A stretch of DNA of 34,311 nt from a virus, in IMG/VR virus record IMGVR_UViG_3300025137_000135, positions 1 to 34,311 of that record; one strand, written 5' to 3'. Made by a program: the position numbers and the translations under genes. Below are positions 1 to 34,311 of this stretch, piece after piece; positions within the stretch are counted from its first letter, which is position 1, and every line of letters starts with the position of its first letter. The notes beneath the pieces were generated by a model, which was not told the origin of the DNA, searched no databases, and worked only from the letters and a program-made list of their open reading frames with translations.

Positions 1-1272
1 AAAACTAATGAAAAAGGTAGAGGACTAACAGATTTTGAGTTTGACCATATTAGTGATGAAGGTGATGCGATTGCTGCAGAATTAGTATATCGTAAGAAGC
101 GTGGTAAAGACCCCATTAGTGATGATATTCCATCTCATCTCAAGAAATTTGTTAATGAAGAAGTTGACCTTGATGAAGACTTCGGGCCCTTGTTTTATGC
201 TTTATGGGGCACTGGTGCTATGTTGGTGCTTCCTGCTTTGATGATATATGATGTTGCTAATAGAAACAGCAATTATAAACTAGATGCTAAAGTGGGAGAA
301 ATAGTTGGTAAACTGCTTTCCAAATTCAAAAAGGACAAAAACTATAAACCAAATAGTGCAGAGATAGATGCCAGTAAGAAGTTAGAAAAAGAAGTTAAAA
401 GTAAAGAACCAAGCATTTTCAACAAGGCAATGTCAAAATTAAAATCAATAAAATCAAAAAAAGAAGAAGTTGAACTTGATGAAAAGTTCTCACCAAAAGA
501 AATTAAGATGGCAATCGGTATTGCATCAGATAAGAGATATGCTGGTGGTAATATGACAGGTGCTATGAGTGCAATTGAAAAAATTAAAAAAGGATTGTCT
601 AAAGACCCTAAAGTTGCAGCTGTTATTAAACGACAGAATGAAGACTTAGATGAAAAACTTGACCCAGTAAATAAAACTGCTGCTAAGAAAAAGTTTGATG
701 ATCGTAAAGATAAGGACATTGACAATGATGGTGATGTAGATGATTCTGACGAGTTCTTACACAAAAGACGCAAAGCAATTTCTAAAGCAATGTCTAAGGA
801 CGAAGGTAACAAGTTTACTGGCGCACTTAATGCTGCAAAAGAAAAAGGTGAAAAGACTTTTGTTGTTTCTGGTAAAACATATAAAGTAGAAGATTACAAA
901 AAAGAAAACTATGAATTTGGAACACCAGAACGCACAAAACACACATTAGAAGTAACTCCAGGCCAATCTCAAGAAGATTGGGATGAAACAGTTGGTGTAA
1001 TGCATAAGAAAAATGACACTATGCGTGAAGCACTTGCCAAGATGTGGAGTGTTGATGAAGGACATAATCCTTTTATCAAAGAAGCAGATGAGTTCAAACC
1101 TCACATGATGTATGACCCTAAGACTGGCAAAGGTTTTAAGGCAACCACTATGGCTGACCATCTACGAATGAAAGATATGGGTTACACACATGATGCACCT
1201 AAAAAAGAAAATAAAACTATGACAGGTAAACCTACAACTAAAGTTACTATTGAACCTGAAATGAAAGATTAA
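1..1272 (+). CDS. Phage virion-associated-type protein, 5'-truncated
   Basis: The reading frame is open from the first base, so the gene starts upstream of the window; 423 codons are visible. Near the start is a hydrophobic stretch (about residues 63-84) that could be a membrane helix. The rest is Lys/Glu-rich and modular. An acidic loop at about nt 712-756 has an Asp-rich, dockerin/EF-hand-like pattern (DIDNDGDVDDSDE) followed by a basic helix. The C-terminus has a segment with DPKTGKGF. I know similar patchwork proteins with the acidic loop from marine T4-type phages, where they lie among structural genes. No specific function can be assigned. A TTG at 190 is not a credible start because coding continues upstream of it. 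Confidence 0.75.
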   Translation, partial: KTNEKGRGLTDFEFDHISDEGDAIAAELVYRKKRGKDPISDDIPSHLKKFVNEEVDLDEDFGPLFYALWGTGAMLVLPALMIYDVANRNSNYKLDAKVGEIVGKLLSKFKKDKNYKPNSAEIDASKKLEKEVKSKEPSIFNKAMSKLKSIKSKKEEVELDEKFSPKEIKMAIGIASDKRYAGGNMTGAMSAIEKIKKGLSKDPKVAAVIKRQNEDLDEKLDPVNKTAAKKKFDDRKDKDIDNDGDVDDSDEFLHKRRKAISKAMSKDEGNKFTGALNAAKEKGEKTFVVSGKTYKVEDYKKENYEFGTPERTKHTLEVTPGQSQEDWDETVGVMHKKNDTMREALAKMWSVDEGHNPFIKEADEFKPHMMYDPKTGKGFKATTMADHLRMKDMGYTHDAPKKENKTMTGKPTTKVTIEPEMKD

Positions 1273-1275
1273 CAA

Positions 1276-1304
1276 TTGACTTTATTTCTAAACAATGTTA
1301 TAAT
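1276..1304 (+). promoter_or_regulatory. Host sigma70-type promoter, extended -10
   Basis: TTGACT (1276-1281) and TATAAT (1299-1304) are separated by 17 bp, with TG one base upstream of the -10 box (TGTTATAAT). It lies in the gap before the nucleotidase gene. It matches five other promoters in the window in box sequence and spacing. Confidence 0.8.
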
Positions 1305-1340
1305 AGCGGTACAAATGGGTAGAAATAGGAAATTTAATTA

Positions 1341-1856
1341 ATGAAAAATTTAGAACAAATGATGGAGGCAAGTAAAGACGAATTGCCAGCCATCTATTGT
1401 GATATGGATGAAGTACTGGTTGCACTTATGAAAGGTGCAGAAAAAGTGTTAGGAAAACCATTTCCCGAAGTAGATAAACCTGAAAGATGGAAAGCTATCG
1501 CTAACACTAAGAATTTTTGGGCAGACTTAGATTGGATGTCTGGTGCTAAGAGATTATATGGATTTATTTCAAAATATGATGCACATATTCTCTCTGCTTA
1601 TAGTAGTAATGATCCTAGTTCCCAAAATGGTAAATTGAAGTGGCTATCGAAGAATGTTAAATTCCCAAGAAGCAAAATACATTTGGTAAAACGAAAACAA
1701 AAACAACTTTATGCCATGACTAATGGTAAACCAAATGTCCTTATTGATGATTATATAAAAAATATTAAGGAATGGGAAGCAAAGGGTGGTATAGGAATAC
1801 ACCACACTAGTGTTTCTAAAACAATAACAGATTTGAAACGATTAGGTTTCAAATAA
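1341..1856 (+). CDS. HAD-family 5'(3')-deoxyribonucleotidase-like protein
   Basis: The 171-aa product has the HAD motif I DMDEVL at residues 21-26, where the two Asp are the nucleophile and the acid/base. It also has a Ser-containing motif II (SAYSS, about residue 81) and a late acidic motif IDDYIKNI followed by a Gly-rich segment. This matches small phage and bacterial 5'-nucleotidases of the NT5C type, which dephosphorylate deoxynucleoside monophosphates. The first eleven residues (MKNLEQMMEAS) resemble the capsid-targeting peptides of T4 internal head proteins, so the enzyme may be packaged. It has its own sigma70-type promoter, unlike the late genes around it. The nucleotidase fold is well supported; the substrate is not. 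Confidence 0.8.
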   Translation: MKNLEQMMEASKDELPAIYCDMDEVLVALMKGAEKVLGKPFPEVDKPERWKAIANTKNFWADLDWMSGAKRLYGFISKYDAHILSAYSSNDPSSQNGKLKWLSKNVKFPRSKIHLVKRKQKQLYAMTNGKPNVLIDDYIKNIKEWEAKGGIGIHHTSVSKTITDLKRLGFK

Positions 1857-1857
1857 T

Positions 1858-1865
1858 TATAAATA
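1858..1865 (+). promoter_or_regulatory. T4-type late promoter (TATAAATA)
   Basis: A perfect TATAAATA lies just after the nucleotidase stop codon and 38 nt before the structural gene at 1904. This octamer is the late-promoter element read by the T4 gp55/gp33 system. Confidence 0.7.
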
Positions 1866-1903
1866 GTTACAATATATATTCTATTTGAATAAGGAGAAAG
1901 AAG

Positions 1904-3205
1904 ATGAGTCTATGGGGAACAACAACTGCCGCCGAAGACAAACCAAAATTTTTACCAGTAGATAGTAATGCAGCTGGTTCAACTGGTGCAAGAGAACATT
2001 GTATCGCAGTCGCTGGCGGTTGGGGATTATCCCCAGGCCTTGCAGCTTCTGGTAACGATAATCCAAATGCACAACCAGAAGTTCTGGTTTGTGTCAAAAA
2101 CATTGCAGAATTTATGGGTTCTGCCTCTATCATCGGTATTGATTGGACAGATGCAACAATAGCTGACACTGGATTGTTTGACATTACAGTAACCTTTGAT
2201 GAAGCAGTAGATGTAACATCTGCCGCTTGGTCTGCAAACCAAACAATAACAAACAAAGCATATATCTTGCTATCAAGAGTTGGTAAAACAGACATGGTAG
2301 AAGATAGTACAATTGCTTGTATGTATTACGAAGGTTCTGGAACTAACCAAATAACATTCAGAGGAACTGCACAGACTAATGCTGCTGCTGGTTTCCTTGC
2401 TTTCAATGGTGAGGGTGTTGGTGAAACAGGTATCATTACAGGTATAAACTTTGACGGAAGTGCAAATCTTGAAGAAGAAGATGGAAAGTCTGCAATAGGT
2501 ATACGTCTAGAAAGTGGAACTGCTGCAGCTGGAACTGCTGGTGACAGTTTGATTGCAGACGGAAGTGCAGCTGCAACATTGACAGTAAATGGTGCATTGA
2601 CACAATCAACAACTCTTGTTGTTGATGCAGTCGCTGGTGCAACACTTGCTGTAGGTCAAGTTATAACAGTTAATGGTGCTGGTAGTGCTCCTGCTGCTTC
2701 AATTACTGATGCAGATGGAAACACAGCAATTTCAACAAACAACACATTAACAATTACTGCTGTCGCTTCACAAACAAGTGTTACAGTTAGTGAACCAATC
2801 ACAGTTGCAAACAACATAGTTTTACTTGCATCTACAAATGGTGGTGATGAAATCATATCTGACTCAGTTAACTTTACAGTCGCAGGGCCATTGTTTAATA
2901 GTCGTTCAGACATTAAAACTATTACAAGAACTGGCGCAGACGATAGTGTCGCACTTGAACTTGAAGTTGGTACTGAAAACTTAAATGGAGTAGCTGGAGG
3001 ACAAGGTGATGTATTCAGACTTGTTCAAGAATCTGGTAATGCAGCTTCAAACAACAGCGATGGTAGAAACGAGGAAGGTGATGATCTCAATACCGATCCA
3101 TATGTTGTAGAAAATTCACTAAGTGATATTGCTACATTCTTGGAATCTGGTACTACATCTGGTTCAGCAAACATCCTAAGAGGTGTTGATGTCGCTGCAT
3201 CATAA
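1904..3205 (+). CDS. Virion structural protein, T4-type marine phage family
   Basis: The product has 433 residues and starts MSLWGTTTAAEDKPKFLP, an N-terminal signature I associate with a conserved structural protein of T4-type cyanophages and pelagiphages. Residues about 200-330 form a Thr/Ala/Val-rich, Gly-punctuated region that looks like an inserted beta-sandwich (Ig-like) domain. The flanking parts look like one compact domain with low charge. A good ribosome site (AAGGAGA) precedes the ATG, and a late promoter lies upstream. The exact place in the virion (neck, tail or head surface) cannot be told from the sequence. Confidence 0.75.
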   Translation: MSLWGTTTAAEDKPKFLPVDSNAAGSTGAREHCIAVAGGWGLSPGLAASGNDNPNAQPEVLVCVKNIAEFMGSASIIGIDWTDATIADTGLFDITVTFDEAVDVTSAAWSANQTITNKAYILLSRVGKTDMVEDSTIACMYYEGSGTNQITFRGTAQTNAAAGFLAFNGEGVGETGIITGINFDGSANLEEEDGKSAIGIRLESGTAAAGTAGDSLIADGSAAATLTVNGALTQSTTLVVDAVAGATLAVGQVITVNGAGSAPAASITDADGNTAISTNNTLTITAVASQTSVTVSEPITVANNIVLLASTNGGDEIISDSVNFTVAGPLFNSRSDIKTITRTGADDSVALELEVGTENLNGVAGGQGDVFRLVQESGNAASNNSDGRNEEGDDLNTDPYVVENSLSDIATFLESGTTSGSANILRGVDVAAS

Positions 3206-3208
3206 ATA
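3202..3208 (+). promoter_or_regulatory. Possible late promoter (ATAAATA) overlapping a stop codon
   Basis: CATAAATAG differs from the T4 late octamer only at its first base and includes the TAA stop of the structural gene. It would start a transcript just before the hairpin at 3218. This is a weak call because the motif is short and AT-rich. Confidence 0.35.
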
Positions 3209-3217
3209 GAACAAAGG

Positions 3218-3236
3218 TGGGGGAGTTTCTCCCCCA
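3218..3236 (+). terminator. Perfect 8-bp hairpin after the structural gene
   Basis: TGGGGGAG pairs with CTCCCCCA across a TTT loop. The stem is very GC-rich for this genome. It is not followed by a clear T-run, so it may be a processing or stabilising hairpin rather than a classical terminator. Confidence 0.55.
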
Positions 3237-3277
3237 TTAAACAAATCATAATGGGTCTTTAGTTTAGACACAAGTGA

Positions 3278-3307
3278 TGTGAGATAGGATTCGTCTGATT
3301 TCTCACA
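3278..3307 (+). other. Hairpin in the leader of the four-gene cassette
   Basis: TGTGAGA (3278-3284) pairs with TCTCACA (3301-3307) around a 16-nt loop. It lies in the 146-nt gap between two late genes. That gap also holds the GC-rich hairpin at 3218-3236 and a weak CCCC/GGGG pairing at 3316-3329. Confidence 0.4.
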
Positions 3308-3351
3308 GTAGTATTCCCCAATAAAGGGGTTTATATAAAAGGAGAAGCTTT

Positions 3352-3894
3352 ATGGCCGATTTAAAAATAACTGGTCTAACGTCTTTAGCAGCTGCAACAT
3401 CAAGAGCAGATTTACTTCATGTGATTGATGATCCAAGCGGAACACCAGCAAACAAAAAAGTAACTGTTGGTGAGATGATAAATGCGTTACACGCACCAGT
3501 AAAACTAAGTGCTGGAACACAAGCACTAACTGAAGCAACCCATGCTGGAAGAATGTTAATTGTTCCAGATCAATCTGGTGCAACAATACTTACGCTACCT
3601 ACACCAAAAATTGGAATGAGTTTTCAATTTACTTATGGTGGAATAGCCGCAGATACAGTTAACACAGCAATATCAGCTGGAACTGGAAATTCACTTTTCT
3701 TTCTAGGTGGTGTATATCATCTTGATATTGATAATGATACTAGTGCTGCTGTATTTTCTGATAACGATTCAAATGAATTGCTTACTATAATTAACCCACA
3801 AAACTATACTGTAAATTGTGTAGGAATTTCTGCAACCACATGGCAATTGTCTGGGTTTGTAGCTTCTGCAACAGCGCCTACAATAGGCGACTAA
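3352..3894 (+). CDS. Small structural-type protein, cassette paralogue 1
   Basis: The 180-aa product begins MADLKITGLTSLAAATSRAD and then reads LLHVIDDPSGTP. This N-terminal module is shared with the products at 3928, 4487 and 5403 and with many marine phage proteins. A conserved middle element (LTLPTPKIG, then an aromatic beta-strand) and a C-terminal FVAS-TAPTIG segment are also shared with the next two genes. The composition is beta-rich, without signal peptide or membrane segment. The ribosome site AAAGGAGAAG is itself duplicated with the genes. It is probably a virion surface or fibre-associated protein, judging from its place between late structural genes. The function is otherwise unknown. 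Confidence 0.75.
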   Translation: MADLKITGLTSLAAATSRADLLHVIDDPSGTPANKKVTVGEMINALHAPVKLSAGTQALTEATHAGRMLIVPDQSGATILTLPTPKIGMSFQFTYGGIAADTVNTAISAGTGNSLFFLGGVYHLDIDNDTSAAVFSDNDSNELLTIINPQNYTVNCVGISATTWQLSGFVASATAPTIGD

Positions 3895-3927
3895 TAGCTG
3901 ATTAATAAAAATTAAAGGAGAAGCCTA

Positions 3928-4461
3928 ATGGCCGATTTAAAAATAACTTCTATGACTTCAGCTGCTGCTGGAACTGCACTAGAAGATGTACTACACATAA
4001 TTGATGATCCAACTGGAACACCGATTAATAAAAAAGTAACTGTAGGCGAAGTATTAAATGCACTTGCTGCACCTGTAACACTCTCAGTTGGAGCTCTTAC
4101 TCTAACTGAAGCAGTTCATGGTGGAAGAATGAGTATTATACCAGACCAAACATCAAGTTCTGTTATTACATTACCTACACCAAAAGCTGGTTTGGTATTA
4201 ACATTTACTTATGGTGGCGCTGCTGCCGATGCTCAAAATACTGCAATTCAACCTGCTGGAGATGGATTCTTTAGTGGTAGTCTTTTGTTTGCTGATACTA
4301 ATGGTAACGCATATTCAGTTGTTGTTTCTGACAACTCTGCTGATGATTTGCTTACACTTATAACACCACAGAACTTTACTGTAGTATGTACTGGAGTATC
4401 TGCAACTGAATGGCACTTATCTGGTTTTGTTTCATCTGAAACAGCACCGACTATTGCATAA
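3928..4461 (+). CDS. Small structural-type protein, cassette paralogue 2
   Basis: The 177-aa product aligns along its whole length with its upstream and downstream neighbours. It has the same MADLKIT start, IDDPTGTP motif, LPTPKAG middle element and FVSSETAPTI end. Between these landmarks the sequence has diverged considerably, so the duplication is old or the copies are under diversifying selection. The ribosome site and first codons (3913-3935) are identical over 23 nt to those of the next gene, so the copied unit included its translation signal. Role inferred only from context. Confidence 0.75.
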   Translation: MADLKITSMTSAAAGTALEDVLHIIDDPTGTPINKKVTVGEVLNALAAPVTLSVGALTLTEAVHGGRMSIIPDQTSSSVITLPTPKAGLVLTFTYGGAAADAQNTAIQPAGDGFFSGSLLFADTNGNAYSVVVSDNSADDLLTLITPQNFTVVCTGVSATEWHLSGFVSSETAPTIA

Positions 4462-4486
4462 CCCAATTAAATAAAGGAGAAGCCTA

Positions 4487-5035
4487 ATGGCCGACTTAAA
4501 AGTAACCGCTCTAACATCTTTGGGTACTGCAGCTGCAAGAGAAGACTTGCTGCATATCATTGATAACCCAAGCGGAACACCACTAAACAAAAAAGAAACA
4601 CTTGGTGATTTCTCAAACGCTAATAATAGTGTTGTAGTATTACCAGATGAAGCTACAACCCTAACTGAAGCATTACACGCTCACAGAACATTAACATTTG
4701 CTAATATTTCTGGAGATAGAATCTATAAATTACCAACACCAAAAGCTGGTTTGGTATTTAGATTTCAATTTCAACATACTGCTGCTGATGGACATGATAT
4801 TGTCATTCAGCCTCTTGAAACTGATAACAGTGAGTTTTACAAAGGTAGTTTAACACACTTTGACAGTGATGGTAACACTAACGCAGTTGTGTTTTCTAAT
4901 AACAGCTCAAATTCAGTTTTGGGTATTAGATTACCAGAAACATTTGAAGTCACACTTACTGGTGTTTCTACAACAGTATATGCTGTGTCTGGATTTGTTG
5001 GAAGTGCTACTGTTCCTGATTTTGGTGACCAGTAA
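4487..5035 (+). CDS. Small structural-type protein, cassette paralogue 3
   Basis: The third full-length relative has 182 aa. It keeps [20 protein letters not shown], the NPSGTP motif, [10 protein letters not shown] and the [11 protein letters not shown] end. It is more polar in the middle (HTAADGHD) than its sisters. The gene is followed at once by a strong terminator, which closes this tandem set. No catalytic motif is visible. A virion decoration or fibre role is plausible from position but unproven. Confidence 0.75.
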
Positions 5036-5046
5036 TAACTGATACT

Positions 5047-5077
5047 AGTGACCACTTCGGTGGTCGCTAATATTTTT
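5047..5077 (+). terminator. Rho-independent terminator with UUCG tetraloop
   Basis: AGTGACCAC pairs with GTGGTCGCT (one G-U) around TTCG closed by C-G, the very stable cUUCGg tetraloop. The stem is followed by AATATTTTT. It ends the three-gene cassette. Confidence 0.85.
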
Positions 5078-5096
5078 ACTATAGAATGGATATGTT

Positions 5097-5378
5097 ATGT
5101 TAGAAAAATCTAAGATTGAAAATAGATTGACTGTTCTTGATAGCGATATACAAAAAGTAAATAAACAACTACAAGAACTAGAAAAACAAAAGGTAGATTC
5201 AATCGCATTGATGAATGCACTAAATGGTGCAAAACAACAATGTTTGAACTTCCTAGAAGAATTTAATGATGATGAGCCAAATGAACTTAGTTCTGATGAC
5301 TCAGGTGATGTCGGAAACAATGCCGACAGTAACATTCCCACACAAAAGGACAACCCTGTTCTTAGTGGGTTAATATAA
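5097..5378 (+). CDS. Small coiled-coil protein with acidic tail
   Basis: The 93-aa product has a long heptad-like helix over residues 1-60 (LEKSKIENRLTVLDSDIQKV onward), then an Asp/Ser-rich acidic tail and a short hydrophobic end (NPVLSGLI). It sits between two genes of the MADLKIT family and just downstream of the UUCG terminator, so it must be transcribed by read-through or by a promoter I did not find. The weak ribosome context makes expression level uncertain. It may be a chaperone or trimerisation helper for neighbouring virion proteins, but that is only suggested by position. Confidence 0.6.
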   Translation: MLEKSKIENRLTVLDSDIQKVNKQLQELEKQKVDSIALMNALNGAKQQCLNFLEEFNDDEPNELSSDDSGDVGNNADSNIPTQKDNPVLSGLI

Positions 5379-5402
5379 AGCTAGTCAAAGGAGACTATTA
5401 AA

Positions 5403-5879
5403 ATGGCTGATAAGAAAATAACCGCTCTAACAGATTTGAGCACAGGTATCGCAAGTGCAGATTTACTTCATGTTGTAGATGATCCTACAGGCACACCTAT
5501 TAACAAGAAAATTTCTGTTTCTAACTTTGTTAACAACCTACCTACTTTTATTGGGTTCTCTAACTCAATTCAAGATATGGCTGATAACTCTGTAACTGCA
5601 GCAAACGCTACCACTGCAATTACTACATTGCAGACTACTGGTTCTGTTGCAACAACTCTTGCTGATGGTACAGTAAATGGTCAACTTAAAATCATAGTTC
5701 ACGATGTAGATGGTGGTACTTCAGAAATGACACCAACTGATGCAACTGGTTTCGTTGACATTGATTGGACAACTGTTGGTGACACAGTAATGTGTGTATG
5801 GATAGGAACTTCATGGTTCTTACTTTCATCTCATGCTGCTGCCGCAGATACAGGTGTTGCTGAGGTCGCACAAGACTAA
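5403..5879 (+). CDS. Small structural-type protein, cassette paralogue 4 (divergent)
   Basis: The 158-aa product shares only the N-terminal module with the three upstream paralogues: MADKKITALTDL, then DLLHVVDDPTGTP and NKKISV. Its second half is different. It has a LKIIVHDVDGGTSE segment followed by an IDWTTVGDTV strand and a Trp-containing end, a C-terminal type I also associate with small marine phage virion proteins. So the shared module behaves as an exchangeable N-terminal adaptor. Good ribosome site (AAAGGAG). A strong terminator follows the gene. Confidence 0.75.
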   Translation: MADKKITALTDLSTGIASADLLHVVDDPTGTPINKKISVSNFVNNLPTFIGFSNSIQDMADNSVTAANATTAITTLQTTGSVATTLADGTVNGQLKIIVHDVDGGTSEMTPTDATGFVDIDWTTVGDTVMCVWIGTSWFLLSSHAAAADTGVAEVAQD

Positions 5880-5912
5880 TCCTTAACTGGATAAGTCTTA
5901 GGTCTTAATGGA

Positions 5913-5919
5913 CTAAATA
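5913..5919 (+). promoter_or_regulatory. Possible variant late promoter (CTAAATA)
   Basis: CTAAATAG lies between two late genes and immediately before a hairpin, the same arrangement as at 3202-3236. The same heptamer recurs before genes at 17180 and 29785. Weak on its own. Confidence 0.3.
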
Positions 5920-5924
5920 GTAAT

Positions 5925-5955
5925 AGGGAGAGGGAGTTTATCTCTCTCCCTTTTT
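5925..5955 (+). terminator. Strong rho-independent terminator
   Basis: An 11-bp stem (5925-5935 with 5941-5951, one G-U) closes a GTTTA loop and runs directly into TTTTT. It separates the small-protein cassette from the conserved block starting at 5986. Confidence 0.85.
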
Positions 5956-5985
5956 ACTTTAGAATGATAGGAAAAGGAAAAAAGA

Positions 5986-6438
5986 ATGAAATCTTTCACA
6001 AAGTTCGTAACAGAGGATAGTGGTTTTCCCACAGGCCCTGTTGGAGAAAATCCAAAAAACTTAGGTGGTGATATTGCAAATAATCCTAGTGATCTTGCAA
6101 ACCCTGCTGTTCGTAAAAGAATAAATGCAATTGTTGGACAGATAGGCAATATGGAATATCTTATGCCAGAACATGCAATACATAGACTTAGAGGTTCTTT
6201 GAACAAAATTGGTCTAGAGTTTGGTGCAGTTCCAACTATGGAAGGACAAGGTGGTAAATTTGACTTGCCACTATCACGATTTGGTGGTAGGTTCGGTAAA
6301 GATGAAAATACTCCTTACGATGAATTTGTTAATGATGATGGTATTTCCCATGTTGTTGAAGGCGGCTTAAGCTTAAAAATTGAATATGAAATGATGCCAA
6401 AAAATCAATCATGTAAAGTTTACGCCAGTATTGGTTGA
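5986..6438 (+). CDS. Conserved T4-type marine phage protein
   Basis: The 150-aa product starts MKSFTKFVTED, which resembles the capsid-targeting and cleavage peptide of T4 internal proteins (cleavage after Glu by the prohead protease). The body has a conserved PAVRKRINAIVGQIGNMEYL helix and a predicted compact domain ending in an amphipathic strand. I associate similar proteins with cyanophages and pelagiphages, just upstream of the same three following genes, so this is a conserved block. No enzymatic motif is seen. It overlaps the next gene by one base (TGATG). Confidence 0.75.
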   Translation: MKSFTKFVTEDSGFPTGPVGENPKNLGGDIANNPSDLANPAVRKRINAIVGQIGNMEYLMPEHAIHRLRGSLNKIGLEFGAVPTMEGQGGKFDLPLSRFGGRFGKDENTPYDEFVNDDGISHVVEGGLSLKIEYEMMPKNQSCKVYASIG

Positions 6439-6800
6439 TGTATGAAAGGATAACACCCGATAATGTTATCATGTACGCTATAAAACATTATGACAATCCA
6501 CATTGTATGGGTGAAAAAGAATTTGAAGATGACCTTAAAAGGTTTAAGTATATAAAACGACTTTTAAGAAAATATTATGATACAGGAATCTTGAAAGAAA
6601 GATTGTTGTTAAATCATATTATTGTTTTAAATAATGTTTTTGGTGCAGATGCTTGTGCAACTCTCTTGTTATTTAAAATACAAGATCAGTATTGGCCTGC
6701 AATGAAAGCATTTTTATTGTTCCTAAATATTCTTAGGGAAGATGAATTAGAACATATAGAAACAGATGTATTTGTCTGTAAAACATTGAAGGAACTGTAA
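6438..6800 (+). CDS. Conserved T4-type phage protein, small helical
   Basis: The ATG within TGATG is chosen because it couples translation to the upstream stop; the in-frame TTG one codon earlier is unlikely. The 120-aa product starts MYERITPDNVIMYAIKHYDN and is Leu/Ile-rich and helical, with basic patches (LKRFKYIKRLLRKYY). I associate this family with marine T4-type phages at this gene position, but no function is known to me. The TAATG junction couples it to the next gene. Confidence 0.75.
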   Translation: MYERITPDNVIMYAIKHYDNPHCMGEKEFEDDLKRFKYIKRLLRKYYDTGILKERLLLNHIIVLNNVFGADACATLLLFKIQDQYWPAMKAFLLFLNILREDELEHIETDVFVCKTLKEL

Positions 6801-7417
6801 TGGGTAGGGCGATAGATTTATTTGTTACCTATAGATTTTTAAAGTTGCTTACGACTCCGTTTAATAAAACAGATGCGTTTAAGCTTGGTATTATTGATGC
6901 TGATGGTAATCGAGTTAAGAAACCTAAATCAACACAACCAGCAATAGAACTTGCAACAACAGAACAAAAAAGTGCATATACAATTTTGCACAAATTAGTT
7001 TTTAACATTAAAAAGATTTTTGCTAAAGTGCCTGGCCTTAGAACAAAGGTTGGTACTTATGCCGCAGCACTATTTCTACTGAAAGATACATTTAAAGAAT
7101 CAGTAGATGACCCCGACATGTTTGAAAAGGAATTTATGAAGTTCCTTAAAGAAGAAGGTGTGGAGTTAGATAATAGTATCAACGAAAATGTAATTGGCTT
7201 TGGTGATGTTTTACCTAAAGGAAACTATGTTCTAGTTAATGATATACTAAATAGTGAAGAAGAAGAATTGTCTGCAAAGAAAGGTGATAAGATCACTGTC
7301 TTTGATGATGAAGCTCCTGTAGATACAATTTTGGGTGTTGAGATTTTTCCTGTAGTTCACCTTAAAAGTCAAGAAAAAATATATGTAAGTTTAGAGGATT
7401 TAAAAGATGACAGCTAA
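6800..7417 (+). CDS. Conserved T4-type phage protein
   Basis: The 205-aa product begins MGRAIDLFVTYRFLKLLTTP, followed by FNKTDAFKLGIID, a recognisable conserved N-terminal region. It continues with a helical, weakly hydrophobic middle (AAALFLL) and an acidic C-terminal domain of beta type with VNDILNSEEEEL and VFPVVHL-like strands. It is probably a virion or assembly protein by company, since it sits in a run of tightly coupled genes. It overlaps the next gene by 11 nt. Confidence 0.7.
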   Translation: MGRAIDLFVTYRFLKLLTTPFNKTDAFKLGIIDADGNRVKKPKSTQPAIELATTEQKSAYTILHKLVFNIKKIFAKVPGLRTKVGTYAAALFLLKDTFKESVDDPDMFEKEFMKFLKEEGVELDNSINENVIGFGDVLPKGNYVLVNDILNSEEEELSAKKGDKITVFDDEAPVDTILGVEIFPVVHLKSQEKIYVSLEDLKDDS

Positions 7418-7919
7418 ATGGAAAGAAGTTAGTGCTTATACTGGACTAGCAATAGATGAAGATGCACCAACTAATTTTGGTGGAGAAGGTAGTGGTGTTG
7501 ATATGAATCCTACTGGAATGATTAAAAAGAAGAAAAAGAAATCACTTTTTGACGCCAGAACCAAATCGTATAAACAACATAAAGCAAAATTAGAAGCTGC
7601 AAGACTAAAAAGAGAAGCTAAAAAGTCTAAATTTGCAGAAAAGGTTCAAGAATCAATCAGTGAGTTTAATCGTGAATCATTTCTTGTAGAAGATAATCTA
7701 GATGTTCTTAAAGATATTGTCAAAAGAAAACAGAATAAAAGTATTAAGTTTAAAGATGGTTCTATGAAAGTAGATTTATTTACTGCAAATGCACTTGTTC
7801 AAGTTATGGATAAAGTTAATGCTGACAATAAAGCAAAACTTACCAAAATGATTAATGGTAATAAAAAACAATTCATGGCGGCAGCTTCTGCGGTAATGAA
7901 AATGGTAAAAATGAGATAG
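7407..7919 (+). CDS. Conserved T4-type phage protein, Lys-rich
   Basis: The 170-aa product starts MTAKWKEVSAYTGLAIDEDA and has a run of six Lys (about 40-45). A long basic helix (KAKLEAARLKREAKKSKFAE) follows, then a C-terminal helical segment rich in Met, Ala and Lys. High charge and the Gly-rich region GEGSGVDMNP suggest an extended N-terminal half. It may bind nucleic acid or act in the head, but no known domain is recognised. Its neighbours are conserved with it. Confidence 0.7.
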   Translation: MTAKWKEVSAYTGLAIDEDAPTNFGGEGSGVDMNPTGMIKKKKKKSLFDARTKSYKQHKAKLEAARLKREAKKSKFAEKVQESISEFNRESFLVEDNLDVLKDIVKRKQNKSIKFKDGSMKVDLFTANALVQVMDKVNADNKAKLTKMINGNKKQFMAAASAVMKMVKMR

Positions 7920-7926
7920 TTTTCTT

Positions 7927-8937
7927 ATGAAAACATTTTTAACATATCTTGATGAAAATTCTTTTGGGCCTGCATTAGATAAAATGTACCCTATGGGGGA
8001 TTTAAATGCAGCAGATGAAAAAGAAGTCAAAAAATCAGACCTAGATCAAATAGAAAAATATGCAGACAAAATATTTGCATCTCTAGGCATTGATGTCGAG
8101 TTCACAAGACATTTTTTAGATAGAGTTAATGACTCAAGAAATGTTAAACAAATCACTTCAGCAGAACTAACGAGGTTATTTAAACAGTCTTACAAAAAGT
8201 ATGGTAAGAAGATTGCAAAATTAGGGCCTGATGCTGAAGCAGTAATCAATGATATGAAAACTAATATCAACATGCCTTTTGTACTAAACCTAAAGCGTGG
8301 AGAATTGGAACTCGTTGCAAAGACAGTAATGAGAAAAAAGAACTTCCAGACATCTGGGCCAAAGTTAAGTTTTGAACAGTTTAAAGAAGAACCCAGAATA
8401 CCTAGAAAAAAAGGACAACCAGCAGGAAGTGATAAACATTCTGACTTATACACAGACGAAAACCCAAAAGGAACAATACAGGGATTGAAGTTTGCAACTG
8501 TTAAAGATGCAAAGAGTAGTGTAAGTAAAATAGATAACTCTAGTAAAACACATGCACATAAGGTGCAAGCTGCAGTTGCAATGGAACAAAGAGCAAAAGA
8601 AATGGGTAAGACCGCAGAGGCTGGTGTTTATCGTGCGTACATCGAAAAGATGAAAAAGAAAACCAAACAAATGCAGAAAGAAGATGTACATGGTTTTAAG
8701 TGTCCGGCTGGATATAAGTTTGATAGAAAACTAATGGTCTGTGTTCCAGTAAAATCTAAATTTAAACAAGTATATGCATATCCATATTTTGTTGGTAAAC
8801 GTAATGGTAACGGAGAAAATCAACAGACAGATCAATCACAAAATGGACAGAATGGTAATGGACAGAATGGTAATGGACAAAGTTCTGGAAATGGACAGAA
8901 TGGTAATGGACAAAGTTCTGGAAATGGAAATGGGTAA
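7927..8937 (+). CDS. Modular phage protein with capsid-targeting-like start and Asn/Gly repeat tail
   Basis: The 336-aa product starts MKTFLTYLDEN, a close match to T4-type capsid-targeting peptides with an L-x-E cleavage site. Residues about 50-140 (FTRHFLDRVNDSRNVKQITS and following) form a conserved domain found alone in many marine phages. Residues about 175-235 are a second module (LYTDENPKGTIQG, then HAHKVQAAVAMEQRAK). A Cys pair (CPAGYKFDRKLMVCV) follows. The last about 35 residues are a low-complexity Asn-Gly-Gln tail encoded by tandem DNA repeats. It is probably a head-internal or ejected protein; no catalytic residues are identified with confidence. Confidence 0.7.
   Translation: MKTFLTYLDENSFGPALDKMYPMGDLNAADEKEVKKSDLDQIEKYADKIFASLGIDVEFTRHFLDRVNDSRNVKQITSAELTRLFKQSYKKYGKKIAKLGPDAEAVINDMKTNINMPFVLNLKRGELELVAKTVMRKKNFQTSGPKLSFEQFKEEPRIPRKKGQPAGSDKHSDLYTDENPKGTIQGLKFATVKDAKSSVSKIDNSSKTHAHKVQAAVAMEQRAKEMGKTAEAGVYRAYIEKMKKKTKQMQKEDVHGFKCPAGYKFDRKLMVCVPVKSKFKQVYAYPYFVGKRNGNGENQQTDQSQNGQNGNGQNGNGQSSGNGQNGNGQSSGNGNG
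8842..8934 (+). repeat. Tandem repeat encoding the NGQ-rich tail
   Basis: The unit AATGGACAGAATGGT is repeated, and a larger unit of about 33 nt that adds AATGGACAAAGTTCTGG occurs twice with almost no change. The near identity at DNA level points to recent slippage or recombination. Confidence 0.75.
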
Positions 8938-8954
8938 AGCAAAAGGAGAATAAT

Positions 8955-9110
8955 ATGTTTGGTTGGATAAAAGATAGATGTTTTGAAAGAACTACATTAG
9001 ATGGTGTTGTGTTGATTGCAACTGGTGTTGTAATGATAATTTTACCAACCACACTTGCTGGTTACGCTGCGATCATTTATGGACTATATACAATTTGGAA
9101 GTCTGAATAA
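8955..9110 (+). CDS. Small two-segment membrane protein
   Basis: The 51-aa product starts MFGWIKDRCFERTTLDG and continues with hydrophobic residues to a short charged end (WKSE). One long or two short membrane segments are predicted (about residues 17-31 and 34-47). It has a good ribosome site (AAAAGGAG), and its stop overlaps the next start (TAATG). I have seen similar short proteins in marine T4-type phages near lysis genes. A role in membrane disruption is possible but unproven. Confidence 0.7.
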   Translation: MFGWIKDRCFERTTLDGVVLIATGVVMIILPTTLAGYAAIIYGLYTIWKSE

Positions 9111-9235
9111 TGGATTGGATTACAGCAGACCTAGTAGAAGCAATTAATAATACATCATGGGTTGATGGTATTGGAACAATTATTATTCTACTTGGTGCAT
9201 ATGCTGGATATAGATGGATTAAGAAAAACTTATGA
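9110..9235 (+). CDS. Small single-TM protein
   Basis: The 41-aa product (MDWITADLVEAINNTSWVDG, then a hydrophobic helix GTIIILLGAYAGY and a basic end WIKKNL) is a typical one-pass mini-membrane protein. It is coupled to both neighbours by overlapping stop/start codons (TAATG and ATGA), which supports it as a real gene. It lies directly before the spanin pair, so a holin or antiholin-like role is a reasonable guess only. Confidence 0.65.
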   Translation: MDWITADLVEAINNTSWVDGIGTIIILLGAYAGYRWIKKNL

Positions 9236-9669
9236 TAAAATTATATGCAATAATTATTTTAGTTGGAATCATCGGTGCAGCTGGTTTGAGTGCTAAGTAT
9301 TACTATGACACAACACAATCAACTATAGCAACATTGCGTGAAAACAATGCAAAATTAGAAGTTGCTGTACAAATTAGTGAAGCAAGTGTTAAGACCCTTG
9401 AAGAAAGTGCATTTATGAATGAAAAACTAAATTCTAAATTACAAAAAGATTTACAACAAGCAGAAAAATATGGAGATGAACTCCGATCTACACTACAAAA
9501 ACATAATCTGACCCACTTAGCAAATAAAAAGCCAGGGCTGATTGAAAAGAGGATGCAAAATGCGACAAATAAGTTATGGGTTGATCTTACTGCTCTCACT
9601 GACAATACTGTCGGGGTGCAGCATGATGAGCAGGTATCTGCCGGAATCGAAAGTAGTAACAGTAACTAA
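9232..9669 (+). CDS. Inner-membrane spanin (Rz-like)
   Basis: The 145-aa product has an N-terminal membrane anchor (about residues 4-20). A periplasmic helix of about 90 residues follows, with many Glu, Lys and Leu in a coiled-coil pattern (TIATLRENNAKLEVAVQISE and following). This is the layout of Rz-type i-spanins, which span the periplasm and fuse inner and outer membranes at lysis together with an o-spanin. A lipoprotein gene begins inside its 3' part in another frame, the classical Rz/Rz1 arrangement. Sequence identity to known spanins is not claimed; the architecture is the evidence. Confidence 0.75.
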   Translation: MIKLYAIIILVGIIGAAGLSAKYYYDTTQSTIATLRENNAKLEVAVQISEASVKTLEESAFMNEKLNSKLQKDLQQAEKYGDELRSTLQKHNLTHLANKKPGLIEKRMQNATNKLWVDLTALTDNTVGVQHDEQVSAGIESSNSN

Positions 9670-9949
9670 TACTGTTAAAACAACTGTTCCAATTGCAACA
9701 CACCCAAAGAAAGTACAACTTAATGATGTAAAAATTTATGTAGTTTCAAAGTTAAACTATGATAAATTTATATTAGATTTTGAAAAAAAGAATGGTGCTG
9801 ATGCATATATTGCTTTGTCTGTAAAAGACTATGAGAATTTAAGTTTAAATTTTTCAGAATTAAGGCGTTATATAGAACAACAAAAACAAATCATTGTTTA
9901 CTATGAGGGTGCTGTAGCACCAACCGCAATAGAGGAAAAGGACAAATGA
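9560..9949 (+). CDS. Outer-membrane spanin lipoprotein (Rz1-like)
   Basis: The ATG is chosen over an in-frame TTG at 9542 because AAGAGG lies at the right distance and a clean signal peptide results. MRQISYGLILLLSLTILSGC has a lipobox ending at Cys20. The first 110 nt overlap the i-spanin gene in another frame. The mature part of about 110 residues is longer than a typical Rz1 and continues well past the overlap, with predicted strand-helix content. It would sit in the outer membrane facing the periplasm and pair with the i-spanin. Confidence 0.75.
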   Translation: MRQISYGLILLLSLTILSGCSMMSRYLPESKVVTVTNTVKTTVPIATHPKKVQLNDVKIYVVSKLNYDKFILDFEKKNGADAYIALSVKDYENLSLNFSELRRYIEQQKQIIVYYEGAVAPTAIEEKDK

Positions 9950-10545
9950 CACAGATTGAATTTACAGACTTTATTTTAGATCAAGCAATTACATGGTGGC
10001 AGTTTACACTTGTTGGTATTTTAATCATTATTGGTAGAATTATTAATTTATTTGATGGAAAAGAAACAGGTAAAAGAATAGGATTTGAATATAAAGAAAT
10101 GCCATACATGACACCTATTGCTATTGCAACAAAGGGTAAAGGGTTTTGGGGTGCAATATGGATGTGGATTACAGGAAGTCGTAATTGGATAATTGCAAAG
10201 GACTTTGTATTTAAGATTAATGGAGTTCAATATGTAATACCTAAAGGCTTTCAATTTGATGGTGCATCTATTCCTAAGTTCTTACATACATGGTTATCTC
10301 CAACAGGAGTTCTATTGATGGGTGGATTAGTTCACGACTATGCATATAAATATGAATCATTAAAGAAAAAATCAAAAGGTGCTAGCGATAAGCTTACACA
10401 AAAAGAATCTGATGTAATCTTCAGAGATATAAACATAGAAAACAATGGATTTAAGTTTATGAACTATCTCGCATATTGGGCATTAAGACTAGGTGGATTC
10501 GTTGCATGGAACGGCCATCGTAAATTAAACGCTAAAATTAAGTAA
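9946..10545 (+). CDS. DUF1353-type phage protein with N-terminal TM
   Basis: The 199-aa product has a membrane segment at about residues 18-34. It is followed by a soluble domain with the hallmarks of the DUF1353 family: YVIPKGFQFDGASIPKF and a downstream LVHDYAYKY motif. DUF1353 proteins are common in phages, often near lysis or tail genes, and have no settled biochemistry. The conserved His-Asp and Asp residues could form a hydrolase or metal site. Its ATGA coupling to the o-spanin gene suggests a lysis-related role, which is an inference from position. Confidence 0.75.
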   Translation: MTQIEFTDFILDQAITWWQFTLVGILIIIGRIINLFDGKETGKRIGFEYKEMPYMTPIAIATKGKGFWGAIWMWITGSRNWIIAKDFVFKINGVQYVIPKGFQFDGASIPKFLHTWLSPTGVLLMGGLVHDYAYKYESLKKKSKGASDKLTQKESDVIFRDINIENNGFKFMNYLAYWALRLGGFVAWNGHRKLNAKIK

Positions 10546-10556
10546 TTATCACAAAT

Positions 10557-10595
10557 AACTACATAATAGAAACAAATAGTCTTTATTATGTAGTT
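10557..10595 (+). terminator. Perfect 12-bp inverted repeat between late operons
   Basis: AACTACATAATA (10557-10568) pairs perfectly with 10584-10595 around a 15-nt loop. It is followed by a pyrimidine-rich stretch (TCCCCCTCTCTCT) instead of a pure T-run. It lies between the DUF1353 gene and the late promoter at 10638, so it probably ends the lysis transcript or protects its 3' end. Confidence 0.6.
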
Positions 10596-10637
10596 TCCCC
10601 CTCTCTCTATCTCACAGACACTACACTCATAAATCTT

Positions 10638-10645
10638 TATAAATA
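10638..10645 (+). promoter_or_regulatory. T4-type late promoter (TATAAATA)
   Basis: A perfect TATAAATA lies 19 nt before the ATG of the gene at 10664. No other convincing promoter is seen between here and about 17126, so this element may drive the holin-like genes and the whole curli/cyclase block late in infection. Confidence 0.7.
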
Positions 10646-10663
10646 GTAATAAAGGTTTAAGTT

Positions 10664-10957
10664 ATGGATATATTTACTTTAGTTTCTGAGGTGGGAGTTC
10701 CAATTGCTGTTGCAGTAGTTATGGGATTTTTTATATTTACAGTATTAAAACAAATACTTGAAGGTATAATTGACCAAATAAAAACTCTAACACATTTCTG
10801 TAAAATGTTAGAAGATCGTGCAAGAGTAGGATGTAATGAGTTAATAAAAATAGACTTATTAGTTAGTTCTGCTTTAGGAGTAACACCCGATATTAATCGT
10901 ATCGCTCGTGCTGAAAACTTCAAAGAAGATGGTAAGCTTGATGTGAGGAGAGATTAA
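10664..10957 (+). CDS. Single-TM protein, holin-like, copy 1
   Basis: The 97-aa product has an N-terminal membrane helix (EVGVPIAVAVVMGFFIFTVL, about residues 9-28). A soluble helical tail with two Cys and a charged end follows. The pattern G-x-P, then A-x-x-MG-x-FI, is shared with the next protein, so the two may be ancient duplicates. The size and topology resemble small single-TM phage holin-like proteins of the BhlA/UviB kind, but no identity to a proven holin is claimed. It is coupled to the next gene by TAATG. Confidence 0.6.
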   Translation: MDIFTLVSEVGVPIAVAVVMGFFIFTVLKQILEGIIDQIKTLTHFCKMLEDRARVGCNELIKIDLLVSSALGVTPDINRIARAENFKEDGKLDVRRD

Positions 10958-11268
10958 TGGAACTTGTTGATAATGGTCTTGATATAGGAACACTTATTGC
11001 TGAGTTTGGGTTTCCAGTTATCATGGCTATCGGTATGGGATATTTTATATATTACATATGGGCATTTATCAGTGATAATATTCAACCAGAGTTAGATGCA
11101 ATGCACATGGCTCTGATAAAATGTATAGATCAAAATCGTATGTTAGATAATGATATGATACGATTACAACAAAAAGTGAATGTTGTTTTAGAGTATAGAG
11201 AAAAAGATAAAATGCAAGACGAAATTAAAGAAAAAATGGAAGTAGAAAAACTACGCAAAAATAAGTGA
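10957..11268 (+). CDS. Single-TM protein with coiled-coil tail, holin-like, copy 2
   Basis: The 103-aa product has a membrane helix at about residues 16-38 (FGFPVIMAIGMGYFIYYIWA). A helical tail ends in a highly charged Lys/Glu segment. Its membrane segment resembles that of the upstream gene product. Two such proteins in tandem after the spanins suggest a holin pair or holin plus regulator. This is an inference from topology and position. Confidence 0.6.
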   Translation: MELVDNGLDIGTLIAEFGFPVIMAIGMGYFIYYIWAFISDNIQPELDAMHMALIKCIDQNRMLDNDMIRLQQKVNVVLEYREKDKMQDEIKEKMEVEKLRKNK

Positions 11269-11280
11269 AAGGAGATAAAA

Positions 11281-11418
11281 ATGATAGATGTAATTTGTAG
11301 TAAATGTGGTTGTCCTTCACATTGTAAAGATGTCTGTACTAAATGTATAGATGGCGACTTATCAAAAAGGCCCGGCACAATTATTTGTGAAAAGTGCCAT
11401 TGCGAAAAATGTAATTGA
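11281..11418 (+). CDS. Cys-rich mini-protein (10 Cys in 45 residues)
   Basis: A clear ribosome site (AAAGGAG) precedes this 45-codon gene. The product, MIDVICSKCGCPSHCKDVCT and so on, has five CxxC or CxC-type clusters, spaced like a double zinc-binding or disulfide-knotted protein. There is no signal peptide, so zinc binding in the cytoplasm is more likely than disulfides. I do not recognise the family. It lies between the holin-like genes and the curli block. Confidence 0.6.
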   Translation: MIDVICSKCGCPSHCKDVCTKCIDGDLSKRPGTIICEKCHCEKCN

Positions 11419-11434
11419 AGGAAAATAAAAAAAA

Positions 11435-11614
11435 ATGAAATTATTTGATAAAATAAAAAAGATGTTTTCACTATATGGTGAACCACCATATGTTAAAAAA
11501 GAAAAAAAGAAAGTAACTAAAGAATGTTGTTGGTCTAAATTAGCTGAGTCATTTACAAAAGATGAATTAGTAAAAGACCACCCTAATTTTATTCAGCCAG
11601 AGAGAAAAAAATAA
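11435..11614 (+). CDS. Small basic protein
   Basis: The 59-aa product (MKLFDKIKKMFSLYGEPPYV onward) is Lys-rich with an amphipathic N-terminal helix, a CCW motif and a C-terminal ELVKDHPNFIQ segment. It fits exactly between the Cys-rich gene and csgF: its stop TAA is immediately followed by the csgF ATG. A weak AAGGA site precedes the start. No known family is recognised. Confidence 0.5.
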   Translation: MKLFDKIKKMFSLYGEPPYVKKEKKKVTKECCWSKLAESFTKDELVKDHPNFIQPERKK

Positions 11615-12079
11615 ATGAACTCTTTTATAAAGTTTTTAATTGTAGTCAATATAATCTTGTTATTTATGTCAATTTCAAAGATTGGTATGGCTGGTGATTT
11701 AACGCACCAATGGGTATCTCCTTCTTTTAGTGGAGTGGGTTATAGTTCTCATGTTCTTACAGTTGAAAACCAAGAACATTCTCGTAAGAAAGCAATTAAA
11801 GAAAAAGAAGAAGCTGCGGTTAGAGAAGCAGAAAGAGATTTAGCAAATACTAATCAGGCAAAATTTATAAAGAATGTAGAATCAAGAATTTATGCTCAAC
11901 TGTCGAAACAACTTGTGGATAGTATGTTTGGAGAAAATTCAAATCAAAATGGAACAGTCACATTTGAGGGTACTACAATCAGTTATGTCAAAGATACAGA
12001 CAATGTAGCATTAACAATATTGGATGCAAATGGAAGTCAAACAGTTATTACAGTTCCTATTGGTGATTTCACTTTTTAG
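11615..12079 (+). CDS. csgF: CsgF-like curli assembly factor
   Basis: The 154-aa product has a signal peptide (residues 1-26, cleavage after GMA). The mature start, GDLTHQWVSPSFSG, corresponds to the E. coli CsgF N-terminus (GTMTFQFRNPNFGG), the part that docks inside the CsgG pore. The C-terminal part (VTFEGTTISYVKDTDNVALT and so on) matches the CsgF beta domain. Between them, residues about 53-85 are a charged helix (KKAIKEKEEAAVREAERD) not present in E. coli CsgF. CsgF is exported and couples CsgG secretion to fibre nucleation. csgG starts inside its 3' end, so the two are translationally linked. Confidence 0.85.
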   Translation: MNSFIKFLIVVNIILLFMSISKIGMAGDLTHQWVSPSFSGVGYSSHVLTVENQEHSRKKAIKEKEEAAVREAERDLANTNQAKFIKNVESRIYAQLSKQLVDSMFGENSNQNGTVTFEGTTISYVKDTDNVALTILDANGSQTVITVPIGDFTF

Positions 12080-12806
12080 TTTAGGTGGTTGTACAACATA
12101 CGAAGTATTTGAACAACCTACAACTGCACCAATGATGAACAAGTTACAAAATTATCGACCCCCCGAAAGGAAGGTTGAGATTGCTGTTTACAAATTTAAT
12201 GACCAAACAGGACAAAGAAAACCAAGTGATAGCCTTGCATCATTAAGTACAGCAGTCACACAGGGAGCTGCCTCATTATTAGTTCAAGCACTTAAAGGTG
12301 CGGGCAATGGTAAATGGTTTACTGTTGTTGAAAGAATGGATTTGGATTATCTTTTAAAAGAAAGACAAATTATTAGAAACACAAGAACAACTTATGATGG
12401 AGAAAAGGCAGAACAAGTTAAACCTTTATTGTTTGCTGGTGTTCTCATAAGTGGTGGTATCATCGGTTACGACACCAACATAGAAACAGGTGGTGTTGGT
12501 TCGAGATATTTGGGTATAGGTATTCGTGACCAATATCGTAGAGATATAGTATCGGTTTCATTACGATTAATATCTGTACAAACTGGTGAAGTATTACTTG
12601 CGGTAAGTTCGCAAAAAACTATATTAAGTACTAAAGTTGGTATGAATGTGTTCAAGTTTTTAGATATGGGTACTGAGTTGATTGAAATTGAAGCTGGAAC
12701 AACTGAAAATGAATCAACAACTTATGCGATTCGTAAAGCAATAGAACATGGAGTAAACCAAGTAATTGAAAGGGGAATAGAAAATGGATTGTGGAAACTA
12801 AAATAG
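12024..12806 (+). CDS. csgG: CsgG-like curli secretion pore lipoprotein
   Basis: The 260-aa product has a lipoprotein signal ending SLFSLGGC (Cys23). It then follows CsgG closely: IAVYKFNDQTGQRKPSD, STAVTQGAASLLVQAL, WFTVVERMDLDYLLKERQII, then GGIIGYDTNIETGGVGSRYL and a C-terminal IERGIENGLWKL. CsgG forms a nonameric 36-strand outer-membrane barrel that exports curlin subunits. The constriction segment of E. coli (YPASNF, with Tyr51, Asn55 and Phe56) is replaced here by SDSLASL, one residue longer and without aromatics. The start overlaps csgF by 56 nt; a second Met two codons on would also work. Confidence 0.92.
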   Translation: MQMEVKQLLQFLLVISLFSLGGCTTYEVFEQPTTAPMMNKLQNYRPPERKVEIAVYKFNDQTGQRKPSDSLASLSTAVTQGAASLLVQALKGAGNGKWFTVVERMDLDYLLKERQIIRNTRTTYDGEKAEQVKPLLFAGVLISGGIIGYDTNIETGGVGSRYLGIGIRDQYRRDIVSVSLRLISVQTGEVLLAVSSQKTILSTKVGMNVFKFLDMGTELIEIEAGTTENESTTYAIRKAIEHGVNQVIERGIENGLWKLK

Positions 12807-12816
12807 GAGAAAGAAA

Positions 12817-13500
12817 ATGAAAATTAGCATACTTACAGTTCTCGCTTATTTTGTTATGATGAGTGTGAGTTATGCGAGTGATGTTTACATCACACAGTCT
12901 GGTGCAAACCTTACTGCTAATGTTAATCAAGATGGCCAAACGAACAAATTTGGTGACTCAACAACAGCAGTTACTTTGACAGGAGATGCCCAGACTTTAG
13001 ATATTGACCAAGTTGGTAGCAACAATACTATTGCTGCATCTGTTGTGGGTGATACACAAGAAGTTACTCTTAACCAAACAGGAAATAGTAACACATCTAC
13101 TCTTTCAGTTGGATCAAGTTCGGCATCTGATAATAACAGTATCATTCAAACAATTACTGGAAGTTCAAACACAACTACTGTTAATGTGGGTAATTCTGCA
13201 TCGGTTGATGATGCAAATATTGATTTGGTTGCAACAGGAGATAGTAATACTGTTACTATTAATGAAAATAGTACTGCATCAATGATAGGTGATGACAAAA
13301 AAGTAACAAGTGTCACTCTAATTGGTAGTAGCAACACAGTAACTTCGACACACACTGGTGCTGCCGATCAAGACACAACCCTACATCATACAGGTGCATC
13401 TAGTACATTTAGTATCACACAAGGTGGTGCTCATGATGGCACTGTTAATATGACAACTGTGGGGTCTGGCCATAATGTTACAGTTACTATGGACGATTAG
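12817..13500 (+). CDS. Curlin-repeat amyloid subunit (CsgA/CsgB-like)
   Basis: The 227-aa product has a signal peptide (1-20, ending SYA) and then a Ser/Thr/Asn/Gln/Gly-rich region. Its repeats follow the curlin pattern of alternating strand residues, Q-x-G and N: VYITQSGANLTANVNQDGQ, LDIDQVGSNNTIAAS, VTLNQTGNSNTSTLS. Later repeats are more degenerate (GSSNTTTVN, GDSNTVTIN, GSSNTVTST). It lacks Cys and charged patches. Such proteins are secreted through CsgG and stack as beta-solenoid amyloid. A good ribosome site (AGGAGAAAG) suggests strong expression. It could be the main fibre subunit or a nucleator. Confidence 0.85.
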   Translation: MKISILTVLAYFVMMSVSYASDVYITQSGANLTANVNQDGQTNKFGDSTTAVTLTGDAQTLDIDQVGSNNTIAASVVGDTQEVTLNQTGNSNTSTLSVGSSSASDNNSIIQTITGSSNTTTVNVGNSASVDDANIDLVATGDSNTVTINENSTASMIGDDKKVTSVTLIGSSNTVTSTHTGAADQDTTLHHTGASSTFSITQGGAHDGTVNMTTVGSGHNVTVTMDD

Positions 13501-14545
13501 CTTTGTCTTTTTGTTTTCTGTCAACATGGTGTTGGCAGAAACTATTGGTAATGTAGTAAAACAAAAAGGAAATGCTTCGATAGAAAGGGCAAAAAATAAA
13601 CTTGTTTTAAAAGAAAACTCTGCTATTGAATACAAAGATAATGTCCGTACAGGTAATGGTGATGTTGGAATAAAATTTGTTGACAATACAAATGTAGCAA
13701 TAAGTCCACACAGTTCATTAGTAATAGATGATTTTGTATATGACCCAAATTCTAAAACAGGGTCTAAACTTGTAATGAATGTCGCATTAGGAACAGTTAG
13801 ATATGCAAGTGGTAACATTGCAAAACTAAATGCACAGAATGTTGATATTCGCACTCCAACAGCACGAATAGGTGTTCTTGGAACTGCTTTCAGTATGACT
13901 GTTGATGAGGTTGGAAAATCTCTTGTCATTCTACTTCCCAATGCAGATGGAACAGTTGGTAAGATATCAGTAGAAAGTGATGCAGGACAGGTTTTTCTCA
14001 CCCAAGCATTTGAATCCACATTAGTTATAAATGGTGAATCCACTCCATCAAAGCCAGTTATACTTGATTTAACCCTAGACCAAATTAACAACTTATTAAT
14101 TATTAAACCACCCAAAGAAAAACTTTTAAAAATAATTAAAAGTTCTAAAATTACAATAAATTTATTAGACATAGATTTTTTAGAATTTAGAGAATTAGAC
14201 AAAAATAAATTAGACGAAGATGAATTGGTTTTTACTGAACTAGATATCAATCCTTTAGATGTTGATTTACTAATGAATGTACTAGACCAATTAATCGCAC
14301 TAACCGCTCAAAGTGAAATGGTAGATGGTAGAACAAGCGGCTTCAACAAAGCAACTCAAGTCAATACGATTCGTGATGGTTCTCGACTTGAAATAATTCG
14401 TGCAGTTGGAAGTAGTAATATTCACTTAAAATTAAATGCAGATTGGGGATACAGAATTAATTTAACACAACAGGGTATCCCAGTACCAGAGATAACATCA
14501 GATGACGAAACTGACAACACTATTATTATCTATCAGTCTGAGTAG
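13475..14545 (+). CDS. FecR-domain periplasmic protein with leucine pentads
   Basis: The 356-aa product has a signal peptide (1-21, ending VLA). A FecR-type domain spans about residues 45-150, with NVRTGNGDVGIKFVDNTNVA, LVMNVALGTVRYASG and TPTARIGVLGTAFSM. Residues 231-266 carry Leu every fifth position (eight in a row), like a pentapeptide-repeat solenoid. The C-terminal part (GSSNIHLKL, INLTQQG) looks curlin-like. FecR-domain proteins are known to sit beside CHASE2 cyclases in bacteria, where they are thought to be periplasmic sensors or partners. The gene starts 26 nt inside the curlin gene, with no clear ribosome site of its own. Confidence 0.82.
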   Translation: MLQLLWTISFVFLFSVNMVLAETIGNVVKQKGNASIERAKNKLVLKENSAIEYKDNVRTGNGDVGIKFVDNTNVAISPHSSLVIDDFVYDPNSKTGSKLVMNVALGTVRYASGNIAKLNAQNVDIRTPTARIGVLGTAFSMTVDEVGKSLVILLPNADGTVGKISVESDAGQVFLTQAFESTLVINGESTPSKPVILDLTLDQINNLLIIKPPKEKLLKIIKSSKITINLLDIDFLEFRELDKNKLDEDELVFTELDINPLDVDLLMNVLDQLIALTAQSEMVDGRTSGFNKATQVNTIRDGSRLEIIRAVGSSNIHLKLNADWGYRINLTQQGIPVPEITSDDETDNTIIIYQSE

Positions 14546-15299
14546 TATTGTATACGCTGAAAACAGTGTGTTCATAGAACAGATTACTACCAGTGATGAT
14601 ACAACGATAAGCATCAATCAAGATGGCAACAACAATGATGTCAACTTGTCTATGGCTCACGATGATAACACACTTGATTTTAATCAAGTAGGAAATAATA
14701 ATACAATTAGTTGGGTATCTTATTTTGGTTCTGGTAAAGTTTGGGGTGGTGATATAGATGGTACAAATAACACTCTTAAATTTGAACAGTATAATACCAC
14801 AGGTTCAGACTCCAACAGAATAGGGTTTCATATGCCGGGCAATAATAACCAGCTTCATGTTTGTCAAGGTGCTACATTTTCTAGTAGCACAGACACAACT
14901 TGTTCTGGTTCTACACCCAACTCTGAATATGGTGGTCATATAGTTAACCTTGATGTACATGCAAATAGTAATAGTATAAAAATAGGACAAGAAACAGGAA
15001 CAGCTAATGCTGACCACTATGCACAAATATATTATTATGGAGGTGATAATAACAGTACATTTCTTACACAGAAAGGAAATGGAAATAAGGACTTGAGAAT
15101 GAACATAAGAACAGATGGTGGATCACAAGAAGTTATGCAAAGTGGTGATGGGGGGCATACTGCTACTGTTAATCTGTATGGTTCGTATCATACTGATTTA
15201 TCATTAACACAACAAGGAAGTACAGCACAGGCTTACTCTATTACACAGACCTGTCAAACATCTGGTGGTTGTGGTGTATCCTTGACACAAGGAAATTAA
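14502..15299 (+). CDS. Second curlin-like secreted protein, Cys-containing
   Basis: The 265-aa product has a signal peptide (1-19, ending VYA). Curlin-type units follow: ISINQDGNNNDVNLS, LDFNQVGNNNTISW, GTNNTLKFEQY, PGNNNQLHVCQG, NSNSIKIGQETG, GNGNKDLRMN and LSLTQQGSTAQAYS. Units are separated by longer aromatic spacers (SWVSYFGSGKVWGG, HYAQIYYYGG). Unlike classical curlins it has four Cys in two pairs, at about the middle and at the C-terminus. It starts 44 nt inside fecR. It may be a minor subunit, nucleator or adhesive tip of the fibre built from the first curlin. Confidence 0.82.
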   Translation: MTKLTTLLLSISLSSIVYAENSVFIEQITTSDDTTISINQDGNNNDVNLSMAHDDNTLDFNQVGNNNTISWVSYFGSGKVWGGDIDGTNNTLKFEQYNTTGSDSNRIGFHMPGNNNQLHVCQGATFSSSTDTTCSGSTPNSEYGGHIVNLDVHANSNSIKIGQETGTANADHYAQIYYYGGDNNSTFLTQKGNGNKDLRMNIRTDGGSQEVMQSGDGGHTATVNLYGSYHTDLSLTQQGSTAQAYSITQTCQTSGGCGVSLTQGN

Positions 15300-15300
15300 A

Positions 15301-17148
15301 ATGAAAAAGTGGATCATCTCTTTATCAGTAATTTTATTTTTTTGTGGTATTCGTTTTTCTGATGTTTGGTTTTTGGAAATGGTAAGATTAAAAGCACTAG
15401 ACCAACATCAAAGATCCCAACAAGAAACAATCACAGACAAGATTGTGACAGTAGAAATAGATAATGATTCTGTAAGAGAATATGGTCAATGGCCTTGGGC
15501 AAGAGATAAACTTGCAGGGGATATTGAAAATCTATATCGCAGGGGTGCTGCAATTGTTGTATTACCCATATTGTTTGCAGACAAAGATAGATTAGGTGGT
15601 GATGCACAATTTGATGAGATGTTAAGAAAAACTCCAACCATCATAGGACAAATCCCAGCAAATCAAACTAAAGGAAATCCTGTACCCAGAGGTGTTGCCG
15701 CGATAGGTATGCCTTGGCAACAATGGATATACAATTATAGTGGTGCAGTCGGCCCCATAGAACCATTTTCAAAATCTGCAATAGGTGTTGGTATGATGCT
15801 TATTGCTCCAGAGAATGATGGTGTGGTTCGTAGGATGCCTTTGGTGATTCAAATAGATGGACAACTGTATCCATCTCTGTCTATGGAGATACTAAGAACA
15901 GCTGCTGGAGATATTAGTTATCAGATGAAAACTGGTGAGGGTGGTGTGGAAGCATTACGCATACCAAAATACAAAAAGATACTGACTGATGCGAATGGTG
16001 CTATTTGGATTGATTTCAAATGGAAAACAAAAACCTATGCACTAAACAAATTAACAGACAATGATTCATTCGTAGGAAAGATTGTTATTCTTTCACCAAC
16101 TGCATCTGGTATAGATAATCCAGTTGCAACCCCAGTAGGAGTCATTCAAAGTCACGATTTGATCGCTGCCTCTGTGACAACCATGATGACAGGAAGGAAC
16201 ATCACAAGACCCTTCTGGACTGATTTAGCAGAGCTTTCAGTGTCTTTAGTGTTATCACTAGTACTGACAGTAGTCGTGCTTACACTAAGTTGGTACTTTG
16301 GTGCAATACTATTACCAGTATTTCTTGCAGGAACTTATTATGGTAGTTTACACTTATTTACAGAATATAGTTATCTGGTTGATTGGTCGTATCCTGTATT
16401 AACTATGTTTGTCGTTTGGTCTGTAGCTGCATTTCTGCGGTTCATGGAAGAATTTAGATTACGACAACAGATTAAGAAACAGTTTGAACATTACCTTGAC
16501 CCAAGACAGGTTGCTGCTTTACAGAAAAATCCAGAGGCATTGAAACTTGGTGGTGAACGCAAAGAGATGAGTTTTCTCTTTATGGACATTATAGGTTTCA
16601 CACCTATATCAGAATACTATAAGAACAAAGATGACCCAGAAGGATTAGTTGAATTAGTCAATGAGTTTTTAGATCACATGACTAAAATCTTACTAAACAA
16701 CGGAGCTATGATTGATAAGTTTATGGGTGATTGTATCATGGCAGTATTCAATGCACCGATTGATATGGAGAATCATGCTGAGATGGCAGTCAAAAGTGCA
16801 ATAGAGATTGAAGCAAAGACAAAAGAACTGAAAGTATTATATAAAGAAAGAGGCCTTCCCGACATTAATGTTGGTACAGGTGTAAACACAGGTACAGCAA
16901 TTGTTGGTAATATGGGTAGTTCCACTCGTTTTGACTTTTCAGTTATTGGTGATGCAGTTAATCTTGCGGCACGATTAGAAGCAACAGCAGGGAGAGGAGA
17001 GTTTAAAAACTGTCCTACTCTATATTCGAGTCACACAATGATACAACTAGAGAATATTACATCAATTGAGGTAGACAAGATTAAAGTCAAGGGTAAAGAT
17101 GAATTAATAACAATATATAAACCTATTGACAATATCGTAAATACATAG
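15301..17148 (+). CDS. CHASE2-domain class III adenylate cyclase
   Basis: The 615-aa membrane protein has an N-terminal TM (about 3-20), a CHASE2 extracytoplasmic sensor (about 40-290, with VTVEIDNDSVREYGQWPWAR), three TM helices (about 310-385) and a cytoplasmic catalytic domain (about 420-610). All expected class III residues are visible: metal-binding Asp429 (FMDIIGFT) and Asp477, adenine-selecting Lys473 with Ser547 in the Asp/Thr position, and transition-state Asn554 and Arg558 (GDAVNLAARLE). So it is predicted to make cAMP and to form an active homodimer. It follows the second curlin gene by one base and ends the block. Such an enzyme is highly unusual in a phage. Confidence 0.92.
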   Translation: MKKWIISLSVILFFCGIRFSDVWFLEMVRLKALDQHQRSQQETITDKIVTVEIDNDSVREYGQWPWARDKLAGDIENLYRRGAAIVVLPILFADKDRLGGDAQFDEMLRKTPTIIGQIPANQTKGNPVPRGVAAIGMPWQQWIYNYSGAVGPIEPFSKSAIGVGMMLIAPENDGVVRRMPLVIQIDGQLYPSLSMEILRTAAGDISYQMKTGEGGVEALRIPKYKKILTDANGAIWIDFKWKTKTYALNKLTDNDSFVGKIVILSPTASGIDNPVATPVGVIQSHDLIAASVTTMMTGRNITRPFWTDLAELSVSLVLSLVLTVVVLTLSWYFGAILLPVFLAGTYYGSLHLFTEYSYLVDWSYPVLTMFVVWSVAAFLRFMEEFRLRQQIKKQFEHYLDPRQVAALQKNPEALKLGGERKEMSFLFMDIIGFTPISEYYKNKDDPEGLVELVNEFLDHMTKILLNNGAMIDKFMGDCIMAVFNAPIDMENHAEMAVKSAIEIEAKTKELKVLYKERGLPDINVGTGVNTGTAIVGNMGSSTRFDFSVIGDAVNLAARLEATAGRGEFKNCPTLYSSHTMIQLENITSIEVDKIKVKGKDELITIYKPIDNIVNT

Positions 17149-17154
17149 TATACT
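17126..17154 (+). promoter_or_regulatory. Host sigma70-type promoter inside the cyclase 3' end
   Basis: TTGACA (17126-17131) and TATACT (17149-17154) have a 17-bp spacer; the -35 lies in the last cyclase codons. It would drive the gene at 17180 independently of the late curli transcript. A variant late motif CTAAATA overlaps at 17153. Confidence 0.65.
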
Positions 17155-17179
17155 AAATAAGACTTTAAAGGTAGAAAAG

Positions 17180-17593
17180 ATGAGTAATGACATCACGACA
17201 GAAGTAGCAATTCTCAAAAAAGAAGTGTCAGATATAAAGGTAATCTTTTCACGACTTGATGTTGCGATTGAAAAGATTACTGACGTATCTAGTTGTGTCA
17301 ATCGTATGTTGGCTGTACACGAAGAAAGAATAGCAAATCAAGAAGAAGTTGCTAATCGTGCCAATTTAGAATTTACAACAGACATTAGAGAACTACATTC
17401 TCGTATTACTACAAATTACAAAGAACTTACTGATATAATGTCAGAACATAGTAAACAAGATGCAATCAATCAACAAATGCTTAGAGATGACCTAAACTCA
17501 CGAGTTGGTATTCTTGAAAAGTGGCGTTGGCTGATTATCGGTGGTTCTATAGTATTCGGCTTTATTCTGCAAAAAATGCCTATCTGGGGTTGA
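17180..17593 (+). CDS. Coiled-coil protein with C-terminal membrane anchor
   Basis: The 137-aa product starts MSNDITTEVAILKKEVSDIK and is almost entirely helical and charged up to residue about 112. A single membrane segment (WLIIGGSIVFGFIL) and a short end follow. So it is a tail-anchored protein with the bulk in the cytoplasm. I associate similar proteins with T4-type marine phages, without known function. It has its own early-type promoter, and its stop codon lies inside the -35 box of the primase promoter. Confidence 0.7.
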   Translation: MSNDITTEVAILKKEVSDIKVIFSRLDVAIEKITDVSSCVNRMLAVHEERIANQEEVANRANLEFTTDIRELHSRITTNYKELTDIMSEHSKQDAINQQMLRDDLNSRVGILEKWRWLIIGGSIVFGFILQKMPIWG

Positions 17594-17618
17594 CTTTCTC
17601 CACTATTTGAGTTATAAT
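17590..17618 (+). promoter_or_regulatory. Host sigma70-type promoter of the primase gene
   Basis: TTGACT (17590-17595) and a consensus TATAAT (17613-17618) have a 17-bp spacer. The predicted start of transcription, 6-7 nt after the -10, falls on the ATG at 17625. Confidence 0.8.
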
Positions 17619-17624
17619 TACACC

Positions 17625-18623
17625 ATGTATATCGAACAAAAATATCTGATGATACTCTCATCACAATTACAGCGTTTTAAAAAGACAGGCGATCATCTGT
17701 ATAATTTTCGTTGTCCTTATTGTGGTGACTCTCAAAAAAGTCAATCTAAAGCTCGTGGGTTCGTGTTTCGTAAAGAATTGAATCTTATATATAAATGTCA
17801 TAATTGTGGAATTGGAGCATCTTTCAACAATCTGTTGAAGCACATAGACCCTAAATTACACAATGACTATATAATGGAACGATATAAAACAAATGAACCA
17901 GAAGTTCCAGATATCGGTAAATTTACTCAACCTAAATTTATGAAGGGTTCATCACCACTAAAAATTCTTAAAAAGGTATCGTCATTAAGACATGACCACC
18001 CTGTTAAGAAATTTGTGATGAATAGACAAATTCCTTCTAAGGTTCATTATGAGTTATTTTTGGCTCCAAAGTTTTACACTTGGGTCAATAGTATTATACC
18101 TAATAAATTTTCATCTGTAGATGGGGATCACCCAAGATTGGTAATTCCATTCTTTGATGAAAATAATAAAATGTTTGCGTTTCAAGGGAGAGCGTTTGGA
18201 AATGAAATACCTAAGTATATTACTATTACTCTTGACCCAGACAAAGATAAAATCTACGGCCTCAACAGGCTGGATACCACCAAACCAATACAAGTAACCG
18301 AAGGGCCCATTGACTCTATGTTTTTGGACAACTGTGTTGCTGTCGGTGGTGCTGACTTTAGTAATTTGCCCGTAGAGAATACAACTATTATCTTTGATAA
18401 TGAAAGACGAAATGTTGAAATATTAAAACAAATAGAAAAGACCATTTATTCGGGATATAATGTAGTGTTATGGCCTGATGATTTAAAAGAAAAAGACATA
18501 AACGATATGATATTATCTGGACTGACTAAAGATGAAGTCCAGACAATCATTAACAATAATACTTATCAAGGCAACATGGCCAAGATAAAGTTTACACAAT
18601 GGAGAAGACGAAATGCCCGATAA
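17625..18623 (+). CDS. 61: DNA primase (T4 gp61-like)
   Basis: The start is set at the ATG just after the promoter; an in-frame TTG six codons upstream would be inside the -10 region. The 332-aa protein has an N-terminal zinc ribbon (CPYC and CHNC, 19 residues apart) and a TOPRIM-type catalytic core with VTEGPIDSMF, TIIFDNE and LWPDDLKEKDIND. It would make RNA primers for lagging-strand synthesis with the gp41 helicase, which is not in the window. It is shorter than or similar to other gp61 proteins. It leads the replication and nucleotide block. Confidence 0.88.
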   Translation: MYIEQKYLMILSSQLQRFKKTGDHLYNFRCPYCGDSQKSQSKARGFVFRKELNLIYKCHNCGIGASFNNLLKHIDPKLHNDYIMERYKTNEPEVPDIGKFTQPKFMKGSSPLKILKKVSSLRHDHPVKKFVMNRQIPSKVHYELFLAPKFYTWVNSIIPNKFSSVDGDHPRLVIPFFDENNKMFAFQGRAFGNEIPKYITITLDPDKDKIYGLNRLDTTKPIQVTEGPIDSMFLDNCVAVGGADFSNLPVENTTIIFDNERRNVEILKQIEKTIYSGYNVVLWPDDLKEKDINDMILSGLTKDEVQTIINNNTYQGNMAKIKFTQWRRRNAR

Positions 18624-18644
18624 TTGTATTCAAAGGGGATTGAC

Positions 18645-20639
18645 ATGTCAGTAAGATTAGATAAAGAAAAAGACAAATTACTAGAATCCTATGCTATAGG
18701 AATGTTAAAAGATTTTTACTTAACAGAATACGAAACATCACCACAAGAGGCATTTAAAAGAGCGTCTATTGCATGGTCAACTTATGAAGGTGAGTTAGAT
18801 GAGAATCTAGCACAACGATTATATAATTATGTTTCTAATAAATGGTTTATGTTTGCTAGTCCAGTATTATCAAACGCACCCAATGGATCTAAAAAAGGTA
18901 AAGGACAACCGATATCTTGTTTCTTATCGTATGTTCCTGATACTTTAGAAGGTCTTATTAGTCATACATCTGAGTTGCGTTGGTTATCAGTTTATGGTGG
19001 TGGTGTTGGTGGTCATTGGTCTGATGTTCGTACAGTATCAGACATAGCGCCTGGCCCAATGCCTTTCTTACACACAGTAGACGCTGATATGATTGCATAT
19101 CGTCAAGGTAAGACACGCAAGGGTTCGTATGCGGCATATATTGATATATCTCACCCTGATATTATTGAGTTCTTAAATATGCGTATTCCCACAGGTGATG
19201 TGCAACGAAAAGCACTTAACTTACATAATGCTATCAATGTTACTGATGAGTTTATGAACGCAATTACTGAGGGAATAGGCTTTAACTTACGCGACCCTAA
19301 AGATGGTAGTGTTAAAGAAACAGTAAATGCAAGAAAACTTTGGGAAAGAATACTTGAAATAAGGTTCAGAACAGGTGAACCCTATTTAAACTTTATTGAT
19401 ACTGCTAATCGTGATTTACCACAACCACTAAAAGACTTAGGTTTAAAAATCAATGGGTCTAATTTATGTAATGAGATTCACTTACCGACTAGTGCAGAAC
19501 GCACAGCTGTTTGTTGTCTGTCATCACTAAATCTTGAATACTATGATGATTGGAAAGATACTCCGATTGTTGCTGATTTGGTTCGTATGCTTGATAATGT
19601 TTTGAATTATTTTATTGAGAATGCTCCAGATACAATTGAACGTGCTAAGTTTAGTGCGAGTAGAGAAAGGTCAATCGGACTAGGTGCTATGGGGTTTCAT
19701 AGTCTTTTACAAAAACATGGTGTTGCGTGGGAATCTGATAAAGCAAAAGAGATTAATGATGTTGTATTTAATTACATCAAGACTCAAGCTGTTGAAGAAA
19801 CAGAGCGTTTAGCATTAGAACGTGGTGCATATCCAGATGGCCCAGATTCAGGCAGAAGAAATTCACATCTTCTTGCTGTCGCACCCAATGCATCAAGTGG
19901 TGTAATACTTGCGACTAGTCCGTCTATTGAACCATTAAAGGCTAATGCATATACACATCGCACAAGAGCAGGGTCATTTTTAGTAAAGAATAAATACCTC
20001 GAATCATTATTGACACAGAAAGATGAAAACAACGATGTAAATTGGACTTCTATTATCACTAAGAAAGGTTCTGTACAACATCTACCATTTCTCACTGAAG
20101 GAGAAAAATCTGTTTTCAAAACTGCTGATGAGTTAGATCAAAATTGGGTAGTACAACACGCAGCTGATCGACAGAAGTATATCTGTCAAGGTCAGTCTGT
20201 CAATCTGTTTTTCCCAGCTGGTGCGCCTAAATCTTATGTAAATCAAGTACACCTTCGTGCGTGGAAAGAAGGACTAAAAGGTTTGTATTATCTTCGTACA
20301 GAAGCAAAACAGCGTGCTGAAAATGTATCTGAGAAAGTAGAAAGAGTTGCACTTCAAGGTGATATGCGTAGTATTGTTTATTCAAAAATAGATTGTCCAT
20401 TCTGTTCTATGGCTATGGAAGAACTAAAATTACGAGGTATTCCATTTGATAAAATTGATTTAAAAGAAATAGGCAAAACTGCGGCAGAAGTAACAGGTCG
20501 TAAAGATGTAAAATCTGTGCCACAAGTATATATTGATGGTGAATATGTTGGTGGATATGCAGAATTGATGGAATTTTTAAATAAACCAATAGAACAGAGC
20601 AATGATGACGATGATGAATGCGTAGCTTGCTCTGGTTAA
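18645..20639 (+). CDS. nrdA: Ribonucleotide reductase class I alpha subunit with glutaredoxin domain
   Basis: The ATG preceded by AAAGGGG is chosen over an upstream in-frame TTG. The 664-aa protein has the active-site Cys92 (GQPISCFLS), Asn273/Cys275/Glu277 (NLCNEIHLPT), Cys290 and the radical-transfer Tyr548-Tyr549. The N-terminus is about 130 residues shorter than in E. coli and lacks the ATP-cone, so dATP feedback is probably lost. Residues about 570-655 are a glutaredoxin domain (CPFC at 584-587, SVPQVYIDG, GGYAEL). It is followed by an acidic linker and the C-terminal redox pair CVAC (659-662). So the reductant is built into the enzyme. nrdB follows. Confidence 0.95.
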   Translation: MSVRLDKEKDKLLESYAIGMLKDFYLTEYETSPQEAFKRASIAWSTYEGELDENLAQRLYNYVSNKWFMFASPVLSNAPNGSKKGKGQPISCFLSYVPDTLEGLISHTSELRWLSVYGGGVGGHWSDVRTVSDIAPGPMPFLHTVDADMIAYRQGKTRKGSYAAYIDISHPDIIEFLNMRIPTGDVQRKALNLHNAINVTDEFMNAITEGIGFNLRDPKDGSVKETVNARKLWERILEIRFRTGEPYLNFIDTANRDLPQPLKDLGLKINGSNLCNEIHLPTSAERTAVCCLSSLNLEYYDDWKDTPIVADLVRMLDNVLNYFIENAPDTIERAKFSASRERSIGLGAMGFHSLLQKHGVAWESDKAKEINDVVFNYIKTQAVEETERLALERGAYPDGPDSGRRNSHLLAVAPNASSGVILATSPSIEPLKANAYTHRTRAGSFLVKNKYLESLLTQKDENNDVNWTSIITKKGSVQHLPFLTEGEKSVFKTADELDQNWVVQHAADRQKYICQGQSVNLFFPAGAPKSYVNQVHLRAWKEGLKGLYYLRTEAKQRAENVSEKVERVALQGDMRSIVYSKIDCPFCSMAMEELKLRGIPFDKIDLKEIGKTAAEVTGRKDVKSVPQVYIDGEYVGGYAELMEFLNKPIEQSNDDDDECVACSG

Positions 20640-20685
20640 TTTTTGTGTTGTAATGGTTACAAATAAAACTAAAATAGGAGAACAC

Positions 20686-21690
20686 ATGTCATTATTAGAC
20701 ACATCAAAGAGTTATCGTCCATTTCACTATCCGTGGGCTGTTGAACTAACAAAAAAACATGAAGAAATTCATTGGGTAGAAGATGAAGCAGAACTATCTG
20801 AAGATGTACAAGATTGGAAAACAAAATTAACTGAAAATGAAAAAGATTTTGTGACTCAAATTCTTCGTTTGTTCACACAATCTGATGTACAGGTTGGTGA
20901 CAATTATCACGAACTAATGATTCCAAAATTTAAGAACAATGAGATTCGCAATATGCTTGCATCATTCGCTAATCGTGAGGGTGTTCATCAACGTGCATAT
21001 GCTTTGTTAAATGACACTTTAGGATTACCAGATGAGGAGTTTCATACATTCCTTGAGTATTCTGAGATGTCTGACAAGTTAGACTTTATGAAAGAAGGTA
21101 GCATTAATTCACATACAGGTCTTGCTCTCATTTTAGCTCAATCAGTATTTAATGAAGGTATGTCCTTATTTGCATCGTTCGTTATGTTACTAAACTTCCA
21201 GCGTTTCGGTAAGATGAAAGGTATGGGTACTATTGTTGAGTGGTCTATTCGTGACGAAACTATGCATGTTCAAGGTAATGCTAAGTTGTTTCGTGAGTTT
21301 GTAGAAGAACACCCACGCATTGTAAATGATGAGTTGAAGTCTAAAGTTTATGAAATGGCAACTAACGCTGTTAAACTAGAAGATAAATTTATTAAGTTAG
21401 CATTTAGTGGTCACGACCAAGAAGGTATTACTGAAAAAGATGTCAAACAATACATTCGTCATATTGCTGATCGTAGACTATTACAATTGGGTATGAAACC
21501 TAAATTTAAAGTAAAAGACAATCCAATGCCATGGCTAGATTGGGTATTGAATGGTGCATCACACGACAACTTCTTTGAAAAAAGGGTTACTGAATATTCT
21601 GTAAATGGTATGGAAGGTGATTGGGGTTGGGTAGAAAATACTCCAGAAGGTGAAGTTTGTGGTTTAGATGGTCAGGGGTGTGCCGCTTAA
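20686..21690 (+). CDS. nrdB: Ribonucleotide reductase class I beta subunit
   Basis: The ATG with AGGAG five bases upstream is chosen over an ATG eleven codons earlier. The 334-aa protein carries the di-iron ligands and radical Tyr of class Ia beta subunits. NREGVHQRAY aligns with Glu115, His118 and Tyr122 of E. coli. NEGMSLFASF and RDETMHV supply the later Glu, Glu and His. It would form the tyrosyl radical for NrdA. The C-terminus ends CGLDGQGCAA; two Cys here are not part of the usual NrdB tail that docks in NrdA. It is coupled to the deaminase gene by TAATG. Confidence 0.93.
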   Translation: MSLLDTSKSYRPFHYPWAVELTKKHEEIHWVEDEAELSEDVQDWKTKLTENEKDFVTQILRLFTQSDVQVGDNYHELMIPKFKNNEIRNMLASFANREGVHQRAYALLNDTLGLPDEEFHTFLEYSEMSDKLDFMKEGSINSHTGLALILAQSVFNEGMSLFASFVMLLNFQRFGKMKGMGTIVEWSIRDETMHVQGNAKLFREFVEEHPRIVNDELKSKVYEMATNAVKLEDKFIKLAFSGHDQEGITEKDVKQYIRHIADRRLLQLGMKPKFKVKDNPMPWLDWVLNGASHDNFFEKRVTEYSVNGMEGDWGWVENTPEGEVCGLDGQGCAA

Positions 21691-22118
21691 TGAACAAATG
21701 GCAAAACGCTTACATGATTACCGCAGAAACCTTTGCCGAGTTATCTACAGCCAATAAATTAAAAGTAGGTGCGATTATTGTAAAAGATAATCGTATCATT
21801 TCTATTGGGTATAATGGTACACCTTCGGGTTGGGATAATGCTTGTGAAGTAAGCTTTCCACAACATGATATAGGATTTCCAGCAGAAATTACAAAACCAG
21901 AAGTAATACATGCTGAAGCTAATGCGATAAGTAAACTTGCTAGGTCAATAGAAAGTGGTTTAGATTCTGACATATATATAACACATGCACCATGTATGAG
22001 TTGTTCAAAGTTAATCTATGGTTCTGGAATAAAGAATGTATATTATAGAGAAGTTTACAGAAAAACTGATGGAATAGAATTTTTAAATTCCTGTAACATA
22101 GGGGTAAAACAGTTGTGA
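21690..22118 (+). CDS. dCMP deaminase
   Basis: The start is the ATG overlapping the nrdB stop. The 142-aa protein has the zinc deaminase signature HAEANAI (zinc His and catalytic Glu) and PCMSC (two zinc Cys). It also has GYNGTPSGWDNAC near the N-terminus, typical of dCMP deaminases of the T4 and ComEB type. It turns dCMP into dUMP and so feeds thymidylate synthesis by the ThyX encoded further down. It is shorter than T4 Cd. Confidence 0.9.
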   Translation: MNKWQNAYMITAETFAELSTANKLKVGAIIVKDNRIISIGYNGTPSGWDNACEVSFPQHDIGFPAEITKPEVIHAEANAISKLARSIESGLDSDIYITHAPCMSCSKLIYGSGIKNVYYREVYRKTDGIEFLNSCNIGVKQL

Positions 22119-22279
22119 AACTTATCGTGTGTGAATCTTGTGAAGCAGAATACCATATAAAACACAACATGGAGCCCCGACTATACAAAGTAACTTTTTG
22201 TTCATTTTGTGGATATGAACTTGACGAAACATTTGAATTTATAGAAGAAGTAGAGGATGATGAGAATGACATCTGGTAG
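22115..22279 (+). CDS. Small zinc-ribbon protein
   Basis: A GTG start overlaps the deaminase stop (GTGA). The 54-aa product has two CxxC pairs (VCESCEAEYHIKHN and FCSFCGYELD) followed by an acidic tail, as in small zinc-ribbon proteins of marine T4-type phages. It probably binds zinc and perhaps nucleic acid or a protein partner. It overlaps the next gene by 14 nt. Confidence 0.7.
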   Translation: MKLIVCESCEAEYHIKHNMEPRLYKVTFCSFCGYELDETFEFIEEVEDDENDIW

Positions 22280-22451
22280 AGATTATGGTGGAAAAGGTAG
22301 TATGCAAAGACCCATAAATAGTAGAGAACAATTTGATAAGAATTGGGATTCTATATTTGGGAAATGTGATAATGAAAAAAGCAATGGAATTGATGACAAT
22401 TCCAACAAAGTGGACACATCAAGGAAAGATAGTAGAACAACTACCAGATGA
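22266..22451 (+). CDS. Small conserved phage protein (MTSGRDYGGKG)
   Basis: The 61-aa product starts MTSGRDYGGKGSMQRPINSR and contains FDKNWDSIFGK. I recognise this short conserved pattern from marine T4-type phages, where the protein often ends just after the IFGK motif. Here it has an extra 26-residue polar tail that overlaps the next gene in another frame. The upstream in-frame ATGs at 22257 and 22260 are less likely because the conserved start is MTSGRDYGG. No function is known. Confidence 0.65.
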   Translation: MTSGRDYGGKGSMQRPINSREQFDKNWDSIFGKCDNEKSNGIDDNSNKVDTSRKDSRTTTR

Positions 22452-22839
22452 TTGCGAGGGATTTGTTTATCTCATAACTAATCTTGCTAACAACAGAAAG
22501 TATATTGGTAAGAAACTCGCAAGGTTTAAAGTTACTAGACCACCACTTAAAGGCAGAACAAATAAAAGACGCTCAACAAAAGAAAGTGATTGGAGAGATT
22601 ATTGGGGTTCTTCTGAACACTTGAACGCTGATGTTATATCGTTTGGTGAAGATAAATTTACCAGAGAAATTTTACATTATTGTTCAAGTAGAGGAATATT
22701 AAGTTACTTAGAAGCAAAAGAACAATTTGACAGAAGGGTTCTAGAAACTGATGAATACTATAATGGTATTATCAATGTTAGAATAGGAAGCTCAAAGATG
22801 TTACAAGAACATTTGAGGATACATAATGGACAACAATGA
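22372..22839 (+). CDS. GIY-YIG-like nuclease
   Basis: The 155-aa product has a degenerate GIY-YIG core. FVYLITNLANNRKYIGKKLA supplies the two tripeptide positions (VYL and YIG). A basic region (RPPLKGRTNKRRSTKES), a WRDYWGSS element and a late acidic residue in YLEAKEQF follow. I associate similar proteins with cyanophages, often annotated as endonucleases. It may be a resolving or a homing-type enzyme; no intron or split gene is seen next to it. The ATG at 22372 is the best start; two further Met follow at 22384 and 22393. It overlaps the methyltransferase gene by 14 nt. Confidence 0.7.
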   Translation: MKKAMELMTIPTKWTHQGKIVEQLPDDCEGFVYLITNLANNRKYIGKKLARFKVTRPPLKGRTNKRRSTKESDWRDYWGSSEHLNADVISFGEDKFTREILHYCSSRGILSYLEAKEQFDRRVLETDEYYNGIINVRIGSSKMLQEHLRIHNGQQ

Positions 22840-23416
22840 TTGGATAGATCAGTATAAACAATTTCACGCAGACCAAAATACCAATTATCCCGGCAACAAT
22901 CTTAAACCGCAACTACAACATATTTTAGATTTGATAAAAGATATGAAACCAGAAACTCTATTAGACTTTGGTTGTGGTAAAGGTCAACAGTATTCTAAAT
23001 GGAAACACCACAAAGATATGGGTATCATGCCAACTCTGTATGACCCAGCAGTACCAGAGTTTGAAACCTTACCAGATGGCCCTTTTGATGGTATCATCTC
23101 TACTGATGTATTAGAACACATTCCCGAAGAACAAATCCCAGAAACAATTAATATGATTACCAAAAGAGCTGATAAGTTTGTATTCCTTGCAATTGCAACT
23201 TCACCAGCAATAGCAATCCTACCCAATGGTGAGAATGCACACTGTACACGAAAACCCATTTCTTGGTGGACAGAAATGTATGAAAAATATTCCTATAAAC
23301 GAGTGTATACTCACATCAAAACTTACGGAGATTTTAATGGATATTCTATACTAAATGAAGATTTATACATGGAATATTTCCTAAATAATTTAAAGTTAGA
23401 TAAGAAAACCTCTTGA
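22826..23416 (+). CDS. SAM-dependent methyltransferase (class I)
   Basis: The 196-aa product has motif I LLDFGCGKGQ (SAM binding, about residue 45) and a later DGIISTDVLEHIPEEQ segment typical of class I methyltransferases acting on small molecules or sugars. The N-terminal YKQFHADQNTNYPGNNL helps to place a substrate helix. No DNA-methyltransferase motif (DPPY or PCQ) is visible, so DNA modification is unlikely. I associate similar genes with marine T4-type phages. The target is unknown. Confidence 0.8.
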   Translation: MDNNDWIDQYKQFHADQNTNYPGNNLKPQLQHILDLIKDMKPETLLDFGCGKGQQYSKWKHHKDMGIMPTLYDPAVPEFETLPDGPFDGIISTDVLEHIPEEQIPETINMITKRADKFVFLAIATSPAIAILPNGENAHCTRKPISWWTEMYEKYSYKRVYTHIKTYGDFNGYSILNEDLYMEYFLNNLKLDKKTS

Positions 23417-23441
23417 CTTTATACTTTTGTTGTGTTATTAT
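23413..23441 (+). promoter_or_regulatory. Host sigma70-type promoter, extended -10
   Basis: TTGACT (23413-23418), 17-bp spacer, TATTAT (23436-23441) with TG one base upstream. The -35 lies just across the end of the methyltransferase gene, and the small-gene run from 23472 is downstream. Confidence 0.75.
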
Positions 23442-23471
23442 GTATACATAAGATAATAAAAGGAGAGAATA

Positions 23472-23633
23472 ATGAGCAAAATGAATGAAATATCTTTGGA
23501 CATTCAAGAGTTTGTTAATGATAATTTAGGAAAAAAGTCTGTTGATGAAATTCTTAATGATGTCAAGAAAACATTTCAAATGTCTTTTGCTGTTGAATAT
23601 GCAAAAGAATATATCGAGGAGGTGTATCCATGA
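23472..23633 (+). CDS. Small acidic helical protein
   Basis: The 53-aa product (MSKMNEISLDIQEFVNDNLG onward) is helical and acidic. It is preceded by a strong ribosome site (AAAGGAG) and a sigma70-type promoter, so it is probably made early and in quantity. It is coupled to the next gene by ATGA. I do not recognise the family; it may be a small host-takeover factor. Confidence 0.65.
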   Translation: MSKMNEISLDIQEFVNDNLGKKSVDEILNDVKKTFQMSFAVEYAKEYIEEVYP

Positions 23634-23821
23634 TTGACACATATACCGCAACAATCATTTCACTTGTAGCTTGTTTTGGCACTTATCTGTGGGGAAGAAG
23701 TTCTGCTACTGAACCTGTAACTGAAAAACTATTAAATATTTTAGAAGAACAGGGTTTTATTAAAATTAAAGTCAATCCCGAAACTGGCGAAAAAGAGTTA
23801 CAAAAGGTTAAATGTATTTAA
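23630..23821 (+). CDS. Small membrane-anchored protein
   Basis: The 63-aa product has an N-terminal membrane segment (about residues 6-22) and a short soluble tail with KLLNILEEQGFIKIKVNPET. It overlaps the upstream gene by four bases (ATGA), and a ribosome site GAGGAGG lies before it. No function is known. Confidence 0.65.
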   Translation: MIDTYTATIISLVACFGTYLWGRSSATEPVTEKLLNILEEQGFIKIKVNPETGEKELQKVKCI

Positions 23822-23845
23822 TTTATATTATGGAAGTAATTGAAA

Positions 23846-24292
23846 ATGACTAAAAAAGTTAAAGAAAGTTTACCTAATCACAAAGATTGGAAACCAAGTA
23901 AACCTCGTAAAAAACGCAAGCCCTTGACCCCAGAACAAAGGTCTGCGGCTATTGAACGACTTGCATTAGCTCGTGCTGCAAGAAAACCAGCTGTAAATTC
24001 TTCTGTCCATAGTTCTTTATTAGGACTACCAGAAGATCACTTTTTACATCCTAGTAAAGTTAAGTCTTGGATTAAAACTCAAAAAAGTATTTTAAACGAA
24101 GAAAAAAGCAGTGTCAGGAAAGGTGTTTCTGGTGCAATCGCAAAAGTTGCTGACATAGAAGGTTACATTCGTCATTGTAATGCTTATCTTAAAACAGGCG
24201 ATTGGTGTGATGATCGTTATGGAGAACATCAAGAAGGACGAGTCAAATGGAAAACGATAACACCGAAGGGCCCAGTAGTAACAAAAAAATAA
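23846..24292 (+). CDS. Basic phage protein
   Basis: The 148-aa product starts MTKKVKESLPNHKDWKPSKP. It has a strongly basic, Pro-rich N-terminus (PRKKRKPLTPEQRSAA), then a helical Ala/Arg-rich part and a C-terminal segment with CDDRYGEHQEGRVKW. The basic start suggests nucleic-acid binding. Similar proteins occur in other marine T4-type phages, as far as I recall. The ATG at 23846 is chosen over a TTG two codons earlier. It overlaps the next gene by 46 nt. Confidence 0.65.
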   Translation: MTKKVKESLPNHKDWKPSKPRKKRKPLTPEQRSAAIERLALARAARKPAVNSSVHSSLLGLPEDHFLHPSKVKSWIKTQKSILNEEKSSVRKGVSGAIAKVADIEGYIRHCNAYLKTGDWCDDRYGEHQEGRVKWKTITPKGPVVTKK

Positions 24293-24660
24293 AGAACAAT
24301 GTAGTAAAAGGCCCATGGCTAGACAAAGAAGAAATGTCTAATTTGTATGATGAAAGTAAGAAAATTGCAAATGACATAGAAGTGATTGATGGCATTACAA
24401 GTCAACTTATAATTCCATTGATACACAAATTTAATGAAGAAGGTTTTGATTTAACTTCACCTGAGTTTTTAAAAGAAATTGGATATATAAATGAGGTGGT
24501 AAAATCTATGCTTTATAGGAAGTTTGATTATGGACACACTATGAGTGTATTCATTGATAATCTTATGATAGCCAAAGATGGTATCATATCAATAGATAAA
24601 GACATGCTAGATGACATGTTAGATGTTATGGAAGAAAGTTATGAACAACCTATCGAGTGA
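24247..24660 (+). CDS. Acidic helical phage protein
   Basis: The 137-aa product starts MENDNTEGPSSNKKIKNNVV and becomes strongly acidic and helical, ending DMLDDMLDVMEESYEQP. No motif is recognised. Its first 46 nt overlap the upstream gene, so a downstream start would be possible, but no other Met with a ribosome site is evident before the conserved-looking LDKEEMSNLYDES segment. It is coupled to the oxygenase gene by a 20-nt overlap. Confidence 0.6.
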   Translation: MENDNTEGPSSNKKIKNNVVKGPWLDKEEMSNLYDESKKIANDIEVIDGITSQLIIPLIHKFNEEGFDLTSPEFLKEIGYINEVVKSMLYRKFDYGHTMSVFIDNLMIAKDGIISIDKDMLDDMLDVMEESYEQPIE

Positions 24661-25312
24661 TCCCATTGTATGGGAAAATTTTAGTCCTACAATTTTGGAA
24701 TTTGAATTACCAGAAAAATTTACTTCATTAGTTAATCTTGCAGGAGATGCAGTATTAGGTGATGAAAGTCTTTCTAAGAAATTTGATTTTTCTGAAAACC
24801 TTGTTGGTAAGGTATCAAAAGAAATAAAAATTCCTGCTTATGATAAAGAAGAAACTAAGTATTTGTCAGACACAATCAAAGAAGGCTGTCTAGGATATCT
24901 TAAACACATGGAAGTTGTCAATCGTGCGTATGGTTGGTCTAAGATTTCAAAGGGTAAACAACCCACCATTGATAACATTCATCTTGCACAGAGTTGGATT
25001 GTAAGTCAGTATAAACACGAATACAATCCATGGCATACACACAGTGGTAACTTTTCTGGTGTTATCTATCTAAAGATACCAAAAGATATGCATAAAGAAA
25101 ATGATAAAGAATTTAAAGATCACTATCCAGCAACAGGTCTGATTGAATTTATGTATGGTGAAAAATCAGACTTTAGAAGTGACAATCTTAAATTTGTTCC
25201 AAAAGTTGGAATGATGTTAATATTCCCATCTTGGTTAAAACATACTGTTTATCCATTTTATTCTGATGGTGAAAGAAGGAGCATGAGCTTTAACGCACAT
25301 TATAAATTATGA
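24641..25312 (+). CDS. 2OG-Fe(II) oxygenase-like protein
   Basis: The 223-aa product has a double-stranded beta-helix pattern: NPWHTHSGNFSGVIYL (His132, His134), a long central part, then FPSWLKHTVYPF (His201) and an Arg pair (212-213) in the 2-oxoglutarate position. This follows the phage-rich 2OG-FeII_Oxy_5-type proteins. The first iron motif is His-x-His here rather than the usual His-x-Asp. I have seen many such genes in cyanophages; the substrate is unknown. The ATG is placed at 24641, since an in-frame ATG six codons earlier lies deeper in the upstream gene. Confidence 0.8.
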   Translation: MNNLSSDPIVWENFSPTILEFELPEKFTSLVNLAGDAVLGDESLSKKFDFSENLVGKVSKEIKIPAYDKEETKYLSDTIKEGCLGYLKHMEVVNRAYGWSKISKGKQPTIDNIHLAQSWIVSQYKHEYNPWHTHSGNFSGVIYLKIPKDMHKENDKEFKDHYPATGLIEFMYGEKSDFRSDNLKFVPKVGMMLIFPSWLKHTVYPFYSDGERRSMSFNAHYKL

Positions 25313-26148
25313 TAATTATTGATATGAATCAAATCACAGTAGCTAGTCTAATGATGCATTTGAATATGACTAAATCTAAAGAACCAGATGAGAACATTGT
25401 AAGACACATGATTCTCAATTCGGTTCGTATGTATCGCACTCAATTTACTGAGGAATATGGTGAGGTTGTACTTGCTTATGATTCCAAACATTATTGGAGG
25501 CGTGACTTCTTTCCTAACTACAAAGCAAGTCGTAGGAAAGGTAGAGAAAAATCTGACTTGGATTGGGATGCAATCTTTGAAGTTCTGAATAAAATTAAAG
25601 CAGAGTTCAAAGATAACTTACCATATAAGTACCTTGAAGTTTATGGTGCAGAAGCTGATGACATTATTGCTACTCTTGTGAAAAACAAGAAAGAACCAAT
25701 TATGATTGTTTCTGGAGATAAAGACTTTATTCAGTTACAAAAATATTCTGATGTAAATCAATTTTCACCCATTCTCAAGAAGTATGTAAATGGATATAAT
25801 CCAGATACCTATATAAAGGAACACATACTTAAAGGCGACACTAGTGATGGAGTGCCTAATGTTCTATCACCTGATAACACTTTTGTAGATGGATTAAGAC
25901 AAAAACCTTTAACAAAGAAAAAGATTGAAAGCTGGTTGAATGCAAATATTGATGATTTACCTGATGAAGTTAAAAGAAATTACCAAAGGAATGAAACTCT
26001 TATCAGTCTTGATAAGATTCCATCTGAGTTGGAAACTGAAATTAATGAAGTTTTTGACAATGCTCCCTGTGGCAATCGAAGTAAACTATTAAATTATTTT
26101 ATACAATCTAGATTGAAAAATCTTACTGAAACAATTGGAGAATTTTAA
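25309..26148 (+). CDS. rnh: RNase H / 5'-3' exonuclease (T4 Rnh-like, FEN family)
   Basis: The 279-aa protein has the acidic clusters of the FEN/T4 RNase H family: MIIIDMNQ at the start, YWRRDFFPNYKASRR, GAEADDIIATL, SGDKDFIQLQ and GDTSDGVPNV. It removes RNA primers during lagging-strand synthesis. It overlaps the oxygenase gene by four bases and is followed after two bases by the next gene, as part of one compact operon. Confidence 0.92.
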   Translation: MIIIDMNQITVASLMMHLNMTKSKEPDENIVRHMILNSVRMYRTQFTEEYGEVVLAYDSKHYWRRDFFPNYKASRRKGREKSDLDWDAIFEVLNKIKAEFKDNLPYKYLEVYGAEADDIIATLVKNKKEPIMIVSGDKDFIQLQKYSDVNQFSPILKKYVNGYNPDTYIKEHILKGDTSDGVPNVLSPDNTFVDGLRQKPLTKKKIESWLNANIDDLPDEVKRNYQRNETLISLDKIPSELETEINEVFDNAPCGNRSKLLNYFIQSRLKNLTETIGEF

Positions 26149-26150
26149 AC

Positions 26151-26657
26151 ATGGCTAACCCTGTAGAAGTATACACACCGCTCTTTTCAGAAATACTTGA
26201 AAAAGTAGCAAAAGCAAAAACTAAAGCACAGAAGGTTCAACTCCTTCAAAAACATAATACTGATTCATTAAGAATGTTTTTGAAATCTGGATTTGATCCT
26301 AAATTAGAATGGGTATTCCCAGAAGGTGAAGTTCCTTATACACCTAATGATGCACCAGAAGGTACAGAACATACAGTGCTTTCAATGGAATCAAAAAAAC
26401 TATGGCATTTCATTAAAGGTGCTGACCCCAAAACTCGTCAAGTACAAAAAGAAAGCATGTTCTTTCAGTTACTAGAGTCGTTACACGAAAGTGAAGCAAA
26501 ACTTTTGGTTCATGCAAAGGATAAAAAACTACATCAAGTCTACAAAGGCTTATCTTCAAAAGTAGTTCAAGAAGCATTTGGTTGGGATGAAAACTTTGTA
26601 GTTCCTGCTCCAGAAGTATATCCACAAGGTTCTCGTTCTGCTAATGGCCATGACTAA
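26151..26657 (+). CDS. Conserved T4-type phage protein (DUF6433-type)
   Basis: The 168-aa product has VEVYTPLFSEILEKVAKAKT, then KVQLLQKHNTDSLRMFLKSG, GEVPYTPNDAPEGTEHT and YKGLSSKVVQEAFGW. I recognise this pattern as a widespread T4-type marine phage family (I believe DUF6433) next to rnh. It is soluble and helical. A role in replication or recombination is possible by position only. It overlaps glyA by 14 nt. Confidence 0.78.
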   Translation: MANPVEVYTPLFSEILEKVAKAKTKAQKVQLLQKHNTDSLRMFLKSGFDPKLEWVFPEGEVPYTPNDAPEGTEHTVLSMESKKLWHFIKGADPKTRQVQKESMFFQLLESLHESEAKLLVHAKDKKLHQVYKGLSSKVVQEAFGWDENFVVPAPEVYPQGSRSANGHD

Positions 26658-27831
26658 ATTAGAAGCATTAATGCTGGGAGTAAACGTGTTTGATCCCCGA
26701 ATCAAAAAAATAGTATTTGATGAAACTGCTCGTCAAGACAACACTGTTGAACTAATCGCAAGTGAAAACTTCACTAGTCCAGAGATAATGTCATTGTGTG
26801 GTAGTATCTTAACCAACAAGTATGCAGAAGGTTTGCCCGGCAAAAGATACTACAATGGTTGTGATGAAGTTGACAAGGTAGAAGAACTTGCAATTGAATA
26901 TGCAACTAAACTATTTGATTGTAGCTTTGCAAATGTTCAACCACATAGTGGTGCAAATGCAAACCTTGCAGTATTCAAAGCATTCTTGAAACCAGCCGAC
27001 TTAATTGTCAGTATGGACTTATCTAGTGGTGGACACTTATCACATGGTGCGAAGGTTAACATAAGTGGTAAGTGGTTCGTTATCAAGAATTATGGTGTTG
27101 ATGATAATGGAATTATTGATTATGATGAAGCAGAAAGACTAGTATTAAAACATAGTCCTAAAATGATTATTGCAGGAGCAAGTGCATATAGTCGAGTGAT
27201 TGATTGGAAACGATTCAGAAAAATGGCAGACTCGGTAGGTGCAATCTTACTTGCAGATGTCAGTCACTACTCTGGACTCATTGCTGGTAAATCATATCCT
27301 AATCCATTTCCTTATGCAGATGTTGTAACAACAACTACACACAAAACTTTACGAGGCCCTCGTGGTGGTATGATTTTGTGGAACGATAAAGAATATAGTA
27401 ATAAACTTAATAGTGCAGTATTTCCCGGCACTCAAGGTGGGCCTCTGATGCACATCATTGCCGCTAAAGCACAATGTTTCTACGAAGCATTACAACCAGA
27501 CTTTCATTTATATACTGAACGAGTAATAGCTAATGCAAACATGATGGCAAAAACATTCATAGCTGCTGATGTAGAAATAGTATCTGGTGGAACACAATCT
27601 CATATGTTTACTATTAACTTGAATAAAGAAAAGTATAGTGGTCGTGAATTTGCAGATTTACTAGAAGAAAAAGGTATTACTGTAAATAAAAATGGTGTTC
27701 CTAACGACACTCGCGGTTTTATTGAAACCTCTGGAGTTAGAATCGGAGTTGCAGCAGAAACCACCAGAGGTAACGATGAAGAATGGTTTAAAACTCTTGC
27801 ACAAATAATGATTCAATATTTAAGGTCTTAA
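26644..27831 (+). CDS. glyA: Serine hydroxymethyltransferase
   Basis: The 395-aa PLP enzyme is complete. It has VELIASENFTSPEI near the N-terminus, KYAEGLPGKRYYNGC, PHSGANANLAV, the PLP motif DVVTTTTHKTLRGPRGG (Lys234 as the Schiff-base Lys), FPGTQGGPLMH and GVRIGVAAETTRG near the end. It turns serine and tetrahydrofolate into glycine and 5,10-methylene-THF, the methyl donor for ThyX. It is about 20 residues shorter than E. coli GlyA. Start at 26644 or, two codons later, 26650. A phage glyA is rare and fits the dNTP pathway here. Confidence 0.95.
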   Translation: MAMTKLEALMLGVNVFDPRIKKIVFDETARQDNTVELIASENFTSPEIMSLCGSILTNKYAEGLPGKRYYNGCDEVDKVEELAIEYATKLFDCSFANVQPHSGANANLAVFKAFLKPADLIVSMDLSSGGHLSHGAKVNISGKWFVIKNYGVDDNGIIDYDEAERLVLKHSPKMIIAGASAYSRVIDWKRFRKMADSVGAILLADVSHYSGLIAGKSYPNPFPYADVVTTTTHKTLRGPRGGMILWNDKEYSNKLNSAVFPGTQGGPLMHIIAAKAQCFYEALQPDFHLYTERVIANANMMAKTFIAADVEIVSGGTQSHMFTINLNKEKYSGREFADLLEEKGITVNKNGVPNDTRGFIETSGVRIGVAAETTRGNDEEWFKTLAQIMIQYLRS

Positions 27832-27849
27832 ATTAAATTGCAAAATCCA

Positions 27850-27878
27850 TTGACTTTCCATTTTACCTGTGTTACTAT
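27850..27878 (+). promoter_or_regulatory. Host sigma70-type promoter, extended -10
   Basis: TTGACT (27850-27855), 17-bp spacer, TACTAT (27873-27878) with TG one base upstream (TGTTACTAT). It lies in the gap after glyA and drives the small membrane-protein gene and probably the genes following. Confidence 0.72.
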
Positions 27879-27912
27879 AGTTGTACAAAATAAGAAAATA
27901 TAGGTCTAAAGT

Positions 27913-28101
27913 ATGTTTAAAAATATTATTGTAGGTTGTATCGGTGCTTTTGGTTTTTTACTAATTCTTGGTGTAGCTGGTTCTGATTGTGGTGGTAGTT
28001 GTATGGAAGATGCAATGTCACTTGATAAAATGATGATTTATGGAGCTATTGGCACAATAATGATTGCATTTTCTGTATATTTTTTGAACAAAAGATATTA
28101 A
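27913..28101 (+). CDS. Small two-TM membrane protein
   Basis: The 62-aa product has two hydrophobic segments (about 4-21 and 41-58) joined by a short loop with two Cys (SDCGGSCMEDA). It has its own sigma70-type promoter and is separated from the next gene by a highly structured leader. It could act on the host membrane early in infection. No family is recognised. Confidence 0.68.
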   Translation: MFKNIIVGCIGAFGFLLILGVAGSDCGGSCMEDAMSLDKMMIYGAIGTIMIAFSVYFLNKRY

Positions 28102-28107
28102 AGGTTT

Positions 28108-28179
28108 TGACCCAACTGACACTCTCTCTCTCATTTCTCTCTCGTCAGTTGGGTCATTTAATTAAAAAGAGAAATGAGA
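28108..28179 (+). promoter_or_regulatory. Candidate H-type RNA pseudoknot in the leader of the 28190 gene
   Basis: Stem 1 is a perfect 12-bp pairing of GACCCAACTGAC (28109-28120) with 28144-28155, extended by T28108-A28156. Its 23-nt pyrimidine-rich loop contains TCTCATTTCTCT (28129-28140). This is the exact complement of AGAGAAATGAGA (28168-28179), just upstream of the ATG at 28190. Forming both stems gives an H-type pseudoknot. Stem 2 would cover the purine-rich ribosome-site region. The pairing is seen in the sequence; the function is inferred. Confidence 0.6.
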
Positions 28180-28189
28180 AAGTTTTAAT

Positions 28190-28540
28190 ATGAATACTGT
28201 TGAAATTTCTGGTGGTTACAAATATCAAAGAAAGCTTTGCGATTCAGTTATCAACTATACAATTAAAAAACTATTACCTCGCCTTAGGACATTAGAGATT
28301 AATGTTGAACTAACAAACATACTAGATGATGCAACAGGTTATTGTATGATTGGTGATAACAATCGTGAATTTTATATTGAAATAGATAAGAAACTTAATT
28401 TAAAAGATATGGTTTTAACAATTTGTCACGAAATGGTTCATGTGAAACAATATGCTCGTAATGAAAAAGCGATTGAAAGTGAAGCTTGTTGTTTAGAACC
28501 TAAACTGGCACTTGAATATTGGGAAAATAATATAATATGA
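28190..28540 (+). CDS. HExxH metallopeptidase-like protein
   Basis: The 116-aa product has a zinc-protease motif HEMVHVKQYA at residues 80-84 and after, with a later Glu-rich segment (IESEACCLE) as possible third ligand. It has the size of a minimal SprT/WSS1-like or phage metallopeptidase domain. I associate similar short HExxH proteins with marine T4-type phages. Substrate unknown; cleavage of a DNA-bound protein or a virion precursor are both possible. The leader contains a candidate pseudoknot that overlaps the ribosome-site region. ATGA coupling to the next gene. Confidence 0.75.
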   Translation: MNTVEISGGYKYQRKLCDSVINYTIKKLLPRLRTLEINVELTNILDDATGYCMIGDNNREFYIEIDKKLNLKDMVLTICHEMVHVKQYARNEKAIESEACCLEPKLALEYWENNII

Positions 28541-29079
28541 ATATATTCCACTTACACAAAGACCCTGTAATATGTGCAGAGATGCACATAGATAAACATG
28601 TAGTCAAAATGCCTATTGAGTATGCACAACTAATGTCAACTGCACACAGAGTACTTGACGGAGAATTGTATTTAGGTAAAACTATAAATAATAGAAATAT
28701 TAAAAGATGGCGATTGTCTGATGAACGAGAAAATGTTTTATACAAAGCTTCTCACATTAATCACCCATCTGCAATATGGGTTCGTGAGTCTGTTGAAAAC
28801 TATTTACAAATGTATAAACTCTACAAAGCAACACTAGCAGAGTATACAACTCGTTATGGTAAAGTGCATGGTTCAACTAAACCATCAGAGTTACTTAAAA
28901 ATCCACCATTGAATATTCCTTTTAAGAAAGGAACACCAATGCCTCAATGTATGCCTGATGATTGTAAGATGGCAGGGAATCCAATTCTTGCTTATAGAAA
29001 GTACTACATAAGAGAGAAAAAAGGTTTTGCAACTTGGAAAGGTAGGGAGATACCAGAATGGTACAGGACGACAACTTAG
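28537..29079 (+). CDS. Conserved T4-type phage protein (His/Cys motif)
   Basis: The 180-aa product starts MNIFHLHKDPVICAEMHIDK and continues HVVKMPIEYAQLMSTAHRVL, a pattern I recognise as conserved in cyanophages and pelagiphages. There is a later HINHPSAIWVRES segment, and CMPDDCKM near the end. Conserved His, Cys and Asp could bind metal. It vaguely resembles pyrimidine-dimer glycosylase-type entries in some annotations, but I see no certain catalytic residue and leave the function open. It overlaps the next gene by 22 nt. Confidence 0.75.
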   Translation: MNIFHLHKDPVICAEMHIDKHVVKMPIEYAQLMSTAHRVLDGELYLGKTINNRNIKRWRLSDERENVLYKASHINHPSAIWVRESVENYLQMYKLYKATLAEYTTRYGKVHGSTKPSELLKNPPLNIPFKKGTPMPQCMPDDCKMAGNPILAYRKYYIREKKGFATWKGREIPEWYRTTT

Positions 29080-29315
29080 TATATGATCGTTTGCTTAGAA
29101 GACAAATCTTAGGCACAGAGGGTAAAGATAAAGTTGTCGATTATAAAGAAATAACAGGAAAATATTACAATACTACAATGTCAAAATCTATAGAAATGGA
29201 TATGCAAGCACTAACAAAATCTTATTATACAGCACTTGAGCGAATAACAGAATTGATTGAAGAAAATAATGATTTAAAGGAAAAACTTAAAAATGCCGAC
29301 ATACACACTTCTTAA
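29058..29315 (+). CDS. Small helical protein
   Basis: The 85-aa product starts MVQDDNLVYDRLLRRQILGT and ends in a Leu/Glu/Lys coiled-coil (RITELIEENNDLKEKLKNAD). It overlaps both neighbours by about 22 nt. No family is recognised; the amphipathic C-terminal helix suggests oligomerisation or binding to a phage or host protein. Confidence 0.6.
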   Translation: MVQDDNLVYDRLLRRQILGTEGKDKVVDYKEITGKYYNTTMSKSIEMDMQALTKSYYTALERITELIEENNDLKEKLKNADIHTS

Positions 29316-29661
29316 TACTGAAACTGATGAGATGTCTGAAACATTTTGTTCTTGGTCTGAATTAGAATCTTTTTTAGAAGAACACCCTACATTTAAAACT
29401 ATAGTTAATACAGCTCCAGCACTTGTTAGTGGTATCGCAGGAAGAAGTTTTAAGACTGATGATGGATTCAAAGAAAACATGGCAAGGATATCTGCCGCAC
29501 ACCCCAATTCACCATTAGCTGACCAATTTGGTACAAATAAAGATATAAAAACATCTAAAACTAATGCTGTTCTTAAAAAACACAAAGTAAAAAGTATTGG
29601 AAAGTCACACGATTTAAATAATATTTCCAAAGAATATAAGAATAATGAACTTGTAAAGTAA
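29293..29661 (+). CDS. Conserved T4-type phage protein, FmdB-like start
   Basis: The 122-aa product starts MPTYTLLNTETDEMSETFCS and goes on with a WSELESFLEEHP helix and ALVSGIAGRS. The N-terminus resembles the FmdB-type zinc ribbon of some marine phage proteins, but here the Cys pairs are missing except one, so zinc binding is unlikely. The C-terminal part (NMARISAAHPNSPLADQFG, then a Lys-rich tail) is also familiar from cyanophages. Function unknown. Confidence 0.7.
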   Translation: MPTYTLLNTETDEMSETFCSWSELESFLEEHPTFKTIVNTAPALVSGIAGRSFKTDDGFKENMARISAAHPNSPLADQFGTNKDIKTSKTNAVLKKHKVKSIGKSHDLNNISKEYKNNELVK

Positions 29662-29668
29662 CTAAATA
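29662..29668 (+). promoter_or_regulatory. Possible variant late promoter (CTAAATA)
   Basis: CTAAATAG lies directly after a stop codon, at the head of the 123-nt phoH leader. The same motif occurs at 5913 and 17153. Weak evidence only. Confidence 0.3.
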
Positions 29669-29672
29669 GTTT

Positions 29673-29761
29673 TGTATGAATAACAAGATAAACTAATTTC
29701 AGTTTTCATACACCTTGTGTGGTATGTTGTGCGAAATAATATTGACCATAGCATATCACAC
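29673..29761 (+). promoter_or_regulatory. Structured phoH leader: two hairpins
   Basis: The first hairpin pairs TGTATGAA (29673-29680) with TTCATACA (29705-29712). The second is a 15-bp stem with three G-U pairs (29717-29731 with 29747-29761) and a 15-nt loop. A T-run and the palindrome CTTTTTAAAAAG, which overlaps the ribosome-site bases, follow before the phoH start. This looks like a regulatory 5' leader or attenuator. Confidence 0.5.
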
Positions 29762-29784
29762 TCTCTTTTTAAAAAGGATTGGTA

Positions 29785-30489
29785 ATGGCAAATAAAAAAG
29801 ATATAACCTTCAGTCAACTGACTACAATTAAACCTGTAACCGACAGTCAAAAAAATGTATTTGAGTCTTGGAAAAAAGATAAGAATCAATTTCTATTTGG
29901 TTGTGCTGGAACAGGAAAAACTTTCATTTCATTATACCTTGCATTGAAACAAGTATTAAATCCCGAAACACCATTCGATAGAGTTATCGTGGTGCGTTCA
30001 CTTATTCCTACAAGAGAGATTGGTTTCTTGCCGGGCGATGAAGAAGATAAAGCTGCACTCTATCAAGTACCATATTCTAACATGATGCAATTTATGTTTG
30101 AACAACCAAACGAACAAGCATTTAGTATGTTGTATGAACGCTTGAAATCACAGGGAAGTTTTTTCTTTTTATCAACATCATTTCTTAGAGGTCTGACCTT
30201 TGACAATAGTATCATTATTGTTGATGAATGTCAGAATCTAAACTTCCACGAATTGGACACCATCATTACCAGAGTAGGTCAAAATTCTAAGATTTTCTTC
30301 TGTGGAGATTTTGGACAATCTGACTTGACTAAGCTTAATGAGAAAAATGGACTTATGGATTTCCTACAGATTTTACAAAACATGAACGAGTTCGATTGTA
30401 CAGAATTTAATATTGGAGATATTGTTCGCTCAGGATTTGTTCGTAACTATCTTATTCAAAAGACCAAACTAGGAATGGGCATTGAATAA
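29785..30489 (+). CDS. phoH: PhoH-like ATPase
   Basis: The ATG is chosen over a TTG two codons upstream. The 234-aa protein has Walker A FGCAGTGKTFISL (about residues 38-50), an arginine-rich RSLIPTREIGFLPGD segment typical of PhoH, Walker B IIIVDECQN and a later GDFGQSDL. It is an ATPase of the RNA-helicase/PhoH family, very common in marine phages. A role in phosphate stress is often assumed but not proven. It has a long structured leader. Confidence 0.93.
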   Translation: MANKKDITFSQLTTIKPVTDSQKNVFESWKKDKNQFLFGCAGTGKTFISLYLALKQVLNPETPFDRVIVVRSLIPTREIGFLPGDEEDKAALYQVPYSNMMQFMFEQPNEQAFSMLYERLKSQGSFFFLSTSFLRGLTFDNSIIIVDECQNLNFHELDTIITRVGQNSKIFFCGDFGQSDLTKLNEKNGLMDFLQILQNMNEFDCTEFNIGDIVRSGFVRNYLIQKTKLGMGIE

Positions 30490-30504
30490 TTAAACCTTTA
30501 CCCC

Positions 30505-30533
30505 TTGACAATAACATATAGCTATGTTATAAT
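30505..30533 (+). promoter_or_regulatory. Host sigma70-type promoter, near-perfect consensus
   Basis: TTGACA (30505-30510), 17-bp spacer and TATAAT (30528-30533) with TG one base upstream. It is the strongest match to the sigma70 consensus in the window and drives the PD-(D/E)XK nuclease gene. Confidence 0.85.
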
Positions 30534-30563
30534 TATTACTTAATATTATGGCAGGAAACTACA

Positions 30564-31253
30564 ATGCAACATACACACAAACCAATATCGTTAGTTGAGA
30601 TAAAAGCAACCAACAAAGACGGAACTCGTTTATATGAAACACCAGAGGGTAACGAGTACCCCTCAATCACTACAGTCCTCTCTATACGCAATAAGCAAGG
30701 TCTGAACGCATGGCGTAAGCGTGTTGGTAATGATGTAGCAAACTACATCTCACGAACAGCTGCTGCTCGTGGTACTGCTGTTCATCACATGTGCGAAGAT
30801 TATTTAAACAATCAAGACATGCAAAATCATACTAAAAACTTTTTACCACATGCACTCTTTACACAGTTGCGTGAAAATGTTTTAGATCGTGTTGACAATA
30901 TCTACTCTCAAGAAGCAGGACTTTATAGTGACAAGTATAGAGTTGCAGGCAGAGTTGATTGTATTGCTGAATTTGATGGTGTATTATCTATTATTGATTT
31001 TAAGACATCTACTAATCCACGCAAAGATGAATATAACGAATCATATTATATTCAAACAGCTGCATACGCAGAAATGTTTGAAGAACGCACAGGAATTGAG
31101 ATAAACCAAATCTGTATTCTCGTTGTTACACAAGATGGTGAAGTTCAAGAGTTTGTAAAAGATAAAAAAGAATATCTACCTTTACTAGTTGAAACCATTG
31201 CAGAGTGGGAAGAAAAAAATATGGCTGGTGTTATTTTATCAGACCAATGCTAA
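30564..31253 (+). CDS. PD-(D/E)XK exonuclease (RecB/Cas4-like)
   Basis: The 229-aa protein has RGTAVHHMCEDYL (first Glu/His site) and the motif GRVDCIAEFDGVLSIIDFKT, with Asp in the VDC segment and D-F-K as the PD-(D/E)XK core. A Q-Y/Q-A pair in YIQTAAYAEMFE follows. I associate this family with marine phages, where it may trim DNA ends for recombination or packaging. It has its own strong early promoter. A tRNA gene follows eight bases later. Confidence 0.85.
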   Translation: MQHTHKPISLVEIKATNKDGTRLYETPEGNEYPSITTVLSIRNKQGLNAWRKRVGNDVANYISRTAAARGTAVHHMCEDYLNNQDMQNHTKNFLPHALFTQLRENVLDRVDNIYSQEAGLYSDKYRVAGRVDCIAEFDGVLSIIDFKTSTNPRKDEYNESYYIQTAAYAEMFEERTGIEINQICILVVTQDGEVQEFVKDKKEYLPLLVETIAEWEEKNMAGVILSDQC

Positions 31254-31261
31254 AAATTAAT

Positions 31262-31337
31262 GCTGGTGTAGCTCAGTTGGTAGAGCAGCTGCCTTGTAAG
31301 CATCAGGTCGTAGGTTCGATTCCTATCACCAGCTCCA
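31262..31337 (+). tRNA. tRNA-Thr (anticodon UGU)
   Basis: The 76-base gene folds as a cloverleaf: acceptor GCTGGTG with CACCAGC, D-stem GCTC with GAGC, anticodon loop CTTGTAA (UGU), T-arm GTAGG/TTCGATT/CCTAT, discriminator U and an encoded CCA. One mismatch (C28 with U42) is in the anticodon stem. It would read ACA codons, frequent in this AT-rich genome. Confidence 0.95.
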
Positions 31338-31364
31338 TAATCAATAATCACAAAAGGACACACA

Positions 31365-31613
31365 ATGCAAGAATCTAAAGATAAACCTAAGATGTTATTG
31401 CAAACACCAAAAATATTTTCCTTAGAAATTGAAAAAGTTGCTTTGGAAAAAAAGATAACTCACATGGATGCTGTTGTTTGGTATTGTCAAAAAAATGAGT
31501 TAGAACCCGAATCTGTTGCACGATTACTTACTAAAGGACTCAAAGAAAAGATTGAGGCAAATGCAAGAGATTTAAATTTTTTAGTCGAAAAATCAGCACA
31601 ACTACCAATATAA
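31365..31613 (+). CDS. 33: Late-transcription accessory protein (T4 gp33-like)
   Basis: The 82-aa product contains FSLEIEKVALEKKITHMDAV, a VWYCQKNELEPESVARLL helix and a LKEKIEANARDLNFL helix. I recognise this pattern as the short gp33-type coactivator of marine T4-type phages. It links the late sigma factor to host RNA polymerase and allows activation of the TATAAATA promoters seen in this window. The late sigma factor gp55 is not in the window. The assignment is from memory of the family pattern and not certain. Confidence 0.6.
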   Translation: MQESKDKPKMLLQTPKIFSLEIEKVALEKKITHMDAVVWYCQKNELEPESVARLLTKGLKEKIEANARDLNFLVEKSAQLPI

Positions 31614-31625
31614 GGAGATATGGTA

Positions 31626-31895
31626 ATGAATGGTGAAGTTAAAAATGCTTTTGGGGTCTTAGAAGGTATGCAGATAAAAAAACCTGACACACAGTCTAAA
31701 GACAGAATTAAACAATTGGAGTATGAGTGTGCAGAATTGCAAAGGGAAAATGCACAACTGACAGAACGATGTAAAAAACTTGCAAGTCGTGTTCCAGAGT
31801 GGCCTAAAGGTTATCGCCCCGGCCGCAGACCTAGTAACAATAATACTCGTCCACGCCACCAAGAGAGAACTAATAATGATCGTAGACCTAATTGA
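31626..31895 (+). CDS. Small coiled-coil protein with basic disordered tail
   Basis: The 89-aa product has a leucine-type helix (IKQLEYECAELQRENAQLTE onward) and a tail rich in Arg, Pro and Asn (GYRPGRRPSNNNTRPRHQER). The second ATG is preferred, since AAGGAG is then at proper distance. It overlaps thyX by 20 nt. It may bind nucleic acid through the tail. Family not recognised. Confidence 0.6.
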   Translation: MNGEVKNAFGVLEGMQIKKPDTQSKDRIKQLEYECAELQRENAQLTERCKKLASRVPEWPKGYRPGRRPSNNNTRPRHQERTNNDRRPN

Positions 31896-32532
31896 TTCAA
31901 TGGGCAGTGACTTAACAGTCGTTAATGCTGCCAGAGTATCGTTTTCTAAAGAGTCTAAATGGTTAGCACTAAAAACACCAGAGAATGGTCAACCAGAAGG
32001 TTTACTGAATGAAGGTGATAAGAAACTTATTAAGTATCTTGCAAAACATAATCATTGGAGTCCTTTTGGACATGCATCTATGCAGTTCAGAATTAAAGCT
32101 CCAATATTTGTTGCAAGACAATTAGTAAAACATCAAGTAGGTTTAGTGTGGAATGAAGTAAGTAGGCGTTATGTTGATTCTGAACCAGAGTTTTATGTTC
32201 CAAAAGTTTGGCGATTAAAGGCCGAGAATAAAAAACAAGGTTCGTCTGATGAAACTATTGACTATGATGTTTCTTCTACAATGGAACTTGCAGTAAATAC
32301 TTACAATGACCTTTTAAAATTAGATGTGGCGCCTGAGATGGCAAGAATGATTCTACCACAAAATATGATGACTGAATGGTATTGGAGTGGTACATTGATG
32401 GCATTTGCTCGTGTATGCAATCTTAGATGTAAAGATGACACACAAGCAGAAACAAGAGAAATTTCGTGGTTGATTGATGACCTTGCAAAAAACTTGTTTC
32501 CTACATCATGGAAAGCATTAAGGTATGAATAG
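31876..32532 (+). CDS. thyX: Flavin-dependent thymidylate synthase
   Basis: The ATG inside the upstream gene is chosen because the true N-terminal strand (MIVDLIDSMGSDLTVVNAAR) begins there. The 218-aa protein has HNHWSPFGHASMQF, and the ThyX signature appears as RQLVKHQVGLVWNEVSRRY, a variant of RHRX7S with Lys and Gln in place of the two Arg. The C-terminal NLRCKDDTQAETREI also fits. It makes dTMP from dUMP with methylene-THF, FAD and NADPH. It works downstream of the dCMP deaminase and serine hydroxymethyltransferase in this window. Confidence 0.92.
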   Translation: MIVDLIDSMGSDLTVVNAARVSFSKESKWLALKTPENGQPEGLLNEGDKKLIKYLAKHNHWSPFGHASMQFRIKAPIFVARQLVKHQVGLVWNEVSRRYVDSEPEFYVPKVWRLKAENKKQGSSDETIDYDVSSTMELAVNTYNDLLKLDVAPEMARMILPQNMMTEWYWSGTLMAFARVCNLRCKDDTQAETREISWLIDDLAKNLFPTSWKALRYE

Positions 32533-33274
32533 ACACATAGTCTATGGAAACGGAGAGTCAAGAGCTCAACTATCGGGCCCTGTCAATCCTAGTGGATTTA
32601 CTACTTGGGGTTGTAATGCAATTTATCGTGATTTTACTCTTGACAATTTGGTTTCAGTAGACTATAATATGCAACAGGAAGTATACGAATCAGGGTATGC
32701 TTTTAAAAATAAATGTTGGTTTACTGATTGGAATGTTTTACCAAACTTTGATGCAGATTTAATGAAAATGGCTTGGGCTGATAGTGATGGTATAATATTT
32801 GAAACTGCAAGACTGTCTAAAACAGATTGTGTAGTTCAAGGTAAAACAAGAGAACTAGTTGAAAGCAATATCCTAGATGCAATGTCACAGAATCCAAATT
32901 TAGTTGAAAAGGATTTAAGACAGAAGATGGAAAAGGATATTGGACTATACATCACTTGGGTTGATAAAGACGACCAAGTAATGAAGATAGATTACCCTAG
33001 AGGGTGGTCTGCTGGAAATACTGCACTATATCTTGCTTGCAAGGCTGGTGCAGAGGAAGTGTATATGTTAGGGTTTGATGGTAGTAGTTATTCAGAAAAC
33101 CTAAATAACATATACAAGGGCAGTAAGAATTATCTGCCTGAGGAAAGTCGTGGACTTAACACGATTAACTGGGATAACCAATTTAAAATATTACAAAAGG
33201 AATTTCCTGATGCAAAGTTTTATAAGGTTGGAACAGATTTAACATACGATGATTTATACAAAAACATACGTTAA
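32525..33274 (+). CDS. Conserved phage protein (GNGESR, glycosyltransferase-like)
   Basis: The 249-aa product starts MNRHIVYGNGESRAQLSGPV and has TTWGCNAIYRDFTLDNLVSV, an early nucleotide-binding-like Gly loop and a Rossmann-type order. Later it has GWSAGNTALYLACKAGAEEV, YMLGFDGSSY and LNNIYKGSKNY. I associate this family with marine T4-type phages. The pattern resembles GT29/DUF115-type proteins, so sugar transfer or pterin-type chemistry is possible. It overlaps thyX by eight bases. Function not settled. Confidence 0.7.
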   Translation: MNRHIVYGNGESRAQLSGPVNPSGFTTWGCNAIYRDFTLDNLVSVDYNMQQEVYESGYAFKNKCWFTDWNVLPNFDADLMKMAWADSDGIIFETARLSKTDCVVQGKTRELVESNILDAMSQNPNLVEKDLRQKMEKDIGLYITWVDKDDQVMKIDYPRGWSAGNTALYLACKAGAEEVYMLGFDGSSYSENLNNIYKGSKNYLPEESRGLNTINWDNQFKILQKEFPDAKFYKVGTDLTYDDLYKNIR

Positions 33275-33289
33275 CATAAGGAGACTTAA

Positions 33290-34183
33290 ATGTCATTAGA
33301 TCAATTAAAGAGAAGCAATTCTCTAGATAAATTACTTGGCGAAGTACAAAAGCAAAACGCACCTCAAGAAAAAAAGTCTTACAAAGACGATAGATTATGG
33401 AAACCTGAACTAGACAAGTCTGGTAATGGTTATGCAGTAATTCGTTTCTTGCCAGCTGTCGAAGGTGAAGATATGCCTTGGGCTAAAGTATACAACCATG
33501 CATTTCAAGGCCCTACTGGTCAATGGTATATTGAGAACTCTCTCACTACTATTGGACAGAAAGATCCTGTTTCAGAAATGAATAGTGCATATTGGAATAC
33601 AGGTATTGAATCTGACAAAGAAATCGCTCGTAAACAGAAAAGAAAATTACAATATTTCTCTAACATATATGTTGTCAGTGACAGCAAACATCCAGAGAAT
33701 GAAGGTAAAGTATTCTTGTTCCGTTACGGCAAGAAAATCTTTGATAAGATTATGGCTTCGATGCAACCAGAGTTTGAAGATGAATCACCAGTAAACCCAT
33801 TTGATTTTTGGGAAGGTGCAAACTTTAAACTTAAAATTCGTAAGGTTGCTGGTTACTGGAACTATGATTCATCTGAGTTTGAAAAACCATCTGCAATTTT
33901 TGATAATGATGCTCAGATTGAAGAAGTATGGAAAACACAGTATGGTCTTGCAGAATATTCTGCATCAACCAACTTCAAGTCTTATGAAGAACTAAAGACT
34001 CGTCTTAATACTGTTCTTTCTGGTTCTGTTACTGTTGGTAATGTTGCTGAAAAGATGGAAGATGAACCTGTAGCTGATGCTACAGTTGATACAAAACCTG
34101 TCGATAATACTCCAACATCTGAAGTAGATAAAACTGATGATGATGATGATACTATGGACTACTTCCAAAAACTTGCTGGATAA
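33290..34183 (+). CDS. 32: Single-stranded DNA-binding protein (T4 gp32-like)
   Basis: The 297-aa protein has the gp32 layout. A basic N-terminal B-domain (MSLDQLKRSNSLDKLLGEVQ) is followed by an OB core with YAVIRFLPAVEGEDMPWAKV, YFSNIYVVSDSKHPENEGKV and FLFRYGKKIFDKI. A very acidic C-terminal tail ends DKTDDDDDTMDYFQKLAG, which recruits other replication proteins. The Cys/His zinc site of T4 gp32 is not seen. A good ribosome site (AAGGAG) precedes it. A strong terminator follows, so gp32 closes the + strand operon. Confidence 0.93.
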   Translation: MSLDQLKRSNSLDKLLGEVQKQNAPQEKKSYKDDRLWKPELDKSGNGYAVIRFLPAVEGEDMPWAKVYNHAFQGPTGQWYIENSLTTIGQKDPVSEMNSAYWNTGIESDKEIARKQKRKLQYFSNIYVVSDSKHPENEGKVFLFRYGKKIFDKIMASMQPEFEDESPVNPFDFWEGANFKLKIRKVAGYWNYDSSEFEKPSAIFDNDAQIEEVWKTQYGLAEYSASTNFKSYEELKTRLNTVLSGSVTVGNVAEKMEDEPVADATVDTKPVDNTPTSEVDKTDDDDDTMDYFQKLAG

Positions 34184-34202
34184 AGGTAAAGTGTAGTAGA
34201 TT

Positions 34203-34234
34203 AAGAGGTAGGAGAAATCCTACCTCTTTTTTTT
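34203..34234 (+). terminator. Rho-independent terminator with GAAA tetraloop
   Basis: AAGAGGTAGGA (34203-34213) pairs perfectly with 34218-34228 around a GAAA (GNRA) loop, followed by a run of eight or more T. It ends the gene 32 transcript and separates it from a facing minus-strand reading frame. Confidence 0.92.
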
Positions 34235-34311
34235 ATATAGCGTAAGATGATGCTCTTTGGAAGATTGGGTCTGGATTACCAATATAAGATACACCAGAAG
34301 ATGTAGTAGAT
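34233..34311 (-). CDS. Possible 3' end of a minus-strand gene
   Basis: On the minus strand the last 79 bases read an open frame that ends TYR-ALA-ILE-stop at the terminator: 25 codons of the kind VSYIGNPDPIFQRASSYAI. The composition looks like a beta-rich structural protein, not like AT-rich noise, and the stop falls exactly at the base of the terminator. This suggests convergent genes. It is short, so confidence is limited. Confidence 0.45.
   Translation of the reverse strand, partial: STTSSGVSYIGNPDPIFQRASSYAI

Follow-up and report, generated by a model that had tools for sequence, protein, structure and literature searches.

Why a marine phage should carry the genes of an amyloid fibre exporter together with a membrane cyclase is the question raised by a 34,311 bp stretch of viral DNA (IMG/VR record IMGVR_UViG_3300025137_000135), the whole of which is referred to here as the window. 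Phages of very abundant ocean bacteria devote several kilobases to these functions, which are reportedly or observably absent from their hosts. The reading favoured here, to which a probability of roughly one half is given, is that the genes encode a late-expressed curlin exporter linked via periplasmic FecR and CHASE2 domains to the cyclase, and that the benefit may fall late in infection and outside the cell.

Gene content of the operon and its phage context

The six adjacent + strand open reading frames (ORFs) at positions 11615–17148 were found to encode CsgF (11615–12079), CsgG (12024–12806), the curlin-repeat protein Cur1 (12817–13500), a FecR-domain protein (13475–14545), a second curlin-like protein, Cur2 (14502–15299), and a CHASE2-class III nucleotide cyclase (15301–17148). 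Both the ORF coordinates and the Pfam or family matches agree with the first-pass annotation of this DNA. The genes are densely packed: three of the junctions overlap, by 56, 26 and 44 nt, and the cyclase gene is separated from the preceding gene by 1 nt. An N-terminal hydrophobic or transmembrane (TM) segment was detected by a simple hydropathy scan in each protein except Cur2, in which a signal-peptide-like N-terminus was recognised by eye. Two paralogous genes on the same strand, m97 (10664–10957) and m103 (10957–11268), both assigned to phrog_18771, lie ahead of CsgF. For all six genes and for m97/m103, dN/dS was 0.08–0.27 in comparisons with loci L017, L015 and L010, indicating that the eight genes are maintained as proteins by purifying selection. 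The six-gene block is not due to chance.

The operon is flanked by a DUF1353 gene on one side and by a short coiled-coil gene followed by a primase gene on the other, and an Rz-like spanin gene is located ~1 kb upstream. A chimera of host and phage DNA, a concern raised in the first-pass annotation, was ruled out, as the junctions of the block with the DUF1353, coiled-coil and primase flanks recur in the contigs of L007, L008, L017 and L164 at 81–92% identity. The chimera is also contradicted by L004, where the same flanks are 100% identical, and by the phage genes on both sides of the block. The DNA is a fragment of a T4-like marine phage. An Rfam scan of the window matched only a tRNA, and predicted sigma-70 promoters and terminators were at or near the numbers expected by chance (28 vs 34.7 and 4 vs 3.1, respectively). 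As a host clue, the tRNA-Thr of the window was uninformative, its best matches in the SAR11 family being only 82–84% over 55–57 bases while unrelated phages reach ~90%. A SAR11-type host was inferred from the phage relatives.

Conservation in phages, the m97/m103 pair and the late-promoter motif

The operon is a copy of the curli (type VIII secretion) module that has been described in marine phages. The occurrence of curli genes in SAR11 myophages, mentioned in the first reading, was confirmed in the HTVC008M genome and has been reported (Zaragoza-Solas et al. 2020, PMC7029224), and the full gene set including the cyclase has already been published (Wittmers et al. 2022, PMC9599517). The cultured phages HTVC008M and Melnitz carry the order csgF-csgG-curlin-fecR-(curlin)-cyclase, and the pelagiphage module has the same genes in the same order as the window, with no CsgE found in either. 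A search of other phages and contigs, suggested in the earlier reading, showed the six-gene order to be present in related phages. Among 43 well-flanked clusters, in which podophage and myophage loci were pooled, CsgF, CsgG, Cur1, FecR and the cyclase were present in all 43, CsgG and FecR by selection since the loci had been gathered with one or other of these as query. Cur2 was present in 33/43, and the order m97-m103-CsgF-CsgG-Cur1-FecR-Cur2-cyclase was kept in 30. The module is found at varying genomic places and with varying neighbours in close relatives, suggesting that it is kept as a unit.

The small membrane proteins m97 and m103 (10664–11268) belong to the module, which consists of eight genes rather than six. 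When m97 was used as the query, 34 of 34 loci recovered also had CsgG, and the only matches in the phages collection were in six records (four Melnitz and two HTVC008M), all with the module. A profile of m97/m103 detected two copies in each of six module-bearing records. The bacterial genomes G001 and G397, unlike the phage module, lacked them in the same profile search, as did G003, and none of the 200 genomes searched from the order to which G001 belongs had them. A short histidine kinase ahead of CsgF, 'sometimes two', has been described for podophages (PMC9599517), whereas the loci examined here have two ~95-aa TM proteins without a kinase domain. HATPase_c was detected in none of 12 module-bearing virus records (control 14/14), among which the podophages of that study do not appear by name. 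Assignment of m97/m103 as histidine kinase or holin was not supported, as 28 members gave only weak, scattered Pfam matches that were judged to be chance, the commonest being TM140 (6 members, best 0.008) and YvrJ (5 members, best E 0.099). It is suspected that the published 'HK' genes and m97/m103 are the same genes.

A T4-type late-promoter motif, TATAAATA (10638–10645, + strand), is located 26 nt 5' of m97, the first gene of the operon. In the window alone the motif count is at chance (4 vs 4.39) and the support is comparative: the motif was found within 100 bp 5' of m97 in 27 of 69 deduplicated loci (~0.8 expected), with 143 sites on the module strand vs 15 on the opposite strand. The exact motif is within 100 bp of neither m97 nor CsgF in 33 of 61 loci, and in HTVC008M it is 5' of CsgF and of the gene preceding m97, not of m97 itself. 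These motif sites suggest that the module is most likely expressed late.

The probable late expression bears on two other explanations. A role in lysis timing, put forward for Melnitz (PMC9004378), would have CsgG/CsgF, perhaps with m97/m103, act as a gated pore that triggers or times lysis, and the late motif, the nearby Rz-like spanin gene and the small, one-TM form of m97/m103, with its non-significant YvrJ resemblance, would fit. However, this leaves two curlin-like proteins, FecR and the cyclase unexplained, all of them under purifying selection, and the neighbours of the module differ among relatives. CsgG is, moreover, an outer-membrane channel and not an inner-membrane holin, and lysis timing is considered rather unlikely. 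The second explanation, that curlin fibres hide receptors on the infected cell and so block superinfection, was advanced in PMC9599517 and suits a fibre product, but is quite unlikely given that many operon copies have a late-gene motif. Exclusion would be expected early, and in that early form the block to superinfection that the first-pass annotation listed among possible functions is argued against by the motif.

The export pore and the curlin-like proteins

The curli operons of E. coli are csgBAC and csgDEFG, and CsgE is an accessory factor in curli secretion in that species. The phage module has CsgG, CsgF and curlin repeats in common with these operons, but has no detected CsgE and includes FecR and the cyclase in addition. 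A search of 14 records and genomes for CsgE (PF10627) gave no match, while the E. coli control was positive. CsgE has been described as not essential (PMC7029224), and CsgC and CsgD as absent from the phage module (PMC9599517).

CsgG, the outer-membrane curli export pore lipoprotein, matched PF03783 (1.9e-57) and solved E. coli CsgG structures (1.3e-48 over residues 12–259), and an LGGC lipobox-like motif was seen by eye. CsgF was identified by Pfam alone (PF10614, 5.7e-18; signal peptide by eye), as no CsgF structure was matched at E<=1. The Cur1 match to Curlin_rpt (PF07012, 8.5e-4) falls slightly below the cut-off (19.7 vs 20.7 bits), and 22 of 44 members of the Cur1 family matched at E<=0.01. 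The AlphaFold model of Cur1 is a beta-strand ladder (pLDDT 83, pTM 0.81), for which the PDB gave nothing at E<=0.001 and the CsgA fibril only at E 2.3. Cur2 of the window had no Curlin_rpt match, only MelC1 at 0.0077, below the family cut-off. Homologues of Cur2 are found at the same place in relatives, and 19 of 30 aligned family members matched Curlin_rpt at E<=0.01 (best 1.5e-10). The earlier expectation that the products fold and assemble as curli components is supported in part, in that CsgG and FecR are of the expected family and fold; the curlin model had no significant structural match.

From homology, CsgG and CsgF would form an outer-membrane channel through which Cur1 and Cur2 are exported to make a surface amyloid. 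Against this reading, no clumping of Melnitz cultures was seen under the conditions used by Buchholz 2022 (PMC9004378), and the absence of detected CsgE and of a significant structural match for Cur1 also count against it. It has also been proposed (PMC7029224, PMC9599517) that an open CsgG pore brings in cofactors or iron compounds for replication, with which the absence of detected CsgE agrees. However, the curlin-like proteins and CsgF are retained and late expression would leave little time for a metabolic gain, making uptake through the pore improbable.

The proposed FecR-CHASE2 link and its cellular relatives

Classical FecR anti-sigma factors have a cytoplasmic anti-sigma domain and a partner sigma factor. 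The phage FecR (PF04773, 1.7e-7) instead starts with a signal-peptide-like helix (by eye), followed by a predicted periplasmic domain, and a Pfam scan of ten proteins from the block and its surroundings included no sigma factor. Residues 52–211 of the FecR model match the PupR signalling domain (6ovk_R, Z 15.4, 137 residues, 2.7 Å). A curlin-like C-terminal strand with an hxhxQ motif was present in 67 of 71 phage copies; among 70 other FecR ORFs from bacteria, 6 had it. FecR additionally resembles 5ix9, an anchoring domain of an adhesin (Z 7.3; E 0.0034 by profile), and may therefore have an anchoring role.

FecR genes adjoining CHASE2 genes are known from bacteria (PMC5498481, PMC5192318). 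In the S. meliloti SMc02177 (FecR)-CyaD1 (CHASE2 cyclase)-Clr arrangement and the Burkholderia FecR-CHASE2 kinase operon, an extracytoplasmic FecR-domain protein adjoins a CHASE2 receptor, as here, though no mention of curli genes was found in these accounts. Unlike in the phage module, the S. meliloti pair is adjoined by the cAMP-dependent regulator Clr, and signal perception there did not require the FecR gene (PMC5498481), which counts against FecR as a sensor.

The phage cyclase matched PF05226 (7.7e-39) and PF00211 (Guanylate_cyc, 2.5e-18). Class III adenylate cyclases use two metal-binding Asp, a purine-binding Lys, and transition-state Asn and Arg residues. The complete set is present in the window's cyclase; Asp429, Asp477 and Lys473 are conserved in 56 of 56 aligned rows, as is Arg, with Asn in 46 and Ser replacing it in 10. 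The cAMP-type receptor domain PF00027 is scarce in the likely host family, where only 2 of 60 genomes had a match, and was detected in none of 12 virus records bearing the module; the former leaves the signalling branch without a known outlet. The coupling to second-messenger signalling proposed at first reading is in keeping with the catalytic residues, and the scarcity of receptor domains tells against it.

In the favoured mechanism, the late-transcription switch would be followed by expression of a single operon, beginning with m97/m103. Periplasmic FecR would then dock, probably, on curlin subunits or the base of the exported fibre, because of the curlin-like strand at its end, and, by analogy with the bacterial FecR-CHASE2 gene pairs, might pass the curlin or fibre state to the periplasmic CHASE2 domain. 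The cyclase, judging from its catalytic residues, would in turn make a cyclic nucleotide in the cytoplasm. The benefit would perhaps be late and extracellular, for example if siblings or progeny were held close to new hosts. In an elaboration considered unlikely, the whole would be a self-contained trans-envelope amyloid machine with feedback, in which FecR, by means of its tail, caps or gates CsgG in place of CsgE and reports export to the cyclase. The product of the cyclase would serve as a second messenger private to the phage, for which the host has no known receptor, and would act late to time fibre export with lysis. Interference with Pycsar-like cyclic-nucleotide defence by the cyclase is most improbable: the catalytic domain does match Pycsar cyclase models (best 4.2e-19), but this reflects the common class III fold, and the protein has a CHASE2 receptor architecture and is encoded within a curli operon. 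The evidence on late timing, on the eight-gene content and on a possible contact between FecR and the fibre makes a vague 'auxiliary gene' story testable. In the literature consulted on the module no mention was found of the upstream gene pair, the late motif, the FecR tail, chromosomal operons or the scarcity of receptors.

Chromosomal csgF-csgG-curlin-fecR-cyclase operons were identified in three bacterial genomes, L198 and L199, which are bins labelled Caulobacteraceae, and L330, of the same order, and these contradict a published statement. The core order is as in the phage module, but the cyclase is longer, the curlins differ in number and size, and m97/m103 are missing, as the profile search of G001 and G397 showed. 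The curlin-like FecR tail is present in two of the three and absent from L330. As relatives of the phage module, these operons would allow curli control by FecR-CHASE2 to be investigated. In trees of the cyclase and of CsgG, the phage sequences group with those of the chromosomal operons rather than with the other bacterial sequences sampled, and the three cellular copies nest inside the phage group with SH-aLRT values of only 85–94. In the cyclase tree, which covers several phyla, the joint group has a support of 93, below the 95 mark. In the CsgG tree, for which bacteria were sampled within the Caulobacterales order, 28 phage and FecR-cyclase-linked cellular rows were split from 15 other rows of that order with an SH-aLRT of 100.

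The curli-type module in the window and in published phages

The window, a virus record of 34,311 bases, carries T4-type genes for a primase, ribonucleotide reductase subunits, a single-strand binding protein and PhoH. The primase was closest to that of Pelagibacter phage Mosig (47.8%), then Methylophilales phage Melnitz (46.3%), against 44.4% for HTVC008M, and the ribonucleotide reductase was closest to that of phage C48C1 (74.6%), then Melnitz (64.2%). The six plus-strand genes that the first-pass annotation placed at 11615-17148, encoding CsgF, CsgG, a first curlin (Cur1), a FecR-domain protein, a second curlin (Cur2) and a CHASE2-class III cyclase, were confirmed with exact coordinates, and the families assigned to them were borne out, that of Cur2 via relatives only.

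HTVC008M was found to encode CsgF, CsgG, a curlin protein, two unnamed proteins that match the window FecR (45%) and second curlin (30%), and a cyclase. The gene order in Melnitz is the same, with FecR and both curlin-repeat proteins so annotated. Only seven of 50,697 phage records matched the window CsgG: four of Melnitz, two of HTVC008M and a 1.5-kb entry titled Salmonella phage S.Kent 1-2-1 (OR851715.1), which carries no annotation and is perhaps a fragment of host curli DNA.

In the available part of Zaragoza-Solas 2020 (PMC7029224), a curli operon and the idea of sibling capture are described, and csgG is among the phage-borne genes in the accessible text of PMC7003362. The portion of Buchholz 2022 (PMC9004378) used here proposes a role in lysis, reports that no clumping was seen, and states that csgA and csgB are missing in Melnitz, whereas the Melnitz GenBank record (MZ577097.1) annotates two curlin-repeat proteins and FecR. 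Wittmers 2022 (PMC9599517), again in partial text, describes podo- and myophages in which this gene order includes FecR, a second curlin and adenylate cyclase, and reports expression of the module in metatranscriptomes. The full set with a cyclase, of which the first-pass annotation knew no example, was thus already in print, and the window block is a newly found example of this published phage module. Its reading as a surface amyloid coupled to signalling is plausible, though unproven.

Two further genes belong to the module. CsgF is preceded by two adjacent paralogues, m97 (10664-10957) and m103 (10957-11268), of about 97 and 103 residues, each with a charged tail and a single TM region. In the phage collection they were confined to the records of Melnitz (four) and HTVC008M (two), and CsgG was present in 34/34 loci from the viral scan with m97. 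According to the accessible text of PMC9599517, a short 'histidine kinase', 'sometimes two', occupies this place, and we think that these genes are m97 and m103. No kinase domain was found in m97 or m103, and HATPase_c was absent from 12 module-bearing virus records, several of which are fragments (control 14/14). Two tiny ORFs were read by eye between m103 and CsgF, at 11281-11418 (45 aa, Cys-rich) and 11435-11614 (59 aa). An Rz-like spanin gene (9232-9669; phrog_739, 3.5e-12) lies ~1 kb upstream of the operon and is followed by a DUF1353 gene (9946-10545).

Conservation and cellular counterparts

Viral contigs were scanned with CsgG (best 80 of 122) and FecR (79 distinct loci, best 80 of 176). 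Adding the copy in the window and those in two phage records brought the total to 161 loci, which fell into 81 clusters when grouped at 95% DNA identity. Among the 43 well-flanked clusters (at least 2.5 kb before and at least 6.5 kb after CsgG-FecR), CsgF, CsgG, first curlin, FecR and cyclase were present in 43, m103 in 42, m97 in 41 and second curlin in 33, the figures for CsgG and FecR arising partly because both served as queries. The search of other contigs for the gene order, as proposed by the first-pass annotation, recovered the full m97-to-cyclase order in 30/43; the cyclase was on the opposite strand in 3/43. The flanks vary, as the primase gene follows the block in the window but is upstream in four loci (L010, L013, L015 and L016) with FecR 83-84% identical to that of the window. 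All eight genes gave dN/dS of 0.08-0.27 (Nei-Gojobori; window against loci L017, L015 and L010); for five of them dS was saturated in the comparison with L099.

Genome contigs were also scanned with the FecR alignment, and 80 of 122 relatives were kept. Seven of these (L196, L197, L200-L204) come from environmental bins and represent the module, m97/m103 included, and L205, only 3 kb long, encodes CsgF, CsgG, curlin and FecR; a CsgG match was absent from the fetched stretch in 70/80. Two Caulobacteraceae-titled bins (L198 and L199) carry csgF-csgG-curlin-fecR-cyclase without m97/m103, and the neighbours in L198 are amidohydrolase, acyl-CoA dehydrogenase and methylmalonyl-CoA mutase genes. CsgF was found in 42/398 genomes of the order to which G001, the source of L198, belongs. 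Stretches of 10-16 kb were taken from 20 of the 42, a set that does not contain G001, and the FecR-cyclase form was found in one, on a 705-kb contig of genome G397, with neither FecR nor cyclase in the stretches from the other 19. The L198, L199 and G397 operons show that some bacterial curli operons do include FecR and cyclase, seemingly in few cases, contrary to the abstract of PMC9599517.

In the CsgG tree, the cellular and phage copies formed one group relative to 15 other CsgG from the order of G001 (15 of 19, four being removed by a length and match filter), and they grouped likewise in the cyclase tree (support 93). The three cellular copies are nested among those of phages, with modest support.

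A late-promoter motif upstream of the module

The motif TATAAATA, the T4-like late promoter TATAAAT as used in the available part of PMC9004378, was located within 100 bp upstream of m97 in 27/69 clusters and of CsgF in 8/65, each against ~0.8 expected. Within the same distance it was found for the first curlin in 1/77 and the cyclase in 3/63, and never for m103 (0/63), CsgG (0/59), FecR (0/74) or second curlin (0/58). Among 56 arrangements of the motif letters, the runner-up reached 12/69 before m97, and the strand bias of the motif in these loci was 143 vs 15. It preceded neither m97 nor CsgF in 33 of the 61 loci having both starts. A copy is present in the window at 10638-10645, 26 nt before m97; as the window count (4 vs 4.39 expected) is at chance, the case for a late promoter is comparative.

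HTVC008M has 20 copies on one strand and 1 on the other, and 11 of 63 gene starts, chosen by hand from a record of 198 features, have the motif within 100 bp. Among them are the starts of CsgF and of the gene immediately preceding m97, as well as those of the DNA end protector, tail sheath, portal and two baseplate wedge genes. It was found for none of DNA polymerase, clamp, clamp loader, helicase, primase and ribonucleotide reductase, the single-strand binding protein being an exception, and m97 and several structural genes, including major capsid and large terminase, are also without it. In HTVC008M (L359-L361), the motif's first base lies exactly 13 nt ahead of the start codon in CsgF and in four further genes that were checked, and those late mRNAs would be leaderless if transcription begins at the T4 late start position. 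According to the available text of Zaragoza-Solas 2020 (PMC7029224), late-promoter detection failed in these phages, and Buchholz 2022 (PMC9004378) found 15 late promoters in Melnitz, with no mention of the curli genes found in the accessible part of that account.

FecR, curlins and the cyclase

The predicted FecR model (mean pLDDT 77.7, pTM 0.53) has a well-predicted domain, residues 52-211 of which match the periplasmic signalling domain of PupR (6ovk_R, Z 15.4, 137 residues, 2.7 A), then a linker of low prediction confidence and, at the C-terminus, strands with pLDDT 72-87. In the last strand, hydrophobic residues alternate and a Gln is at the end, like curlin repeats. This tail motif was found within the last 14 residues in 67/71 phage FecR rows (66/70 distinct), compared with a mean of 5.6 and a largest value of 11 in 200 shuffles, and in 6 of 70 complete bacterial FecR ORFs drawn from 89 loci without a CsgG or CsgF match. 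It was also present in the module curlins (49/76 and 44/52). The curlin-like tail suggests that FecR may touch curlin. With these added details, timing, membership and the FecR-fibre link are now directly testable. In S. meliloti, a FecR gene beside a CHASE2 cyclase was dispensable for signal perception (PMC5498481, partial text), which calls for caution on FecR as a sensor. Cur2 (14502-15299) has two Cys near the C-terminus, at positions 251 and 257, invariant in 30/30 aligned members.

The cyclase looks active from its alignment, in which the metal Asp, Lys and Arg are present in 56/56 rows and Asn in 46/56. In 10/56 rows, all phage, Ser replaces the transition-state Asn and other motif residues are changed, a pattern resembling replacement by a different type of cyclase. 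The cAMP-type receptor domain PF00027 was found in 2/60 genomes, of unstated completeness, from the family to which G003, the source of a Pelagibacteraceae-titled record, belongs (control 10/14), and in 0/12 module-bearing virus records, window included, several being fragments. PF00211 (Guanylate_cyc) was also found in 2/60 genomes of this family; both are the phage module with m97/m103, one adjoining terminase and portal genes. Module contigs L355 (G788), L356 (G823) and L205 belong to genome bins of the SAR11 family or titled Pelagibacter, which hints weakly at the hosts. The L216 stretch of G003, in which no curli genes were found, encodes its own FecR-domain protein (10001-11545; PF04773 3.2e-10, 514 aa) adjoining a SlipAM-like protein.
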